The notes under the pieces are model-generated. The model had not been told where the DNA came from and ran no database searches. It saw nothing but the letters and a program-made list of their open reading frames with translations. DNA of 64,000 nucleotides from an uncultured Ruminococcus sp. (lineage in GTDB: Bacteria > Bacillota > Clostridia > Oscillospirales > Ruminococcaceae), in contig NZ_CAMYUE010000003.1 of assembly GCF_947301925.1 (NCBI RefSeq), forward strand, positions 186,001 through 250,000, in the 5' to 3' direction. Each line of letters opens with the position of its first letter. Position 1 is the first letter of the stretch. A program made the translations under genes and the position numbers. Shown here piece after piece: positions 1 through 64,000 of the stretch.

Positions 1-503
<503 letters not shown>

Positions 504-509
504 ATTATG

Positions 510-538
510 ATTATAGCATTTTACGGCGCACTTGTCAA
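510..538 (-). promoter_or_regulatory. Promoter of eno
   Basis: On the minus strand there is TTGACA (533-538), a 17-base spacer and TATAAT (510-515), with an extended TGC before the -10 box. This is a full match to the housekeeping sigma consensus. The expected start point is near 503. Confidence 0.85.
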
Positions 539-641
539 TTTGATTATTGATATTTGTATATACTAACAAATATGACACAGCGATATTCAAAAGCCATGTG
601 CAAGTCGTTTAGATATAAGTAATATACAGCTTTTTGTATAC

Positions 642-670
642 GCCGCTGAATGCGGCTATTGCTTTTTTTT
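642..670 (+). terminator. Hairpin plus T-run between eno and the ATPase gene
   Basis: GCCGC/GCGGC (642-656) with a 5-base loop is followed by a T-rich stretch to 670. It resembles a short intrinsic terminator on the plus strand, but no plus-strand gene precedes it and its T-run overlaps the ATPase -35 region. Its role is uncertain. Confidence 0.35.
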
Positions 671-687
671 CCATACTGTGTTATAAT
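660..687 (+). promoter_or_regulatory. Promoter of P-type ATPase
   Basis: TTGCTT (660-665), a 16-base spacer and TATAAT (682-687) lie just upstream of the gene. A Shine-Dalgarno GAGGTG follows at about 706. Confidence 0.6.
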
Positions 688-723
688 TAAAAAAGTATAT
701 TTTGCGAGGTGTAATTCGACATA

Positions 724-3111
724 ATGAAAACCAGTGAATTCCGCGAGGTCACTGATCCCGAACGCTTCAAGGCGGATTACGATCAGGGACTTACCGTTGC
801 TCAGGTAAAACAGAGGATCGCCGAGGGGCTGGATAACAAGCCCGTTGAATCTCCCTCAAAGACCGTGAAGGAGATACTCGCCGACAATATCTTTACCTAC
901 TTCAACCTTATATTCGTTATACTCTCGGTGCTGCTCATAATCGTCGGCTCCTACCGTGACCTGACCTTTATGCCAGTCATCATCGCCAATGCCCTTATCG
1001 GTATTATCCAGGAGCTCCGCTCCAAATCGGTGCTGGACAAGATAGCGGTGCTCAATGCACCTGTTTCCACCGCTGTCCGTGACGGACAGATAGTAAGCAT
1101 ACCCTCAAAGGATCTTGTGCTGGACGATATCGTTATCTTCAAAGCGGGCAATCAGATATGCGCCGACGCTGTCGTAGTGGACGGAAATGTTTCCGTAAAC
1201 GAGTCGCTGCTGACGGGCGAATCCGACGAGATAACCAAGAAGCCCGGCGATACCCTTATGTCGGGAAGCTATATCGTTTCGGGCACCTGCCGCGCAAGAC
1301 TTGAAAAGGTGGGCAGACATTCCTATATCTCAAGACTGACCCTTCAGGCAAAGAAGTCCAGAAAGGGCGAGCAGTCCGAGATGATACGCTCACTCAACAG
1401 GATAGTAAAGTTTGCAGGTGTGGCTATAATACCTATCGGTATAATACTTTTCTATCAGGCCTTCTATATAAACCACTATACCATAAAGGAAAGCGTGCAG
1501 TCCATGGTGGCTGCGGTCATCGGCATGATACCCGAGGGACTGTTCCTGCTGGCAAGCGTTTCCCTTGTTATCAGCGCCATGAAGCTGGCTATCAAGAAGG
1601 TACTGGTCCACGATATGAAATGTATCGAGGCCCTTGCGCGAGTGGACGTGCTCTGTGTGGACAAGACCGGTACTATCACCAAGAACGAGATGACTGTGGC
1701 GGACGTTGTGGCTGCCTCGGCCGAATATGATACGGAAATGATACAGGGGCTCCTCAGCGACTTTGCTGCCGCCCAGGACTCCGACAACCAGACCATGACC
1801 GCTCTGAAGGGGCATTTCCACCGTCCTGCGGGAAGGAGAGCAGTTTCCACTACGGGCTTCTCCTCTGAATTCAAGTACAGCAGCGTTACCTTCGAGCGTG
1901 ATTCCTATGTCATCGGCGCTCCCGAATTCGTACTGAAGGAGAGCATCAGCGGCTATAAGGATACTATCGACAGCTACAGCCGCAAGGGCTACAGAGTTCT
2001 TGCCTTCGGAAAATACAGAGGTATTCCCGACGGAAAGGCTCTCACTGAGCCAATCGAGCCTGTGTGCTTTGTTATGATGTCCAACCCCATACGTGAGAAC
2101 GCTCCCGAGACCTTCAGGTACTTTGCGGAGCAGGGCGTGGAGATAAAGGTCATTTCGGGAGACAATCCCGTTACCGTTTCGGAGGTGGCCAAGCAGGCCG
2201 GCATCAGAAATGCAGGCGAGTACGTTGACGCTACTACGCTTACCACTGACAGCGCTATCAAGGACGCCGTAATGAAGTATACCGTGTTCGGAAGAGTTAC
2301 TCCCGAGCAGAAGAGAAAGTTCGTTAAGGCTCTCAAAAAGGCAGGCAAGACCGTTGCCATGACGGGCGACGGCGTAAACGACGTTCTTGCTCTCAAGGAC
2401 GCGGACTGCTCCGTGGCTATGGCCTCGGGAAGCGATGTTGCCGCTCAGGCTGCACAGCTGGTGCTCCTTGAATCCGACTTCTCCAAAATGCCCGACGTTG
2501 TTGCCGAGGGCAGAAAGGTGGTAAACAATCTGGAGCGCTCGGGAAGCCTCTTTATCGTAAAGAACATCTTCTCGCTCATTATAGCGGTGCTCTCTATATG
2601 CTTCGGTATGAAGTACCCCCTCATGCCATCACAGATATCCCTTATCAGCGTATTTACCATCGGACTTCCCGCGTTCTTCCTTTCGTTCATGCCCAATCAT
2701 GACCTGATACGGGGACGCTTTATCACGAATATCCTGCTGAAGGCTCTGCCAGCGGCTCTCACCGACGTTCTTGTGGTGGGCGCTATGATATATTTCGGCA
2801 ATATCTTCAGCGTATCTCCTACTGATATCGCAACGGCTTCCACCATACTGATGAGTATAGTCGGTATGATGATAGTTTATCAGATATCCAAGCCCCTTGA
2901 TGTGTACAAAATGGGAGTATGGATATTCTGCGGTGTGGGTCTGGTGTGCTGTATGGTATTTGTCAGCAACCTGTTTGCCATCACCTCTATGTCAAACCGC
3001 TGTATCATTCTCTGTGTGAACTTCTCTATCATCGCGGAGCCCTGCCTGCGGTATCTCACTCTTATCACCAAAAAGGTGCAGGACTTCTTTATCAAAGACG
3101 AAAAAGCATGA
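724..3111 (+). CDS. P-type cation-transporting ATPase (HAD-IC, P2-like)
   Basis: This is a 795-residue membrane ATPase that moves cations using a phospho-aspartate cycle. The key motifs are in order: TGES (164-167, actuator), PEGL in the fourth membrane helix (270-273), DKTGT phosphorylation site (313-317) and TGDGVND hinge (about 547-553). Hydrophobic helices lie at about 55-95, 230-285 and in the last 180 residues. The PEGL motif is typical of Ca2+/Na+-type pumps and not the CPC motif of copper pumps, and there is no N-terminal HMA domain. The overall plan resembles the CtpE/CaxP-type calcium exporters. The substrate is inferred; the small HMA protein downstream on the other strand could tempt a copper assignment that the motif does not support. 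Confidence 0.88.
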   Translation: MKTSEFREVTDPERFKADYDQGLTVAQVKQRIAEGLDNKPVESPSKTVKEILADNIFTYFNLIFVILSVLLIIVGSYRDLTFMPVIIANALIGIIQELRSKSVLDKIAVLNAPVSTAVRDGQIVSIPSKDLVLDDIVIFKAGNQICADAVVVDGNVSVNESLLTGESDEITKKPGDTLMSGSYIVSGTCRARLEKVGRHSYISRLTLQAKKSRKGEQSEMIRSLNRIVKFAGVAIIPIGIILFYQAFYINHYTIKESVQSMVAAVIGMIPEGLFLLASVSLVISAMKLAIKKVLVHDMKCIEALARVDVLCVDKTGTITKNEMTVADVVAASAEYDTEMIQGLLSDFAAAQDSDNQTMTALKGHFHRPAGRRAVSTTGFSSEFKYSSVTFERDSYVIGAPEFVLKESISGYKDTIDSYSRKGYRVLAFGKYRGIPDGKALTEPIEPVCFVMMSNPIRENAPETFRYFAEQGVEIKVISGDNPVTVSEVAKQAGIRNAGEYVDATTLTTDSAIKDAVMKYTVFGRVTPEQKRKFVKALKKAGKTVAMTGDGVNDVLALKDADCSVAMASGSDVAAQAAQLVLLESDFSKMPDVVAEGRKVVNNLERSGSLFIVKNIFSLIIAVLSICFGMKYPLMPSQISLISVFTIGLPAFFLSFMPNHDLIRGRFITNILLKALPAALTDVLVVGAMIYFGNIFSVSPTDIATASTILMSIVGMMIVYQISKPLDVYKMGVWIFCGVGLVCCMVFVSNLFAITSMSNRCIILCVNFSIIAEPCLRYLTLITKKVQDFFIKDEKA

Positions 3112-3113
3112 TA

Positions 3114-3145
3114 AAAGGCAGTGCGAAATGCACTGCCTTTGTTTT
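3114..3145. terminator. Bidirectional terminator, ATPase / HMA protein
   Basis: The perfect stem AAAGGCAGTGC/GCACTGCCTTT with a 5-base loop is followed by GTTTT, and on the minus strand preceded by A/T-rich bases. It sits between two convergent genes and can serve both. Confidence 0.85.
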
Positions 3146-3395
3146 ACTTTCTTCCGAAAAGGCCTTTCTTTTCGTAGGGGGCGGTGGTTATATCCAGTAC
3201 CTTGTAGCCGTCTTTTTCAACGGCCTCCCTGAGCAGGCTGCTGTCGGGCTGAGTTTCGGTGATGACCTCTGTTATGCCCTTGATGTGTGAGGAATTCACC
3301 TTTTTCGGGGATACCGCATTGCGTATGGCTTCATTCACATGAGCCTCGCACATTCCGCACATCATGCCTTCGATCTTCAATACTGTTTTGTACAT
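3144..3395 (-). CDS. Small heavy-metal-associated (HMA) domain protein
   Basis: This 83-residue cytosolic protein starts with the HMA fold signature KIEGMMCGMCEAHVNEAI. Its CxxC metal-binding pair (C13, C16) fits a soft-metal (copper-type) chaperone. The middle and C-terminal part keeps the beta-alpha pattern of the family (VITETQPDSSLLREAVEKDGY), and the tail KKGLFGRK is basic. It resembles CopZ-like chaperones but has a longer loop. It is transcribed alone from a consensus promoter with a palindrome over the start point, suggesting metal-dependent repression. The metal is not proven. Confidence 0.8.
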   Translation of the reverse strand: MYKTVLKIEGMMCGMCEAHVNEAIRNAVSPKKVNSSHIKGITEVITETQPDSSLLREAVEKDGYKVLDITTAPYEKKGLFGRK

Positions 3396-3410
3396 TGTAT
3401 CAACTCCTTA

Positions 3411-3462
3411 TGTTAGTATATGCTGACATATATATTTTAACCCATTTTTTTCACGGTGTCAA
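3411..3462 (-). promoter_or_regulatory. Promoter and putative operator of HMA gene
   Basis: On the minus strand there is TTGACA (3457-3462), a 17-base spacer and TAAAAT (3434-3439). Directly downstream, covering the expected start point, lies the near-palindrome TGTTAGTATATGCTGACA (plus-strand reading, 3411-3428; 7 of 9 pairs match). A related half (TGTTAGTATAT, reverse strand of 558-568) occurs in the eno/ATPase intergenic region. Confidence 0.65.
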
Positions 3463-3525
3463 GTGCGTCCTTTGTGAGAGGATAATGAAAAATGATGCTG
3501 ATTTGTATGAAATTACGGATTCGGA

Positions 3526-3554
3526 TTGACTTTTTCTCAAAAATATGGTAATAT
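3526..3554 (+). promoter_or_regulatory. Promoter of M23-dockerin gene
   Basis: TTGACT (3526-3531), a 17-base spacer and TAATAT (3549-3554) are followed by a GGAG site before the ATG at 3598. Confidence 0.75.
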
Positions 3555-3597
3555 ATATATTGTTAAGTTACTTTTTACTATGTAAGGAGAAAATATT

Positions 3598-4932
3598 ATG
3601 AAGAATGTGATCAAAAAAGCGGCTGCTATCCTTATGGTACTGGCAGTGCTTTTCACAGTACCGATATGTACTCCCATCGGAAAAAAAGCTTACGCAGCTG
3701 TCTATGCAGTTTGGCCGACTGAGCCAAAGTACAAGAACATAACTACTTACTTCAATCCCCAGAGGAATGTCAACGATGTATCGGGTTACCACAATGCTAT
3801 CGATATTGAGGCTGCGGGGGGAAGCAATATATATGCCGCCTATGGCGGAGAGGTCGTTTCGGCCGATGTCAAGGGCGCTTACGGCAATATGGTAATAATC
3901 TATCACGCTGACCTGAAGGTATATACCTTCTACGCTCATGCTTCACAGCTCCTAACCAGCGCAGGCGCAAAGGTCAAGCAGGGCGATCTTATCGGCAAGG
4001 TGGGAAGTACGGGACAGGCATCAGGCAATCACCTCCACTTTGGTATCTGCGATACCCTTGTGGGAGCCTATCCTGCCAAGACATACTACGACCCCCTCAC
4101 TTACTTCGAGTATTCGGACAATTCGGGGCAGGGTGTGACTACTCCTCCTGCCACTACTCAGCCGGAGTGCTCGTGCAGCGAGGAATATGCAGGTCTGTAC
4201 ACCACAAAGAACGTTGTGACCTATCTTAATATAAGATCGGGTCACGGCACAAATTCCTCCATAGTAGGTTCCATACCTGCAAATGCTGAATTCAAGGTCA
4301 CCAAGGGCAACGGTGAATGGGCTCATGTTGAGTACAATGGCGTCAAGGGATATGCTTCCATGGCTTATATGCAGCTCAAGGAGGCGTACAAGCCTGTTGA
4401 GTCCGGTATGAAGATTGATAAGGCAGCGGCTCCCGAGGGAACCATTACAAAGGGCGATTCCTTCTCGCTGAAGGGCGTTATAACCTCTAATCTGCCTATC
4501 ACAAAGGTATACGGCGGTATCTATTTCCGCGGCGGCGAGGCTACCAGCCAGATCGCAGAGGCGGCTCCCAATGCGCTGACCTATGACCTTTCTTCATATT
4601 TTGATAAGAATATAGCTTTCGGTGCCCTTTATGACGGGGAGTACACCTATAAGATAACTGCTGAGGACAGCAGCGGCAAGTCCTATGAGCTCATATCCGC
4701 AGACTTCGATATACACGATCCCGAAAAGGACAAGCCTGCAGGCGACCTGAACGGTGACGGAGAGCTGAACGTGTCGGACGCTGTAGTGCTTCAGAGCTAT
4801 CTGCTCAACAGCTCCGAGGAATTTACCGAGGAGCAGTACAAGGCTTCTGATCTTAACGGTGACGAGGTCGTTGACGTCTTCGATCTTATCGAGCTGAAGC
4901 AGGCCATAGTAAAGGCTTCTTCGGAGGAATAA
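3598..4932 (+). CDS. Secreted M23 peptidase with SH3 and dockerin
   Basis: This 444-residue secreted protein has a signal peptide (1-33, cut near AYA), then a LytM/M23 metallopeptidase domain (about 40-170). Zinc ligands are visible as H65xxxD69 in YHNAIDIE and HxH in NHLHFGI (H145, H147). A Thr/Pro linker leads to a bacterial SH3 domain (about 200-262, YLNIRSG...VKGYASMAYM). An unassigned beta domain (265-375) follows, then a type I dockerin (382-440) with calcium loops DLNGDGELNVSD and DLNGDEVVDVFD. M23 enzymes cut peptidoglycan cross-bridges. The dockerin implies attachment to a cohesin scaffold, so the enzyme may remodel its own wall at cellulosome sites or attack other bacteria; this is inference. 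Confidence 0.9.
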   Translation: MKNVIKKAAAILMVLAVLFTVPICTPIGKKAYAAVYAVWPTEPKYKNITTYFNPQRNVNDVSGYHNAIDIEAAGGSNIYAAYGGEVVSADVKGAYGNMVIIYHADLKVYTFYAHASQLLTSAGAKVKQGDLIGKVGSTGQASGNHLHFGICDTLVGAYPAKTYYDPLTYFEYSDNSGQGVTTPPATTQPECSCSEEYAGLYTTKNVVTYLNIRSGHGTNSSIVGSIPANAEFKVTKGNGEWAHVEYNGVKGYASMAYMQLKEAYKPVESGMKIDKAAAPEGTITKGDSFSLKGVITSNLPITKVYGGIYFRGGEATSQIAEAAPNALTYDLSSYFDKNIAFGALYDGEYTYKITAEDSSGKSYELISADFDIHDPEKDKPAGDLNGDGELNVSDAVVLQSYLLNSSEEFTEEQYKASDLNGDEVVDVFDLIELKQAIVKASSEE

Positions 4933-4943
4933 CAGAGTATAAA

Positions 4944-4976
4944 AAGGCGGTGTCACGTCGGTGATGCCGCCTTGAA
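4944..4976 (+). terminator. Weak hairpin after M23 gene
   Basis: AAGGCGG...CCGCCTT extends to a 13-base imperfect stem (4944-4973). Only a short A/T tail follows, so termination may be partial and the next gene could be read through. Confidence 0.5.
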
Positions 4977-4996
4977 TTATTGTAAGGAGAAACAGA

Positions 4997-5602
4997 ATGG
5001 ATACAGTAAGAATCGTTGATGAGATAATGAAAAGAAGGAGCCCCGGCAAGACCTTTATAGTGGGGCTGGACGGACTCGGCGGTGCGGGCAAGAGCACTGC
5101 GGCAGAGGAGGTAAAGCGGCTTCTGACGGAAAAGGGGATAAATGCGGAGATATTCCATATTGACGACTTTATCCATCCAAAGGCTGTAAGATATAACGAC
5201 AGCTACCCTCAGTGGGAGCAGTATTACTATCTTCAGTGGAGATATGCTCATTTTAAGCAGTCGGTGTGGGCTCCCGTAAAAGAGGGGAGAGAGCTGCCGC
5301 CTGTGGAACTCTACGACAAGGACAACGACACTTATGTAGTAAGGGGATTCTCCTTGCCCGAGGGCAGCGTTGTCATCACTGAGGGCATCTTCCTGCAGCG
5401 TGAGGAGCTTGACGGTATATTCGATCTCATGGTATATTTCGATGTGGACGAGAAAGAGAGGCTGAGAAGAGTCCTTCTTCGTGACGGCTACATCGGCGAC
5501 GAGACTGCTATCCGTGAGAAATATGAAAACAGGTATTTCCCTGCGGAGAGATATTACTCGGAAAAGTACAGGCCTGCCGAAAAGGCGGATATGGTGATAT
5601 AA
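4997..5602 (+). CDS. Uridine kinase-like P-loop kinase
   Basis: This 201-residue cytosolic protein has the Walker A motif GLGGAGKST (residues about 26-34), followed by the FHIDDFIHP segment that in uridine kinases and phosphoribulokinases holds the catalytic Asp. A lid-like Arg-rich helix (ERLRRVLLRDG) sits near 150. It belongs to the Udk/phosphoribulokinase P-loop group; the phosphate acceptor cannot be fixed from sequence. It has a good GGAG site at 4984 and follows the peptidase gene by 64 bases across a weak hairpin. Confidence 0.75.
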   Translation: MDTVRIVDEIMKRRSPGKTFIVGLDGLGGAGKSTAAEEVKRLLTEKGINAEIFHIDDFIHPKAVRYNDSYPQWEQYYYLQWRYAHFKQSVWAPVKEGRELPPVELYDKDNDTYVVRGFSLPEGSVVITEGIFLQREELDGIFDLMVYFDVDEKERLRRVLLRDGYIGDETAIREKYENRYFPAERYYSEKYRPAEKADMVI

Positions 5603-5633
5603 AAAACAGCGCTCAACTGAGCGCTGTTTTTAT
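5603..5633. terminator. Terminator after uridine kinase-like gene
   Basis: The stem AAAACAGCGCTCA/TGAGCGCTGTTTT with a short loop is followed by T-rich sequence. The A-run on the left gives it a second function on the minus strand for the convergent xylanase gene ending at 5653. Confidence 0.85.
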
Positions 5634-5652
5634 TATTCTATATCATGACAGC

Positions 5653-8073
5653 TTATTTGAAAGCATATCTGAAGAATGTATAGAGATGAGGCTTAACGCT
5701 GTTGTCGCCATGTCCGCCGCCGTTGATCGACTGGTAAACGTGGTCAACACCGTTTCTTGTGAGAATGTCGCTGTACTGCTTGGGGAATGTTCCAACTGTA
5801 CCGTCATTTGTTCCGCCTGTGATCATGAATACGTTAGGCTCGGGACCTACGTCTCTGAACTTCATCTCGCTTTCCTGCATACAGCCGGGATGCTGCATCC
5901 AGGTATCTGCGCCGGGAGTGATTCCGGGAGCAGGACAAGCGCCGCCAACATAAGCGAAGAGGTCAGGACGCATGAGACCGATGTAGATAGCTTCACGTCC
6001 GCCCATTGAGAAGCCTGTGATAGCTCTGTTCTCTCTGCCTGTCTTTACGGGATAGTTCTCCTCGATGAAGGGGATAAGGCTTTCGCTGATATCATAGAGG
6101 AAGTTGTCGTACTCTGCACAGGTCTGCTGGTTGATACCGCTAGGACCGTTCATTGTTTTACTTGTGAACATATTAGGTGTTACGGCGATGAACTCCTCAG
6201 CCTGACCGCTCTTCATAAGACCTGTCATAAGACCCTGAGTACCGAAGCCGTTCTTCATGTCATCCTCGTTGCCCATGATTCCGTGGAGAATGTACATTAC
6301 AGGGTACTTCTTGTTAGGATCATAGTTGGGAGGCAGGATAACGTTACAGCTCTTCTGCTTGCCTGTGTATTTACACAGATAGGATTTCTTCTCAACCTTA
6401 CACTGGCTTGACTGCTCTGCGCCGCTGGGTACCTGTTCAGGCATATCCTTTCTGATTGCAGCGTTGAGGTTCTGGCCCGGTGAAGGAGTGGAAGTAGTAG
6501 TTGTTGTGGTTATCTTGGCTGTTGTGGTGGTAGTTGTAGTGGTAACGGGGTCTGGGAACTGCTTGTCAATGCCGAGAAGGAATCTCTTGAGAGCAACCAG
6601 ATCAGCAACAGATACGTCACCGTCACCGTTTACGTCTGAATTTGCGGGAGCCTTGCCGCCGCCTGACATGATAGCGAGTATGCCTTTTCTGAGGCCAATC
6701 AGGTCAAGTGAATCAAGAACTCCGTCCTCGTTTACGTCGCCTCTGATACCCTTATTTACAGGAGGATCCGTAGGAGGCTGAGTAACGGGCTCTGATGATA
6801 CGCTGATAAGGGGCTTTGTGCCCTTTACAGCTGCATATGCGCCGTCAACGTAGAAATCTGTAAGGCTTTCAGGAGCCTCGATATAGATGAGCAGATTTGA
6901 AGCGCCTTCGGGGATAGTATAGGAAGAATTTGAAAGGTCTACCCACTGTCCCTTGGGAGCTGTGACTGTCTTGATCTCGCTGTACTTTTCAGTACCGGAG
7001 GAATCCTTATACTGAAGTGTGAGCTTCAGGTCTGTCGAAGACTCTGAATCCTGCATTACAGCAGCGCCGAATGCAAATGTCTCACCTGCCTTGAAGGGGT
7101 TGCTGCTGAGGCTCATGGAAGCGCCGTTCCATTCTGCTGTACGGCCGGATACCAGGATACCCTTTGATCCGTCGTAACCGGTTGAAGCAGCTACCTTGGC
7201 AGCTCCGCGTCCTGACCAGTCGCCTGTGCCCGACTCGAAGCTCTCCTTCAAGTAATAACCGTTTTCGTCGGGTTCAACGGGAGTTGTGACAACGGGCTGT
7301 CCGCCTCCGCCGCCGCCCGTACCGAGGGTGATGGTGTTCTGCTTTACGTCTGCCTGGCCTGAGCTCTCCCAGCCTTCAACGTTGAACGCTACCTCGTACA
7401 TAACGCCCATCTGGAGACCTGCGCTCTCCCACTGCTCAAAGTGGTCGGAAACGTGGATCGTACCGGACTGTCTGCGCTGCTGACGAACACTGTAATACTG
7501 TACGAAGGGCTGGTTACCGTCGATAGTATATGAGTTTCTGTTTTCCTTATAGATATAGTAGGTGCTTCCGTCCAGAGTGAACTGCTTGATAACATTACCC
7601 TGTCCGGGCTGTCCGTTAGGAGGACACCAGTTTGCCCAGTCCTCAACGATGTAGTACTCTACGAGAGGACTTCTTGTCCAGCCGTAAATACAAAGACGCG
7701 AGTTACCGGAGTTGCTTGATGACCAGCTTACGTCGAAGTCACAGGTAATTCCGTTGTACTCCTGGAACTTCTTTGTACTGCCCATGTCGATACCGCGACG
7801 GGCAAGGAAGTTACCGCTGGGACCTGCACAGTTCCAAGTTGTGGAGAATGTGCCGTTATCGCCCAGAGTCATTGATGACGGCTGATTTGTATCAGCTGCC
7901 CAGATCTCATAGCTGTAACCGTCGGGGCCTGTGCCCTTGTGCTGACCAGCACCGTTCAGATTGTATGTCTGACCTGCGGCGCCTGTGTTCATAGCCGCAA
8001 ATGGGATTGCTGATACGCAGACCATGCCTGCCACAAAACCGATCGCAGCTTTTTTGATGCTTTTCAATTTCAT
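5653..8073 (-). CDS. Cellulosomal xylanase-esterase, GH11-CBM22-Doc-CE1
   Basis: This 806-residue secreted enzyme has a signal peptide (1-32). A GH11 endo-xylanase follows (33-250; nucleophile E139 in PLVEYYIVE, acid/base E233 in VEGWESSG). Next come a Gly linker, a xylan-binding CBM22 (about 271-425) and a type I dockerin (444-505; DVNEDGVLDSLD and DVNGDGDVSVAD). After a Thr run comes a CE1 esterase (about 540-806; HGIMG, Ser689 in GFSMGG, His788 in GGGHGD). It would cut the xylan backbone and release acetyl or feruloyl side groups while bound to a scaffoldin. The first 425 residues are almost the same as in the gene at 13537, so one arose by duplication with a swapped C-terminal module. Whether CE1 is an acetylxylan or feruloyl esterase is not decided. 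Confidence 0.93.
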   Translation of the reverse strand: MKLKSIKKAAIGFVAGMVCVSAIPFAAMNTGAAGQTYNLNGAGQHKGTGPDGYSYEIWAADTNQPSSMTLGDNGTFSTTWNCAGPSGNFLARRGIDMGSTKKFQEYNGITCDFDVSWSSSNSGNSRLCIYGWTRSPLVEYYIVEDWANWCPPNGQPGQGNVIKQFTLDGSTYYIYKENRNSYTIDGNQPFVQYYSVRQQRRQSGTIHVSDHFEQWESAGLQMGVMYEVAFNVEGWESSGQADVKQNTITLGTGGGGGGQPVVTTPVEPDENGYYLKESFESGTGDWSGRGAAKVAASTGYDGSKGILVSGRTAEWNGASMSLSSNPFKAGETFAFGAAVMQDSESSTDLKLTLQYKDSSGTEKYSEIKTVTAPKGQWVDLSNSSYTIPEGASNLLIYIEAPESLTDFYVDGAYAAVKGTKPLISVSSEPVTQPPTDPPVNKGIRGDVNEDGVLDSLDLIGLRKGILAIMSGGGKAPANSDVNGDGDVSVADLVALKRFLLGIDKQFPDPVTTTTTTTTAKITTTTTTSTPSPGQNLNAAIRKDMPEQVPSGAEQSSQCKVEKKSYLCKYTGKQKSCNVILPPNYDPNKKYPVMYILHGIMGNEDDMKNGFGTQGLMTGLMKSGQAEEFIAVTPNMFTSKTMNGPSGINQQTCAEYDNFLYDISESLIPFIEENYPVKTGRENRAITGFSMGGREAIYIGLMRPDLFAYVGGACPAPGITPGADTWMQHPGCMQESEMKFRDVGPEPNVFMITGGTNDGTVGTFPKQYSDILTRNGVDHVYQSINGGGHGDNSVKPHLYTFFRYAFK
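6483..6547 (-). repeat. Thr-rich linker of the GH11-CE1 enzyme
   Basis: Low-complexity ACN codons encode two runs of threonines between dockerin and esterase. They are typical R. flavefaciens interdomain linkers, probably glycosylated or extended. Confidence 0.8.
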
Positions 8074-8087
8074 GTTAAATCACTCCT

Positions 8088-8310
8088 TTGTTTAATTAAG
8101 CAACGTCATGATTTTAGTAATCCCCGTGGAGAGGCAAAACTCTCCTTTTTTTATTATCTATAACTATTATAATATATAATTTGGTAACATTTCAAGTCAA
8201 AATTTGTGAAAATCCAAAAAAATCACTAAAAATTGCGCAGACTGTTCGAACAACCTTGTTGTTTGGGTTAAGGTACACAATATCTTTTAATCATACATTG
8301 TTTAATTAAG
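8088..8310. promoter_or_regulatory. Control region of GH11-CE1 with paired repeats
   Basis: A minus-strand promoter TTGACT (8195-8200), an 18-base spacer and TATATT (8171-8176) give a start near 8163. The 13-mer TTGTTTAATTAAG occurs twice, at 8088-8100 (just above the Shine-Dalgarno) and at 8298-8310. A perfect palindrome TGTTCGAACA lies at 8243-8252. These are candidate sites for the AraC regulators or another xylan-responsive factor. Confidence 0.5.
8128..8152 (+). terminator. Terminator-like hairpin antisense to the xylanase leader
   Basis: GGAGAG/CTCTCC with a GCAAAA loop and seven Ts forms a textbook intrinsic terminator on the plus strand, but no plus-strand gene precedes it. On the minus strand it is a hairpin in the 5' leader of the GH11-CE1 mRNA. 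It may end antisense transcription or protect the mRNA. Confidence 0.45.
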
Positions 8311-8481
8311 TAATACAACCCATTTTATGCCGAAATGGTGGATAAAATGCCGAAAAACAGAGGAGCTTTTTGTTTAAAAATAAAAAAATGATATCAGTAG
8401 CGCAAAAATGCTATTTGCGGTAATAATATTACCATAAATGACATAATATTAATATAATACGCGCAGATTGCCCATTATAAT
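8235..8481 (+). promoter_or_regulatory. Control region of the GH43 gene
   Basis: Two TATAAT boxes (8453-8458 and 8476-8481) lie upstream of the GH43 start without a good -35 box, which suggests an activator. The decamer GCGCAGAYTG is repeated directly at 8235-8244 and 8461-8470. No small gene was seen in the 508-base gap between the divergent enzymes. Confidence 0.4.
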
Positions 8482-8581
8482 CTAAGTAATAAATAAAGAA
8501 CTGTGTATTTTGTATATTTTTTATAAAATGCACGGCAAGAAGGGTAATAAAACAAAAAATCTAAAAAATGGGGGCAGACTT

Positions 8582-11578
8582 ATGAAAAAAATCCTCTCAC
8601 TCGTGACTGCTGCGGCGTTAGCTATACCTGCGGCGGTCTTCACTCCGTCTGCAAACGTAAATGCGGACAATCCCTGCATTCAGACCATCTACAGCACAGA
8701 TCCCGCGCCGATGGTGTACAATGATACGGTCTACGTGTATACGGGCAGGGACGAGGACGGCGCAACCAACTACGTTATGCCTGACTGGCACTGCTATTCC
8801 TCAAAGGATATGCAGAACTGGACAGATCACGGCATGATGCTCTCGTGGGACAGCTTCTCATGGGGCAAGCAGAACAGCGCGTGGGCTTCGCAGTGTATCG
8901 AGCGCAACGGCAAGTTCTACTACTACGTTACTCTCGAGAACAAAAGCGGCGGCGGACGCGGTATCGGCGTTGCTGTTGCGGATTCTCCCACAGGTCCTTT
9001 CAAGGACGCTATCGGCAAGCCGCTCTGCGGTCCCAACTGGGATTACATCGATCCTACGGTGTTTATCGACGATGACGGACAGGCGTGGCTCATGTTCGGC
9101 AATCCCAGCTGCTATTATGTCAAGCTCAACGAGGATATGATTAGCACTAACGGCGAGATCAGGAAGTTCGACATGAATCCTTCCACCTTCGGTTCGGGCA
9201 GAGGCAACAGCTCCTACGTTGAGGGTCCGTGGTTCTATAAGCGCAAAGATCTCTATTATCTCGTTTTCGCCGCATTCTTCGGAAACGACGGCAGCGAAAG
9301 CATAGGCTATTCTACCGCTCCTTCACCCACAGGTCCCTGGACCTACGGCGGACAGGTGATGAAGGCAGGCGGCTGTTATACAAATCATCCGGGTGTTATT
9401 GATTTCAAGGGACACTCATATCTGTTCTATCATAACGCAGGCCTCCCCGGCGGCGGCAGCTTCACAAGAAGCGTCTGCGTTGATGAGTTCACCTATGGTT
9501 CAGACGGTTCTATACCTACTATATCGCCTTCAAAGACAGGTCCCAAGCAGGTGGAGGCTCTTAATCCCTATCAGAGGGTAGAGGCTGAGACAATGAGCAA
9601 TTCCAGCGGCGTAAAGACCGAGTCGTGCAGCAGCGGCGGCATGAATATCGGTATGATAGAGGACGGCGATTATGTAAAGGTGAGCGGCGTTGATTTCGGA
9701 AACGGAACCGATAAGTTCACCGCAAGCGTTGCCTCGGATACCGACGGCGGCAATATCGAGATCTATCTCGACGGCACAAGCGGCAAGAAGATAGGAACCT
9801 GCAAGGTGCCCGCAACCGGCGGCTGGCAGGAGTGGAAGGAAGTGTCCTGCGACATCAGCGGCGCAAGCGGTCAGCATGACCTTTACTTCAAGTTCACAGG
9901 CGGCAGCGGATACCTTCTCAACGTTGACTGGTGGAAATTCGGCGACGGCGAGACTGCTGTCACGACAACAACGGCTCCGGCGCCTGTAAGTACCACTACA
10001 ACATCTGTTATTAGTTCTGCCGATTCAGGGGATTATATCATAAACTGTTCCTTCGAGAGCGGTGACGACGGCTGGGAAGGCCGTGCAGGCGGAAGCGTTG
10101 AGGTATCCTCAAAGAGCGCCTTTGCAGGCAGCAAGTCTCTCCTCTGCTCGGGCAGAAGCGAGGCCTACCAGGGCGGCGCCCTCTCTGTTGACGGCAAGCT
10201 GAAGGCGGGCGAGAGCTACAGCTTCAGTGCAAACGTTATGTACGAGAGTGGCAAGGACAGTGACACTATCCACTTCACCATGCAGTATGACATAGACGGC
10301 GATACAAAGTATACCAAGATCGCTACAGGTCAGCCCATGAAGGGCAAGTGGGTGCAGCTGGCAAACCAGAACTTTAAGGTACCCTCGGGCGCAGAGAATA
10401 TTTTTATCTACGTCGAGACCGAAAAGAGCACCATGGACTTCTATGTTGACGATGTCAAGGTCGCTAAGGCAGGCACCGATATAAAGGGTGCTGAGGGCGG
10501 CCAGTTCATTCTGGGCGACGTGAATTCCGACGGCTGCATAAACTCAATGGATATGATAGCTGCAAGACGCCTTATCCTGGCTTCAAACAAGTCTGCGGAT
10601 CTGGTGAAGCTGGCTGACGTTGACAGAAGCACAGAGTATGAGGTCAACGACCTTGTTCTCTTACAGCAGTATATCCTCGGCAAGATAACCGAATTCCCCA
10701 ACAATGCTCCCGAGCCTCCTGCAAGCGATTTCGATTACGAGGAGAACAAGAGATATGTTCCGGCTCCTGACTCTCCCGGAAATAGTTATTTTGACTCATG
10801 CTCACAGCAGGGCAAGGTTACCAAGGAGACATATAACGGCATCAGAGGCTCAAAGTCACTGTATGTTTATACTCCTTACAACTACGATCCCAGCAAGAAG
10901 TACAACATATTCTACCTCATGCACGGCGGAAACGAGAACGAGAATACTCTGTTCTTCCAGAACGATACCATGATCCAGAATATGCTTGACCATATGATAA
11001 TGAACGGAGAGCTGGAGCCCCTTATCGTGGTAACTCCTACCTTCAACGGCACAGGAAGCTCCGCTCAGAACTTCTACGAGGAGCTCCGCCAGAGCGTTAT
11101 CCCCTTCGTTGAGGGCAAGTACTCAACATATGCCGAGGACACCTCGGCCGAGGGCATCGCTGCTTCCAGAATGCACAGAGCTTACGGCGGATTCTCAATG
11201 GGTGCGGTTTCCACATGGGCCGTATTCAAGAACGATCTTGATATCGTCGGCTACTTCATGCCTCTCAGCGGCGACCACTGGGATGCGAATTCTGCTGACG
11301 CCAAGGCACAGGATCTGGCTAACGCAGTTCATAAGTTCGGTATGAAGCCTAATCAGTATTTCATCTTTGCCGCTACAGGCACAAAGGATATGGCTCAGCC
11401 CAACATCGGACCTCAGATCGAGTCCATGAAGAAGCTGGATGAGTTCGTATTCACCTCCGATTTCTCGAAGGGCAACTTCTACTACTTCGAGGCACAGGGC
11501 AACGATCACTGGTGGGCTCACGTCAGACACTATGTGTATAATGCACTTCCTTATTTCTTCCATGAATCAGGTCAGTAA
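8582..11578 (+). CDS. Cellulosomal GH43-CBM6-CBM22-Doc-CE1 enzyme
   Basis: This 998-residue secreted protein, counted from the ATG at 8582, starts MKKILSL; an in-frame ATG-less extension upstream lacks a ribosome site and is not needed. A signal peptide (1-28) is followed by a GH43 five-bladed propeller (30-325) with the expected acids D40 (TDPAP), D157 (YIDPT) and E214 (VEGPW), fitting an arabinofuranosidase or xylosidase. Then come CBM6 (330-455), a Thr linker, CBM22 (485-630), a type I dockerin (644-702, DVNSDGCINSMD and DVDRSTEYEVND) and a CE1 esterase (715-998; MHGG, S872 in GGFSMG, His in GNDHWW). It would strip side chains and esters from arabinoxylan on the scaffold. The exact GH43 specificity cannot be read from sequence. 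Confidence 0.92.
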   Translation: MKKILSLVTAAALAIPAAVFTPSANVNADNPCIQTIYSTDPAPMVYNDTVYVYTGRDEDGATNYVMPDWHCYSSKDMQNWTDHGMMLSWDSFSWGKQNSAWASQCIERNGKFYYYVTLENKSGGGRGIGVAVADSPTGPFKDAIGKPLCGPNWDYIDPTVFIDDDGQAWLMFGNPSCYYVKLNEDMISTNGEIRKFDMNPSTFGSGRGNSSYVEGPWFYKRKDLYYLVFAAFFGNDGSESIGYSTAPSPTGPWTYGGQVMKAGGCYTNHPGVIDFKGHSYLFYHNAGLPGGGSFTRSVCVDEFTYGSDGSIPTISPSKTGPKQVEALNPYQRVEAETMSNSSGVKTESCSSGGMNIGMIEDGDYVKVSGVDFGNGTDKFTASVASDTDGGNIEIYLDGTSGKKIGTCKVPATGGWQEWKEVSCDISGASGQHDLYFKFTGGSGYLLNVDWWKFGDGETAVTTTTAPAPVSTTTTSVISSADSGDYIINCSFESGDDGWEGRAGGSVEVSSKSAFAGSKSLLCSGRSEAYQGGALSVDGKLKAGESYSFSANVMYESGKDSDTIHFTMQYDIDGDTKYTKIATGQPMKGKWVQLANQNFKVPSGAENIFIYVETEKSTMDFYVDDVKVAKAGTDIKGAEGGQFILGDVNSDGCINSMDMIAARRLILASNKSADLVKLADVDRSTEYEVNDLVLLQQYILGKITEFPNNAPEPPASDFDYEENKRYVPAPDSPGNSYFDSCSQQGKVTKETYNGIRGSKSLYVYTPYNYDPSKKYNIFYLMHGGNENENTLFFQNDTMIQNMLDHMIMNGELEPLIVVTPTFNGTGSSAQNFYEELRQSVIPFVEGKYSTYAEDTSAEGIAASRMHRAYGGFSMGAVSTWAVFKNDLDIVGYFMPLSGDHWDANSADAKAQDLANAVHKFGMKPNQYFIFAATGTKDMAQPNIGPQIESMKKLDEFVFTSDFSKGNFYYFEAQGNDHWWAHVRHYVYNALPYFFHESGQ

Positions 11579-11593
11579 AAGCTGAACTTCCGA

Positions 11594-11623
11594 AGGCTCA
11601 CCGTGATTTTTCGCGGTGAGCCT
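11594..11623 (+). terminator. Hairpin after GH43 gene
   Basis: AGGCTCACCG/CGGTGAGCCT is a 10-base perfect stem with a 10-base loop. No T-run follows, so it could be a stabilising end or a weak terminator. Confidence 0.5.
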
Positions 11624-11643
11624 CGTTCGGGATATGAGAATGG

Positions 11644-11672
11644 TTGATTAGTTCATAATTATGTGATATAAT
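11644..11672 (+). promoter_or_regulatory. Promoter of first AraC regulator
   Basis: TTGATT (11644-11649), a 17-base spacer and TATAAT (11667-11672), followed by GAGAGGTG at 11691. Confidence 0.7.
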
Positions 11673-11706
11673 AGGGGAAAGATCACATTTGAGAGGTGTT
11701 TTATAT

Positions 11707-12459
11707 ATGAGTGATTATACTGAAAAATATATTTCTTCCCATCTGTTCCTGAAGCGGGAGGAGGGATTTGAGCACGCCCCCTTTGACCGGGAAATAGCCT
11801 GTTATGAGAGTATCTGCTCGGGAAACATCGAGCTGGTAAAGGTCTTTGCGACGCCGCTTTGCAGTGAGGGCTACGGTATTCTGAGCAAGGATCCGTTAAG
11901 GAATTTAAAATACCATTTTGCCATTTCTGCTGCCCTCATCGCAAGGTTCTGCATCAACAGCGGAATGACCCTTGAGGAAGCATACAATCTCAGCGATATC
12001 TACATCATGAAATCCGACGAGTGTCGTACCGAGGCGGAGGTACATGAGGTACACCAGGAAATGATCGAGGGCTATACAAGGCATATGAGAAGAGTCCGCA
12101 ACAGCGGCATCTACTCCAAGCAGATCGTCCGCGCTCTGGACTATATCAGCGATCATCTCCACGGAAAGATCATGATAGAGGACGCTGCGGGCTACCTGAA
12201 GATAAGTCCCGCATACCTTTCGAGACTCTTCAAGGCGGAAACGGGCATCGCCTTCAGCAACTATGTCAGCAAGACCAAGGCCGAGGAGGCCGCCAACCTG
12301 CTGACCTTCTCCGAGTATACGGATTCGGAGATAAGCAATCTTCTCGGGTTCAGCTCACAGAGCTATTTCATCAAGATATTCAAGAAATATCTCGGTGTAA
12401 CGCCCAAGGAGTACAAGAAAAGATATAAATTTCCTGATTTCAGTAAAGAAAATCAATGA
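11707..12459 (+). CDS. AraC-family transcription regulator
   Basis: This 250-residue regulator has a double helix-turn-helix of the AraC type in the last 100 residues: IVRALDYISDHLHGKI, then LKISPAYLSRLFKAETG (first helix-turn-helix), and LLGFSSQSYFIKIFKKYLGVTPKEYKKRY (second, with the family's LGF...F...GVTPKEYR signature). The N-terminal 140 residues carry no clear cupin and may be a dimer or ligand domain. The start is placed at the ATG 11707 because the TTG at 11689 lies inside the GAGAGGTG ribosome site. Its place between two xylan-enzyme genes suggests it controls them. Confidence 0.88.
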   Translation: MSDYTEKYISSHLFLKREEGFEHAPFDREIACYESICSGNIELVKVFATPLCSEGYGILSKDPLRNLKYHFAISAALIARFCINSGMTLEEAYNLSDIYIMKSDECRTEAEVHEVHQEMIEGYTRHMRRVRNSGIYSKQIVRALDYISDHLHGKIMIEDAAGYLKISPAYLSRLFKAETGIAFSNYVSKTKAEEAANLLTFSEYTDSEISNLLGFSSQSYFIKIFKKYLGVTPKEYKKRYKFPDFSKENQ

Positions 12460-12467
12460 TAAAGCTC

Positions 12468-12500
12468 TTATCCCCTGCGTAAGCGGGGGATAACGTTTTA
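12468..12500 (+). terminator. Terminator after first AraC gene
   Basis: The perfect stem TTATCCCC...GGGGGATAA (12468-12493) with a short loop is followed by CGTTTTA. Confidence 0.75.
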
Positions 12501-12563
12501 TGCAGATATCATAAAATTACTATTTTTGACAATAAAATAATATATTTTAAGGTTTGAGAATGG

Positions 12564-12569
12564 TATAAT
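12564..12569 (+). promoter_or_regulatory. Extended -10 promoter of second AraC gene
   Basis: TGGTATAAT (12561-12569) is an extended -10 element with no good -35. The leader of about 80 bases to the ATG contains no further signal that was recognised. Confidence 0.45.
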
Positions 12570-12653
12570 CAAGAAAAAGATAACTTGAAAATATGATGTT
12601 CGGATCAGGGATTTGTCAAAAACACTAATAAATCAGAAACTGGAGAGTTGACA

Positions 12654-13445
12654 ATGATTATAAATAATGTTGGCTTTGATCACTGCCATGACGCAGACTT
12701 TTTTATTGACAGACCCGACGGGAGCGGAGACTATCTGCTCCTTCTCGTAAGGACTCCCGCTATATTTGAGATCGACGGAAGGGAAGTCGTTACATCCGCA
12801 GGAACTGTGTTCATCTACCCAAAGAGCAGACCTCAGCGCTATCGCTGCGTACCCCTGAACGTGTTCGAGAATGACTGGGTACACTTCGATTTCGACGACA
12901 GAGGCGAGGAGGAGGAATTCCTCAGAATGGGTATACCGCTGGAAACTCCCATGGAGATATCCCTGGAATTTCTCAGCTACTGCGTGAAATCCATTGCCTA
13001 CGAAAAGTATTCGGACAACCCCTGCAAGGCTGAGTCCGCAGAGCTCTTCATGCGCCTTATGTTCATAAAGATACGCGAGAGCTCCATGAACAGCGTTTCC
13101 GGAAGAAGAAGCACTCAGTTCGAGCTCATCTCCACGGTGCGCAACAAGATATACAGCCGCCCCTATGAGCAGCGCAACGTTGACAGCACAGCTCATGAGG
13201 TGAGAATGAGCCGTTCGGCCTTCCAGCACGCTTACAAGAAGCATTTCGGCATGACCTTTATCGAGGATCTGGTGAGGAGCAGGGTGAGCTACGCGAAAAT
13301 GCTCCTTTCCACCACCAATATGAATATAAATGATATATCCGCAAGCAGCGGGTATCACAGCTACGTCCATTTTGCAAGACAGTTCAAGGAGCAGACGGGA
13401 GTTACTCCGTCTGAATACCGCAAAAAAGCACAGAATGTAACATGA
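12654..13445 (+). CDS. AraC-family transcription regulator
   Basis: This 263-residue protein has an N-terminal cupin-like arm (VRTPAIFEIDGREVVTSAG, then IYPKSRPQRYR) typical of sugar-sensing AraC proteins, and a C-terminal double helix-turn-helix (VRMSRSAFQHAYKKHFGMT and ISASSGYHSYVHFARQFKEQ, then TGVTPSEYRK). The start is the ATG at 12654, with GGAGAG at 12642; the TTG at 12648 is too close to that site. It lies 91 bases upstream of the GH11-GH16 enzyme in the same direction, and no terminator separates them, so it may be co-transcribed and regulate it. Confidence 0.88.
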   Translation: MIINNVGFDHCHDADFFIDRPDGSGDYLLLLVRTPAIFEIDGREVVTSAGTVFIYPKSRPQRYRCVPLNVFENDWVHFDFDDRGEEEEFLRMGIPLETPMEISLEFLSYCVKSIAYEKYSDNPCKAESAELFMRLMFIKIRESSMNSVSGRRSTQFELISTVRNKIYSRPYEQRNVDSTAHEVRMSRSAFQHAYKKHFGMTFIEDLVRSRVSYAKMLLSTTNMNINDISASSGYHSYVHFARQFKEQTGVTPSEYRKKAQNVT

Positions 13446-13500
13446 CCCTGTCGCCTCATCCGGTGACTGCGGTCTGTGTTGCTTGAATGTAAATAAAACA

Positions 13501-13514
13501 GTGACTAAGGTCAC
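13501..13514 (+). promoter_or_regulatory. Small palindrome before the GH11-GH16 gene
   Basis: GTGACTAAGGTCAC is a 5-base inverted repeat 22 bases upstream of the start codon. It could be a hairpin in the leader or an operator; no clear -10/-35 pair was found between 13446 and 13536. Confidence 0.35.
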
Positions 13515-13536
13515 GGAATGAGAGGGTTGATAAATT

Positions 13537-16500
13537 ATGAAAATGAAAGGCATGAAAATGGCTGCCATTGCACTGGCTGCAAGCCTTGCCTGTACTCCTT
13601 TGACTACTTTTGTCGGAACAACAGCAAGCGCAGCAGGTCAGACATACAGTCTGAACGGTGCAGGCCAGCACAAGGGCACAGGTCCCGACGGCTACAGCTA
13701 TGAGATCTGGGCAGCTGATACAAATCAGCCGTCGTCAATGACGCTTGGCGATAACGGTACTTTCTCCACAACGTGGAACTGTGCAGGCCCCAGCGGCAAC
13801 TTCCTTGCCCGCCGCGGTATCGACATGGGCAGCACCAAGAAGTTCCAGGAGTACGGCGGTATCACCTGCGACTTCGACGTAAGCTGGTCATCAAGCAGTT
13901 CAGGTAACTCGCGTCTGTGTATCTACGGCTGGACAAGAAGTCCTCTGGTAGAGTACTACATCGTAGAGGACTGGGCAAACTGGTGTCCTCCAAACGGACA
14001 GCCGGGACAGGGAAATGTTATCAATCAGTTCAATCTGGACGGCAGCACCTACTATATCTATAAGGAAAACAGAAACTCATATACTATCGACGGAAACCAG
14101 CCCTTCGTACAGTATTACAGCGTTCGTCAGACGCGCAGACAGTCCGGTACTATCAGCGTTTCTAAACACTTTGAGCAGTGGGAGAACGCAGGTCTCCAGA
14201 TGGGCGTTATGTACGAGGTTGCATTCAACGTTGAAGGCTGGGAGAGCTCAGGTCAGGCAGACGTAAAGAAGAATACCATCACTCTCGGCAAGGAGCCCGA
14301 GCCCGAGAAGCCCATAGAGGCTGACGCAAACGGCTACTACCTCAAGGAGAGCTTTGAGTCCGGCGCAGGCGACTGGACAGGACGCGGAGGTGCCAAGGTA
14401 GCTGCTTCAAGCGGTTATGACGGATCAAAGGGCGTTCTTGTATCAGGTCGTACAGATAACTGGAACGGCGCTTCCATCAGCCTCAGCAGCAATCCTTTCG
14501 CACCCGGCGAGACATTTGCATTCGGTACTGCTGTAATGCAGGATTCCGAGTCATCGGTTGATTTCAAGCTGACACTTCAGTATACAGATTCCTCTGGTAC
14601 AGAGAAGTATGACGAGGTAAAAACTGTCACAGCTCCCAAGGGACAGTGGGTAGACCTTTCAAATTCTTCCTATACTATCCCCACAGGCGCTTCAAACATG
14701 GTACTTTATGTTGAGGCTCCCGAAAGTCTCACAGACTTCTATCTCGACGGCGCTTATGCAGGCGTAAAGGGCACAAAGCCTCTGCTGAGCATCAATCAGT
14801 CTCAGCCCTCAACAGAGGCACCTACAACACAGCCTCCCACCACACAGCCTCCTACAGGTCCTACACCTTCGGGCGTTACAATGTGGGGCGACACAAATCT
14901 TGACAACCATGTTGAACTCAGCGATGCTATACTTATCATGCAGCATCTTGCCAATCCCAATAAGTACAGCTACAACGGTACATATGACAAGCACCTGACA
15001 AAGCAGGGCGCTCTCAACGGCGACGTTTACGAGAACGGTTCGGGTCTCAGCAGTGCAGACGCTCTTTCTATCCAGAAGAAGCTTCTCAACATAATACCTT
15101 CGCTTCCCGAGTCCTATCTCCAGGGTGTTCAGCCCGTTTATACAACTACCACAACAACTACTACGAGACCTACTACTACAACTACCACCACAACAGCTCC
15201 CAAGCCTATAACCACTACTACCACAACACCTCCCAGCAGTTCAGGTATCCCCGACAAGGGCACTCCCATGAACGCTAATGCAACCATGGTATCCGATTTC
15301 CGTACAGGAAACGCAGGCGACTTCTTTGCATCAGACGGCTGGACAAACGGCAAGCCCTTCGATTGCTGGTGGTATAAGAAAAATGCAGTTATCAAAAACG
15401 GCGCTCTCGAGCTCAGCGTTGACCAGAAGTGGACAAACGATCAGAACAACGACTGGAATCCTCGTTATTCCGGCGGCGAGTTCCGTACAAACAACTTCTA
15501 TCACTACGGCTACTATGAGTGCTCTATGCAGGCTATAAAGAACGACGGCGTTGTTTCTTCGTTCTTCACCTACACAGGCGAGTCAGATAAAAATCCCTGG
15601 GACGAGATCGACATCGAGATCCTCGGCAAGGACACTACACAGGTACAGTTCAACTACTACACCAACGGACAGGGCAAGCACGAGTATATGCACAGTCTGG
15701 GCTTCGATGCTTCAGAGGCATATCATACATACGGCTTCGACTGGCAGCCCAACTACATCGCATGGTATGTTGACGGCAGGGAAGTATACCGCGCAACTCA
15801 GAACATTCCTCAGACAGCAGGAAAGATCATGATGAACGCATGGCCCGGTCTCACAGTTGACGACTGGCTCAAGCCCTTCAACGGAAGAACTCCTCTTACC
15901 GCACATTATCAGTGGGTAACATACAACAAGAACGGCGTTACAAACAGCCAGAACAATAATCAGGGACAGAACACATGGCAGAATCCCAATCAGGGACAGA
16001 ACACATGGCAGGATCCCAACCAGGGACAGAATAACAATCAGGGTCAGAACAACAATCAGGGTCAGGTAAGCCGCATGAACAAGAACGCTACAATGGTGTC
16101 TGATTTCACAACAGGCAACGCAGGCGACTTCTTTGCATCAGACGGCTGGACAAACGGTCAGCCCTTCGATTGCTGGTGGTACAAGAAGAATGCTGTTATC
16201 GAGAACGGTCTTCTTCGCCTCAGCGTTGACCAGAAGTGGACAAATGATCAGAACGCTAACTGGAATCCCCAGTATTCAGGCGGCGAGTTCCGTACAAATA
16301 ACTTCTATCACTACGGTTACTATGAGACCGAGATGAAGGCTATAAAGAATGACGGCGTTGTTTCATCGTTCTTCACCTACACAGGTGAGTCAGATAATAA
16401 TCCCTGGGACGAGATCGACATCGAGGTACTGGGCAAGGACACAACAAAGGTGCAGTTCAACTACTACACCAACGGACAGGGCAAGCACGAGTATATGTAT

Positions 16501-16743
16501 AACCTGGGCTTCGACGCTTCACAGGACTTCCATACATACGGCTTTGAATGGCAGCCCAACTACATCGCATGGTATGTTGACGGCAAGGAAGTATACCGCG
16601 CAACTCAGAACATTCCTCAGACAGCAGGAAAGATCATGATGAATGCATGGCCCGGACGTACAGTTGATGACTGGCTCAAGGCTTATAACGGAAATACTCC
16701 TCTTAACGCATACTATAAGTGGGTAACATACAACAAGCAATAA
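13537..16743 (+). CDS. xynD: XynD-like bifunctional GH11-CBM22-Doc-GH16-GH16
   Basis: This 1068-residue secreted protein has a signal peptide (1-32) and a GH11 xylanase (33-250; E139 and E233 by alignment with the neighbour). CBM22 (about 268-420), a divergent type I dockerin (about 445-525), Thr runs and a first GH16 (577-800; E690 and E694 in DEIDIE) follow. After an Asn-Gln-Gly linker comes a second GH16 (846-1068; E959 and E963). GH16 domains of this form are beta-1,3-1,4-glucanases (lichenases). The plan matches R. flavefaciens 17 XynD, which is known with one GH16 domain; here that domain is doubled. It would act on cereal xylan and mixed-linkage glucan at once. The dockerin has a long insert between its two calcium loops, unlike the one in the GH11-CE1 enzyme. 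Confidence 0.94.
13639..14800 (+). repeat. GH11-CBM22 segment duplicated in inverted orientation
   Basis: This stretch is nearly the same at DNA level as the reverse strand of about 6815-7975. Both encode the same GH11 and CBM22 domains, with long runs of identical bases in the xylanase part. The two copies face each other across about 5.6 kb holding the GH43 gene and two regulators. Confidence 0.8.
15139..15237 (+). repeat. Thr-rich linker, ACN codon repeats
   Basis: Three runs of threonine codons separated by Arg-Pro, Ala-Pro-Lys-Pro-Ile and Pro-Pro join dockerin to the first GH16 domain. Confidence 0.85.
15952..16064 (+). repeat. NQGQ tandem repeats between the two GH16 domains
   Basis: A 30-base unit (CAGGGACAGAACACATGGCA plus 10 bases) is repeated twice and then decays into shorter Asn-Asn-Gln-Gly-Gln units. 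It encodes a flexible linker rich in Asn, Gln and Gly, different from the Thr linkers elsewhere. Confidence 0.85.
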
Positions 16744-16766
16744 TTGATACTCCAATATAAAGCGGA

Positions 16767-16795
16767 ACGGCGGTACAGATGTACCGCCGTTTTTC
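16767..16795 (+). terminator. Terminator of the GH11-GH16 gene
   Basis: ACGGCGGTAC/GTACCGCCGT with a 4-base loop followed by TTTTCTG. Confidence 0.9.
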
Positions 16796-16797
16796 TG

Positions 16798-16840
16798 TAA
16801 AAAACAGCTGCGCTTTGGGTAAGCTTCCCTTGCGCAGCTG
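16798..16840 (-). terminator. Terminator of third AraC gene
   Basis: CAGCTGCGC (16805-16813) pairs with GCGCAGCTG (16832-16840); on the minus strand a run of six Ts follows. Confidence 0.85.
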
Positions 16841-16846
16841 CTGTAT

Positions 16847-17713
16847 TTATGTATTGTCGGATATTTTGTACAGAGTCTTGAACTCTGTGGGGGTGCAGTT
16901 CTTGGCCTTCTTGAAGGCACGGTTGAAGGTGGTGAGGCTTGCGAAGCCTGCACGCATGGCCACCTCGGTCACGGAAAGGTTGGGGTCTATGAGCAGCCTT
17001 TCGGCAGCCTTTATCCTCTTGCTGTTTATATATTGTATATAGGAGACGTTGTTGTATTTCTTGAATATGCGCGAGAAGTGATATTTGCTGTATCCAGCGA
17101 TGGAGGCTATCTTTTCGAGCGGTATCTCGTACATATAGTTCTGGTTGATGTACTTCATCACCATACTGAACTTTCTTGTGTCGTCCCTGCCGGACGGATC
17201 TCCAGTAAAGGCGTCGGCAGCCTGGGTCAGCTGATACTCGCGGACTGCTGTGAGCATATTTATGAGACATATATATATCCTGACGTCCGAAAGGGTAGAG
17301 CGTGAATAGTACTCCGAATATATATCAAGTATGCTCTTGCGTGAGAGTATGTAGAGCTCCTTGCTGACTGTGGGGGTGATATGGAAGGCCTGTGAGAAAA
17401 CGGGCACCAGAGCCTCCAGAGCGGGAACGTCGCTGATTATGCTGTTGTCGCACTGGAAGATTATGCGCCTGCCTTCCTGAGCGGGCATTGAGTGGAGCTC
17501 TCCCGGAGGGATTATAATGATCTCCTTCTCGTTTAAATGATAGTCTACACCGCCTGAAGTGACAGTGAAGCCGTTGTGCAGAGGAATGATGACTTCTACG
17601 GCGTTGTGCCAGTGAGTCGGGTATTCTTCGACCTGATCGTTATCGTAAAGCATTACGAAACGTTGGTTTTCGTATTCTACCGTCTCGTAATCGCCGGATA
17701 GATTTTTAATCAT
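16847..17713 (-). CDS. AraC-family regulator with cupin sensor
   Basis: This 288-residue protein has an N-terminal cupin (about 25-90): HWHNAVEVIIPLHNGFTVTSGG, then EIIIIPPGELHSMP, the classic AraC sugar-binding fold with His residues. The C-terminal double helix-turn-helix reads IASIAGYSKYHFSRIFKKY and VAMRAGFASLTTFNRAFKKA, then CTPTEFKTLY. It is transcribed away from the xylose operon starting at 17937, across a 223-base control region, so it is the likely activator of that operon in response to a xylan-derived sugar. Confidence 0.9.
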   Translation of the reverse strand: MIKNLSGDYETVEYENQRFVMLYDNDQVEEYPTHWHNAVEVIIPLHNGFTVTSGGVDYHLNEKEIIIIPPGELHSMPAQEGRRIIFQCDNSIISDVPALEALVPVFSQAFHITPTVSKELYILSRKSILDIYSEYYSRSTLSDVRIYICLINMLTAVREYQLTQAADAFTGDPSGRDDTRKFSMVMKYINQNYMYEIPLEKIASIAGYSKYHFSRIFKKYNNVSYIQYINSKRIKAAERLLIDPNLSVTEVAMRAGFASLTTFNRAFKKAKNCTPTEFKTLYKISDNT

Positions 17714-17936
17714 GACTAGCCTCCTTAACCAAAAATTGTTGTGAAAAAAATATCAATATTCATATTTCACCGTAATATCTGGATATATTATACACTATTA
17801 TGATAGTATTTGTAAAGTGGGTTTGAAGAATTTGTGCAATGTTAGCAATTCTTGAATAAACAGCCGCAATATTTGATTAGTATAAATTGCCGAAGTAGTA
17901 TATAATAGCAATAGAGCAAACGAAAGGTGATGTGTG
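17714..17936. promoter_or_regulatory. Divergent control region, AraC / xylose operon
   Basis: On the plus strand TATAAT lies at 17901-17906 without a -35 box at the right distance, as expected for an AraC-activated promoter. Upstream, TGCAATGTTAGCAATTCTTG (17836-17855) holds an imperfect direct repeat of GCAAT. The region is A/T rich with no further gene. Confidence 0.4.
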
Positions 17937-18827
17937 ATGTCTGTAAAGTGCTATGAGACCGACTACAAAAACTACGGAAAATGTCTTTGCCTCGATAATG
18001 GTATTATCAAGCTCATCGCCACTATAGATGTAGGGCCAAGGATAGTTTTCTTCGGTTTTACTGACGGCGAAAACGTTCTCTTTGAAGACATCGACAGAAA
18101 CTTCTATGAGATCAATAACGGGTACGGAGTCTGGTACGCCTACGGCGGACACAGGATCTGGAGCGCCCCCGAGGTGATGCCCGAGACTTATCTCCCCGAC
18201 AATTCAAAGGTAGAAGCTCTGTTTGACGGCGGCGTGCTGACGCTTACGCCTCCCGAGACGAAGTTCGGCAAGCAGTTCGAGCTTGTTATCTCAATGGACG
18301 ATGAAACATCGGTCACTATTGAGAACCGTATCACCAACTGCTCGGATAAACCTTCGGAATTCGCTCCCTGGTCCGTTACGGGACTTGCGGCAGGCGGAAC
18401 GGAGCTGATCCCTCTGTGCAGGGACGACAAGGGATTCCTCCCCAACAGAACGATGGCGCTGTGGAGCTACTCCGCAATAAACGATCATCGCTTTACACTT
18501 GCTGATAAGTACGCTCTGCTGAAGCAGGACCCCAAGGAGAAGCGAGCCTTCAAGGTGGGATTCAATGCCACGGGCAGACAGGTGCTTTACATAAACGGAA
18601 GAAATATATTCAGGATGTGCTTCGACGGCTACAAGGAAGTCAGGTATCCAGATTTCTGTTGTAATTACGAGACCTATACAAACGACCTTTTCCTTGAATG
18701 CGAGCTTCTGGGCGAGCTCAGAGAGTATATGCCCGGCGAGACAGCCTGCATAAAGGAAAAGTGGGAGCTTTCCACCACGGACTGGTCCGCTGAAAAGGTA
18801 ATTGATGAGTTTATAAGTAAAATATAA
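17937..18827 (+). CDS. DUF4380-like, mutarotase-fold protein
   Basis: This 296-residue cytosolic protein has no signal peptide. The strands YGKCLCLDNGIIKLIATIDVGPRI, GYGVWYAYGGHRIWSAPE and the later beta-rich half are like DUF4380/aldose-epimerase-fold proteins. From its fold group it could bind or epimerise a sugar at C1; the reaction is unknown. The start is ATG 17937; the GTG directly before it is less likely, since AAAGGTGAT is 9 bases from the ATG. It is the first gene of the operon with GH3, xylA and the transporter, 18 bases before the GH3 start, so a role in xylose or xylobiose handling is likely. Confidence 0.65.
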   Translation: MSVKCYETDYKNYGKCLCLDNGIIKLIATIDVGPRIVFFGFTDGENVLFEDIDRNFYEINNGYGVWYAYGGHRIWSAPEVMPETYLPDNSKVEALFDGGVLTLTPPETKFGKQFELVISMDDETSVTIENRITNCSDKPSEFAPWSVTGLAAGGTELIPLCRDDKGFLPNRTMALWSYSAINDHRFTLADKYALLKQDPKEKRAFKVGFNATGRQVLYINGRNIFRMCFDGYKEVRYPDFCCNYETYTNDLFLECELLGELREYMPGETACIKEKWELSTTDWSAEKVIDEFISKI

Positions 18828-18845
18828 AAAGGAAAGGAAATGCTT

Positions 18846-20924
18846 ATGGAGAAGTACATGGACGAAGCATTATCCGCACTTGAGAGAGCTGAGGACTTGA
18901 CGGACAGGCTTTCCGTCGAGGAAAAGGCTGAACAGCTCAAATATGACGCTCCTGCTGTGGATCGTCTGGGGATATCCGCTTACAATTGGTGGAGCGAGGG
19001 CCTGCACGGACCTGCAAGAGCAGGAACAGCCACAATGTTCCCGCAGGCTATAGGAATGGCTGCTATGTTCGATGACGAGGCTGTCCGCAAGGCAGGCGAG
19101 ATCACATCGACTGAGGCAAGAGCAAAATACAATGAATATTCCGCTCACGAAGATCGTGACATATATAAAGGCCTTACACTCTGGTCGCCGAATATCAATA
19201 TTTTCCGCGATCCGAGATGGGGAAGAGGCCAGGAGACCTACGGTGAGGATCCGTTCCTGACAACACGTCTGGGCGTTGCCTATACCAAGGGACTTCAGGG
19301 CGAGGGAAAGGTGCTGAGAGTTGCAGCCTGTGCAAAGCATTTTGCTGTACACAGCGGTCCCGAGGCCATAAGACATGAGTTTGACGCCAAGGCAAATATG
19401 AAGGATATGACCGAGACCTATATCGCCGCCTTCGAGGCTCTTGTAAAGGAAGCCAAGGTTGAGAGCGTTATGGGTGCGTACAACCGTGTGAACGGTGAAC
19501 CTGCCTGTGCAAATACATTCCTCATGAACAAGCTTGAGGAATGGGGGTTCGACGGTCATTTCGTTTCAGACTGCTGGGCTATCAGAGATTTCCACACCAA
19601 TCACGGTGTTACAAAGACCGCTCCCGAATCGGCTGCTCTGGCACTGAAGAAGGGCTGCGATCTTAACTGCGGCAATACATATCTTCACCTTCTTGCCGCT
19701 TATAATGAAGGTCTCATCAACGAGGAGGATCTCAGACGCTCCTGTATAAAGCTGATGAGAACACGGGTAAGACTGGGAATGTTCGACAAGTCCACAGAAT
19801 ATGACGGACTTGATTATGATATCGTTTCCTGCGACGAGCACAAGAAGTTCTCGCTGGAATGTTCGGAGCGCTGCATGGTGCTGCTGAGAAACAACGGTAT
19901 CCTGCCGCTTGAGAACGGCAAATACAAGACTATCGGAGTCATCGGTCCCAATGCCGACAGTATCCCCGCACTTGAGGGCAACTACAACGGCAAGGCCGAT
20001 GAGTATGTGACCTTCCTTAACGGTATCCGCGAGGCATTCGACGGAAGAGTCATCTACTCCGAGGGCTGTCACCTTTACAAGGACAGATGTATGGCTCTCG
20101 CACTTCCCGACGACAGACTGGCTGAGGCTGAGATAATCGCAGAGCACTCGGATATCGTTGTTCTTTGCGTAGGCCTTGACGCTACTATAGAAGGCGAAGA
20201 GGGAGATACAGGAAACGAATTCTCGTCAGGTGACAAGAATGACCTCAGACTCCCCGAGTCACAGAGAAAGCTTGTAAAGACGGTAATGGCTAAAGGCAAG
20301 CCCGTCATCATAGTCACTGCAGCAGGCAGTGCAATAAATGTAGAAGCAGACTGCGATGCACTCATTCATGCGTGGTATCCCGGTCAGCTGGGAGGAAGAG
20401 CTCTTGCGAATATACTTTTCGGCAAGGTATCACCCTCCGGCAAGCTTCCCGTTACATTCTATGAGGACGCTTCAAAGCTGCCCGATTTCTCGGATTACAG
20501 CATGAAGGATCGTACATACAGATACTCCGAGGGCAATATCCTTTATCCCTTCGGATTCGGACTTACATACTCCGAAACAGAATGTTCGGAGCTGTCGGTC
20601 AATGACGGAGTGGCTTCCGTGAAGATCACCAATACGGGAAGCCGTGCTACGGAAGACGTAGTGCAGTTCTATATCAAAGCTTATTCGGAGAACGCAGTTC
20701 CCAACCACAGCCTCTGCGGCTTCAAGAGAGTCGCACTTGAGCCCGGTGAGAGTCAGGTCGTACAGATCACTATCCCCGAGAGAGCCTTCATGGCGGTCAA
20801 CGAAAAGGGCGAGTGGGTAAAGGAAGGCAGTGAGTTCACCCTCTACGCAGGCACCTCTCAGCCCGATCCGCTCAGCGAAAAGCTGACAGGAAAAAAATGC
20901 ACATCTCTGAAAATAAATGTATAA
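18846..20924 (+). CDS. GH3 beta-xylosidase (cytosolic)
   Basis: This 692-residue glycoside hydrolase has no signal peptide, so it works on imported oligosaccharides. The GH3 N-terminal barrel shows NWWSEGLHG, DPRWGRGQETYGEDP, KHFAVHSGPE and the nucleophile D242 in FVSDCWAI. The second domain holds GDTGNEFSSGDKNDLRLPESQ and the fibronectin-III-like tail (YSEGNILYPFGFGLTYSE). The pattern resembles beta-xylosidases of the Xyl3/BxlA group. The start is ATG 18846; the ATG at 18840 lies too near the GGAAAGGAAA site. The next gene follows after 12 bases. Confidence 0.92.
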   Translation: MEKYMDEALSALERAEDLTDRLSVEEKAEQLKYDAPAVDRLGISAYNWWSEGLHGPARAGTATMFPQAIGMAAMFDDEAVRKAGEITSTEARAKYNEYSAHEDRDIYKGLTLWSPNINIFRDPRWGRGQETYGEDPFLTTRLGVAYTKGLQGEGKVLRVAACAKHFAVHSGPEAIRHEFDAKANMKDMTETYIAAFEALVKEAKVESVMGAYNRVNGEPACANTFLMNKLEEWGFDGHFVSDCWAIRDFHTNHGVTKTAPESAALALKKGCDLNCGNTYLHLLAAYNEGLINEEDLRRSCIKLMRTRVRLGMFDKSTEYDGLDYDIVSCDEHKKFSLECSERCMVLLRNNGILPLENGKYKTIGVIGPNADSIPALEGNYNGKADEYVTFLNGIREAFDGRVIYSEGCHLYKDRCMALALPDDRLAEAEIIAEHSDIVVLCVGLDATIEGEEGDTGNEFSSGDKNDLRLPESQRKLVKTVMAKGKPVIIVTAAGSAINVEADCDALIHAWYPGQLGGRALANILFGKVSPSGKLPVTFYEDASKLPDFSDYSMKDRTYRYSEGNILYPFGFGLTYSETECSELSVNDGVASVKITNTGSRATEDVVQFYIKAYSENAVPNHSLCGFKRVALEPGESQVVQITIPERAFMAVNEKGEWVKEGSEFTLYAGTSQPDPLSEKLTGKKCTSLKINV

Positions 20925-20936
20925 ATGGAGGATAAA

Positions 20937-22253
20937 ATGGAATTTTTCAGCAATATCGGAAAGATCCAGTATAAGGGAAAAGACAGTACTGATCCTCTCT
21001 CGTTCAAGTACTACAATCCCGATGAGATCATCAACGGCAAGCCGATGCGTGAGCATCTGAAGTTTGCTCTCTCATGGTGGCACACAATGGGCGGCGACGG
21101 AACAGATATGTTCGGCTGCGGCACCACTGACAAGTCATGGGGCGAAACTGATCCCGCTGCAAGAGCAAAGGCTAAGGTCGATGCTGCATTCGAGATCATG
21201 GATAAGCTCTCTATCGACTACTACTGCTTCCATGACCGCGACCTCTCTCCCGAGTACGGCAGCCTCAAGGCTACCAACGATCAGCTCGACATTGTCACTG
21301 ATTACATCAAGGAGAAGCAGGGCGACAAGTTCAAGTGCCTCTGGGGCACGGCAAAGTGCTTCGATCACCCAAGATTCATGCACGGTGCCGGTACATCACC
21401 TTCAGCTGATGTATTCGCTTTCTCAGCAGCACAGATCAAGAAGGCTCTTGAGTCTACAGTAAAGCTCGGCGGTAACGGATATGTATTCTGGGGAGGCCGT
21501 GAGGGTTACGAGACTCTTCTCAATACAAACATGGGTCTTGAGCTTGACAATATGGCTCGTCTTATGAAGATGGCAGTTGAGTACGGCCGTTCAATCGGCT
21601 TCAACGGCGACTTCTACATAGAGCCCAAGCCCAAGGAGCCTACAAAGCATCAGTACGACTTCGATACCGCTACAGTTCTGGGATTCCTCAGAAAGTACGG
21701 CCTCGACAAGGACTTCAAGATGAACATCGAGGCTAACCACGCTACACTTGCTCAGCACACATTCCAGCATGAGCTCCGTGTTGCAAGAGACAACGGCGTG
21801 TTTGGTTCCATCGATGCTAACCAGGGCGATACTCTCCTTGGTTGGGATACAGACCAGTTCCCCACAAACATCTACGACACAACAATGTGTATGTATGAGG
21901 TCATCAAGGCCGGCGGCTTCACAAACGGCGGTCTCAACTTCGATGCTAAGGCACGCAGAGGCAGCTTCACTCCCGAGGATATCTTCTACAGCTATATCGC
22001 CGGTATGGATGCATTCGCACTGGGCTTCAGAGCTGCACTCAAACTCATTGATGACGGACGTATCGATCAGTTCGTAGCAGACAGATATGCTTCATGGAAC
22101 ACAGGAATCGGTGCTGACATCATCGCAGGCAAGGCAGATTTCGCATCACTGGAAAAGTATGCTCTTGAAAAGGGCGAGGTTACAGCTTCACTCTCAAGCG
22201 GCAGACAGGAAATGCTGGAATCAATCGTTAACAACGTTCTTTTCAGTCTTTAA
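20937..22253 (+). CDS. xylA: Xylose isomerase
   Basis: Converts D-xylose to D-xylulose. The 438-residue protein has the long (type II) form with [53 protein letters not shown] and [16 protein letters not shown]. The last segment carries metal-binding Glu and Lys residues, and [10 protein letters not shown] and DANQGD hold further metal ligands. The start is ATG 20937, with GGAGGAT directly upstream; the ATG at 20925 is inside that site. It is in an operon with GH3 and the ABC transporter. No xylulokinase is present in the window. Confidence 0.97.
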
Positions 22254-22300
22254 GACTGTTAAGATAAAAAAACAATTTTTATAATTGGAGGTCAAGAAAA

Positions 22301-23668
22301 ATGAAAAAAGCATTATCGGTCATCTCAGCAATCGCTCTTCTCGCTTCTTCAGTAGCAGCTACAGGTTGTAGCAAGAAGGATGAGGGCACAACCACAAAGG
22401 ACGGCAAGACTGTCATCAATCTCTGGACTTTCACAGATGAAGTTCCCGGCATGGTAAAGAAGTTCATGGCTACACACCCTGACTTCGATGCTAAGTATGA
22501 GATCAAGGAAACAATCATTCCTACAACTGACGGTAACTACCAGCCTGCACTCGACAAGGCACTCCAGGGCGGCGGCGCTGACGCTCCCGACTTCTTCTGT
22601 GCTGAGGCTGCATTCGTTCTGAAGTATACACAGGGCGATATGTCCAGCTACGCTGCACCTTACAAGGATCTCGGAATCGACGTTGACAACGAGATCAAGG
22701 CTGCTGACATTGCACAGTACTCAGTTGATATCGGAACCAACCCCAGCGGCGACGTTGTAGGTCTCGGATATCAGGCTACAGGCGGTGCTTTCATCTACAG
22801 ACGTTCAGTTGCTAAGGCTGCTTTCGGCACTGACGATCCGGCAACAGTTTCCGAGAAGATCGGCGGCGGCTCAGGCAGCTGGGATAAGTTCTTCGAGGCA
22901 GCTGACGAGCTCAAGAAGAAGGGCTACGGAATCGTATCAGGCGACGGTGATCTCTGGCACGCAGTTGAGAACAGCTCTGACAAGGGTTGGCTCGACGGTG
23001 ACAAGCTCTACATCGATCCTAAGCGTGAGGAATTCCTCGACCTGTCCAAGAAGCTCAAGGACAACGGCTACCACAACGACACAGAGGACTGGGGCGATGC
23101 TTGGTTCGCTGATATGAAGGGCGAGGGCGATCAGGAAGTTCTCGGATTCTTCGGACCTGCTTGGCTCATCAACTACACTCTCGCAGCTAACTGCGGCGGT
23201 GAAGCTGTTGGCGAAGGCACATACGGTGACTGGGCAGTTTGTGAGCCTCCTATCGGCTTCTTCTGGGGCGGTACATGGCTCATCGCTAACAAGGATTCAA
23301 AGGTTAAGGATGCAGTTGGACAGATCATTGACTGGATCACACTCGACTGTACTCAGGATGGTCTCCAGTACATGTGGGCTAACGGTACTCTCAACGGCGA
23401 AGGCGGTACTAAGGACTGCGTAGCTTCAGGTACAGTTATGGCTATGTCTGATGGCTCACTCGACTTCCTCGGCGGACAGAATATGTTCGACGTATTCGTT
23501 CCCGCTAACCAGTTTGCAAACGGTAAGAACCTCACTCAGCACGATGAGAAGATCAATAGCCTCTGGCGTGGTCAGGTTCGTCAGTACACAGCTGGTAACA
23601 AGTCAAGAGACGACGCTATCAAGGATTTCAAGCAGGAAGTTGCTGATACTCTCGACATTCAGTCCTGA
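22301..23668 (+). CDS. Sugar ABC transporter substrate-binding lipoprotein
   Basis: This 455-residue surface lipoprotein has a signal peptide and lipobox (VAATGC, Cys at about 23), then a family 1 extracellular solute-binding fold (NLWTFTDEVPGMVKKFMATHPDF, EAADELKKKGYG, GFFWGGTWLIANKDSKVKDA). Codon use is strongly biased to a few codons, a sign of high expression. It precedes two permease genes behind a hairpin and follows xylA, so the ligand is probably a xylo-oligosaccharide. The ATP-binding subunit is not here and is probably a shared MsmK-type ATPase. Confidence 0.9.
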   Translation: MKKALSVISAIALLASSVAATGCSKKDEGTTTKDGKTVINLWTFTDEVPGMVKKFMATHPDFDAKYEIKETIIPTTDGNYQPALDKALQGGGADAPDFFCAEAAFVLKYTQGDMSSYAAPYKDLGIDVDNEIKAADIAQYSVDIGTNPSGDVVGLGYQATGGAFIYRRSVAKAAFGTDDPATVSEKIGGGSGSWDKFFEAADELKKKGYGIVSGDGDLWHAVENSSDKGWLDGDKLYIDPKREEFLDLSKKLKDNGYHNDTEDWGDAWFADMKGEGDQEVLGFFGPAWLINYTLAANCGGEAVGEGTYGDWAVCEPPIGFFWGGTWLIANKDSKVKDAVGQIIDWITLDCTQDGLQYMWANGTLNGEGGTKDCVASGTVMAMSDGSLDFLGGQNMFDVFVPANQFANGKNLTQHDEKINSLWRGQVRQYTAGNKSRDDAIKDFKQEVADTLDIQS

Positions 23669-23689
23669 TTGAATTTTTCCTAAAAAAGA

Positions 23690-23717
23690 GCTGTACCGCA
23701 GTTATCTGCGGTACAGC
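23690..23717 (+). terminator. Intra-operon hairpin after binding-protein gene
   Basis: GCTGTACCGCAG/CTGCGGTACAGC is a perfect 12-base stem with a TTAT loop. No T-run follows. Such hairpins often stabilise the binding-protein mRNA or lower permease expression. Confidence 0.7.
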
Positions 23718-23744
23718 CCTCTAAAAAAAAGGAGGCTAACGGCT

Positions 23745-24737
23745 TTGAAAACGAAGCTCAAGGGTATTAGTTATTCAAAATACGGATATCTCTTCAGTAT
23801 TCCTTTTGTTGTTGCATTTTTGATATTTACGCTGTATCCTACAATATATACAGCTACCCTCGGTTTTACGGACTGCAGAGGCGTAATGGGTCCCGATAAC
23901 TATAAGTTCCTCGACCACCCGTTTGAAATCTTCAAGTCTGTATTAGAGAATGATTCCTTTAGGCTCTCACTGAAGAATACTATAGGAATCTGGGTGATGA
24001 ACTTCTTCCCCCAGATAACAATAGCTCTTCTGCTTACTGCGTGGTTCACATCACACAGCAATGAGATCAGATGTAAAGGCTTCTTTAAGGTCGTTTTCTA
24101 TATGCCGAACATCATTACGGCTGCAACAGTTGCGATCCTGTTCAAGGCACTTTTCAGTTATCCGACCGGCCCTGTGAACGATCTGCTCGTATCAACAGGA
24201 CTCAGGGATTCATCTTACTATTTCGCCACAAACAAAACTGCAGCACGTCTTATCGTTGCGTTTATACAGTTCTGGACATGGTACGGAAATACAATGATCG
24301 TGCTTATCTCGGGTGTACTCGGAATAAGCCCAGATATCTATGAAGCGGCAGAGATCGACGGAGCGAACGGTGTTCAGACCTTCTTCCGTATTACGATACC
24401 TAATCTGAAAACAGTTTTACTGTATACACTCATCACCAGCCTTGTCGGCGGTCTGAATATGTTCGATATTCCTTTCCTCTTCCTTAATGGAGGACCCGAC
24501 AGAGCTACTCTCACAACGAGTGTGTATATTTACAATCAGGCTTTCGCGGGAAGCTACCTATACAACAAGGCAGCGGCCGCAAGTATGGTCATGTGGGTAA
24601 TCATTGCTCTATGCTCCGCAGTACTATTCTTTGTAATGCGTGATAAAGATCAGATCAAGCTCGATAAGGAGCTCAAGAAAGCCAAGAAAGAAGCTAAACG
24701 CGTTGCGAAGGGAGGAGCAGATCAATGGCAGTGGTGA
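23745..24737 (+). CDS. Sugar ABC transporter permease (MalF/UgpA type)
   Basis: This 330-residue inner-membrane protein has six predicted helices. The EAA loop reads EAAEIDGANGVQTFFRITIPNLK, the contact site for the ATPase. The start is TTG 23745, nine bases from GGAGG; no ATG is available in that position. Its 3' end overlaps the next permease by 13 bases. The C-terminal tail is Lys-rich (KLDKELKKAKKEAKR). Confidence 0.92.
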   Translation: MKTKLKGISYSKYGYLFSIPFVVAFLIFTLYPTIYTATLGFTDCRGVMGPDNYKFLDHPFEIFKSVLENDSFRLSLKNTIGIWVMNFFPQITIALLLTAWFTSHSNEIRCKGFFKVVFYMPNIITAATVAILFKALFSYPTGPVNDLLVSTGLRDSSYYFATNKTAARLIVAFIQFWTWYGNTMIVLISGVLGISPDIYEAAEIDGANGVQTFFRITIPNLKTVLLYTLITSLVGGLNMFDIPFLFLNGGPDRATLTTSVYIYNQAFAGSYLYNKAAAASMVMWVIIALCSAVLFFVMRDKDQIKLDKELKKAKKEAKRVAKGGADQWQW

Positions 24738-25576
24738 ATAAAAAAGCATCAACTTATGCTTTTAAGATCATTGCGTACACATTTTGTTTATTGCTCACCA
24801 TTCTGAGTTTATTTCCGTTCGTTATCATGATCGTGAACTCTACCAGAAGCACAGGTGAAATCCAGAGCCACGCAATTTCATTCATTCCCGGTTCCAATTT
24901 AAAAGCAAACTGGAATGTTCTTATGGGACGAGGCTTCGATCCATTCGCAGGTTTCAGACACTCTCTGATCATATCTGTTGGTTCGACAGCTTGTAATGTT
25001 TATTTCTCAACAATGACAGCATTCGCACTCGTTGCGTATGACTGGAAACTGAGAAAGCCGTTCTTTACAGTTATCATGGCGGTTCTTATGATACCTGCTC
25101 AGGTAACAAGTATCGGTTTCTATCAGTTTATGTATAAGATCCATTGGACCAATAACTACCTTCCTCTTATACTCCCTGCAATCGCAGCACCCGCAACTGT
25201 ATTCTTCATGAGGCAATACATGATTCCTTCACTCCCGATGGAAATTCTTCAGTCGGCGAGAATCGACGGTGCAGGCGAATTCAGGATCTTCAACCAGATA
25301 GTGCTTCCTATGATGAAGCCAGCGATGGCTACCCAGGCTATCTTCTCGTTCGTAATGAGCTGGAACCAGCTGTTTATGCCCCAGATCCTCATTACAGATA
25401 TGGAGAAGTACACAATGCCGCAGATGGTAAGCCTGCTAAACGGTGACGCGTACAGGACCGAGTATGGTTCCGTTTATCTGGGTCTGTTCTTGACGGTAGT
25501 GCCAATATTGATCGCATACTTCATACTGTCCAAGTACATTATCGAAGGTGTTGCGCTCGGCGGCGTCAAGGGCTGA
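24725..25576 (+). CDS. Sugar ABC transporter permease (MalG/UgpE type)
   Basis: This 283-residue membrane protein has the MalG-type EAA loop ILQSARIDGAGEFRIFNQIVLPMMKPA and the terminal VALGGVKG signature of the family. It overlaps the upstream permease, so the two are translationally coupled. It forms the heterodimeric channel for the sugar bound by the 22301 lipoprotein. An intrinsic terminator follows and ends the operon. Confidence 0.93.
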   Translation: MAVVNKKASTYAFKIIAYTFCLLLTILSLFPFVIMIVNSTRSTGEIQSHAISFIPGSNLKANWNVLMGRGFDPFAGFRHSLIISVGSTACNVYFSTMTAFALVAYDWKLRKPFFTVIMAVLMIPAQVTSIGFYQFMYKIHWTNNYLPLILPAIAAPATVFFMRQYMIPSLPMEILQSARIDGAGEFRIFNQIVLPMMKPAMATQAIFSFVMSWNQLFMPQILITDMEKYTMPQMVSLLNGDAYRTEYGSVYLGLFLTVVPILIAYFILSKYIIEGVALGGVKG

Positions 25577-25616
25577 TGTTTTCTTAATGTTATCACATTT
25601 TTCTTTCTTAAATCTT

Positions 25617-25650
25617 TGAGGGCTGTACCTTCGGGTACAGTCCTCTTTGT
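25617..25650 (+). terminator. Terminator of the xylose operon
   Basis: GAGGGCTGTACC/GGTACAGTCCTC with a TTCG loop, followed by TTTGTGTT. It reuses the GCTGTACC sequence of the intra-operon hairpin at 23690. Confidence 0.8.
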
Positions 25651-25680
25651 GTTATGAGGGGAATAATATTTCGCCAGACC

Positions 25681-25709
25681 TTGCATTTGCTGAAAAAACG
25701 TGGTATAAT
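25681..25709 (+). promoter_or_regulatory. Promoter of fhs operon
   Basis: TTGCAT (25681-25686), a 17-base spacer and TATAAT (25704-25709). Confidence 0.8.
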
Positions 25710-25745
25710 AAAATTACTATTACAACGACACGGAGGATATTATTT

Positions 25746-27419
25746 ATGTTATCTGATATCGAAATCGCTCAGAGTGCCGATATGAAGCATATAACCGAGA
25801 TCGCTGCGGAGCTCGGCATCGGCAGTGAGGACATCGAGCCCTACGGCCACTATAAGGCAAAGATGTCCGAGGCTCTCTATGAAAAGCTTGCAGACAGGGA
25901 AAACGGCAAGCTCATACTCGTGACCGCCATCAATCCCACTCCCGCCGGCGAGGGTAAGACCACAATAAGCGTCGGACTTTCGGACGCTATGCGCAGGATA
26001 GGCAAAAAGACAGTGCTGGCTCTCCGCGAGCCCTCTCTTGGCCCTGTTTTCGGTATGAAGGGCGGCGCAGCAGGCGGCGGATACGCTCAGGTAGTCCCCA
26101 TGGAGGACATCAACCTTCACTTTACAGGTGATATGCACGCTATAACAGCTGCAAACAACCTTCTCTGCGCTATGATAGACAATCATCTCCAGCAGGGAAA
26201 CGAGCTTCAGATAGACCAGCGCAGGATCCTTTTCAAGCGCTGTATGGATATGAATGACCGTGCGCTGAGAAATATCCTCATCGGCCTCGGCGGAAGAGCC
26301 AACGGCGTTCCCCGTGAGGACGGTTTCAATATCACAGTTGCCTCAGAGGTAATGGCTATACTCTGCCTTGCTTCGGATATTGCCGATCTGAAGGAGAGAC
26401 TGGGAAATATACTTGTTGCCTATAACCTCAGCGGCGAGCCTGTCTTTGCTAAGGATCTGGGCTGTACAGGAGCTATGACTGCGCTTCTCAGGGACGCTCT
26501 CAAGCCCAATCTGGTCCAGACTCTTGAGAATACTCCCGCATTCATACACGGCGGTCCCTTTGCGAATATCGCTCACGGCTGCAATTCACTCAGAGCTACA
26601 AAGCTTGCTCTCAAGCTTGGCGACTATGTTGTTACGGAGGCCGGATTCGGCTCCGATCTTGGCGCTGAGAAGTTCATGGACATCAAGTGCCGTATCAGCG
26701 GACTTGCGCCCTCATGCGTGGTGCTGGTAGCTACAATAAAGGCTCTCAAATACAACGGCGGAGTTCAGAAGAACGACCTTGCCAAGGAGAATATGTGGGC
26801 TCTGGAAAAGGGTATCGAGAACCTGAGAACTCATATCGAGAACCTCCACAAGTTCCATGTGCCTGTTGTTGTGGCAATAAACCGCTTTGCTACGGATACA
26901 GACGAGGAAGTAAAGTTCGTACAGGATTTCTGCGCTGATATGGGCGTTGAGGTATCCATGTGCGAGGTCTTCGCAAAGGGCGGCGAAGGCGGAAAGGATC
27001 TGGCACAGAAGGTATGCGAGACCATCGACCTTGTTAGCGGAAACGATTTCAAGCCCATTTATGACACAGAGACTACCATAAAGGACAAGGTGGAGAGGAT
27101 AGCCAAGGAGATCTACCGCGCTGACGGCGTGACATTTACTCCGCAGGCCGAGAAGGCTATCAAGGAGATCGAGAGCATCGGCTTCTGGGATCTGCCAATA
27201 TGTGTTGCAAAGACTCAGTATTCACTTTCAGATAATCCCAATCTTCTCGGAAAGCCCAAGAACTTCAAGATAACTGTCCGTGACGCAAGACTGTCATCAG
27301 GTGCCGGATTCGTTGTCATCTACACAGGCGATATCCTGACTATGCCGGGACTGCCCAAGGCTCCTGCTGCTCTCAATATCGACTGCAAGGACGACGGCAG
27401 CATCACAGGACTTTTCTGA
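25746..27419 (+). CDS. fhs: Formate-tetrahydrofolate ligase
   Basis: Makes 10-formyl-tetrahydrofolate from formate, ATP and tetrahydrofolate, for purine and formyl-Met synthesis. The 557-residue protein has [19 protein letters not shown] (P-loop), [20 protein letters not shown] and the tail [10 protein letters not shown], all conserved in the family. The start is ATG 25746, seven bases from CGGAGGAT; upstream in-frame codons belong to the promoter. It leads an operon with tsaE, tsaB, rpiB and upp. Confidence 0.97.
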
Positions 27420-27434
27420 TCGGACTGAGAGAAT

Positions 27435-27875
27435 ATGAAGATAATCACTCATTCTCCACAGGAGACTATCGCCGCAGCTCAGAAGCTGGGCGGTATGCTC
27501 GGGCCGGGAGACATGATAGCTTATAAAGGCGGACTCGGCGCAGGAAAGACTACCTTTACCCGCGGCCTTGCCATCGGCATGGGACTGGGAGACAGCGTTA
27601 CATCTCCCACCTTTGCGCTGGTAAACGAGTACCGCGGCGAGAGGATCACTCTGTATCATTTCGATATGTACCGCATAAGCTCCGAGGAGGACTTAGAGTC
27701 TACTGGCTTCTATGATTACCCCTTTGAGGAGAACGTGGCGGCAGTGGAGTGGTCTGAGAATATCGCGGGATTCCTCCCGAAGGACACTGTTTACATCACC
27801 ATTAACAGCCTGGGAGAGAATGACAGGGAAATAATTATCGAGGACGGTGGAAGATTTGCTGCTACTTGGGATTGA
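27435..27875 (+). CDS. tsaE: tRNA t6A synthesis ATPase
   Basis: Works with TsaB and TsaD to make N6-threonylcarbamoyl-adenosine in tRNAs reading ANN codons. The 146-residue protein has Walker A GLGAGKTTF (about 33-41), then TSPTFALVNEY and HFDMYR, typical of TsaE. It starts 16 bases after fhs and overlaps tsaB by 29 bases. tsaD is not in the window. Confidence 0.95.
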   Translation: MKIITHSPQETIAAAQKLGGMLGPGDMIAYKGGLGAGKTTFTRGLAIGMGLGDSVTSPTFALVNEYRGERITLYHFDMYRISSEEDLESTGFYDYPFEENVAAVEWSENIAGFLPKDTVYITINSLGENDREIIIEDGGRFAATWD

Positions 27876-28545
27876 TACATCGGGAAAGACAGCTTCCGCA
27901 GCGCTTTTTGACTCTGACAGTGAGCTGTTCCTTGCGCAGAGCACGGTGTATACTCAGAAAACTCACTCTCAGGTCATAATGCCCATGGTCAAGGACGTTA
28001 TGGCACAGGCAGGAAAGGAGCTTTCCGACCTGGGCGGTATCGCCGTTGCCAACGGCCCCGGCTCATATACGGGTCTGCGTATCGGAGTTGCGGCTGTGAA
28101 GGCGCTGAGCTTCGGCCTTAATGTAAAATGCTGCGGCGTATCCACACTGCTGGGACTTGCCTGCAACAACCTTGCGTATAAGGGCAATATATGCGCCATT
28201 ATGAAGGCAAGGGGAGAGCTGGTGTATACCTGCACATACAGGAGCGACGGCTTCTGTGTGGAGCAGATAACCGACGAGCAGATAATCTCCCGTGACGAGC
28301 TGGCAGAATATCTTGCACTCAATGTTGGAGAGGCTATGCTCTGCGGCGACGGTGCTGCGGACTTCTATAACGCATACTGCTCTCCGTCCTTTGTTATTGC
28401 TCCGCCACAGGGCAGACTTCAGAACGCCGCAGGCGTGTGTCTGGCAGGCGTTTCAAGGAAGCTTATCCCTCCCGGGGAGCTTGAGGTCTCTTACCTCCAG
28501 AAGGTAAAGGCCGAAAAGGACTTAGAGGACAAAAACAATAAATGA
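27847..28545 (+). CDS. tsaB: tRNA t6A synthesis protein
   Basis: This 232-residue inactive sugar-kinase-fold protein is a partner of TsaD. It has LGIDTSGKTASAAL and NGPGSYTGLRIGVAAVKALS, the family signature. The start is probably GTG 27847 inside tsaE; TTG 27856, with GGTGG upstream, is an alternative. The 29-base overlap indicates coupled translation with tsaE. Confidence 0.93.
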   Translation: MEDLLLLGIDTSGKTASAALFDSDSELFLAQSTVYTQKTHSQVIMPMVKDVMAQAGKELSDLGGIAVANGPGSYTGLRIGVAAVKALSFGLNVKCCGVSTLLGLACNNLAYKGNICAIMKARGELVYTCTYRSDGFCVEQITDEQIISRDELAEYLALNVGEAMLCGDGAADFYNAYCSPSFVIAPPQGRLQNAAGVCLAGVSRKLIPPGELEVSYLQKVKAEKDLEDKNNK

Positions 28546-28573
28546 CCGTATTAATCAGATAGGAGATGTTATT

Positions 28574-29011
28574 ATGATCGCTATAGGCTGTGACCACGCC
28601 GGCGTGGAAATGAAAAAGGCTATTATCGGGGCGCTGTCGGTACAGGGCTTTGAGTTCATGGATATGGGTACTGACGGTGAGCCCTGCGATTATCCCGACA
28701 TTGCTGAAAAGCTCTGTCATGAGATACTTGCGGGGAACTGTGAAAAGGGTATCCTTATCTGCGGTACGGGCATAGGAATGTCCATAGCCGCAAACAAGAT
28801 CAAGGGAATAAGGGCTGCGCTCTGCTCCGATTCCTTCTCTACCAAGTTCACACGTCTGCACAATAACTCAAACGTTATGTGCATGGGCGCAAGGACTCTC
28901 GGCTGCGGTCTTGCCTGCGAGCTTGCGGAGATATTCCTTACTACAGAATTCGAGGGCGGACGTCATCAGAGACGTATCGACCTTATAACAGCAATAGAAA
29001 ACAATCAGTGA
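28574..29011 (+). CDS. rpiB: Ribose-5-phosphate isomerase B
   Basis: Interconverts ribose 5-phosphate and ribulose 5-phosphate. The 145-residue protein has the RpiB motifs IGCDHAG at the N-terminus, ILICGTGIGMSIAANK (with the active-site Cys) and LHNNSNVMCMGAR. It fits the pentose flow from xylan, although the neighbours are mainly housekeeping genes. A Shine-Dalgarno AGGAG lies 9 bases upstream. Confidence 0.96.
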   Translation: MIAIGCDHAGVEMKKAIIGALSVQGFEFMDMGTDGEPCDYPDIAEKLCHEILAGNCEKGILICGTGIGMSIAANKIKGIRAALCSDSFSTKFTRLHNNSNVMCMGARTLGCGLACELAEIFLTTEFEGGRHQRRIDLITAIENNQ

Positions 29012-29026
29012 AGGGAGTAAATTACT

Positions 29027-29656
29027 ATGGCTGAATTACACATTATAGATCATCCTCTTGTACAGCACAAGATATCGCTGCTCAGAGACAAGAACACAGG
29101 TACAAAGGAGTTCCGTGAGCTGGTATCGGAGATAGCTATGTTCATCTGCTATGAGGCTACCAGAGACCTTCCCCTGAAGGAGATAGAGCTTGAGACTCCT
29201 CTTGCCGTTGCAAAGACAAAGATAATCTCAGGCAGAAAGCTTGCCTTTATCCCCATACTCCGTGCTGGCCTCGGAATGGTAGAGGGCGTTACCACACTTG
29301 TTCCTGCTGCCAAGATAGGACACATCGGTCTTTTCCGCGATCCTGTCACCAAGGAGCCTGTAAAGTATTACGCAAAGATGCCTGATGATATCCACGAGCG
29401 TGACGCGATCATCGTTGATCCTATGCTTGCTACGGGCAATTCCGCAGTAGCTGCCATTACAGAGCTGAAGAATCTGGGCGTTAAGCATATCAAGTTCATG
29501 TGTATCATATGCTCTCCCGAGGGCGTTGAGGCTGTTCAGACAGCACACCCCGACGTTGAGATATACGCAGGCGTCATGGACGAGAAGCTCAACGAGGACA
29601 AGTATATCGTTCCCGGCGTCGGCGACGCAGGAGACCGTATCTTCGGCACAAAGTAA
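29027..29656 (+). CDS. upp: Uracil phosphoribosyltransferase
   Basis: Salvages uracil to UMP with PRPP. The 209-residue protein has [14 protein letters not shown] and the PRPP-binding [13 protein letters not shown], and ends with the family's [13 protein letters not shown]. It is the last gene of the operon, 15 bases after rpiB, before a strong terminator. Confidence 0.97.
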
Positions 29657-29668
29657 TAATGCAAAAAT

Positions 29669-29700
29669 AAAAGGAGCACACTGTGCTCCTTTTTGTTTTA
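29669..29700. terminator. Terminator upp / oxidoreductase
   Basis: AAGGAGCACA/TGTGCTCCTT with a minimal loop, followed by TTTGTTTT; the A-rich left side gives a possible second function on the minus strand. Confidence 0.88.
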
Positions 29701-30678
29701 TTCATTGGGGAATCTCATGCCCCACTGCTCCCTGCACCGATCCATGAGCTTCATGACTGCCACGGTATCACTGTGGGGGACAAGAGGACTTTCCGTAAGG
29801 CCTGCTTCAAGGCAGCGGTGTACCTCGTCCACCTCGTACTCATAGCCGTTTATCTCGTCCTTGAACTCAAAGCGCTCCACCTCTCTGCCTTCGCGGTCAA
29901 AGAGGACTCCCTCCTGTGTACAGTGGAACCAGTCGCCGAGAGTGATAAAGCCCTTTGTACCCGATATAATGGCGTTATTGCGGAGCTGTATCTCGAAGCC
30001 GTTATCCATAGAGGAGAATGCTCCGCTGCTGTAGCGGAAAAGAATGGTGTTGCTCATGTCTATGCCGTTCATCATGTGAGCGGAGCTTATTATCTCATCG
30101 GGAGCTCCCAGCAGATCGTGAGTGAGGGTTATGGGGTAAATACCCAGATCAAGGAGACAGCCGCCTCCGCAGTCGGCGCGGAAAAGCCTGTCCTTGTCGT
30201 CATAGGGGATAAAATTGCTGAAATCCGCCTTTATGTATTCTATACCGCCGATAGCTCCGGAGGCTATCCATTCCTTCATTCTGCGGTATACGGGACGGCA
30301 CTTCATCCACATGGCCTCCATGAAGAAAAGGCCTTTTTCCTTTGCAAATGCAAGGAGCTTTTCGGTCTGAGCGGTGTTGAGAGTCAGCGACTTCTCACAG
30401 AGCACGTTCTTTCCGTTTTCAAGGCAGAGCCATGCGTCCTCAAAATGTGAGGCCATGGGAGTTGCTATGTATACTACCTCGGCGTCGCTGTTTTCCGCAA
30501 ATTCCCTGTAGCTTCCGTAAAAGCTCTCAAAGCCGTATTTCCCTGCAAAGTCTTTGGCCTTTTCCGCTGTTCTTGATGCAACGGCTGTGAGCTCCGCATT
30601 TTCGCAGTGCCTGAGCGCGACGGCAAAGGTATGGGCGATCTTTCCTGTTCCGATAACGCCCCATTTGTATTTCCTCAT
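29698..30678 (-). CDS. Gfo/Idh/MocA family oxidoreductase
   Basis: This 326-residue NAD(P)-dependent dehydrogenase of sugars or related polyols has the Rossmann motif GVIGTGKIAHTF at the N-terminus and the family's EKSLTLN (catalytic Lys in the EKP-type motif), then GGGCLLDLGIYPI. The substrate is not predictable; dihydrodiol or inositol-type dehydrogenases look alike. The start is ATG 30678 with AGGAG upstream; an in-frame extension to 30735 overlaps the previous gene and has no ribosome site. It follows the LURP-one gene by 13 bases. Confidence 0.87.
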   Translation of the reverse strand: MRKYKWGVIGTGKIAHTFAVALRHCENAELTAVASRTAEKAKDFAGKYGFESFYGSYREFAENSDAEVVYIATPMASHFEDAWLCLENGKNVLCEKSLTLNTAQTEKLLAFAKEKGLFFMEAMWMKCRPVYRRMKEWIASGAIGGIEYIKADFSNFIPYDDKDRLFRADCGGGCLLDLGIYPITLTHDLLGAPDEIISSAHMMNGIDMSNTILFRYSSGAFSSMDNGFEIQLRNNAIISGTKGFITLGDWFHCTQEGVLFDREGREVERFEFKDEINGYEYEVDEVHRCLEAGLTESPLVPHSDTVAVMKLMDRCREQWGMRFPNE

Positions 30679-30691
30679 AATAATACTCCTT

Positions 30692-31174
30692 TCAGTTTGA
30701 GCTGCTTGAATTATTTGAGTCCATAACGCAGTCAATGGCGATGACGGCAGCCAGCACCATGACTATATCCTGTCCCTCTGCAATGTCTATCTCAAAGCTG
30801 TCTCCCCATGTCATCCACTGCTTGTGGATATATGCAATGGGCATATTGCCGCGTTTTATGGTGTAATCGTGGGAGAGGAACTCTCCGCTGACGCTCCAGC
30901 CGATCCGCTCGAACAGATAGCTGGGCTTGAAAAGTGTGAATTCCTTTACGATGTCCGTAACATACTGTCCGCCGATATATATGGAAAAACGGGGCAGCAG
31001 GTGCAGGAGCTTCTTCTCCACATAGGCCACCTCATTGCCCACGCGGTCATAGACGTGCATTTTGCGTGCCAGGGATATCTCTCCCACGGCGTTGAATAAA
31101 ACGTTCCCGAACTGATCGTATACAGCGGTGCGCTGTCTGAACGAAAAGGGCTGCTGTTTAAAGTAAAGTTTCAT
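30692..31174 (-). CDS. LURP-one/Tubby-like domain protein
   Basis: This 160-residue protein has the pattern of the LURP-one-related (YxjI-type) beta-barrel: KQQPFSFRQRTAVYDQFGN, YDRVGNEVAYVEKKLLHLLPRFSIYIGG and the tail DIVMVLAAVIAIDCVMD. The hydrophobic tail helix is typical of these proteins. Their role is unknown, with phospholipid binding suggested by the Tubby-like fold. It heads a two-gene unit with the oxidoreductase. Confidence 0.75.
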   Translation of the reverse strand: MKLYFKQQPFSFRQRTAVYDQFGNVLFNAVGEISLARKMHVYDRVGNEVAYVEKKLLHLLPRFSIYIGGQYVTDIVKEFTLFKPSYLFERIGWSVSGEFLSHDYTIKRGNMPIAYIHKQWMTWGDSFEIDIAEGQDIVMVLAAVIAIDCVMDSNNSSSSN

Positions 31175-31217
31175 ATATTATCCTCCATATCATTATATAT
31201 CCATACCCCTATGGATA

Positions 31218-32027
31218 TTATTTCCTGAGCTGCCAGAAGGCAACTGCGCTTGCGGCAGCAACGTTGAGAGAATCTACACCGTGATACATGGGTATCTTTA
31301 CGGTGTGATCGCAGGCGGCGATGGTCTTTTCAGCAAGTCCTTCGCCCTCGGTACCAAGGACTATGGCCAGCCTTTCCACCTGCTTCAGCTGCGGAGCGTC
31401 AATGCTCACAGAGTCGTCTGTGAGTGCCATAGCGGCTGTGATGAAGCCCATATCACGAAGCTGCTGCGGATAGTCGGTATCACTTGAAAGGTAGGTCCAG
31501 GGTATCTGGAACACCGTGCCCATGCTCACCCGTGACGAGCGTCGGTACAGCGGATCGCAGCATGAAGGCGTAAGCAGCACGGCGTCCATGCCGAGAGCGG
31601 CTGCGGAGCGGATTATTGCTCCTATATTGGTGGGATTGACCACGTTTTCAAGGACGGCCACACGTTTTGCTTCCCTGCACAGCTCCTCAGCCGGGGGCAG
31701 GGGAGCGCGTCTGAAAGCGCATAGTGCTCCGCGTATGAGCTTGAAGCCCGTTATCTCGGTTATGGCGTCGAAGTCTGCGATGTACACGGGAGCTTCGCCG
31801 CAGCGGGGGATAAGCTCCTTCATCTGTCCGTCAACGTCACGGCGCTCCATAAGGAGAGCATAGGGCTCATAGCCTGCATTGAGGGCGCGTTCGATCACTT
31901 TTGGACTTTCCGCGATGAAGAGTCCCGGCTGCGGCTCAAAATAGTGTAGCAGCTGAGGCTCGGACAGTAGTGCGAATATTTGCAGCACATCGGTGATGTT
32001 ATTGTTTATTTCGATTATGTTTGACAT
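31218..32027 (-). CDS. TrmH/SpoU family RNA methyltransferase
   Basis: This 269-residue enzyme has the SPOUT signature: VLENVVNPTNIGAIIRSAAALG, LGTEGEGL and IPMYHGVDSLNVAAASAV, which form the knotted AdoMet site for 2'-O-methylation of rRNA or tRNA. The N-terminal 100 residues are a substrate-binding domain. The target nucleotide is unknown. Confidence 0.9.
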   Translation of the reverse strand: MSNIIEINNNITDVLQIFALLSEPQLLHYFEPQPGLFIAESPKVIERALNAGYEPYALLMERRDVDGQMKELIPRCGEAPVYIADFDAITEITGFKLIRGALCAFRRAPLPPAEELCREAKRVAVLENVVNPTNIGAIIRSAAALGMDAVLLTPSCCDPLYRRSSRVSMGTVFQIPWTYLSSDTDYPQQLRDMGFITAAMALTDDSVSIDAPQLKQVERLAIVLGTEGEGLAEKTIAACDHTVKIPMYHGVDSLNVAAASAVAFWQLRK

Positions 32028-32046
32028 TTTTATTTTCCTTTTTGTA

Positions 32047-32070
32047 TGGAATGCCGTCCTCGGCGTTCCA
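32047..32070. other. Hairpin between DUF4177 and TrmH genes
   Basis: TGGAATGCCG/CGGCGTTCCA with a TCCT loop. No T-run on either strand, so a plain transcript stem or a weak pause. Confidence 0.5.
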
Positions 32071-32108
32071 TGAGTTGAAAGTTATTAACTGCTGAGATAT
32101 ATCAGAAT

Positions 32109-32309
32109 TTATACATTCTTCTTTCGCTTGAATATACAGACTATGCTTTTGGATGAACCATAACTTTGGTTTGTAGAAGTACAACTAACTAACTCCCATC
32201 CGTCACAGCCAAGAAGATTGAGCTTGCTTTCAAGCTGATTTGCCTCAACGTTTCCACCCCAAAAACCTTTTGTATCATACACGACCACTTTATACTCGAA
32301 ATTTTCCAT
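32109..32309 (-). CDS. Small DUF4177-type protein
   Basis: This 66-residue protein has the short family pattern: an aromatic N-terminus FEYKVVVYD, a helix ANQLESKLNLLGCDGWELVS and a last strand IVCIFKRKK. The function is unknown. GGAGGAT lies upstream of the ATG. It is on the same strand as the TrmH gene, 81 bases upstream of it. Confidence 0.75.
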   Translation of the reverse strand: MENFEYKVVVYDTKGFWGGNVEANQLESKLNLLGCDGWELVSCTSTNQSYGSSKSIVCIFKRKKNV

Positions 32310-32469
32310 ATTAAATCCTCCTGTAAATCCCGATTTATCTTATGAATCCAATAGTGAAAAAAACTAAAGGCTGACGGCTTAAAACAATTATACCAGTTTC
32401 CCCTGATTTCGTCAATATCCGCAGTCATAACTCTTTTTATCTTTTGGTATGGCTTTTTCTGTTCAGATA

Positions 32470-32478
32470 TGGTATAAT
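32470..32478 (+). promoter_or_regulatory. Extended -10 promoter of ligA
   Basis: TGGTATAAT (32470-32478), an extended -10 box; the -35 region is weak. Confidence 0.6.
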
Positions 32479-32509
32479 AATAATACATTTCAATAAGGAG
32501 AAATCAGCT

Positions 32510-34465
32510 ATGGCCAATAATGATATAAACAGAATGAAGGAGCTCAATGAGCTTCTTGCAAAGGCCTCCGACGCTTACTACAACACGGGCGTTGAGATAA
32601 TGTCCGACAAGCAGTACGACGAGCTCTACGACGAGCTTGAGGCTCTCGAAAAAAAGACGGGAGTCACACTCAGCAACAGCCGTACCCAGCAGGTGGGCTA
32701 TGAGGTGTCATCTGGACTTCAGAAGATAAGGCATACAACAAAGATGCTGTCCCTTGACAAGACCAAGAGCGTTGAGGAGCTGAAAAGCTGGCTCGGCACC
32801 AACAAGGGCTTTCTCAGCTGGAAGCTGGACGGTCTTACACTGGTACTGACCTATGACGGCGGCACTCTGACCCAGGCAGTCACCCGCGGAAACGGCGAGG
32901 TGGGCGAGGATATCACCGCAAATGCAAGGCATATCATCGGTATACCTGCCCGTATACCATTTACGGGACATCTGGTGGTCCGCGGAGAATCCCTCATGAA
33001 GTACAAGGACTTTGAAAGGGTAAATGCCGAGATAGAGGACGGCTCCAAGTACAAGAATCCGCGCAATCTCTGCGTGGGAACGGTGCGTAATCTGGATTCC
33101 CGTGTTACTGCTGAGAGAAATATCAACTTCTTTGCATTCAATCTGGTGTCTGCTGACGGCTACGAGGAAAACTCCTTCTCCGCCCGTCTTGACTGGCTGG
33201 AGCAGCAGGGCTTTCAGCGGGTCTACGGCGTAACGGTAACTTCCGATGCCGTGGAGGGAGCTGTGGCGGACTTCGAGAAGGCTGTTGCCGAGAACGAGTT
33301 CCCCTCGGACGGCCTTGTGCTCATGCTGGACGATGTTGCCTACGGCCTCAGCCTGGGCGAGACCTCTCACGCACCCAGAAACGGTATCGCTTTCAAATGG
33401 CGTGACGAGACTGCCGACACCATACTCCGTGAGGTGGAGTGGTCCGCAAGCCGCACGGGACTTCTCAATCCTGTTGCCATATTCGATCCCGTGGAGCTGG
33501 AGGGTACTACCGTATCACGCGCTTCCGTACACAATCTCAGCATAGTGAAGCAGCTTCGCCTGGGCATAGGTGACACTCTGACTATCTTCAAGGCGAATAT
33601 GATAATCCCGCAGGTGCTTGAAAACAAGACGGCTTCGGGAAGTCTTGAGATACCTGCGGTCTGTCCTGTCTGCGGCGGGAATACGGAGATACGCACCTCA
33701 GACGAGGACGTCGAGACTCTCGTATGTACAAATCAGGACTGCGCAGCCAAGCATATCGGCAAATTCGAGCATTTCGTCCAGCGCGACGCCATGAATATCG
33801 TGGGTATGTCAACGGCTACCATAGAGACTCTGGTCTCCGAGGGCTTTGTACGCGAGTTCCGCGATTTCTACCATCTTGATGACTACAAGTTCAGGATCGT
33901 TGTGCTTGACGGCTTCGGCGAGAAGTCATATCAGAAGCTGGCGGACGCAGTTGAGGCTTCAAGAAAAACGGAGCTTAGCCGCGTTCTCTATGCTATGGGT
34001 ATACCCCAGATCGGCAGGCAGGCTTCAAGGCTCATATGCGGGCAGTATCCTTCCGCTGAGAAGCTTGAGCAGCTTACGGTGGAGGAGCTCACGGCTATAG
34101 ATACCATAGGCGAGGTAATGGCAAACGAATATGTCAGCTTCTTTGCCGACGAGAAAAAGCGAGCGGAGTACCGTGCCCTTCTGGAGGAGCTGGATATAGA
34201 GGAGGCCGCCGCTGTGAACAGCGGGTCGCCTATAGCAGGCAAGACCTTTGTTATCACAGGCTCTGTCCATATCTGGAAGAACCGCAAGGAGCTCCAGGCA
34301 TATATCGAGCAGAACGGCGGTAAGGCTGCAAACTCGGTGTCCTCAAAGACGGACTACCTTATCAACAACGACAACACCTCTAACTCCACCAAGAACAAGA
34401 CCGCCAAGGAGCTTGACGTGCCAATAATAACCGAGGAAGAATTCCGGGAACTGGCTAATGGCTGA
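32510..34465 (+). CDS. ligA: NAD-dependent DNA ligase
   Basis: Seals nicks in replication and repair. The 651-residue protein has the Ia region (ELNELLAKASDAYYN), the adenylation Lys in KLDG (K105) and a four-Cys zinc finger (CPVCGG...CTNQDC). Helix-hairpin-helix repeats (LDGFGEKSYQKL, GIPQIGRQ) and a C-terminal BRCT domain (GKTFVITGSVHIWKNRKELQ) follow. The BRCT reads VHIWKN where many LigA proteins have LxxxxR, so it is slightly divergent. The start is ATG 32510 with AAGGAG upstream. Confidence 0.96.
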   Translation: MANNDINRMKELNELLAKASDAYYNTGVEIMSDKQYDELYDELEALEKKTGVTLSNSRTQQVGYEVSSGLQKIRHTTKMLSLDKTKSVEELKSWLGTNKGFLSWKLDGLTLVLTYDGGTLTQAVTRGNGEVGEDITANARHIIGIPARIPFTGHLVVRGESLMKYKDFERVNAEIEDGSKYKNPRNLCVGTVRNLDSRVTAERNINFFAFNLVSADGYEENSFSARLDWLEQQGFQRVYGVTVTSDAVEGAVADFEKAVAENEFPSDGLVLMLDDVAYGLSLGETSHAPRNGIAFKWRDETADTILREVEWSASRTGLLNPVAIFDPVELEGTTVSRASVHNLSIVKQLRLGIGDTLTIFKANMIIPQVLENKTASGSLEIPAVCPVCGGNTEIRTSDEDVETLVCTNQDCAAKHIGKFEHFVQRDAMNIVGMSTATIETLVSEGFVREFRDFYHLDDYKFRIVVLDGFGEKSYQKLADAVEASRKTELSRVLYAMGIPQIGRQASRLICGQYPSAEKLEQLTVEELTAIDTIGEVMANEYVSFFADEKKRAEYRALLEELDIEEAAAVNSGSPIAGKTFVITGSVHIWKNRKELQAYIEQNGGKAANSVSSKTDYLINNDNTSNSTKNKTAKELDVPIITEEEFRELANG

Positions 34466-34514
34466 GCAGGGGACTGAGTTTTCGATATCAAGCAGATACA
34501 AATAAAAAGGTTCA

Positions 34515-34541
34515 GGGGCGGATAATATCCGCCCCGTCTTG
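34515..34541 (+). terminator. Terminator of ligA
   Basis: GGGGCGGATA/TATCCGCCCC with a one-base loop centre, followed by GTCTTG; the T-run is short. Confidence 0.7.
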
Positions 34542-34605
34542 CATTATACAAAAATTATTGTAATAAAACCCGAAGTCGCTCGTCTATATAAGTGAAGGAG
34601 GTGAG

Positions 34606-35106
34606 ATGATGAAGCGGGAATTCCATGAGATATACGAGAGATACAGCTCCGACCTTTATTCCTTTATCCTGAGAATGTGCGGCAATGAGCAGCTTGCAAA
34701 GGATATTCTCCAGGATACCATGCTGAGGGCTATGACAAGCGCCGAGAGCTTCAAGGGAGACTGCTCGGTAAAGACCTGGCTGTATACTATCGCAAAAAAT
34801 CTGTGGTTCGATCACCTGAAAAGAGCCGAGAGCAGAAACAGTTCTCTTGACGCTGCCTCGGAAGCTGTATCCCATGAGAGCATTGAAGCCTGCATTTCCG
34901 ATAAGGAAACAGCCCTGCGTATACATCATCTCCTTCACGAGCTTGACGAACCGTACCGCGAGGTATTCACCCTGAGAGTTTTCGCGGAGCTTAAATTTGC
35001 CGATATAGGAAAGGTTTTCGGCAAGAGCGAGAACTGGGCAGGAGTGACCTACTACCGCGCCAGGCAGAAGCTTTTGCAGCTTCTGAAAAAGGAGGGACTT
35101 TTATGA
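34606..35106 (+). CDS. ECF-type RNA polymerase sigma factor
   Basis: This 167-residue sigma-70 family factor has region 2 (YSSDLYSFILRMCGNEQLAKDILQDTMLRA, then SVKTWLYTIAKNLWFDHLKR) and region 4 (LDEPYREVFTLRVFAELKFADIGKVFGKSENWAGVTYYRARQKL). There is no region 3, as usual in ECF factors. A near-ideal AAGGAGGTG precedes the ATG. It overlaps the anti-sigma gene by 4 bases (ATGA), a sure sign of coupled translation. No ECF-type autoregulated promoter was recognised. Confidence 0.93.
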   Translation: MMKREFHEIYERYSSDLYSFILRMCGNEQLAKDILQDTMLRAMTSAESFKGDCSVKTWLYTIAKNLWFDHLKRAESRNSSLDAASEAVSHESIEACISDKETALRIHHLLHELDEPYREVFTLRVFAELKFADIGKVFGKSENWAGVTYYRARQKLLQLLKKEGLL

Positions 35107-35804
35107 ATAGACATGATTTGCCGTGTAATGTTATAGTTGACCTGCTGCCTCTCTATAAGGAGGATATATGCAGCGAGGAGACCAGAAGTCTTGTTGAGGA
35201 GCATATCCGCGGCTGTGAGGACTGCCGTCAGCTCTGCGAGACTATGACGCTGCCCGAGCCCGAAAAAAAGGCTGTTCCCGATGAGGCCGAGACCTTTAAA
35301 AAGGTGGGGCGGAAGGTAAAAAGAGGAAAGTTTTACAGGAGAGCGCTTATATTTATATTTGCGGCTTTTGCAGCTTTAAATGTTGCATGGCTGAAGCTGA
35401 AGTTCTTTCCGTATAAGGAATTCTCAGCTGATATGGGCGAATATAATGGAGACCTTTATCAGGTATATGAAGGGGGATATTATTATAATGTGATAGAACC
35501 TCATTATCTGTCGTTCTTTGACGGAAAGCTGTATGTCTGGAAGGAAATGGCAGGCAAGGAGGAAAACGTCTCTGTACTCACAGTTATTCCGAGGGTAACA
35601 GGAGATACCAAGTATGCTGTCGCCATAAAAACCAACTCGGAATACTTGGAGATACCTGTGACGGACTCAATTGAATTTGATCCGAGCGGATATAAGGTCC
35701 ACGACAATGACGAACACGCAAAACAGGTGCTGAACGATAATCGTGAGGAGATAGAAGAACTAATGGAAGCCGCACAGAAAAAGTGGGGCGAATATCTGAA
35801 ATAA
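35103..35804 (+). CDS. Anti-sigma factor, zinc-finger membrane protein
   Basis: This 233-residue protein has an N-terminal putative zinc finger of the zf-HC2 type (H34xxxC38xxC41 in EEHIRGCEDC), a basic stretch, one membrane helix (about 79-96, ALIFIFAAFAALNVAW) and a 130-residue outer domain. It would hold the upstream sigma factor at the membrane until an envelope signal comes. The outer domain shows no known family. A bidirectional terminator follows. Confidence 0.87.
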   Translation: MNRHDLPCNVIVDLLPLYKEDICSEETRSLVEEHIRGCEDCRQLCETMTLPEPEKKAVPDEAETFKKVGRKVKRGKFYRRALIFIFAAFAALNVAWLKLKFFPYKEFSADMGEYNGDLYQVYEGGYYYNVIEPHYLSFFDGKLYVWKEMAGKEENVSVLTVIPRVTGDTKYAVAIKTNSEYLEIPVTDSIEFDPSGYKVHDNDEHAKQVLNDNREEIEELMEAAQKKWGEYLK

Positions 35805-35808
35805 GAAA

Positions 35809-35840
35809 AGCGGACAGCTAAGCTGTCCGCTATGTTTTTA
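35809..35840. terminator. Bidirectional terminator
   Basis: AGCGGACAGCT/AGCTGTCCGCT with a one-base loop, then ATGTTTTT on the plus strand; A-rich on the left. Confidence 0.8.
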
Positions 35841-36488
35841 CATATTCTTGTTGAGCATCTCAACTGCCCATTCTGTGTCGATTATAACTTCATCGTCAAC
35901 GAGAAGGGACTTCCTGAAGGTCTTGGCGACCTGATCGTAGTTTTCCTGCGAAAAGGCTGTGCCGCCCCACTTGTCATTGTCGAACCTTATGGAGAAGCTG
36001 CGCTCGCCCTCCTTGTCCTTATTGAAGTATATCTCCGTGATCCTCAGCTCGTTCTGGGAGTTCTGGATATCGGCGATTATGAAAAGCTTCATGAGCTCGA
36101 TGATACGGTCGTCCAGCCCCTCGTCCAGAATGACCAGCTTTTCGCGGAGCTGGTTCATATCCGATACCACGCGCTTGGTGTAGCCGTTATCGAAGTCATA
36201 GCCGCTTTCGTTATCCTTGTTTATGTCCTTCATATAGGTCTCGGCAGACGAGGGATCTCCCGGAACATAGCTGATAAGGTACTTTTCGTTTACTTGATGG
36301 TAAATTGTGGGGTAGAAGATGAGAGGAGCGTTTCCGCAGCTCTTGCAGTGGAATCTGAAGGCGTCGCCGTTTCTGACCTGTGCCTTCATCTGCGGATCGT
36401 TTGAAGTGTCTATGAATTCCCAGATAGTCATTTCGGATACGGCCTGACATTTGGGACATTTTACGTTTTCAATATGTGTCTTTGACAT
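35838..36488 (-). CDS. CpXC domain protein
   Basis: This 216-residue protein has the CpXC N-terminal zinc-ribbon-like motif: KCPKCQ (C-P-K-C) and later FHCKSCGN, probably one zinc site. The rest is a helical and beta domain of unknown role. The start is ATG 36488 with GAGGAAAA upstream; an in-frame extension to 36572 has no ribosome site. The 172 bases upstream hold a TATAAT on the minus strand (near 36545) and no gene. Confidence 0.75.
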   Translation of the reverse strand: MSKTHIENVKCPKCQAVSEMTIWEFIDTSNDPQMKAQVRNGDAFRFHCKSCGNAPLIFYPTIYHQVNEKYLISYVPGDPSSAETYMKDINKDNESGYDFDNGYTKRVVSDMNQLREKLVILDEGLDDRIIELMKLFIIADIQNSQNELRITEIYFNKDKEGERSFSIRFDNDKWGGTAFSQENYDQVAKTFRKSLLVDDEVIIDTEWAVEMLNKNM

Positions 36489-36660
36489 AGTTTTTCCTCT
36501 TTTCTTTATTGTAAATGCACGGTGTGCCGGAAAGCTTTTTATAATTATAACATATATAACGATGATTTGCAAGTGATAGAAGCTGTTATTGCAATATACT
36601 TTTTCCGGCAGTTCTTCAGCCTTGGCTCACCGTAAGCAGGTGGTGCGTTACATTTACATA

Positions 36661-37149
36661 TTAAGAGTTATGGCGCAAAACAGAATTACTTTCGTGTAAT
36701 GCTGCCAAAGTTGTGATAACGCATATAGCTGCTGCGAATCGAGTGGTATCTAACAAGCTATAACTAAGCGGGAAAAAGAATAATACTGCTCCTGCGATCT
36801 TGTTTATAACAGAGTGGACTGAGGCGAGCTTCTTTAGCCTGATATAGTTGATAAATACGTTGGTAAGCTTGATAAATACAATGCAGGCGATCCAAAGATA
36901 TATCCAGATGGGCATTTCTATCAGAGGAAGTAATCTGATAATACAAACTGCAGTGAATACTATATCTGCGAACGTATCAAGCTTAGCTCCGAATTCACTG
37001 ACGGTATCAGTTTTCCTTGCCACTGTACCGTCGATCATATCAGTAAGACCGGCGGTTATGTATAGAGCATAAAAAGCAGGTGAAAACGGAGTGCAGAAAA
37101 ACAGTAATATACTTAGAACGATCCTGCTTCCTGTTATAAAATTGGCCAT
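36661..37149 (-). CDS. CDP-alcohol phosphatidyltransferase
   Basis: This 162-residue membrane enzyme has the catalytic motif DGxxARxxxxxxxxGxxxDxxxD seen in DGTVARK...GAKLDTFAD, and about five membrane helices. It transfers a phosphatidyl group from CDP-diacylglycerol to an alcohol such as glycerol phosphate. The family includes PgsA, but the size and divergent ends do not fix the acceptor. It starts one base after rlmD and is the last gene of the recJ operon. Confidence 0.85.
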   Translation of the reverse strand: MANFITGSRIVLSILLFFCTPFSPAFYALYITAGLTDMIDGTVARKTDTVSEFGAKLDTFADIVFTAVCIIRLLPLIEMPIWIYLWIACIVFIKLTNVFINYIRLKKLASVHSVINKIAGAVLFFFPLSYSLLDTTRFAAAICVITTLAALHESNSVLRHNS

Positions 37150-37150
37150 T

Positions 37151-38506
37151 TTATTCCTTTTTTGTCATCAGAACCACGCACTCAACGTGTCCTGTACGCG
37201 GGAACAGGTCTACTCCGCAGACCTTATCCACGCTGTAGCCTCTTTCCGAGAGGAGCTTGGCGTCTCTTGCGGCGGTGGACGGATTGCAGGATATCATGAC
37301 TATCTTCTCAGGAGCGGCATCGGCGATCACCTCCACAGTCTCCTGTGAGCAGCCCTTACGCGGCGGGTCAATGACAATGATATCGGGCTTGCAGCCCTGG
37401 CGGCGGAGCCTTCCGAAAACCTCGCCTGCGTCGCCGCAGTGGAACTCCGCATTGGTTATACCGTTGCGCAGGGCGTTTTCTTTTGCGTTCTCAACTGCCT
37501 GGGGTATGACCTCTACGCCAACTATCTTAGCAGCCCTTGCCGCCATTGAAAGGCCGATAGTACCTGCGCCGCAGTACAGGTCGGCAATGGTCTCGCTGCC
37601 CTTGGGAGCTGCGTATTCCAGGGCTTTTGCGTAAAGCCTCTCTGCCTGAACGGTATTGACCTGATAGAAGGAAAGGGGAGATATCTCCACGGTATTGCCG
37701 CACATGGTATCGGATATGGTATCGCTCCCCCACAGAGTAACGCAGTTATCTCCCAGGATAACGTTGGTTTTTGAGGGGTTTATATTCATGACAATGCTCT
37801 TTATGTCGGTATATTTTTCGGTGAGGCTCCTGCACAGCGCAGAAAGCTGTCTCGAAATATCCTTGCGCACTACCAGACAGACCATTATCTCACCCGAGTG
37901 AGCGCCTCTGCGGAGGTATATATGGCGGATAATGCCTGTATTTGAAGTCTCGTCGTAGACCGTGAGCTTCTTATCGTTGATGTATTCAAGGATACTGCTG
38001 ATAATATCACTGAATATTCCGGGCTGCAAAGCGCAGTCCGCAACGGGGATCACTCTGTGGCTCCGCGGAGCGTAAAAACCGCAGACAGCCTTGCCGTTCT
38101 GCACTGCAAGGGGATACTGTGCCTTGTTGCGGTAGCGCTCTGTGGACTCAGCTCCCATAAAAGCGTCATATTCGGGGGTGAGACCGCCTATGCGCTCGAA
38201 CGCGTCGCGGACTATGCCCTCCTTTGTGCGGCATTCCGCCTCATAGGTGATATGTCTGAGCAGGCAGCCTCCGCATTTATTATACACGGGACAGCTGTCT
38301 GTGATACGGTCGGGAGAGGGGGTGAGTATCCTCTGAGCTATACCGAAGGCGTAGCTTTTCAGCACCTTTACAATCTTTATCTCGGCAACGTCTCCCACAG
38401 CGGTCCCGGGGACAAAAACTGCCATTCCGTCCACGCGGCAGACGCCGCTGCCCTCAGATGTAAGACCTGTTATCTCGGCTGTACAGACCTGATTTTTTTC
38501 AGGCAT
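37151..38506 (-). CDS. 23S rRNA (uracil-5)-methyltransferase, RumA/RlmCD type
   Basis: This 451-residue enzyme has an N-terminal TRAM domain (about 5-60), an iron-sulfur Cys set (CPVYNKCGGC) and an AdoMet domain (YCGAGTIGLSMA, VIDPPRKG, and SCNPST with the catalytic Cys). It methylates U747 and/or U1939 (E. coli numbering) of 23S rRNA. The start overlaps hemZ by 37 bases. It is the fifth of six genes in the operon. Confidence 0.93.
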   Translation of the reverse strand: MPEKNQVCTAEITGLTSEGSGVCRVDGMAVFVPGTAVGDVAEIKIVKVLKSYAFGIAQRILTPSPDRITDSCPVYNKCGGCLLRHITYEAECRTKEGIVRDAFERIGGLTPEYDAFMGAESTERYRNKAQYPLAVQNGKAVCGFYAPRSHRVIPVADCALQPGIFSDIISSILEYINDKKLTVYDETSNTGIIRHIYLRRGAHSGEIMVCLVVRKDISRQLSALCRSLTEKYTDIKSIVMNINPSKTNVILGDNCVTLWGSDTISDTMCGNTVEISPLSFYQVNTVQAERLYAKALEYAAPKGSETIADLYCGAGTIGLSMAARAAKIVGVEVIPQAVENAKENALRNGITNAEFHCGDAGEVFGRLRRQGCKPDIIVIDPPRKGCSQETVEVIADAAPEKIVMISCNPSTAARDAKLLSERGYSVDKVCGVDLFPRTGHVECVVLMTKKE

Positions 38507-39957
38507 TCCGTTACCTCCTCTTTCTTTTCCATGAGCTTGTCGAAGCTCCTGATGTATTCATAGGGGAATTTATAGTTATGTATGCGGCTTATTCTGCCGT
38601 CGGGGTAAACCAGCTTTGTGGAAGCGGCGCAGCCTGCCCCCAGTATGGTCTGGGTCTCATCCATGATGAAGATGTTGTAGTAGCTTTCGTAACCCTTTTT
38701 GGCGTAGCCCACGTTCTCAAGGTTGTCCACGGTATTCTTCTGGCGGTACATATAATAGGGCAGGTAGCCGTGGGACATAAGGGCGGGGATACTGTAGTCC
38801 ACCATTTCCGCCGCAGGATTGGAGCTGTTTTCGCTGCCCTTCTCAAAGAGATTTGCGGAGCGCTTTATGGTGAGGGTATGTACGGTAATGCTTTCGGGGT
38901 CAAGCTCTATCATGCGGTCAAGTGTATTGCGGAAGCTCTCTGCCGATTCGGTGGGCAGTCCTGCAATAAGGTCGGTGTTGATATTGTCAAAGCCTGTCTT
39001 TCTTGCCAGCTCGAAGGCGCGTACAGCGTCCTCGCCGCTGTGCTGTCTGCCTATGACCTTCAGCACATCGTCGTTGAGGGTCTGGGGATTTACGGAGATG
39101 CGTCCAGCCCCCAGCTCCCTGATAACGCGGAGCTTCTCCTCTGTTATGGTGTCGGGACGGCCGGCCTCAACGCTGTACTCCCTTACCTTGTCAAGGTCGA
39201 AATTCTTCTCCACTGCCTCCATAATGGTGCGCAGCTCCTCCGCTGAAACTGAGGTGGGTGTACCGCCGCCGAAGTATATGGTATCTATTTTAGTACCTGT
39301 TTCCCTGACTATACGTCCCACTATCTCCAGCTCACGGCACAGAGCCGCTATGTACTCGGGCATGAGCTTTATGGCAGAGTCCATGGAATGGGATACAAAG
39401 GAGCAGTAGCTGCACCTTGTGGGGCAGAAGGGGATAGAAACATAGAGGCTCACTGCGGAGCTGTCTATCCTGTCGAGTATGGGAAGCTGATTTACTGCCG
39501 TATCATAGGCCAGCTTCAGCTTTTTTGACGATACCAGATATCTTTCGCCCAGCTGTGAATATATCTCCTCCTCGGAGCAGCCCTGACGTATAAGGTCTAT
39601 GACCTTCTTGACGGGACGTATGCCCGTAAGCAGTCCCCATGGCGGAGTCACGCCTGTTTTCTTCACCATTATACTGAAAAGGCATCTGCATATGGTATAC
39701 TCGGTGCCCTTTTTTTCGGCAGTACAGGGGAGTACGGCAGTTCTCTCCTCCACATCTCCGCCGAGGCATACCCTTACGGTGACCCTGTTGTCCTCTGTGA
39801 CCTCGGTGTATACATAGTTGTCGCCTGCGGCGTCGGCCTTGTCCGATGAGAAGCTGAACCTTGCCGTGCTGAAAAACAGCTTCAGGGTAGCCTCCGTCTC
39901 GTATTTAAAAGAATGGCCGATCATAACAATCGGCATTTTGTAATTATTATCAGTCAT
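38470..39957 (-). CDS. hemZ: Coproporphyrinogen dehydrogenase-like radical SAM protein
   Basis: This 495-residue radical SAM enzyme has the HemN/HemZ iron-sulfur motif CPTRCSYC (CxxxCxxC) and YFGGGTPTS, then SVEAGRPDTI and VNPQTL. The 170-residue N-terminal extension fits HemZ of Firmicutes. HemZ family members may work in heme synthesis or on other porphyrins; the organism's heme pathway is not visible here. Its first 8 bases overlap the MBL-fold gene. Confidence 0.88.
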   Translation of the reverse strand: MTDNNYKMPIVMIGHSFKYETEATLKLFFSTARFSFSSDKADAAGDNYVYTEVTEDNRVTVRVCLGGDVEERTAVLPCTAEKKGTEYTICRCLFSIMVKKTGVTPPWGLLTGIRPVKKVIDLIRQGCSEEEIYSQLGERYLVSSKKLKLAYDTAVNQLPILDRIDSSAVSLYVSIPFCPTRCSYCSFVSHSMDSAIKLMPEYIAALCRELEIVGRIVRETGTKIDTIYFGGGTPTSVSAEELRTIMEAVEKNFDLDKVREYSVEAGRPDTITEEKLRVIRELGAGRISVNPQTLNDDVLKVIGRQHSGEDAVRAFELARKTGFDNINTDLIAGLPTESAESFRNTLDRMIELDPESITVHTLTIKRSANLFEKGSENSSNPAAEMVDYSIPALMSHGYLPYYMYRQKNTVDNLENVGYAKKGYESYYNIFIMDETQTILGAGCAASTKLVYPDGRISRIHNYKFPYEYIRSFDKLMEKKEEVTECLKKIRSVQPR

Positions 39958-40588
39958 TTTTTCCTCTGAACTGTTTCATATACGGATTTGCTTCGCGTTC
40001 GTAATCCAGTGTGGTGGACTCGTTGTGACCCGGGTATATCTTATAGTCGCCCTCGAGGCTGTAGAGCTTGCTGAGGGAGAAGTTAAGGGCTGCGGCGCTG
40101 CTGTGAGGGAAATCTGTTCTTCCCACCGAGCAGCAGAAAAGGGTATCGCCCGAGAATATCACGTCCTCGCAGATATAGCAGACGCTTCCGCGGGTATGTC
40201 CGGGAGTGCTCATTACGCGGAAGGAGCATTCGCCGTCGTTGATATAGCAGTCTCCGTAAACGCAGGTCCAGTCGGTTATGGGAACGAACTTCACGAAAGA
40301 CATATTGCTTGCAAGGGAATGAGTCTCGCTGGAGAGCATATGAGCGTCCAGCTCATGAATGTATATCTCTGCTCCCGTGGCCTGATGAACCTCCTCGGCG
40401 CCTCCGATATGGTCAAAATGGCCGTGGGTCAGGAGTATTTTTGACAGGCGGAGCTTTTTCATTTTCAGGAATTCCAGAAGGAGACGGCTGTCGCCGCCGA
40501 TATCGACGGCAACGCATCTGCCCGGAGCTGTTTCAACTATATAGCAGTTAGCGCGGAGTGGTCCGAGCTGAAGGTGGTGTACTTTCAT
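39950..40588 (-). CDS. MBL-fold metallohydrolase
   Basis: This 212-residue protein has the metallo-beta-lactamase zinc motif THGHFDHIGG and later STPGHTRGS, GDTLF and YPGHNEST. It is like the GloB-type glyoxalase II family often found in Gram-positive recJ-relA regions. The start is ATG 40588 with AAGGAG upstream, 10 bases after relA. Confidence 0.88.
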   Translation of the reverse strand: MKVHHLQLGPLRANCYIVETAPGRCVAVDIGGDSRLLLEFLKMKKLRLSKILLTHGHFDHIGGAEEVHQATGAEIYIHELDAHMLSSETHSLASNMSFVKFVPITDWTCVYGDCYINDGECSFRVMSTPGHTRGSVCYICEDVIFSGDTLFCCSVGRTDFPHSSAAALNFSLSKLYSLEGDYKIYPGHNESTTLDYEREANPYMKQFRGKND

Positions 40589-40598
40589 ATATTTCTCC

Positions 40599-42896
40599 TT
40601 AAATGGCGGCTCTTTCAACGGAAATAACGCCTTTTATCTTTCTTAGTTTCTCAAAGAGGTTTTTCAGCTGCTCTGTGCTGGATATAACGATGGTGCCTTC
40701 AAAGAGGGCGTTGCCGTTCTTCAGCACTCGTGAAGCCGAGTGAACTATGGGCACTCTTGCTTCCAGAAGGACTGCGGAAATGTCATATACCAGTCCCACT
40801 CTGTCGGTGGCAGTCACCTCAAAGCTGGTCTGGAGCTGTGTATCGCTGCTGTCCGTCCACTGGATATCCACCCAGCGTTCGAGCTCCTCGGGGTTGTTCC
40901 TTGCAAGGGCAGCCTTGTAATTGGTGCAGTTGGTGGTGTGTACGGAAACGCCGTAGCCTCGGGTGATAAAGCCTATGATATCGTCGCCGGGAAGGGGATT
41001 GCAGCACTGGGCGAACTTAATGAGCATATCGTCTATCTGATCCAGGACAATGCTGCTACGGCAGTTGGGCTTTGGCTTTACCAGCGGTATTACAGAGGGC
41101 TCGTCGTCCTTTTCATACAGCTTTTCGTACTTGTCCTTCAGGCGGGGGATTATCTTGGAAAGAAGGATACCGCCGTAGCCTATGGAGGCGTAGAAGTCGT
41201 CAAGAGTCTCGCAGTTGTGACGCTTGAAGTCGTCCTGTAGGAACTCGGTGTACTGCTCCTCCTTCAGGTTTATCCTGTGGCGCTTGAACTCGCGCTCCAG
41301 CTGGGTACGACCCTCAACGATATTCTCCTCGCGGCGTTCCTTCTTGAACCATGAGCGTATCTTGGAGCGTGCCTCGTTGGTCTGTACTATATTCAGCCAT
41401 GCTCTGTTAGGACCCTTTTCGGGGTCCTTGCTGGTGATTATCTCGCAGATCTGTCCGGTCTGGAGCTGATAATCGAGGGGAACTATCCTTCCGTCCACCT
41501 TTGCACCGATGGTCTTGTGACCTATCTCGGTGTGGATACGGTAGGCGAAGTCAATGACTGTGGAGTTGACGGGAAGGCTCACCGACATACCCTTGGGAGT
41601 CATGACCACGATATCCTCGGGATCAAGGTCGGTCTTGATTATGCGGACGATCTCCTCCACGTCGTCGGAGGTCTGCTGTGCCTCTATGACCTGACGAACC
41701 CATGCAAGGCGCTGTTCCATTTTGTCCTTGCCCTGAATGCCCTCCTTGTACTTCCAGTGGGCGGCGATACCGTATTCAGCGGTCTCGTGCATATCCCATG
41801 TGCGTATCTGCACCTCGAAGGGTATACCCTCCTTGCCGAGAACGGTGGTGTGCAGAGACTGGTACATATTGTTCTTTGGGGTGGAGATATAGTCCTTGAA
41901 GCGGTTGGGCAGGGGCTTGAACATATCGTGGATAAGTCCCAGTACGTTGTAGCATTCCGCAATAGTGGTAACTATTATGCGGACGGCGTATTTATCGTAT
42001 ATCTCGTCGATATTCTTGTGGTTTATGAATATCTTCCTGTATATGCTGTAGATGCTCTTTACTCTGCCGTCTATCTGCGGCGGCTGAGAGAAGTCCTCTG
42101 AGCTGAAACGCTGGGCGATACGGCTCTTTATTATCTCGATGAAGGCCTCACGCTCCTCCTTTTTGTTCTCAAGGATATTCTCTATTTCCGAGTAGGCGTA
42201 GGGATCCAGGAAGTGGAAGGCCAGATCCTGCAATTCCTCCTTGATAGCTCTGATACCGAGTCTGTGAGCTATGGGAGCATAGATATTCATTGTCTCCAGA
42301 GCGGTGCTTCTCTGTTTTTCAAGAGGGCGGTACTTCAGAGTGCGCATATTGTGCAGGCGGTCGCTGAGCTTGATAATCATTACGCGGATATCCTGAGACA
42401 TGGCCAGAAGTATCTTTCGGATATTCTCGGCCTGCTGCTCCTCCTTGGTGGAGGTGGGGATCTTGCTCAGTTTTGTTACTCCGTCTACCAGCAGTGCAAC
42501 GTCCTGTCCGAAGCGCTTTTTCAGGTCGTCAAGGGTAGCGTCGGTATCCTCCACTACATCGTGGAGCAGGGCGGCGCATATGGTATCCGTGTCCATGCCC
42601 AGCTCAAGCAGGGTATAGGCGACTGCAAGGGGGTGGGTTATATAGGGCTTGCCCGATGAGCGGACCTGTCCTTCATGAGCCTTTGCGGCGAATTCGTATG
42701 CTGAGATTATCTTGCTGAGATCGTACTGCTTATCGTCTGTAAGAATCTTCTGTATTATTTTTTCGATGGTGAAATCGTCGTTGAAGTCGGGGATATCCTT
42801 GAGGAATTCCTCGGGATCGCGTGGAATGGCCGAATCGGGGATAGGTACCTCCAGCTCGTGATGTATGAGATTTGATATATTCATGTCATCTGTCAT
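40599..42896 (-). CDS. relA: (p)ppGpp synthetase/hydrolase
   Basis: The stringent-response enzyme of Gram-positives (Rel/RSH), 765 residues. The HD hydrolase domain shows ALLHDVVEDT (about residue 112), the synthetase domain YDKYAVRIIV and YISTPKNNMYQSLHTTV. TGS (about 430-490) and a C-terminal ACT domain (from about 690) follow. Both activities appear complete, so it is bifunctional. It starts 2 bases after recJ. Confidence 0.95.
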   Translation of the reverse strand: MTDDMNISNLIHHELEVPIPDSAIPRDPEEFLKDIPDFNDDFTIEKIIQKILTDDKQYDLSKIISAYEFAAKAHEGQVRSSGKPYITHPLAVAYTLLELGMDTDTICAALLHDVVEDTDATLDDLKKRFGQDVALLVDGVTKLSKIPTSTKEEQQAENIRKILLAMSQDIRVMIIKLSDRLHNMRTLKYRPLEKQRSTALETMNIYAPIAHRLGIRAIKEELQDLAFHFLDPYAYSEIENILENKKEEREAFIEIIKSRIAQRFSSEDFSQPPQIDGRVKSIYSIYRKIFINHKNIDEIYDKYAVRIIVTTIAECYNVLGLIHDMFKPLPNRFKDYISTPKNNMYQSLHTTVLGKEGIPFEVQIRTWDMHETAEYGIAAHWKYKEGIQGKDKMEQRLAWVRQVIEAQQTSDDVEEIVRIIKTDLDPEDIVVMTPKGMSVSLPVNSTVIDFAYRIHTEIGHKTIGAKVDGRIVPLDYQLQTGQICEIITSKDPEKGPNRAWLNIVQTNEARSKIRSWFKKERREENIVEGRTQLEREFKRHRINLKEEQYTEFLQDDFKRHNCETLDDFYASIGYGGILLSKIIPRLKDKYEKLYEKDDEPSVIPLVKPKPNCRSSIVLDQIDDMLIKFAQCCNPLPGDDIIGFITRGYGVSVHTTNCTNYKAALARNNPEELERWVDIQWTDSSDTQLQTSFEVTATDRVGLVYDISAVLLEARVPIVHSASRVLKNGNALFEGTIVISSTEQLKNLFEKLRKIKGVISVERAAI

Positions 42897-42898
42897 AT

Positions 42899-44941
42899 CT
42901 ATTCTCCTTGATCTATGCGGTTTGCCGTTTTCCTGAGTGATACAAGCACAGGAGCCGAGCTCAGGTCAGCCTTCTGTGTGACCTTGGCACGGGCTATCCT
43001 TGAATCGGAGCAGGAAACGGTTATTAGTCCAAGCTGTCTTAGCGCTTCAACGGAAACGCAGAACTTACAGTAATTGATGTTCCTGTCGTTCAGCTTTAAG
43101 TAAAGTGAATCGGAGCATATCCCCCCCTCGGGTATGGCCTTGTATATCTTCACGGCGTCGTCTCTCGAAGGAGTCATGCTGGGATAGTAGTTTGCAGGCA
43201 GCTCCTCGCCCCGCAGGAAGGCCTCGAAGGCCGAAAGGGCGGCAAAGTACTTGCTCTGCTCGAATATATGGGGGCGGATGTCGCTGACGATCATGCTGAC
43301 CGTGCGGCTGCCGCGGTAATCGTTAATGCCCGGTGAAACTATCATATCGCAGATATCGCCCTTTGTGACGTTGAGCTCGTGGGGAGCCGTCCTGAACACC
43401 AGTGCTTCCGCCTGAGTGTAGCCCAGCTTTATCCTCAGCTTTGTGTGAGCCCCGTCGGAAAGGGGGATCATATCGGTTATCTGTGCGTTCTCTATGAAGA
43501 ACAGGGGCTTTTCATTGTCCGTGCCGAAGGGCTCGAGGACGTTCAGTCCCTCAACATTCTCCACGGTGAGCTCCTGAGGAGAAATGGGGGAGTCCGCTTT
43601 CAGCTCCGCGGCAGGCATTATCCTGTGATTTTCAAGGGCGTACTTTTCCAGCAGGCTGCCGAACTTCTCTGTACAGCCACTTTTTATGGTGAAGCCTCCT
43701 GCGGCAGGGTGGCCGCCGAACTTGTCCAGTACCTCCGAAGCATAGCTGAGAGCTCCGAATACGGAAAACTCGCCGAAGGCTCTTGCGGAGCCCCTTATCT
43801 CGCCGTCGGTTTCCGACGCTATGAAGCAGGGCTTGCCGAAGCGTTCCGTTATCTTTGAAGCCACGATGCCGATGACTCCGTGATGCCAGTCCTTACCGCA
43901 GAGAAAAATGACTCTGCCCCGTATCAGTCCGGGAGACTTGTCGATCATGCCGTATATCTCGGAGACTATGGCGTTCTCCGTGTCCTTGCGCATATTATTG
44001 AGCCTGTCCAGCTCCTGTGCCGCAGCCAGAGCCTCGTCGTAGTCCTCGCACAGGAACAGCTCCGCGGCAGCCTTGGGAGAGCCGAAGCGTCCTGCGGCAT
44101 TTATCCTCGGAGCGATACCGAAGCCTATAGATCGCGTATCTATGGGCTTGTCCGCAAGTCCGCAGACCTCCTTCAGAGCTATGAGTGAGGGGCGGTCCGA
44201 ATTGCGTATGAGCTCCATGCCGTAGGCAACAAGGAAGCGGTTCTCACTTTTCAGGCTGACAATATCGGCGATGGTGGCAATAGCCGCAAGGTCGCCGAAC
44301 TGCTCCAGCGCCATGGTATAATCGCCGCCGTCAAGAGCGGCTACCAGCTTCAGGGCTATGCCTGCACCGCACATATATTTGAATGGGGAGAAGCAGTCGC
44401 GCCTGTGCGGGTCAACTACCGCCTCTGCTCGGGGAAGCTGTTCTCCCTGCTGATGATGGTCCGTTACTACCAGCCTCATGCCCAGGGCGTAGATGTATTC
44501 CGCCTCGGAAATAGCCGATATGCCGTTATCCACTGTTATCACAAGAGAAACACCGTCGTCGTTCATCTTATCCACGGCCTTCATATTGAGCCCGTAGCCC
44601 TCGGAGCGTTCGGGAATATAGTATGTGACGTCCGCTCCCGCTTCCAGGAGGTAGGAATAGAGTATGACGGTGGACATTATGCCGTCGCAGTCGTAGTCGC
44701 CGTAGATACAGATACGCTCGCCGCTGTCTATGGCGCTGTTTATCGTATCCGCAGCCTCCTGCATATCCTTTATGAGAAAGGGGTCGGAAAGCTCATCGGC
44801 ATTGAGGCTCTCCATGACCGAATCAGGCGAGGAATAGCCTTTCGCAGCAAGAGCTGCCGCTGCAAGTGAGCTGACTCCGCAGCCAAGCATAAGCGCAGAG
44901 ACCGCATTTCTGTCGGGTCTGCCGACGGTCCATTTTTTCAT
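42899..44941 (-). CDS. recJ: Single-stranded DNA exonuclease
   Basis: 5'-3' exonuclease for recombination and repair. The 680-residue protein has the DHH phosphoesterase motifs YGDYDCDG (about 80-87) and TDHH, DHHA1 motifs (GSARAF, KFGGHPAAGGFT) and a C-terminal OB/extra region. It is the first gene of a six-gene operon (recJ, relA, MBL, hemZ, rlmD, CDP-alcohol transferase). Confidence 0.94.
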   Translation of the reverse strand: MKKWTVGRPDRNAVSALMLGCGVSSLAAAALAAKGYSSPDSVMESLNADELSDPFLIKDMQEAADTINSAIDSGERICIYGDYDCDGIMSTVILYSYLLEAGADVTYYIPERSEGYGLNMKAVDKMNDDGVSLVITVDNGISAISEAEYIYALGMRLVVTDHHQQGEQLPRAEAVVDPHRRDCFSPFKYMCGAGIALKLVAALDGGDYTMALEQFGDLAAIATIADIVSLKSENRFLVAYGMELIRNSDRPSLIALKEVCGLADKPIDTRSIGFGIAPRINAAGRFGSPKAAAELFLCEDYDEALAAAQELDRLNNMRKDTENAIVSEIYGMIDKSPGLIRGRVIFLCGKDWHHGVIGIVASKITERFGKPCFIASETDGEIRGSARAFGEFSVFGALSYASEVLDKFGGHPAAGGFTIKSGCTEKFGSLLEKYALENHRIMPAAELKADSPISPQELTVENVEGLNVLEPFGTDNEKPLFFIENAQITDMIPLSDGAHTKLRIKLGYTQAEALVFRTAPHELNVTKGDICDMIVSPGINDYRGSRTVSMIVSDIRPHIFEQSKYFAALSAFEAFLRGEELPANYYPSMTPSRDDAVKIYKAIPEGGICSDSLYLKLNDRNINYCKFCVSVEALRQLGLITVSCSDSRIARAKVTQKADLSSAPVLVSLRKTANRIDQGE

Positions 44942-44973
44942 ACATATTCTCCTGACAACATGATATATAGTTC

Positions 44974-45002
44974 ATTATATCACAAAAGCCCTGTTTTTTC
45001 AA
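44974..45002 (-). promoter_or_regulatory. Promoter of recJ operon
   Basis: On the minus strand TTGAAA (44997-45002), a 17-base spacer and TATAAT (44974-44979). Confidence 0.8.
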
Positions 45003-45030
45003 TAGAACAGGACAAAAAATCCAAATTGTA

Positions 45031-45058
45031 ACCGAAAAGCCCCTGCATTTGCAGGGGC
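45031..45058 (-). terminator. Terminator of spoIIGA-sigE
   Basis: GCCCCTGCA/TGCAGGGGC (45039-45058) with a two-base loop; on the minus strand TTTTCGGTT follows. Confidence 0.85.
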
Positions 45059-45063
45059 GGTAT

Positions 45064-45762
45064 TCATGTTACGCTCTCGATCTTTATGCGGAGCTTCTTT
45101 ATTATCTTCTTTTCCAGCCTTGATATGTATGACTGCGATATGCCGATACAGTCGGCCACCTCTTTCTGAGTCATCTCTCTGCCGTTGATGAGGCCGAAAC
45201 GCATCTCCATAATCTCTCTTTCACGGTCGCAGAGCTCCGCCACGGCGCTGCGGAGGATCTCGCGCTCCGCCTCGGTCTCTATGCCCTTGTTGACAATATC
45301 GTCATCGGTGCCCAGTATATCCGAGAGGAGCAGCTCGTTGCCGTCGTAGTCTATATTCAGCGGCTCGTCTATGGAGAGGTCGTTGCGGTACTGCGAGGAC
45401 TTGCGCAGGAACATGAGTATTTCGTTCTCGATGCACCGCGAGGCATAGGTGGCCAGCTTTATATTCTTCGTGGGACAGAAGGTGTTCACCGCCTTGATAA
45501 GGCCGATGGTGCCTATGGAGACAAGGTCCTCTATACCTATTCCCGTTGACTCGAATTTCTTGGCTATATATACCACAAGCCGCAGATTGTGCTCGATGAG
45601 GCATTTCCGTGCTGCGGGATCGTGCTCTGTAAGCCTTGCGAAGACCTCCGCCTCCTCCTGTCTTGTGAGAGGCGGGGGAAGGGTATCCGAGCCGTTTACA
45701 TAGAATACCTCTCCTGTAAGGTGTTTTTTCACAAATGATCTTACTTTTTCGATAATGTTCAT
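45064..45762 (-). CDS. sigE: Sporulation sigma factor SigE (pro-form)
   Basis: This 232-residue mother-cell sigma factor has an N-terminal pro-sequence, [15 protein letters not shown], then [15 protein letters not shown], very like B. subtilis pro-SigE at its cleavage zone. The core regions 2 to 4 follow ([34 protein letters not shown] and [23 protein letters not shown]). The start is ATG 45762 with AAGGAG; an extension to 45942 overlaps spoIIGA in another frame. It is 17 bases after spoIIGA, as in endospore formers. The usual sigG gene does not follow. Confidence 0.95.
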
Positions 45763-45779
45763 GTTTTTACTCCTTATGC

Positions 45780-46595
45780 CTATATTTTCAGCAGCTTCGG
45801 GTTGAATACCGCCTTTCCGCCGCATTCGCCGAAGCCTACGACAGCGTCGACCTTCTTCCTTCCGCCTTTTTCTCCGCAGCTTATGAGCACCTCGTCGGGG
45901 CGGAACACGGGTATCAGCCCTTCTCCCGAAACCGTGGAGCATGGCAGCAGACGGAATCCCCGCGGGAGGCTGTCCCTGTCAAGATGAGCTCCCGTAAGCT
46001 GTGCAAAGCTGTCCTCGGGACATATCAACACGGGAGAACCCGTAAAGAAATCCACAAGGCAGTTGCCCGTATCCGCCAGCCCGTTCAGAGATATTGTCCT
46101 GCCGCCCTTTCTTATGATAACGCTGTAGCCGTCGGCGGGAGCCCTGTCCCATATGAGACGAAGCACCCGAAGGGCAAAGTACATCACGGCTGTGGTGATT
46201 ATGAGTATGAGCAGGGAGAAATCTATGTAGAAGCAGGCGTTGTTGAAGTGGATGAACTGCGGCTCCAGCAGGGAATATGCTCCGTATACCGCGCCTGCCA
46301 GCACGAAGTTCGCGCCGAAGAAGGCGGCGGTATTTATCATGAGCCGCCTGAACCCGTGATATCCGAAGGCGGCGGCAACTATGCTGACTGCCGCAGCCAG
46401 CTTTATTGTCAGGGACAGCGGAGCTCCCAGCTGCGGGAGAAGAATGGTCAGCGAGAAAAGGCTGCCGTAGACCGAGGCTGCCGCACATCTTCCGTTTTTC
46501 AGGGGGGAATGGGTAAGCCCTGCCGTTATCCGCAGCAGGAAGAAGTTCACATAGATGTTCAGAACGATGAGTACATCGACGTATATCGTCTCCAC
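45780..46595 (-). CDS. spoIIGA: Sigma-E processing peptidase
   Basis: This 271-residue membrane aspartic protease cuts pro-SigE. Five or so membrane helices (start [20 protein letters not shown]) lead to a soluble half with [17 protein letters not shown], carrying the catalytic Asp of the DTG-like motif. The start is GTG 46595, 8 bases from AGGAGGTG; the longer frame to 46658 lacks a site. Operon with sigE. Confidence 0.93.
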
Positions 46596-46625
46596 TAAGC
46601 ACCTCCTGTCAGGCTGTCTTAATAC

Positions 46626-46658
46626 ATTATAATGCACTGCCTCCGCGTAATATGTCAT
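46626..46658 (-). promoter_or_regulatory. Putative promoter of spoIIGA with long spacer
   Basis: On the minus strand ATGACA (46653-46658) and TATAAT (46626-46631) are separated by 21 bases. Such a long spacer is known for the Spo0A-activated spoIIG promoter of B. subtilis. No clear 0A box (TGTCGAA) was seen. Confidence 0.45.
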
Positions 46659-46683
46659 AATCTGTCCGCGGCCGGTCCGGATA

Positions 46684-46712
46684 TTGACAAAGGGGCAGCG
46701 CCATGCTATAAT
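46684..46712 (+). promoter_or_regulatory. Promoter of metallophosphoesterase gene
   Basis: Consensus TTGACA (46684-46689), a 17-base spacer and TATAAT (46707-46712) with TGC before it. The leader holds an inverted repeat AAGACAGA/TCTGTCTT (46721-46728 with 46749-46756). Confidence 0.85.
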
Positions 46713-46792
46713 GGTTACTCAAGACAGACACGGAGTTTTTGAAACCGCTCTGTCTTACAGGACAAATCCATCGGCGAAAGGAAGGAAAAACT

Positions 46793-47401
46793 ATGAAGAT
46801 CGCAGTATTCTCAGACGTTCACGGAAATCTTGCGGCATTGAAAAAAGTGCTGAGACAGATCAAAGAAAAAGGCGCAGACCTGACAGTGTTTTTAGGAGAC
46901 ATTTTTCAGCGAGGCAATGAGGAGTTTGAATGTCTTGAGCTGTTGAAGGAAAGCGGTATCATCTGTCTCAAGGGTAACTGCGAACTTTACGCCGGGTACG
47001 GAGTAGATGTTGATCCCGATGTGGAGCATCTCAGGGCGTATTATGACGGTATCAGGGAAAGACTCACCCATGAGCAGATGGAGTTTATCAGGCAGCTGCC
47101 CTTGTTCTATGAGCTGGAATGTCACGGACATAAGCTGCGCTTTTCACATTTCCTGTTTCTTGATAAAGAGGCGGCATATCCGTTTTTACCGCTGTCGAGC
47201 CTGAAAAACGGCGAGTTCGACAAGGCCTGTGCAAGTGAAGAGGTAATGGGATATGATCTTGTTGCCGTGGGACACTCCCATCAGAACTTTGTGAAAGGAA
47301 AAGTAGTTTCTGTTTCGGCTGCGGGACTGGAGGGAGCTTCTTACCTTCTTATCGAAGTCAGCGAGGAGTCGGTCGGATTTGAGCACATAAGCCTTGACTG
47401 A
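46793..47401 (+). CDS. Calcineurin-like metallophosphoesterase
   Basis: This 202-residue protein has the dinuclear metal motifs in order: FSDVHGN (N-terminus), FLGDIFQRG, LKGNCE, and VGHSHQNF near the end. The family includes YfcE-like phosphodiesterases and Ser/Thr phosphatase-like proteins; the substrate is unknown. The start is ATG 46793 with GGAAGG; the longer frame to 46739 has no ribosome site and covers the leader hairpin. Confidence 0.88.
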   Translation: MKIAVFSDVHGNLAALKKVLRQIKEKGADLTVFLGDIFQRGNEEFECLELLKESGIICLKGNCELYAGYGVDVDPDVEHLRAYYDGIRERLTHEQMEFIRQLPLFYELECHGHKLRFSHFLFLDKEAAYPFLPLSSLKNGEFDKACASEEVMGYDLVAVGHSHQNFVKGKVVSVSAAGLEGASYLLIEVSEESVGFEHISLD

Positions 47402-47430
47402 GTATTAACACAGCCTACATATAAAGGAAA

Positions 47431-47475
47431 ATGCCCCGCAGCGGTCTTTATCGCTGCGGGGCATGGCTTTTTATT
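47431..47475 (+). terminator. Terminator of phosphoesterase gene
   Basis: ATGCCCCGCAGCG/CGCTGCGGGGCAT, 13 perfect pairs, 8-base loop, then GGCTTTTTATT. Confidence 0.92.
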
Positions 47476-47494
47476 GATATTGCGTTTCGTCAGA

Positions 47495-47653
47495 TCATAT
47501 CAGCGGCAGGAATATAGCGCCGAGTATCATTAATGCTGCAAGAGCCAGCACGATTATCCTCATCCACAGCTTCTTGTCGGTGCTTTTCTGCTTGTTTTTC
47601 ACGGGCTGTACAGGCTTTGTCTCCTGCACCTTCCTGTTCTTTTTACTGCTCAT
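47495..47653 (-). CDS. Small single-span membrane protein (52 aa)
   Basis: This small reading frame encodes 52 residues. It begins MSSKKNRKVQETKPVQPVKN, a Lys-rich cytosolic head, and ends with a hydrophobic helix (IIVLALAALMILGAIFLPLI). The ATG at 47653 follows directly on the TGA of the DEAD-box helicase, with GAGGTGAT six bases ahead, so translation is coupled. It is too small for most annotation cut-offs; no function is known. It may be a membrane tether or regulator linked with the helicase. Confidence 0.7.
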   Translation of the reverse strand: MSSKKNRKVQETKPVQPVKNKQKSTDKKLWMRIIVLALAALMILGAIFLPLI

Positions 47654-49387
47654 TCATATCACCTCAATGTCTTTTTTTAGTACGTTTTTGCGGTTCGGTA
47701 TATAATCGGAGTATATCTCCGACTTCTTTCTGTTTCCGTAGGCGGCCTTTTTTCTGTCGAATACGGGTTTGCCGTCGGGACGGCGGCTCCTGCCGCGCTC
47801 GGCATAGGGGCTTCCCTTGTAGAGCTTTACCTCCACCTTGTTGCCGTTGATCTTCATAGAGTCGGAGCTCTCGATGATGTAGTCGCACTCTGCCTCGGGC
47901 ACTTCAACGGTGGTGTGCTCGTCGTATATGTCTATCTTGCCGAAGTCCTTGCCGGTCATTCCCGTGGCGTCCACCAGTGCGCCGAGAATGAAATTCGGAG
48001 CTATACGGCGGTTCCTGCCTATATTTATGACTATCCTTGCGGTCTTGGCGCCGCTGTTCCTGCCCTTTCTGAGAGGACGGGCGTTTTCAAGATCGGGGAG
48101 AGCCTCTGTCTCCGCGCGGAGCTGCTTTTCGATAACTCTTGCCGCGGCCTCGCGGTAGTCTATGCCCCGGGCAGCCAGCCTGTCAAGTATATCATAGGCG
48201 TTATGGCCTGCCTGAGCCTCTGAGATCTCCTTTATCATTGACTCCTTCTTCATGGCTATGATATCGGACTTCTCCGGGAGAGGCATCTCGCGTATCTCGG
48301 CGTGTATGTACTTTTCAATAGCGCGGAGATCGTAAAGCTGACGCCTGCCGCTTATAAGGGTATAAGCTGTACCCGTTCTGCCTGCACGGCCTGTTCTGCC
48401 AATGCGATGGATATAGTATTCGTTGTCCTGCGGCAGGTCGTAGTTGAACACCGCGTCGACTCCGCTGACGTCAATGCCTCTTGCAGCAACGTCCGTAGCC
48501 ACAAGTATCTCCGCAGCTTTTCCCTTGAAGCTGTTCATGACCTGTGTACGCTGTATCTGCTTCATATCGCCGTGGAGGCCTGCCGCTCTGAAGCCGCTTT
48601 TCACCAGCTCGTCGGTAAGCTGATCCACCATGGCCTTTGTGTTGCAGAATACCATAGCGGAGGAGGGCTTGTATGCCGTAAGGAGGAGCTTCAGGGCGTC
48701 GGTCTTTCTGCCCATTGCCACCTCAAAGTAGAACTGCTCTATGAGCTCCACAGTCCTCTGTGCCGATTTTATCTTTATATGAACGGGATCGCGCTGGTAC
48801 TTCTCGGTTATGGCCATGATCTCCTTTGGCATAGTTGCCGAGAAGAGCACGGTCTGTCTGTCCTCGGGGATATCTGCAAGTATGGTCTCTATATCCTCGC
48901 GGAAGCCCATATTCAGCATTTCGTCGGCCTCGTCCAGTATCACGGTGCGGATACTGTCCAGCTTCAGAGTGCGTCGGCGGATATGATCCATGACACGTCC
49001 CGGCGTACCTATGACGATATTGGCGCCGCGCTTCAGCTCATGTATCTGCTTTTCCATGCTTGCTCCGCCGTATACCGCTGAGGTCTTTACGCCCTCCTTG
49101 TATTTGGCGAATTTGCGTATCTCCTCGTTGGCCTGCATGGCAAGCTCACGGGTGGGGCAGAGTATCAGCACCACTGCCGACTTCCTGTCGGCCTCGGTTA
49201 TGCTCTCAACGGCAGGTATGCCGAAAGCGGCGGTCTTTCCCGTGCCTGTGTTGGAGCGTCCCACCACGTCACGGCCTTCGAGGAGCAGCGGTATGCTCTC
49301 CTGCTGTATCTCGGTCATCTCCGTATATCCCAGCTCGCCAACGGCACGGAGAAGAGCCTGCGACAGATTCAGTTCATTAAAATTCAT
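47654..49387 (-). CDS. DEAD-box RNA helicase (DeaD/CshA type)
   Basis: This 577-residue ATP-dependent RNA helicase has the motifs in order: the Q motif TEIQQESIP, SNTGTGKT (I), PTRELA (Ia), GTPGR (Ib), DEAD (II), SATMP (III), VATDVAARGIDV (V) and HRIGRTGRAGR (VI). The C-terminal third has a DbpA-type RNA-binding domain (ARIVINIGRNRRIAPNFILGAL) and a basic tail. The start is ATG 49387, with AAAGG upstream. It probably acts in ribosome assembly or mRNA decay and cold response. Confidence 0.95.
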   Translation of the reverse strand: MNFNELNLSQALLRAVGELGYTEMTEIQQESIPLLLEGRDVVGRSNTGTGKTAAFGIPAVESITEADRKSAVVLILCPTRELAMQANEEIRKFAKYKEGVKTSAVYGGASMEKQIHELKRGANIVIGTPGRVMDHIRRRTLKLDSIRTVILDEADEMLNMGFREDIETILADIPEDRQTVLFSATMPKEIMAITEKYQRDPVHIKIKSAQRTVELIEQFYFEVAMGRKTDALKLLLTAYKPSSAMVFCNTKAMVDQLTDELVKSGFRAAGLHGDMKQIQRTQVMNSFKGKAAEILVATDVAARGIDVSGVDAVFNYDLPQDNEYYIHRIGRTGRAGRTGTAYTLISGRRQLYDLRAIEKYIHAEIREMPLPEKSDIIAMKKESMIKEISEAQAGHNAYDILDRLAARGIDYREAAARVIEKQLRAETEALPDLENARPLRKGRNSGAKTARIVINIGRNRRIAPNFILGALVDATGMTGKDFGKIDIYDEHTTVEVPEAECDYIIESSDSMKINGNKVEVKLYKGSPYAERGRSRRPDGKPVFDRKKAAYGNRKKSEIYSDYIPNRKNVLKKDIEVI

Positions 49388-49490
49388 TATATTACCTTTC
49401 TTTCTGTATTCCAATACAACTTATAATAGCACAAAAAGCGGAAAAGGTCAAGAGAATAAGTGATGAGTTTTCGGTGAGTAGGAGGGATTA

Positions 49491-49519
49491 TTGACAAATC
49501 GGCAGCAATGTTTTATAAT
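49491..49519 (+). promoter_or_regulatory. Promoter of nudC
   Basis: TTGACA (49491-49496), a 17-base spacer and TATAAT (49514-49519). Confidence 0.85.
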
Positions 49520-49553
49520 AAATATAAAAATCAGCAGTAAAAGGAGCTTCGGA

Positions 49554-50375
49554 ATGATACAGGACATCTATCCCAGCAGGCTGTATAACAGCTTTAAAAA
49601 CCACGAAATCAGCAATAATGACTATCTTCTCTGCTTTGACGGCGAGGGAAGGGTGCTTGCGGATACCCGCAGCGGCAGCATTGTTTTCCCGAAAAGCGGT
49701 GATATCTCCGTCGGCAGGACTATCTACGGCTTTTCGGTGGATAATGACCGCTATTTCCTCGCTTTAGGTGAGACGGATAATACAGATACAGTCTTTGAGC
49801 ACCTGACACTCCGTCAGCTCAGGGACAGATTCAGCGGAAAGGAGCTTTTTGCAGCCTTTACAGCCTATCACCTCTGGAATTGGTATAATGACAACAGCTT
49901 CTGCGGAAGGTGCGGAAATGGGTTTGTTTTAAGCAGTGACGAACGGGCGCTGAAATGCAGCAAATGCGGTAATACAGTTTATCCCAGAATAAACCCCGCG
50001 GTCATAGTTGGAGTTGTAAAGGGCGACAGCATACTTGTTACACGCTACCGCCGCGGATACGCTCATAACGCCCTTGTGGCAGGCTTTACCGAAATAGGCG
50101 AGACTCTCGAACAGACCGTTGAGCGCGAGGTCATGGAGGAGACAGGCGTGAAAGTCAGGAATATCAGGTACTATAAGTCCCAGCCATGGGGAATGGCGCA
50201 GGATATCCTTATAGGCTTCTTCTGCGAGGCAGACGGCAGCGGAGAGATACATATGGACGAAAACGAGCTGAAGTATGCGGAGTGGGTGAGCCGTGAGGAG
50301 CTGGAGCTCCAGCCCACGGATATCAGCCTGACAAACGAGATGATGAAGGTATTCAGAGACGGTAGAAACTTCTGA
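49554..50375 (+). CDS. nudC: NAD(+) diphosphatase / Nudix hydrolase
   Basis: This 273-residue protein has a zinc ribbon (FCGRCG... LKCSKCG) followed by the Nudix box (GFTEIGETLEQTVEREVMEE, then TG) and a SQPW motif (SQPWGM) typical of NADH pyrophosphatases, which also remove NAD caps from RNA. The N-terminal 95 residues form the family's extra domain. SQPW is followed by GM, where many members have PF. The start is ATG 49554 with AAGGAG. Confidence 0.92.
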   Translation: MIQDIYPSRLYNSFKNHEISNNDYLLCFDGEGRVLADTRSGSIVFPKSGDISVGRTIYGFSVDNDRYFLALGETDNTDTVFEHLTLRQLRDRFSGKELFAAFTAYHLWNWYNDNSFCGRCGNGFVLSSDERALKCSKCGNTVYPRINPAVIVGVVKGDSILVTRYRRGYAHNALVAGFTEIGETLEQTVEREVMEETGVKVRNIRYYKSQPWGMAQDILIGFFCEADGSGEIHMDENELKYAEWVSREELELQPTDISLTNEMMKVFRDGRNF

Positions 50376-50384
50376 TATAACAAG

Positions 50385-50425
50385 AAAGCCCTGTGAGCGG
50401 TCAGCCGTTCACGGGGCTTTGTTTA
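50385..50425. terminator. Bidirectional terminator nudC / tcdA
   Basis: AAAGCCCTGTGAGCGG pairs with CCGTTCACGGGGCTTT across a TCAG loop; T-rich on the right, A-rich on the left. Confidence 0.85.
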
Positions 50426-51172
50426 TTTTCTGTTTATGCCTGTCAGGTCCTTTATGACTTCTCCCGCGATTATAAGTCCTGCCACTGACGGCACAAAAGA
50501 TACAGACCCGGGAGTGGAGCGCCTGCCGCTGCCGCTGCGCATTTCTGTCTGTCCCGAGCCGTCATCAGCGGCCTCACCTACGGGAACAACGGGCTGCTCC
50601 TTAGAGTAGACCACCTTCAGCTTCTTTACGCCGCGGCGCTTGAGCTGATAGCGCATAGCCCTTGCAAGGGGGCAAACGGAGGTCCTGTATATATCCGTGA
50701 CCTCAAATGCCGTAGGATCCAGCTTGTTTCCTGCGCCCATTGAGCTTATTACGGGAACTCCCGCCTTCTGCGCCTGCATGATGATCTCTGTCTTGCCTGT
50801 TACGGTGTCGATGGCGTCGATGATGTAGTCATACTGCGAAAAGTCAAGCTGATCGGCAGTTTCGGGCATATAGAACATCTTGTGGCAGGTAACTTTGCAG
50901 TCGGGATTGATGTCGTGTATGCGCTGAGCCGCCGCGTCCACCTTGTACATACCTACGGTGTTGTCAAGGGCGATTATCTGGCGGTTGATATTGGTCACGC
51001 ATACCTTGTCGTCGTCGATAAGGTCAAGCGCCCCCACTCCCGAGCGGGCAAGAGCTTCAACGGCATAGCCGCCCACGCCGCCTACGCCGAAAACGGCAAC
51101 ACGGGAGTTTGCAAGGATTTTCATGGCTTCTTCGCCGAAAAGAAGCCCGGTTCTTGAAAAACGGTCGGACAT
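50423..51172 (-). CDS. tcdA: tRNA t6A dehydratase
   Basis: An E1/ThiF-fold enzyme that makes cyclic t6A in tRNA using ATP. The 249-residue protein has GVGGVGGYAVEALARSGVG (nucleotide-binding), DDDKVCVTNINRQI and VCPLARAMR. It fits with tsaE and tsaB in the same window, which make the substrate t6A. It is the last gene of a five- or six-gene operon, 13 bases after the GNAT gene. Confidence 0.92.
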   Translation of the reverse strand: MSDRFSRTGLLFGEEAMKILANSRVAVFGVGGVGGYAVEALARSGVGALDLIDDDKVCVTNINRQIIALDNTVGMYKVDAAAQRIHDINPDCKVTCHKMFYMPETADQLDFSQYDYIIDAIDTVTGKTEIIMQAQKAGVPVISSMGAGNKLDPTAFEVTDIYRTSVCPLARAMRYQLKRRGVKKLKVVYSKEQPVVPVGEAADDGSGQTEMRSGSGRRSTPGSVSFVPSVAGLIIAGEVIKDLTGINRK

Positions 51173-51185
51173 AGTTTACTCCTTC

Positions 51186-52151
51186 TTATAGTGACTTTTC
51201 CATGTATCCGCAGGTAAACGGGAAGAAATCGAATTTTTTCGTGTCTGTATGTACAGCTCCCTGTTTTTCGTACCATTTGCGGAGCTTCTCATTTTCTTCA
51301 ACTATGCTGAATACAAGCTTTTCGCAGCCTTTATCCTTTGCTTTTGCGCAGGCGTCGGCGAACAGAGCGCTGCCGATGTTTTTATGCCTGTATTCGGGAA
51401 GAACACAGAGGTTATTCAGCTCGCATTCATTGTTTTCGAGCAGAAGCAGGGAATAATATCCGATAATTCTTCCGCATTCGGAAAAATATCCGTACATCGG
51501 ACGTTGCTCGCTGTCAAACTGCGAGTAGAGTTTATCATCAGTAGTTGCAAAGGCAACAAATCGGGGAGCGTTTTCAACAGTGAAGCCGAACTCGTCTGCA
51601 ACAGTCATGAAGCTTGTCCTTATGACTTCCGTACATTCGGGAATATCATCTCTTTCTATAGCCTTTATCGTAAGTATTGAAGGCACTCTGAACTTTTCCA
51701 GACGGTAGAGCCTCTCCTCGTCAAGCTCCGCCTTGCCGTCCTTGTAGTCGTAGCCGAACTTCCTGTAGAACTGGCAGCCTGTAATGGACGAGGGTATCTC
51801 TATACGCTTTGCACGGAGGAAGTACTCGTCCTTTTCGAGAGTTTCCATAATGAGCCTGCCTACGCCTCTTCCCTGATACTCGGGAAGCACGAATATAGTG
51901 AACAGACTGCTCTCATCTTCCTTGCCCCAGTAAGGACCGATAGCTCCGCAGCCGATGATAGTATCGTTATCCTCTACTACATAGAAGTGCGTCCAGCCGG
52001 CGCGCTCGAGGATATTCTTAGGCTGCGTGATTTTGACCCACTCTTCCATGGACTCGGCAGGGTAGTCCTTAACGTTGGATATTCTTATAGTTTTTATAAC
52101 AACAGCCGAAACTGCTTCTGCATCGGCTGTTTCAAATCTTCTTATGCTCAT
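51186..52151 (-). CDS. Tandem GNAT acetyltransferase
   Basis: This 321-residue protein has two GNAT domains. The first (about 1-150) has FVLPEYQGRGVGRLIM, the second (160-321) LCVLPEYRHKNIGSALF, both the acetyl-CoA pyrophosphate loop (Q/RxxGxG/A). The doubling may give a pseudo-dimer; which half is active is unclear, but the first keeps the better GRGVG. Its start overlaps the DUF3781 gene by 20 bases. Confidence 0.87.
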   Translation of the reverse strand: MSIRRFETADAEAVSAVVIKTIRISNVKDYPAESMEEWVKITQPKNILERAGWTHFYVVEDNDTIIGCGAIGPYWGKEDESSLFTIFVLPEYQGRGVGRLIMETLEKDEYFLRAKRIEIPSSITGCQFYRKFGYDYKDGKAELDEERLYRLEKFRVPSILTIKAIERDDIPECTEVIRTSFMTVADEFGFTVENAPRFVAFATTDDKLYSQFDSEQRPMYGYFSECGRIIGYYSLLLLENNECELNNLCVLPEYRHKNIGSALFADACAKAKDKGCEKLVFSIVEENEKLRKWYEKQGAVHTDTKKFDFFPFTCGYMEKSL

Positions 52152-52398
52152 TTTCTTTCTCCTTTCTGAGTTTATGTGCGGTGATTATGGTATAGCTGTA
52201 GGCATTTACGGTAATTATACAGCCGTTCACGGTCACGTACCAGTTCTTGCCTCTGCGCTCGGTAACGGCTTCGGGAGCGCTTATTCTGTCCCTGCACCAT
52301 TCAACGACATCGGCGCAGTCAAGGGAAAGATTTCGCCTTATACGAACTGCGCCAAGCTCCGTAGTATGGAGCTTGGCGATATTGTTCAGTAATTCCAT
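52132..52398 (-). CDS. DUF3781 family protein
   Basis: This 88-residue protein has the family pattern: LLNNIAKLHTTELGAVRIRR, VVEWCRDRI and VNAYSYTIITAHKL. The function is unknown. It begins at the stop codon of DUF1015 (TAATG overlap of one base) and overlaps the GNAT start. Confidence 0.8.
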   Translation of the reverse strand: MELLNNIAKLHTTELGAVRIRRNLSLDCADVVEWCRDRISAPEAVTERRGKNWYVTVNGCIITVNAYSYTIITAHKLRKEKENEHKKI

Positions 52399-53666
52399 TA
52401 TTCTGTGATCCTGCGTGCTTCGATGTAGAATCTCTTGTCCTCGGCGTGTCCCATGGAGAATGTCTTTCTCGGGAGAGCGCCGTCTTTGATAACGGTGGGG
52501 AAGAGCTGAGACTTGTCCATATCCGGCAGTATGAACGCAATGCCATTATGCTTCTCAGCAAGTGACTTGACTGTATCGGCGCCGTGGATATAGTCTATCT
52601 TGCCGCCGTTTGCCTTGATGTAGCCGTCCAGGAAGTTCTGGAGAGAACCAACGGACAGGTTCGAGGACTTCTTGTTGATGTAGAGCTTCTTTTCGGTGCC
52701 CTTGCATGAGCAGATAACGTACTGATCGGATACCTTTGTCTCGGAGAGCTCAAGTGCAGCTGTGAGCTCGCCAATGAGCTTGTCACAGTCCACATCGTAC
52801 ACAAGGCGGTGGATAGCCTCGAATTTGAGTGCGTCGCTGTGGAGGTTAACTATCTCGGCAAGAGCATATCGGGCAGGGTGATTGGAGAAGTCCTTATCGG
52901 GATCAGCCTTTTTCAGCTGCTCGTAGAACTCCTTGGCAGTAGCGAGGGAGTGGTTTCCGTCGCCCATAGCGTAGAGGAGAACGGGAGTATCGGAAAGACC
53001 GTACTTCTTGCAGAAGGTGTCGGGGTCTGCCAGTGCGCAGAGAGCCTTGTCGACAGCCTCCTGAGCGGATTTGTCTACCAGCCAGCCCTTGATGCTGCCG
53101 CCGTTCTGCATGAGCTCCAGATCGTAGAGCTTGCTGTCGTCGGAAACGGTCTTTGCGAGGGGCTCGATAACAGTATTGTCAGGATCGTCAATGAGTATCA
53201 TGATGTGGGGGAGTTCGAGGGGAGCGCCCTGTCTTACCTTGATACGGGGAGGTATACGCTCGATGACAGTAGCCTCGGTAGCTCTTACCTCTGAGGTGCT
53301 GCCCTTTGAGAAATCGTACTTTTCCAGGTCGATAGCGCCCACGATGCCCTGACGGAGAATGCCGTTGCTCTGAACGCGCTCAACGTAGACCATAGCGTCC
53401 TTGTACTCGGTGAATATACCGTCGGCAAGGTACTTGTCCATAGACTTATGTATATTGTCGATACGCTCTGCAACGCCGTCCTGCTCGAGGTAGAGCTCGG
53501 GGAGGATAAGGTTCAGCGTAGAGGGAGCGCTGCCCACAGTAGCGCTTACCTCGTCCCAGTACTCAGGCTCGCTGGTGTACTGGTCGCAGGCGATAACGGA
53601 CCACTTGTGCATATCGCAGTCCTTGGGGATAAGAATGTCAGCGGAATGAAAAGCAGTTGAGTTCAT
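52398..53666 (-). CDS. DUF1015 family protein
   Basis: This 422-residue cytosolic protein has the DUF1015 landmarks: DILIPKDCDMHKWSVIACDQYT, the central YAMGDGNHSLATAK (a glycine-rich, His/Asp motif conserved in the family) and FILPDMDKSQLF. Its role is unknown; it is wide-spread in Clostridia. AGGAG lies 9 bases upstream of the ATG. Confidence 0.85.
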   Translation of the reverse strand: MNSTAFHSADILIPKDCDMHKWSVIACDQYTSEPEYWDEVSATVGSAPSTLNLILPELYLEQDGVAERIDNIHKSMDKYLADGIFTEYKDAMVYVERVQSNGILRQGIVGAIDLEKYDFSKGSTSEVRATEATVIERIPPRIKVRQGAPLELPHIMILIDDPDNTVIEPLAKTVSDDSKLYDLELMQNGGSIKGWLVDKSAQEAVDKALCALADPDTFCKKYGLSDTPVLLYAMGDGNHSLATAKEFYEQLKKADPDKDFSNHPARYALAEIVNLHSDALKFEAIHRLVYDVDCDKLIGELTAALELSETKVSDQYVICSCKGTEKKLYINKKSSNLSVGSLQNFLDGYIKANGGKIDYIHGADTVKSLAEKHNGIAFILPDMDKSQLFPTVIKDGALPRKTFSMGHAEDKRFYIEARRITE

Positions 53667-53729
53667 GGTAAATACTCCTTTATAGTTATTGGTTTTTAGT
53701 GCTCAGTGCTTAGTATGGGCGGATGCCCA

Positions 53730-53823
53730 AGAGTTTAGAATTGAGAGTTGATGTGCTCTCTTCGCACACATTATTTCAATAAGTCGCCGTCGGACGACAC
53801 AACAGCTCTCAACTCTGAACTTT
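53730..53823. repeat. MITE-like inverted repeat at the end of maf
   Basis: Arms of about 26 bases (53730-53755 and 53798-53823) match in roughly 20 positions as inverted repeats. The centre holds further small palindromes (TGTGCTCTCTTCGCACA; GTCGCCGTCGGACGAC). The right arm runs into the last five or six codons of maf. Next to it, GGGCGGATGCCC and two near-copies of AGTGCTCAGTGCTTAGTA-type sequence lie at 53699-53729. It fits a small non-autonomous mobile element; copy number in the genome is not known here. Confidence 0.55.
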
Positions 53824-54366
53824 TTTCATTTCATTAAAGAGCCTGCCCACGGGAAGCCCCACCACATTGAAGAAATCTCCGTCAATGTGGGAGATAAGTG
53901 CGGAGCCAAGCCCCTGTATGCCGTAGCCTCCCGCCTTGTCGTAGGGCTCATCGGTATCGGCGTAGGCCTCTATTTCGGCAGCCGTGAGTTCCCTGAAAGT
54001 AACGTCTGTCACCTCGGAAAAGGAGGAGATCCTGCCGCCGCTGATAATGCAGCAGCCCGTGACTACCTGATGTGTACGTCCCGAGAGCTTGGATATATCG
54101 GCAATGCACTGAGCTTTGTCCTTAGGCTTGCCCAGTATCTCGCCGCCGCAGATCACCGTGGTGTCGCAGCCTATAACAACGCTGTCGGGGTACTTTTCCG
54201 CAGCCGCTTTTGCTTTCAGCACCGCAAGATACTCGGAAGCCTTCATGGGCTCGATATCGGGGGGGAGAGTCTCGTCGCAGTCCGTTGAGACCGCCTCGAA
54301 ATCCTCGGTTATGTATCTCATCAGCTCACGCCGTCTCGGTGAAGCTGATGCAAGTATTATCTTCAT
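53809..54366 (-). CDS. maf: Maf-family nucleotide pyrophosphatase
   Basis: Hydrolyses non-canonical or UTP/dTTP nucleotides as house-cleaning. The 185-residue protein has LASASPRRRELM at the N-terminus, GCDTTVICGGEILGKPKD, SGRTHQVVTG and KAGGYGIQG. The start is ATG 54366, six bases from GGAG; ATG 54369 is only three away. The last residues (KKVQS) are read from the inverted repeat at 53730-53823. Confidence 0.92.
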   Translation of the reverse strand: MKIILASASPRRRELMRYITEDFEAVSTDCDETLPPDIEPMKASEYLAVLKAKAAAEKYPDSVVIGCDTTVICGGEILGKPKDKAQCIADISKLSGRTHQVVTGCCIISGGRISSFSEVTDVTFRELTAAEIEAYADTDEPYDKAGGYGIQGLGSALISHIDGDFFNVVGLPVGRLFNEMKKVQS

Positions 54367-54387
54367 CATATTCTCCATATCTTTATT

Positions 54388-54816
54388 TCACGGCTCCCAT
54401 ACGAAAAGCCCCTCCGACTTTGCAAGCTGCTCCATCAGCTGTCTTATCCCGCCCGCAGAGGAGAACACCGTCATGTGTGTGTCGTCTGTATCCACGGAAA
54501 TAAGGGTATCCTCGGAAGGTATGAGTATATACACCAGTCCGTCCGCGGCCATGATAAGGTCTGAGAGCTGCTGCGGAGAGGGCGCGGCTGTCTCATGTTC
54601 TCTAAGGCAGTCGTATGCCGTGACGTCGTAATAGCAGTTGAGTTTCAGTATGATATTCAGGAATTTTCTGCGGAGCTCCGCAGAATAGGGCGGATCGAGG
54701 AAAAACTTCTCGATCCCGAAGAAATTGCCGCCTGAGTCCTCGGGGACGCGCCGCGGAAGGAAGTCCACAACGAAATATTCACCGCCGAGGAGGCGTTCTG
54801 TAAGCTGTTCGTTCAT
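54388..54816 (-). CDS. Hypothetical protein, partner of maf
   Basis: This 142-residue, acidic, soluble protein shows no family that was recognised. It holds LLGGEYFVVDFLPRRVPEDSG at the start and LVYILIPSEDTLISVDTDDTH near the end, giving a mixed alpha/beta picture. It is 21 bases ahead of maf on the same transcript from a consensus promoter. No membrane helix or signal peptide. Confidence 0.6.
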   Translation of the reverse strand: MNEQLTERLLGGEYFVVDFLPRRVPEDSGGNFFGIEKFFLDPPYSAELRRKFLNIILKLNCYYDVTAYDCLREHETAAPSPQQLSDLIMAADGLVYILIPSEDTLISVDTDDTHMTVFSSAGGIRQLMEQLAKSEGLFVWEP

Positions 54817-54848
54817 AGCTGCCTCTTTAATAGTTTATTCTACAATCA

Positions 54849-54877
54849 ATTCTATCACAAGGACAGTTGTATGTCAA
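54849..54877 (-). promoter_or_regulatory. Promoter of hypothetical-maf-DUF1015 operon
   Basis: Minus strand TTGACA (54872-54877), a 17-base spacer and TAGAAT (54849-54854). Confidence 0.82.
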
Positions 54878-54963
54878 GGCAGGAAGTCCTCTCATTGTTC
54901 ATTTTGTATCAGTATTCGTAAGAATTATTGAATATTTTTTACTGTATCATTTTTGTGTCACTA

Positions 54964-54992
54964 TTGAATTGTGAATTGAAATGTTGTATAAT
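54964..54992 (+). promoter_or_regulatory. Promoter of MATE gene
   Basis: TTGAAT (54964-54969), a 17-base spacer and TATAAT (54987-54992). Confidence 0.82.
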
Positions 54993-55031
54993 TATTAGGT
55001 ATTTATTTATGTAAAAGAGGGTAATAATGAT

Positions 55032-56537
55032 ATGAATGAAAGAGGATTCGGAGGACCGCGCGGCAATTACGGACCTCCGCAGGGGATAGGCGGACCACCT
55101 CCGGGTGCAGGCGGACCACCTCCGGGCGCAGGCGGACCACCTCGGGGCGCAGGCGGACCTCCCGATGGAATGGGCAATCCGCTGGGATATGCTCCTGTGC
55201 GCTCGCTGATGATGAAGTTTGCAATACCCAGTATAATCGGTATGCTGGTAAGTGCTCTTTATAATATGGTAGATCAGCTGTTTATCGGAAAAGCAGTTGG
55301 TACCCTGGGCAACACGGCTACCTCCATAGCCTTCCCCTTTACGACGGGGTGTATGGCACTGGCGCTTCTGCTGGGAATAGGCGGCGCGTCATGCTTCAAT
55401 CTCACCCTTGGAATGGGCGATAAGAAAAGAGCTCCCTATTTTGCGGGAAATGCTCTTTCGCTTATGGTGGTCAGCGGAGTTATCCTTTCCGCGTTGACAC
55501 TGATATTCCTGACGCCTCTGCTGAAATGCTTCGGCGCCACGCCTGCAGTGCTGCCCTATGCGCAGGAATATGTAAAGTATACGGCACTGGGCTTCCCGTT
55601 CCTGATACTCACATCGGGAGGCGGACATATAATCCGTGCGGACGGCAGTCCGAAAATGACCATGATATGCAACATCACGGGCGCTGTGATAAACACGGTG
55701 CTTGATGCAGTGTTTGTTCTCGGCCTTGACTGGGGAATGAAGGGCGCTGCTATCGCTACTGTGATCGGACAGGTGGTTTCGGCCGTGATCGTAGTGGTTT
55801 ACTGCTTCAACTTCAAGACGGTCTACCTTTTCGGTATGCACCTTTTCCCGAAGGGAAACATAGTCGGCAGGATATGCTCCATAGGAATGGCTTCCTGCTT
55901 CAATCAGCTGGCTATTGCCGTTGTGCAGATCGTTCTCAATAATTCTCTGAGACATTACGGAGCTCTTTCGGAGTACGGTGCAGATGATCCCATAGCTGTA
56001 GCGGGTATCGTCATGAAGGTCAATATGATAGTATTCTCCATTGTTATCGGACTTGCTCAGGGAACCCAGCCCATCGAGAGCTTCAACTACGGTGCGCAGA
56101 AGTACGACAGAGTAAGGAGCGCATTCTGGATGGCTCTGAAGACGGGAGCTGCCATATCTCTGGTGGCGTTCGTGATCTTCCAGCTGTTCCCGAAGCAGAT
56201 ACTCGGCGTATTCGCCAATGATCAGGCAAGCGCGGGATATTATAAGTTCGGAGCCAGATTCTTCCGAATATCATTTTTCTTCACCTGGCTGAACTGTCTC
56301 CAGCCCATAACCTCCACGTTCTTCACGTCCATAGGAAAGCCCATAAAGGGTGTGTTCCTGTCGCTGACAAGGCAGATACTCTTCTTCCTGCCGCTGCTGC
56401 TGGTGCTTCCTATGTTCTTTGATATAGACGGTATCCTTTATACAGGACCTATCGCAGACGGACTTGCTGCTCTGGTTGCCGTTCTTATGGCACGGCATGA
56501 GTTCAAGGAAATGCGGAAGCTGGACTTCTATTATTAA
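55032..56537 (+). CDS. MATE family efflux transporter
   Basis: This 501-residue membrane protein has twelve predicted helices. MATE markers are KFAIPSIIGMLVSALYNMVDQLFIG, GIGGASCFNLTLGMGD and IGLAQGTQPIESFNYGA. It exports drugs or metabolites using a Na+ or H+ gradient. The first 55 residues form an unusual Gly/Pro extension with GGPPPGA heptads that most MATE proteins lack. The nearest start signal is the GAGGGTAAT just upstream of the ATG. Confidence 0.92.
   Translation: MNERGFGGPRGNYGPPQGIGGPPPGAGGPPPGAGGPPRGAGGPPDGMGNPLGYAPVRSLMMKFAIPSIIGMLVSALYNMVDQLFIGKAVGTLGNTATSIAFPFTTGCMALALLLGIGGASCFNLTLGMGDKKRAPYFAGNALSLMVVSGVILSALTLIFLTPLLKCFGATPAVLPYAQEYVKYTALGFPFLILTSGGGHIIRADGSPKMTMICNITGAVINTVLDAVFVLGLDWGMKGAAIATVIGQVVSAVIVVVYCFNFKTVYLFGMHLFPKGNIVGRICSIGMASCFNQLAIAVVQIVLNNSLRHYGALSEYGADDPIAVAGIVMKVNMIVFSIVIGLAQGTQPIESFNYGAQKYDRVRSAFWMALKTGAAISLVAFVIFQLFPKQILGVFANDQASAGYYKFGARFFRISFFFTWLNCLQPITSTFFTSIGKPIKGVFLSLTRQILFFLPLLLVLPMFFDIDGILYTGPIADGLAALVAVLMARHEFKEMRKLDFYY
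55089..55163 (+). repeat. 21-base tandem repeats, GGPPPGA heptads
   Basis: Three copies of a 21-base unit (starting GGCGGACCACCTCCGGG) plus a partial fourth encode Gly-Gly-Pro-Pro-Pro-Gly-Ala heptads. Copies differ by only a few bases, so copy number may vary between strains. Confidence 0.85.
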
Positions 56538-56546
56538 AACAAAAAT

Positions 56547-56587
56547 AAAATTCCCGCAGTATTGATTTATTGTGGGAATTTTGTTAT
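56547..56587 (+). terminator. Terminator of MATE gene
   Basis: AAAATTCCCGCA/TGTGGGAATTTT with a 12-base loop followed by GTT. Confidence 0.75.
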
Positions 56588-56590
56588 AAT
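56562..56590 (+). promoter_or_regulatory. tRNA promoter overlapping the MATE terminator
   Basis: TTGATT (56562-56567), a 17-base spacer and TATAAT (56585-56590) lie partly inside the terminator hairpin. The tRNA begins 12 bases after the -10 box. Confidence 0.65.
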
Positions 56591-56602
56591 ATTTAGGTGT
56601 GC

Positions 56603-56677
56603 TGGGGCATAGCCAAGCGGTAAGGCAACAGACTTTGACTCTGTCACTCGTGGGTTCAAATCCCGCTGCCCCAACCA
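56603..56677 (+). tRNA. tRNA-Gln (anticodon TTG)
   Basis: The acceptor stem TGGGGCA/TGCCCCA, D-arm (TAGCCAAGCGGTAAGGC), anticodon loop CTTTGAC with anticodon TTG at 56635-56637, T-loop GTTCAAATC and an encoded CCA end are all present. Reads CAA/CAG glutamine codons. Confidence 0.97.
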
Positions 56678-56698
56678 GCGCCGGGCGGGCGCGCGCAG

Positions 56699-56735
56699 TT
56701 TCGCGGCTTAGTTTTACTGAGCCGCGAATTTTTTT
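56699..56735 (+). terminator. First terminator after tRNA-Gln
   Basis: TTCGCGGCTTAGT/ACTGAGCCGCGAA with a TTT loop, followed by a T-run of seven. Before it lies a GC-rich stretch with GCGCC/GGCGC. Confidence 0.9.
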
Positions 56736-56782
56736 CGCGACCCATACCGTATCTAAATCGCTTCACCTTGCCGGCACAGCTC

Positions 56783-56812
56783 GCGTTTCACATATTGTGG
56801 AACGCTTTTTTT
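56783..56812 (+). terminator. Second terminator after tRNA-Gln
   Basis: GCGTTTCACA/TGTGGAACGC with a TAT loop and seven Ts. Tandem terminators are unusual after one tRNA. Confidence 0.85.
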
Positions 56813-56938
56813 ATTCACGAAAATTTTTTCAGATTATATGAAACACTTTCCGTTTTGGTATCGATAGTAATGTATGAAGGCGAACGGAGCAGAGAGCTGC
56901 CGTACAAAAGCCGGTTATTCAAATAAGGAGAGTTAAAT

Positions 56939-57619
56939 ATGAAAAAAAGAATTATTGCTGCAATTACAATATCCATGCTTCTGGTGGGCTGCGGAGAGAT
57001 ATCGGTCAAAGATGCTGATGTCTCGGAGCTCAGCTTACAGAAGGTGACTACAACGTCCGTTGCCGGGACTCAGGCTTCTACAGAAGCGACTTCCGCAACA
57101 GCTGAAAAGACAGAGCAGACTTCAGAGGCTGCAAAGCCTTCCGAGAATACAGGCGCAGATGCTTCCGCTGATGTACAGTCAGAGGCACAGGCCGAGCCTG
57201 CCCCTGCTGATGTACAGGCAGATAATACCGTGCCCGACTCTCAGCCTGCGGCTGATGCATCTCAGAAGGATCCCTTCGCAGGCACTTTCTATGAGAGCAA
57301 GGTGGGCAGAGGCGCAATGACTATCACAAATATCGGAGACGCTACATACAGCGTTAAGGTAAGCTGGCCGGGCACATCTTCCGGAGAAATGATCTATGAG
57401 GTCAGCGGAGAGTTCAATGGCAGAGGCGTGATGCATTACACGGACTGCGTGAAGAAGTACAGAACCACCACGGATAATGTCAACTTTAACGATGAGGTAG
57501 AATATACCGACGGAACAGGTTATTTCATGATTTCAAACGATGGTGAGAATGAAGGTATCACCTGGCACAGTGATAAAGCTGAAGATGGAGGTTATGACTT
57601 CCGGTTTATCAGGTCATGA
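56939..57619 (+). CDS. Lipoprotein with acidic linker, unknown domain
   Basis: This 226-residue lipoprotein has a signal peptide with lipobox LLVGC (Cys at about 18). A long Thr/Ala/Glu-rich linker (about 35-120) leads to a beta domain (about 120-226: FAGTFYESKVGRGAMTITNIGDATYSVKVSWPGTSSGE...), like small surface domains of Firmicutes. The family is not recognised. AAGGAG precedes the ATG. Confidence 0.7.
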   Translation: MKKRIIAAITISMLLVGCGEISVKDADVSELSLQKVTTTSVAGTQASTEATSATAEKTEQTSEAAKPSENTGADASADVQSEAQAEPAPADVQADNTVPDSQPAADASQKDPFAGTFYESKVGRGAMTITNIGDATYSVKVSWPGTSSGEMIYEVSGEFNGRGVMHYTDCVKKYRTTTDNVNFNDEVEYTDGTGYFMISNDGENEGITWHSDKAEDGGYDFRFIRS

Positions 57620-57649
57620 GGGAAAAAAGGATAAATATGTGAAAAAACG

Positions 57650-57680
57650 GAGCGGCTTTGGGGCCGCTCTTTTGTTTTGA
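57650..57680 (+). terminator. Terminator of lipoprotein gene
   Basis: GAGCGGC/GCCGCTC with a TTTGGG loop and TTTTGTTTT. Confidence 0.85.
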
Positions 57681-57954
57681 AAAAGAGGAGATTATATTAC
57701 ATAATATAGATATTATATTAGATATTATTAAAATGTAATAACGGCAGCTGATTTTCCTTACGGTATATTTTTCTTGGCAAACAATTGTGGACATAGTCAA
57801 AATAGTAAAATGTCATATGTTTTTTATATATCTGCGAACAGCTTAAAATGCGATATTAGCGGCACGAAATGAAGTCGGCGGCAAATGCGTTTTGGTATTT
57901 TGCATATATTTACGTCCCGTATATTATACAAAACCCCGAATAATGGAAAAGCTA
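57681..57954. other. A/T-rich gap without a gene
   Basis: Between the terminator and the next promoter lie about 270 bases with short A/T palindromes (ATATTATATTAGATATTATT near 57708) and no reading frame with a ribosome site. I see no RNA gene in it. Confidence 0.5.
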
Positions 57955-57983
57955 TTGACATCACGCTGAATAGGGTGTAATAT
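57955..57983 (+). promoter_or_regulatory. Promoter of sugar-binding lipoprotein
   Basis: TTGACA (57955-57960), a 17-base spacer and TAATAT (57978-57983). Confidence 0.75.
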
Positions 57984-58049
57984 AATATTATAAACATAAT
58001 TAACATCCGCTTCTACGGAAGCTTATACCATTCAGGGGGTAGTATTATC

Positions 58050-59168
58050 ATGAAGAAGCTTATTGCAGCAGCTATGGCTACGGTCATGGTCGGAAGTCTT
58101 GCATCCTGCGGCAAGGATCAGGGCTCAAAAGAGGAAGAGACAAAAAAGATCGGTCTGGCAATGCCTACTCAGGATCTTGAGCGCTGGAACAACGACGGCG
58201 AGTACCTGAAGAAGCAGTTCGAGGAAGCAGGCTATGAGGTAGAGCTCAAGTATTCACAGGGCGATGCCACAAAACAGAATAATGACATAATCGGTATGAT
58301 CGCTGACGGAGTTGATCTTCTGCTGGTGGCTCCTGTTGAGGGAGACAAGCTGTCAAAGACTCTCGATGAGGCAAAGGCAAAGAATATCCCTGTGGTTTCC
58401 TATGACCGTCTTATAATGGATACAGACGCTATCACATATTATGTATCCTTCGATAACTATACAGTAGGTAAGCTTCAGGGCGAATTTGTCCGCGACGAGC
58501 TCCAGCTGAATTCCACCGACGGACCTTACAATGTAGAGTTCGTTTCGGGAGATCCGGGAGATAACAATGCACGTTATTTCTTCAGCGGCGCTTATGATAC
58601 ACTTCAGAGCTATATCGATTCGGGCAAGATCGTTGTTCCTTCGGGCAAGACCACCTTTGAGCGCGTTGCTACCGACGGCTGGACCAGTGACAATGCCGAG
58701 AAGGATATGAAGACGAATCTGTCGTCCAATTATAAGGATAAGGAACTCGATGCTGTTGTATGCTCCAACGATTCCACGGCTCTCGGCGTAACAAGAGCTA
58801 TCGAATCGAGCTACAAGGGCAGAAACCTTCCTCTTATCACAGGACAGGACGGCGATATCGAGAATCTCCGCAATATCGTTGACGGAAAGCAGTCTATGAC
58901 TGTTTACAAGAATATCAACGACGAGGCAGGCGTTGCTCTTGAAGTCTGCAAGAAGCTCCTGGCAGACGAGATACCTGCTGCAAGTCTTGTTGATTCGCTG
59001 TCTGTAGAGTGCGAATTCGATACAGACTCCTACAACAACGGCAAGAAGTATGTTCAGTCCTATCTGCTGGTACCCAATGTCATCACAAAGGATAATCTCC
59101 AGCTTCTGGTAAACACAGGCCTTTACCAGTGGGACGCTGATGACAAGTATCTCGAACTTGTTAAGTGA
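58050..59168 (+). CDS. Orphan ChvE-type sugar-binding lipoprotein
   Basis: This 372-residue lipoprotein has a lipobox (SLASC, Cys at about 20) and the fold of the xylose/multiple-sugar-binding group (ChvE, XylF): KKIGLAMPTQDLERWNNDGEYL, DLLLVAPVEGDKLSKTL, VVSYDRLIMDTDAITYYVSFDN, VCSNDSTALGVTRAIE and LITGQDGDIENLRNIVDGKQSMTVYK. In most genomes it precedes an ATPase and a permease (mmsA/mmsB or xylG/xylH), but here a terminator and the dCMP deaminase gene follow. It may serve a transporter elsewhere or act as a surface sugar sensor. Confidence 0.87.
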   Translation: MKKLIAAAMATVMVGSLASCGKDQGSKEEETKKIGLAMPTQDLERWNNDGEYLKKQFEEAGYEVELKYSQGDATKQNNDIIGMIADGVDLLLVAPVEGDKLSKTLDEAKAKNIPVVSYDRLIMDTDAITYYVSFDNYTVGKLQGEFVRDELQLNSTDGPYNVEFVSGDPGDNNARYFFSGAYDTLQSYIDSGKIVVPSGKTTFERVATDGWTSDNAEKDMKTNLSSNYKDKELDAVVCSNDSTALGVTRAIESSYKGRNLPLITGQDGDIENLRNIVDGKQSMTVYKNINDEAGVALEVCKKLLADEIPAASLVDSLSVECEFDTDSYNNGKKYVQSYLLVPNVITKDNLQLLVNTGLYQWDADDKYLELVK

Positions 59169-59177
59169 TTGTATATT

Positions 59178-59210
59178 AAAAGAGACTGTCTGACGGCAGT
59201 CTCTTTTTCA
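59178..59210 (+). terminator. Terminator of sugar-binding gene
   Basis: AAAGAGACTG/CAGTCTCTTT with a 9-base loop followed by TTCATT. Confidence 0.85.
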
Positions 59211-59237
59211 TTATCCGAAACTGTAATTGCGTGATTG

Positions 59238-59266
59238 TTGCTTTTTTGTTCGTTTTGTGTTATAAT
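59238..59266 (+). promoter_or_regulatory. Promoter of dCMP deaminase gene
   Basis: TTGCTT (59238-59243), a 17-base spacer and TATAAT (59261-59266). Confidence 0.75.
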
Positions 59267-59301
59267 GCAATAAAACAGTTCATGCAACGAGGTGAATCAG
59301 T

Positions 59302-59784
59302 ATGAAAAGGAAAGATTATATAAGCTGGGACGAGTATTTCATGGGCATCGCCATGCTCTCGGCACAGCGCAGCAAGGACAACTCCACACAGGTCGGGGCC
59401 TGCATAGTCAACGACAAGCACAAGATCGTATCTGTGGGCTATAACGGTATGCCTACGGGCTGTGATGATGATGATATGCCCTGGGAGCGTGAGGGCGAGA
59501 CTCCTCTCGATACCAAGTATCCCTTTGTGTGCCATGCGGAGCTGAATGCTATACTCAACAGCAGCTTCGGCAGCCTCAGCGGCTGTACTCTCTATGTTAC
59601 TCTTTTTCCCTGCAACGAGTGCGCAAAGGCCATAATCCAGTCGGGTATAAAGAGAGTGGTTTACAAGTGCAACAAGTATGCCGATACAGACAGCGTAAAG
59701 GCCTCCTGCATACTCTTTGACAAGTGCGGAGTTTCTGTGGAGGAGTACCAGTCCAGCGGCAAGGATATAGTCCTTTCCATGTAA
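59302..59784 (+). CDS. dCMP deaminase
   Basis: Deaminates dCMP to dUMP for dTMP synthesis. The 160-residue protein has the zinc motifs CHAELNAIL (His, Glu) and PCNECAKAI (two Cys), SWDEYFMGIAMLSAQRS and GYNGMPTGCDDD, as in ComEB-like enzymes. No terminator separates it from the radical SAM gene 128 bases downstream. Confidence 0.93.
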   Translation: MKRKDYISWDEYFMGIAMLSAQRSKDNSTQVGACIVNDKHKIVSVGYNGMPTGCDDDDMPWEREGETPLDTKYPFVCHAELNAILNSSFGSLSGCTLYVTLFPCNECAKAIIQSGIKRVVYKCNKYADTDSVKASCILFDKCGVSVEEYQSSGKDIVLSM

Positions 59785-59798
59785 CGGGGGAGAAGACG

Positions 59799-59834
59799 AT
59801 GATGAAGCGAATTAACTGCTCGGTGCAGCTTTGA
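59799..59834 (+). CDS. Possible leader peptide (11 codons)
   Basis: ATG 59799 opens MMKRINCSVQL and stops with TGA at 59832. GGGGGAG (59786-59792) is a good ribosome site seven bases ahead. Its last codons (AAC TGC TCG GTG CAG) lie over the bases that can pair with the Shine-Dalgarno of the radical SAM gene. Translation is not proven; it could be chance. Confidence 0.4.
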   Translation: MMKRINCSVQL

Positions 59835-59912
59835 AGGGAACGACGCACCGAGTAAGAAGGTTCCAGTGCTGCACCCTTTTATAATACCATTAAATATAAA
59901 GGAGCAGTTTTT
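59814..59912 (+). promoter_or_regulatory. Candidate switch RNA before radical SAM gene
   Basis: Fold A: AACTGCTC (59814-59821) pairs with GAGCAGTT (59902-59909), hiding the GGAG ribosome site, and the next bases GGTGCAGC (59822-59829) pair with GCTGCACC (59868-59875). Fold B: CTCGGTGC (59819-59826) pairs with GCACCGAG (59845-59852), and GGAAC in its loop (59837-59841) can pair with GTTCC (59860-59864). A and B exclude each other. Confidence 0.55.
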
Positions 59913-60665
59913 ATGAACGTATATCTTGAAAAACTCGAACGCATAGAATTCATTGTGACTATGTGCTGCACAGGAAAATGCAGGCATTGCAGCGAGGGAG
60001 ACCACTCCGCATATCACGGCCACATAGACGGAGCCGCTGCCGCAGAGGCGGTGACAGAGGTCTGCCGTCATTACAATATAAAGTCCCTCATGACCTTCGG
60101 CGGTGAGCCGCTGCTTTTTCCCGGGACTGTCTGCGCGATACACAGCGCTGCCGCAAAAGCGGGCATAGGCTGCCGCGAGATAATCACCAACGGTTATTTC
60201 ACTAAAGACAAAGCGCGGATAGCTGAGGTGGCTCATATGCTGGCGGAAAGCGGCGTGAACCGCATACTGCTTTCGGTAGACGCCTTCCATCAGGAGACCA
60301 TTCCTGCAGAGCCTGTTGAGCTCTTTGCGGAGAGAGCAAGAGCGGAGGGCCTGCCCATAGAGCTGAGTCCCGCATGGCTGGGAGGCAGAGACGCCGATAA
60401 TCCATATAATGCGGAAACGAGACGGCTTCTGGAGCGCTTTTCGGAAAAAGGCTTCGGTATAGCTGACGGCAATGTTATATTCCCCAAGGGCAATGCACTG
60501 AAGTATCTGAGTGACTACACAGAAAGCTTTGCGGATATCGCGGATCCCTATGAGGAAGATCCGCGCCAGCTGCACTCGCTGTGCTTCAGCGCGGACGGAA
60601 GTGTGCTGAAAGGCAATATATATGACAATGATATCATTGATATAATAAGAGACTACAGGCCGTAA
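59913..60665 (+). CDS. Radical SAM protein, unassigned
   Basis: This 250-residue protein has an N-terminal iron-sulfur motif CTGKCRHC (CxxxCxxC) in FIVTMCCTGKCRHCSEGDH, GGEPLL (AdoMet contact) and LLSVDAFHQE, the half barrel of radical SAM enzymes. There is no clear SPASM domain, only one Cys near the end (LCFSADGSVLKGNIYD). It is unlike Cfr/RlmN and QueE in length and motifs. The substrate is unknown; no precursor peptide was seen next to it other than the 11-codon leader. GGAG lies 9 bases before the ATG but can be sequestered. Confidence 0.82.
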   Translation: MNVYLEKLERIEFIVTMCCTGKCRHCSEGDHSAYHGHIDGAAAAEAVTEVCRHYNIKSLMTFGGEPLLFPGTVCAIHSAAAKAGIGCREIITNGYFTKDKARIAEVAHMLAESGVNRILLSVDAFHQETIPAEPVELFAERARAEGLPIELSPAWLGGRDADNPYNAETRRLLERFSEKGFGIADGNVIFPKGNALKYLSDYTESFADIADPYEEDPRQLHSLCFSADGSVLKGNIYDNDIIDIIRDYRP

Positions 60666-60666
60666 A

Positions 60667-61036
60667 AAAGCCCGTGAGCTTAACCGCTATACTCATATAG
60701 CAATTTTACGGGTGATATTGAGGGAAACCCTTTTGAAAAAGGGTTCCTCTGACGGAGGCGCGTCCCCTCTGTCACTGCGTGACATCTCCCCGCACTGCGG
60801 GGAGTCACCCTCAAACTCCCTTCCTAAAACTTTTAGCATTAAATTTAGCCCGTGCAGGGCGCTTCCCGGTTATTACCGGATTTCACATTTTGTGAAGAGC
60901 GCCCTGCACGGGCTAAATTCAGTTATAAAGTCTTTGGAAAAGGGGTTCGGGGAAAGAACCTTTCCTCAGAAAGGTTTTTCCCCGATAATTACGCATAAAC
61001 TTCTATATAAGCACCACGGTTAAGCTCACGGGCTTT
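60667..61036. repeat. 370-base palindromic element with nested hairpins
   Basis: The ends are perfect 20-base inverted repeats: AAAGCCCGTGAGCTTAACCG (60667-60686) and its complement (61017-61036). Inside are at least six hairpins, among them CTCCCCGC/GCGGGGAG (60786-60804), AACCTTTC/GAAAGGTT (60956-60974), and a perfect 22-base stem (60842-60863 with 60898-60919). No reading frame looks real. It lies exactly between two convergent genes. Confidence 0.7.
60842..60919. repeat. Inner 22-base perfect inverted repeat (cruciform)
   Basis: The two arms pair without mismatch. The 34-base centre forms two small hairpins, CCGGT/ACCGG and TTCACA/TGTGAA, so a three-way-junction or cruciform can form. 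Confidence 0.8.
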
Positions 61037-61038
61037 AT

Positions 61039-62973
61039 TTATACTCTTTTCAGGTGGCGGGACTGTTTTTTTCTGCGTTTTTCGTCGTACATCCTGTTAT
61101 CCGCCTCGGTGACGAAGTAGAATATATCCTGCCCCGTTTTAGGTCTGGCTATGGTATACCCCGTACTTGCGCCGAGAACATAAGGATTGCGGCCGCTGCT
61201 GTTTATCTCCGCGATACCGGCCTCTATCCGCTGTGAGAGCTGCTGGGCCTGTTCTTCGGTGTAATCGGCGCCGAACACTATGAACTCATCTCCGCCGAAG
61301 CGGCAGAATATCTCGCCGTCTGTGCATACTCTGCGCAGTATCTCCGCTGTATTGCAAATGGCCTGATCGCCTGTACTGTGTCCGTAGGTATCGTTTATGG
61401 ACTTGAGACCGTCAAGGTCAATGAACATCAGCATGATATCCCGGCTGTTCTTTACACAATCGCGGTATATGTCCTCGGTGGCCTGCACGAAGCCGTTGCG
61501 GTTGTATATACCCGAGAAGGTATCCTTGGTATAGAGGTTTGCAAGACGGTCTACGGCGTATTCAAGACACATGAGCTTCCGCAGGTTTTCCAGTGAGTTG
61601 CAGATATTAATGCAGAAGGTCTCGAACATGATGTTCTGGAGTGCCAGTCTTGTGCTTTTTATGGCCATATATCCGAGACAGCGCTCGCCGAAGTGCAGGG
61701 GAGTGATATAGTATATCTTGCCCGATTCTCCCGTATCAGTCGCAGGAGGCAGTATATCCCTTGACTTTATCTTTCCGCACTCCATGAATTCGCCGTTGAC
61801 GTAGGCTATGGGCACAGAGACCTCCTCGGTGTAGGCGACGGGGACAGGCTGATCTGTATGGTTTGCTGCTGCAGGATTGTCCACAGCGGTCTCGGAGTCC
61901 CAGTTATCGCAGAGACAGAAGTAGAATTCATCGGGATGTATCTCCACGGCAGTGCGCTTCAGTGTGGTTATGTAGTCGTCGAAGTTGTTGCAGGCCTCCA
62001 GCTGGGTGGACATCCTGTTCAGAACGGCCATATATATCTGTACGGTCTCAAAGTTGGAATAATTGCGGAAATTGAGATCCTTCAGCTGGTTCACATCAGA
62101 GAGAGCATTGTGGCAGCAGCCGCAGCTCTCGGTAAATCTTGCCGACATATTGAGTATGACGTTTCTCTGCTGACGGTTTCCGTTTAAGTGCTCGCGGAGC
62201 ATCTTGCAGGCAAGTCTGCCCGACATTGTCAGCGGACGGTCTACGGAGGTGAGCTCCACCTGGAAGTTGTGGCTGTTGTAGGTGTTGTCGAAGCCTGTGA
62301 CCGCAACGTCCTCCGGGACCTTGTAGCCTCTTGAACGCAGAGTTGTTATTGCGGAGGCTGCCATAACGTCATTGGCACAGATAACTGCCCTGGGCATATG
62401 GGGCAGGTTATCGGTGAAGTGCTCAATGGCGGCCTTGCCCGAGGGAGCGCGGAAATCGCCGTAGTATATGGCGTCTTCGCTGATGCTGATACCGTTTTCC
62501 TTCAGGGCGGTACAGAATGCAGCGAGCCTGTCGGAGCTCTCGGAGTTGTCCGCAGGTCCCGAGATATAGGCGATATCCCTGTAGCCGTGGACCTTTATCA
62601 TATGCTCGGTTATACTGCGCATGGCGGTCTTGTTGTCGATGCCTATATGATAGAAGCAGGGGACGTCCTTGTCGATGCTTACGGCAGGGATCCCTGCATT
62701 TTTTATCTTTTCTGTTATATCCTTCATAACATGACGTGAGGACAGGGTGTTGGTGAGCAGGATAGCGCCGTCGAAGTCTGAGAAATCGGGAAGCTCGAAG
62801 ATGTTGAATTCGCCGATCTCATGTCTGGGACTGTTCATTTCGCCGCTGAAGGACACAAAGGCCGACACATTGAGACCGAATTCGGCAGCTCCCGAAGATA
62901 TTCCGCGGAGTATAGCGCTCTGATAGCTCTGGCCTATCTCCTCCACGATCAGCGCGATCCTTTTAGTATCCAT
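61039..62973 (-). CDS. LacI-like sugar-sensor / GGDEF fusion protein
   Basis: This 644-residue cytosolic protein has an N-terminal periplasmic-binding-like domain of the LacI sensor type (about 5-290: RIALIVEEIGQSYQSAILRGI, GIPAVSIDKD, AVICANDVMAASAITTLRSRG, VAVTGFDNT), but no DNA-binding head. A middle region (about 300-470) may be a GAF-like or helical link. The C-terminal GGDEF domain (about 475-644) has FGGDEF (560-564) and DLDGLKSINDTYGHS, so it should make c-di-GMP. The RxxD inhibition site is absent. The start is ATG 62973 with AAAGGAGGGG; the extension to 63012 is not needed. Confidence 0.9.
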   Translation of the reverse strand: MDTKRIALIVEEIGQSYQSAILRGISSGAAEFGLNVSAFVSFSGEMNSPRHEIGEFNIFELPDFSDFDGAILLTNTLSSRHVMKDITEKIKNAGIPAVSIDKDVPCFYHIGIDNKTAMRSITEHMIKVHGYRDIAYISGPADNSESSDRLAAFCTALKENGISISEDAIYYGDFRAPSGKAAIEHFTDNLPHMPRAVICANDVMAASAITTLRSRGYKVPEDVAVTGFDNTYNSHNFQVELTSVDRPLTMSGRLACKMLREHLNGNRQQRNVILNMSARFTESCGCCHNALSDVNQLKDLNFRNYSNFETVQIYMAVLNRMSTQLEACNNFDDYITTLKRTAVEIHPDEFYFCLCDNWDSETAVDNPAAANHTDQPVPVAYTEEVSVPIAYVNGEFMECGKIKSRDILPPATDTGESGKIYYITPLHFGERCLGYMAIKSTRLALQNIMFETFCINICNSLENLRKLMCLEYAVDRLANLYTKDTFSGIYNRNGFVQATEDIYRDCVKNSRDIMLMFIDLDGLKSINDTYGHSTGDQAICNTAEILRRVCTDGEIFCRFGGDEFIVFGADYTEEQAQQLSQRIEAGIAEINSSGRNPYVLGASTGYTIARPKTGQDIFYFVTEADNRMYDEKRRKKQSRHLKRV

Positions 62974-63004
62974 TTCTGCCCCTCCTTTCCATATAGTCAT
63001 GTTA

Positions 63005-63014
63005 TATTGCAATA
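63005..63014. promoter_or_regulatory. Palindrome in the GGDEF gene leader
   Basis: TATTGCAATA is a perfect 10-base palindrome about 15 bases downstream of the -10 box, a good place for a repressor. Confidence 0.35.
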
Positions 63015-63027
63015 AAACTATATATTT

Positions 63028-63056
63028 ATTTTACTATACTTTTTGATAAAAATCAA
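63028..63056 (-). promoter_or_regulatory. Promoter of GGDEF fusion gene
   Basis: Minus strand TTGATT (63051-63056), a 17-base spacer and TAAAAT (63028-63033). Confidence 0.75.
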
Positions 63057-63083
63057 TAGATTTTTATTATAATATTCATTGGA

Positions 63084-63106
63084 TATATTAACGCTTCGTT
63101 AATATA
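63084..63106. promoter_or_regulatory. 23-base palindrome between divergent promoters
   Basis: TATATTAACG (63084-63093) and CGTTAATATA (63097-63106) are perfect inverted repeats around CTT. It lies about 28 bases upstream of the -35 box of the GGDEF gene. Operator or hairpin. Confidence 0.5.
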
Positions 63107-63225
63107 ATTATCCTGAGAGTAATAATCCTGTGGCCGATAACAAATAAGCATACAGCGGAAAGAAGTCGAAAAAACTCTCCGATTCTTGGATAATTTATAA
63201 TAAATGCCGAAAATCAAGGTGTATA

Positions 63226-63253
63226 TTGACAAATCTCAAAAAAATGGTATACT
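63226..63253 (+). promoter_or_regulatory. Promoter of pyrophosphatase gene
   Basis: TTGACA (63226-63231), a 16-base spacer and TATACT (63248-63253) with TGG ahead (extended -10). Confidence 0.8.
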
Positions 63254-63345
63254 AATTAGTAGGGGATAACGTCATATTAATGGCTTTATCAAATAATTCC
63301 GTATCTGTGCCCGACGCACAGGCGGAAATGCTGCGGAGGGAATTT

Positions 63346-63876
63346 ATGAATATCTGGCACAAGATCAGTCCTAAGAGAATAAATCCCGAAGATTTCATCG
63401 CAGTGATCGAGATAGGCAAGGGCAGCAAGATCAAGTATGAGCTCGACAAGGAAACGGGTCTCATCAAAATGGATCGCATACTCTATACCTCAACTCACTA
63501 TCCTGCGAACTACGGTTTTATCCCGAGGACCTATTCAGACGACAACGACCCCCTCGACGTTCTGGTGCTCTGCTCTGAGCAGCTCATGCCGCTTACGCTG
63601 GTAAGATGCTATCCTATCGGAGTTATCAGAATGCTTGACAACGGACATCTCGACGACAAGATCATCGCGATACCCTTTGACGATCCGAATTACAATATGT
63701 ACAAGGATATCGAGGAGCTTCCGAAGCACATTTTCGATGAGATGACGCATTTCTTCACAGTCTACAAGGAACTTGAAAACAAAACAACAGCCGTTAATGA
63801 GGTCGATCATGCCGAAATTGCAAAGAAGATTATCAGCGGGGATATTGAACGCTATATCGAAAACTTCTGCAAGTAA
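63346..63876 (+). CDS. ppa: Inorganic pyrophosphatase (class I)
   Basis: Splits pyrophosphate and pulls biosynthetic reactions forward. The start is set at ATG 63346 ([12 protein letters not shown]), five bases from GGAGGG, which matches where this family begins; an upstream ATG at 63280 has a poor site 14 bases away. The 176-residue protein has the family's E-R-rich and [11 protein letters not shown] metal motif, [11 protein letters not shown] and [10 protein letters not shown]. The leader of about 85 bases contains the alternative frame. Confidence 0.95.
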
Positions 63877-63947
63877 GCGGTGCTCGTACCGAAAATGACT
63901 AAAAAGCGAAAGGAGTATCGCGCGTAAAAACGTGCGAAAACAGTATT

Positions 63948-64000
63948 ATGACAGCTTCAAGTGAAATTTTATTCGGCAGCGATTCAAATGTCGCACCTAT
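63948..64000 (+). CDS. Start of an unidentified gene (cut by window end)
   Basis: ATG 63948 opens MTASSEILFGSDSNVAP and is still open at the edge. AAAGGAG at 63909-63916 is 31 bases away, too far for a normal site, so the true start may lie elsewhere. The 17 residues do not allow a call. Confidence 0.3.
   Translation, partial: MTASSEILFGSDSNVAP

Follow-up and report, generated by a model that had tools for sequence, protein, structure and literature searches.

A candidate translated leader with mutually exclusive RNA folds in front of radical SAM and methyltransferase genes of Clostridia

The leader locus in the Ruminococcus window

The window, a stretch of 64,000 nucleotides from an uncultured Ruminococcus sp. 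(contig NZ_CAMYUE010000003.1, positions 186,001 to 250,000), contains a cytidine-deaminase-like gene at 59302-59784, which is followed by a short leader ORF, a folding region and a radical SAM gene. An earlier note on this DNA had pointed to an 11-codon frame with its own ribosome site that ends at 59834, and such a frame is present at 59799-59834, with GGGGGAG at 59786-59792. The parts of the locus, with the evidence for each in brackets, are the following:

59786-59792, + strand: ribosome site of the leader, GGGGGAG (sequence)
59799-59834, + strand: leader ORF ATGATGAAGCGAATTAACTGCTCGGTGCAGCTTTGA, MMKRINCSVQL, 11 codons and TGA (frame conserved in 86 of 88 family copies)
59808-59810, + strand: CGA (Arg) codon, the predicted waiting codon in the A site (CGA in 74 of 74 Arg codons, 88 copies)
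59814-59821, + strand: AACTGCTC, partner of the ribosome site (H1) in the earlier note (strong pairing in the 18 Ruminococcus-form copies; indistinguishable from permuted pairs in the other 65)
59819-59829, + strand: strand 1, end of the leader, common to H3 (59819-59826) and H2 (59822-59829) (covariation with two alternative partners)
59837-59841, + strand: 5' strand of H4, GGAAC (7 of 8 H4 model pairs change on both sides)
59845-59852, + strand: strand 2, GCACCGAG, partner of strand 1 in H3 (5 of 9 H3 model pairs with changes on both sides)
59860-59864, + strand: 3' strand of H4, GTTCC (covariation)
59868-59875, + strand: strand 3, GCTGCACC, partner of strand 1 (H2) or of the ribosome site (H6) (both partners change in 9 of 10 H2 model pairs; H6, permutation test)
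59876-59901, + strand: A+T-rich stretch, small hairpin possible beside the ribosome site (MFE fold; comparable A+T-rich stretches in other copies)
59901-59909, + strand: strand 4, GGAGCAGTT, ribosome site of the radical SAM gene, which pairs with strand 3 (H6) or with 59814-59821 (H1) (sequence, permutation test)
59913-60665, + strand: radical SAM gene, 250 aa, CxxxCxxC and GGEPL motifs (Pfam PF04055, E 6e-12; alignment A8, 25 proteins)

All the pairings listed in the earlier note exist in the window sequence where it had placed them. H1 joins AACTGCTC (59814-59821) to GAGCAGTT (59902-59909) and overlaps the GGAG of the ribosome site (59901-59904). The second stem, H2, joins GGTGCAGC (59822-59829) to GCTGCACC (59868-59875), and the rival stem, H3, joins CTCGGTGC (59819-59826) to GCACCGAG (59845-59852), while H4 is formed by GGAAC (59837-59841) and GTTCC (59860-59864). 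The window sequence alone has a modest folding signal (z -2.09), which 7 of 200 shuffled sequences equal, and comparison between genomes was therefore needed.

The radical SAM protein has no match at cut-off among 19 NCBIfam matches, and a C-terminal cysteine cluster is absent from the 25 proteins of alignment A8. Behind the gene, at 60670-61033 of the window, nested inverted repeats can be read by eye, in which TTAGCCCGTGCAGGGCGC ... GCGCCCTGCACGGGCTAA lies inside GCCCGTGAGCTTAACC ... GGTTAAGCTCACGGGC.

Distribution of the leader and the genes behind it

A search with the radical SAM protein in 99 genomes gave 24 matches at E <= 0.001, and the gene is found at E below 1e-90 in 13 of 60 genomes of the same genus, its own included. 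A scan of a species genome collection confirmed 266 radical SAM relatives, of which the best 80 were kept; the 180 nt upstream of these 80, inspected by eye, contain the motif in 24 cases (one cut by the contig end), a different conserved leader in 6 and neither in 50. The loci carry two related forms of the switch. The Ruminococcus form has leaders such as MxxKRINCSVQ and the loop pairing GGGAAC/GTTCCC, and the form of Lachnospiraceae and other Clostridia has leaders such as MRKRINNSMQF and the loop pairing CTGACA/TGTCAG.

The alignment was started from 18 Ruminococcus-form and 12 second-form copies, with duplicate contigs, one near-duplicate and copies cut by contig ends excluded. Covariance model R1 was built from the 12 second-form copies and the broader model R2 from 28 copies. 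R1 also scores all 9 loci of the Ruminococcus form on which it was run, at E 1e-6 to 5e-3, and has matches in 7 of 391 genomes of the class. R2 has matches in 25 of the 392 genomes drawn from one order, in 32 of 194 from a second order, in 5 of 299 from the phylum (own genome included) and in 20 of 60 from the genus. The draws overlap partly, and weak matches may be lost in searches of more than 40 genomes. The window genome has one R2 match, and no genome of the genus draw (60 genomes) has more than one. The large alignment holds 88 copies, all matching R2 at E <= 1e-4, although 28 of them are the training set of R2; the copies are related by descent, and their counts are not independent events.

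The earlier note had recognised no known class in this sequence, and the database comparison agrees: at gathering score, Rfam 15 finds in the window and 20 loci only tRNA and 5S rRNA, located elsewhere, and leaves the switch unmatched. At relaxed E-values, the window motif has only a chance-level overlap with the sR41 snoRNA (11.9 bits against a cut-off of 54), and the 20 loci have only a chance-level overlap with mir-34 antisense in L140 (27 bits against 53.4). Viral contigs gave no match to one degenerate pattern of the switch, and plasmids and phages gave none to one 161-base query (L108). A diverged copy, which was found via its methyltransferase, precedes this gene on a mobilizable Lactiplantibacillus pentosus plasmid (L167:2381-2463), and its leader has no clear ATG, GTG or TTG start in the sequence. 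Three other loci from the plasmid collection (L166, L168 and L169) have no switch match.

The genes behind 92 copies encode 41 class I methyltransferases of about 250 aa, 34 radical SAM proteins, 13 ABC exporters, one MFS transporter and 3 unassigned products, a count biased by the 30 copies found via the radical SAM gene and the one found via the methyltransferase. The 61 copies found by the RNA model alone are followed by 40 methyltransferase, 13 ABC, 4 radical SAM, one MFS and 3 unassigned genes. Among the 34 radical SAM proteins, 29 belong to the window family, 4 are closest to a 316-aa protein and one is closest to a 348-aa protein; the methyltransferase matches include a few fragments (L110, L164). 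In the genus, 12 of the 20 genomes that carry the motif have it just before the radical SAM gene, and in the other 8 of 8 it is next to a methyltransferase gene, which in L184 and L185 lies behind the Ruminococcus form of the switch. The thirteenth genome with the radical SAM gene (G006) has only a partial motif, at a contig end. The proteins of 10 downstream genes have no listed NCBIfam model at cut-off, where for two ABC proteins, whose genes are incomplete in the sequence examined, the best 25 of 182 and of 184 matches were listed.

In L110, L162 and L182, the switch stands before methyltransferase genes that look broken, with an early stop or as a fragment. In some genomes, to judge from these sequences, the switch seems to persist after its gene has decayed.

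Alternative helices, the leader frame and the ribosome site

H3 pairs the leader end with CACCGAG and H2 pairs it with CTGCACC, while H4 is compatible with either, since it can sit inside H2 or form a pseudoknot with H3. For H3 and H4 together, 95.8% of 1462 cells are paired, and 157 cells carry changes on both sides where shuffles give 34.5, a value that none of 500 shuffles reached; for H2 and H4, the corresponding counts are 217 and 53.7, again with none of 500 shuffles reaching the observed value. The shuffles ignore the relatedness of the copies. Slid versions of the helices lower the pairing to 24-48%. The alignment was fitted to H2 and H4, and H3 was outside the model structure used for fitting. 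The six highest pairs by mutual information, at an effective number of 43 sequences, comprise three of H4, two of H2 and one of H3. Since strand 1 belongs to both H2 and H3, one set of leader letters covaries with two partner strands.

Chance pairing is rejected by the covariation of H2, H3 and H4, which 0 of 500 shuffles equal, and together with the R2 matches in 88 of 88 submitted copies it makes the structure described in the earlier note a real one. Its second stem (9 of 10 model pairs changed on both sides), its rival hairpin, which uses the same left-hand bases, and the loop pairing all covary. Of the pairings for which it had proposed a test for compensatory changes, H2, H3 and H4 show such changes, and H1 shows no partner-specific signal in the 65 copies outside the Ruminococcus form. 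The compared copies argue for mutually exclusive RNA folds, one of which is predicted to hide the ribosome site of the downstream gene.

The leader frame, which reads ..S-V-Q.., is open from its start codon in 86 of the 88 copies; the two remaining frames are open in 4 and 6. A start codon with a loosely defined ribosome-site motif is found in 76 of 88 copies in this frame, against 1 and 0 in the others. A short leader with its own ribosome site is thus conserved across the family, and its translation is predicted. The start codon, the ribosome site and the partly conserved peptide K-R-I-N-x-S-V-Q would also fit a small protein with a function of its own, beside which the RNA folds would be incidental. 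This explanation is very improbable, as compensatory changes occur in two exclusive folds, the peptide varies from 7 to 26 aa among the leaders read, and one position is fixed as the codon CGA and not only as an amino acid.

The conserved frame, with its start codon and ribosome site, also speaks against a riboswitch in which the H3/H4 pseudoknot would bind a metabolite, such as SAM or a product. SAM-II and preQ1-I are H-type pseudoknot riboswitches. The helices of the switch covary strongly and are able to form the same topology, and two kinds of SAM-using enzymes, radical SAM and methyltransferase, lie downstream; in the switch, however, a translated leader forms the 5' strand. One loop that connects H4 and H3 measures about 3 nt, and the long 3' loop varies between copies, which leaves little conserved unpaired core except the 5' CGANNTAA stretch. 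A SAM ligand would not account for the ABC and MFS genes, and no Rfam riboswitch reaches the cut-off. The earlier note had left open whether a stalled ribosome or a bound ligand selects the fold: the comparison strongly supports a translated leader on a bistable RNA, and the ligand branch is disfavoured by the conserved frame, the diversity of the downstream genes and the lack of an Rfam family at cut-off, so that a riboswitch is judged quite unlikely.

Alignment columns 8-10 encode Arg in 74 of the 88 copies, and the codon is CGA in all 74, while the Arg codons at columns 2-4 are AGA in 13 of 15 cases and CGA in 0 of 15. Among Arg codons, CGA accounts for 20 of 665 (3.0%) in the window ORFs longer than 250 aa and for 7.8% in mechanically derived reading frames longer than 100 aa from the loci. 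Of the 79 leaders that have a start and a ribosome site, 61 have the column 8-10 codon as their fourth or fifth. The reading of CGA depends on inosine, and the choice of this codon would be expected of a sensor of the CGA-reading tRNA, in which shortage, damage or under-modification of tRNA-Arg(ICG) stalls the ribosome at CGA and opens the gene. CGA is missing, however, in 14 of 88 copies, and no arginine, tRNA-charging or tRNA-repair gene is found among the downstream proteins scanned. The switch has a single CGA and no codon run, and no arginine pathway gene is found among the downstream groups, which separates it from charged-tRNA attenuators. Such a tRNA sensor is considered unlikely.

T13 and A14 of the leader are nearly invariant, with TAA or TAG in 78 of 88 copies (alignment A5 columns 13-15, window 59813-59815). 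They form a stop codon in the -1 frame, and the neighbouring amino acids of the leader vary. Mutual information, which has little power for invariant columns, gives no RNA partner for T13 and A14. Their near-invariance is counted against the attenuator reading, and so is the absence of CGA from 14 of the 88 copies.

The ribosome site of the gene can pair with strand 3 in helix H6, as in the ABC group, where AACTGTACT pairs with AGTACAGTT. Permutation tests used 83 copies, the 88 minus L130, L159, L161, L163 and L164, in which the gene start is unclear or misplaced. In the 65 copies outside the Ruminococcus form, H6 has a mean duplex energy of -8.15 against -6.49 in permuted pairs, with 0 of 200 permutations as low, while H1 has -4.40 against -4.42, with 104 of 200 as low, and so no partner-specific signal. 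In the 18 Ruminococcus-form copies, the mean energies are -12.1 kcal/mol for H1 and -8.8 for H6, and the constancy of the ribosome-site strand places both helices beyond permutation testing there. In the 83 pooled copies, both helices beat the permutations (0 of 200), where the signal of H1 arises because the Ruminococcus form differs from the rest. L185, which has the Ruminococcus form, carries AACTTCTC against GAGCAGTA, by which, as read by eye, H1 is weakened and H6 is kept. The H1 stem of the earlier note therefore is present in the window and covers the ribosome site, but is rejected as the stem of the whole family for want of a permutation signal outside the Ruminococcus form. By sequence comparison, H6 looks like the family-wide stem over the ribosome site and H1 like an addition of Ruminococcus.

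The effect of a ribosome on the leader was modelled by holding the 5' part single-stranded up to a moving edge, where column 20 had been written down beforehand as the expected edge. The mean accessibility of the ribosome site in 82 copies is 0.36 when unblocked, rises to 0.59 at column 20 and is down to 0.29 from column 26 onwards, column 29 included; from unblocked to column 20 it rises in 61 copies and falls in 11. The rises and falls at column 20 are 17 against 0 in the Ruminococcus form (n=18) and 26 against 4 in the methyltransferase group (n=35), and the effect is weak in the ABC group (7 against 4, n=13) and in the other radical SAM loci (7 against 3, n=11); 5 further copies are counted in the total of 82 only. 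The peak is gone when the motif is shuffled (0.39-0.44 throughout). When the ribosome-site regions are swapped between loci, most of it stays (0.40 unblocked, 0.52 at column 20, 0.31 at column 29), which means that the H6 of each locus explains the peak only in part. The front edge of a ribosome lies about 15 nt ahead of the P site, and with the edge at column 20, columns 5-7 would therefore lie in the P site and CGA in the A site. The model predicts that a ribosome waiting at CGA best frees the ribosome site.

Forced folds slightly favour the H2 state, with -35.0 against -32.3 kcal/mol as means of 83 copies, the pseudoknot H4 not being counted. This closeness in energy counts against the attenuator reading and leaves its resting OFF state a prediction. 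In the H3 state, the ribosome site is more paired in 31 of 82 copies, less paired in 16 and equal in 35, which is likewise counted against the reading.

Proposed control and relation to known leaders

The favoured reading, with a probability of roughly 0.6, is a leader-peptide translational attenuator that is triggered by slowed decoding. When the leader is translated freely, H3 would form and strand 3 would hide the ribosome site in H6, so that little enzyme would be made; in Ruminococcus, the leader could also hide the site directly by H1. When a ribosome waits with CGA in its A site, its front edge would cover the base of H3 and leave H2 free, H2 would capture strand 3, and the ribosome site would open for synthesis of the enzyme. 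The slowed decoding would most simply come from a translation inhibitor, since the genes behind the switch are of the inducible-protection type (methyltransferase, ABC and MFS exporters, radical SAM enzymes) and related genomes carry one in place of another, but an identical signal would be expected from a damaged CGA-reading tRNA. This suggests an inducible protective response common to the genes under the switch. In some copies, a T-run after strand 3, seen by eye, would allow H2 to be read as a terminator. Control of translation is tentatively preferred, because several copies have no T-run and, where present, the T-runs are able to pair with the A-rich stretch that precedes the ribosome site.

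In the erm and cat leader-peptide attenuators, the position of the ribosome in the leader decides between RNA folds. The attenuators of the erm, cat and msrD type, such as ErmCL, ErmBL and MsrDL, have a short leader ORF, as the switch has, together with a ribosome whose position picks the fold and a protection-type gene downstream, two features that are predicted for the switch, and the likeness to attenuators of resistance genes drawn in the earlier note holds by analogy, in the sense that the switch may work like them. The switch differs from them in that no leader sequence is seen in common, its codon CGA is fixed at the nucleotide level in place of a clear nascent-peptide arrest motif, and its control is predicted at the ribosome site. 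In MsrDL, according to the part of the paper available, stalling on MYLIFM lets the polymerase pass a terminator (PMC10314930). For the toiL uORF of the E. coli topAI-yjhQ operon, the available part of PMC12121999 describes a response to at least five classes of ribosome-targeting antibiotics and proposes that a stalled ribosome opens a hidden ribosome site. toiL belongs to another organism and gene and has several stall positions, whereas one is predicted in the switch, and the two are likened by description from that part of the source.

The uORFC-6-1 motif upstream of hflX in Bacillales is presented, in the available part of PMC8632094, as a structured uORF candidate thought to respond to stalled ribosomes; the likeness is again one of description, and the downstream gene and the taxa are others. 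The smtA motif was rejected as the switch, being a different RNA that the available text of PMC11109978 reports only from Thioalkalivibrio. The available portions of PMC8632094 and PMC11109978 contain no such motif, and the open-access literature searched, as far as its texts were accessible, holds nothing recognised as the motif of the switch. The nearest in kind among known work, by analogy, are toiL and MsrDL.

A different-looking, strongly conserved structured leader stands before the radical SAM family in six loci and before a distant methyltransferase in three. It lies on the following stretches:

L062:2836-2990, L064:2832-2990, L065, L071, L089 and L106: second RNA before the radical SAM family
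L174-L176, around 1501-1600: second RNA before the distant methyltransferase

Its core is AATTAGTTATTCGCG...CCGCGACGCC...ATGATAAGAACC. It may encode a leader, MIRTLESHHE, and form a stem that covers the ribosome site. R1 does not match L062, the only one of the six given to it, and Rfam offers no match that explains this RNA. A model of it matches 3 of 245 genomes, all of one genus, and the gene behind it there encodes a distant class I methyltransferase, with 24-32% identity across a portion of the protein. The same pair of enzyme kinds is thus accompanied by two different regulators, which supports a common role. The radical SAM enzyme and the methyltransferase, which replace each other behind the same switch, are under a strong hint of dealing with the same stress.

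A more specific proposal, which is put forward tentatively and is doubtful as yet, is that the fixed CGA, read slowly by inosine wobble, serves as the detector in place of an arrest peptide. The switches would then form a clostridial sensor family for impaired decoding, whether by a drug class or by an attack on tRNA-Arg, that turns on SAM-dependent enzymes and exporters which can stand in for one another. If this were true, the 250-aa radical SAM enzyme and the GTGGGE methyltransferase would be two solutions to the same threat, and the usual picture of antibiotic-sensing leaders, which is built on nascent peptides, would be widened to include detection by a codon.

If the attenuator reading is right, several uncharacterised enzymes of Clostridia answer to a single sensor, which a mobilizable Lactiplantibacillus plasmid also carries in a diverged form; many of the clostridial contigs come from the rumen or gut. 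The switch offers a way into the role of these enzymes, because once its inducer is found, their purpose would follow.
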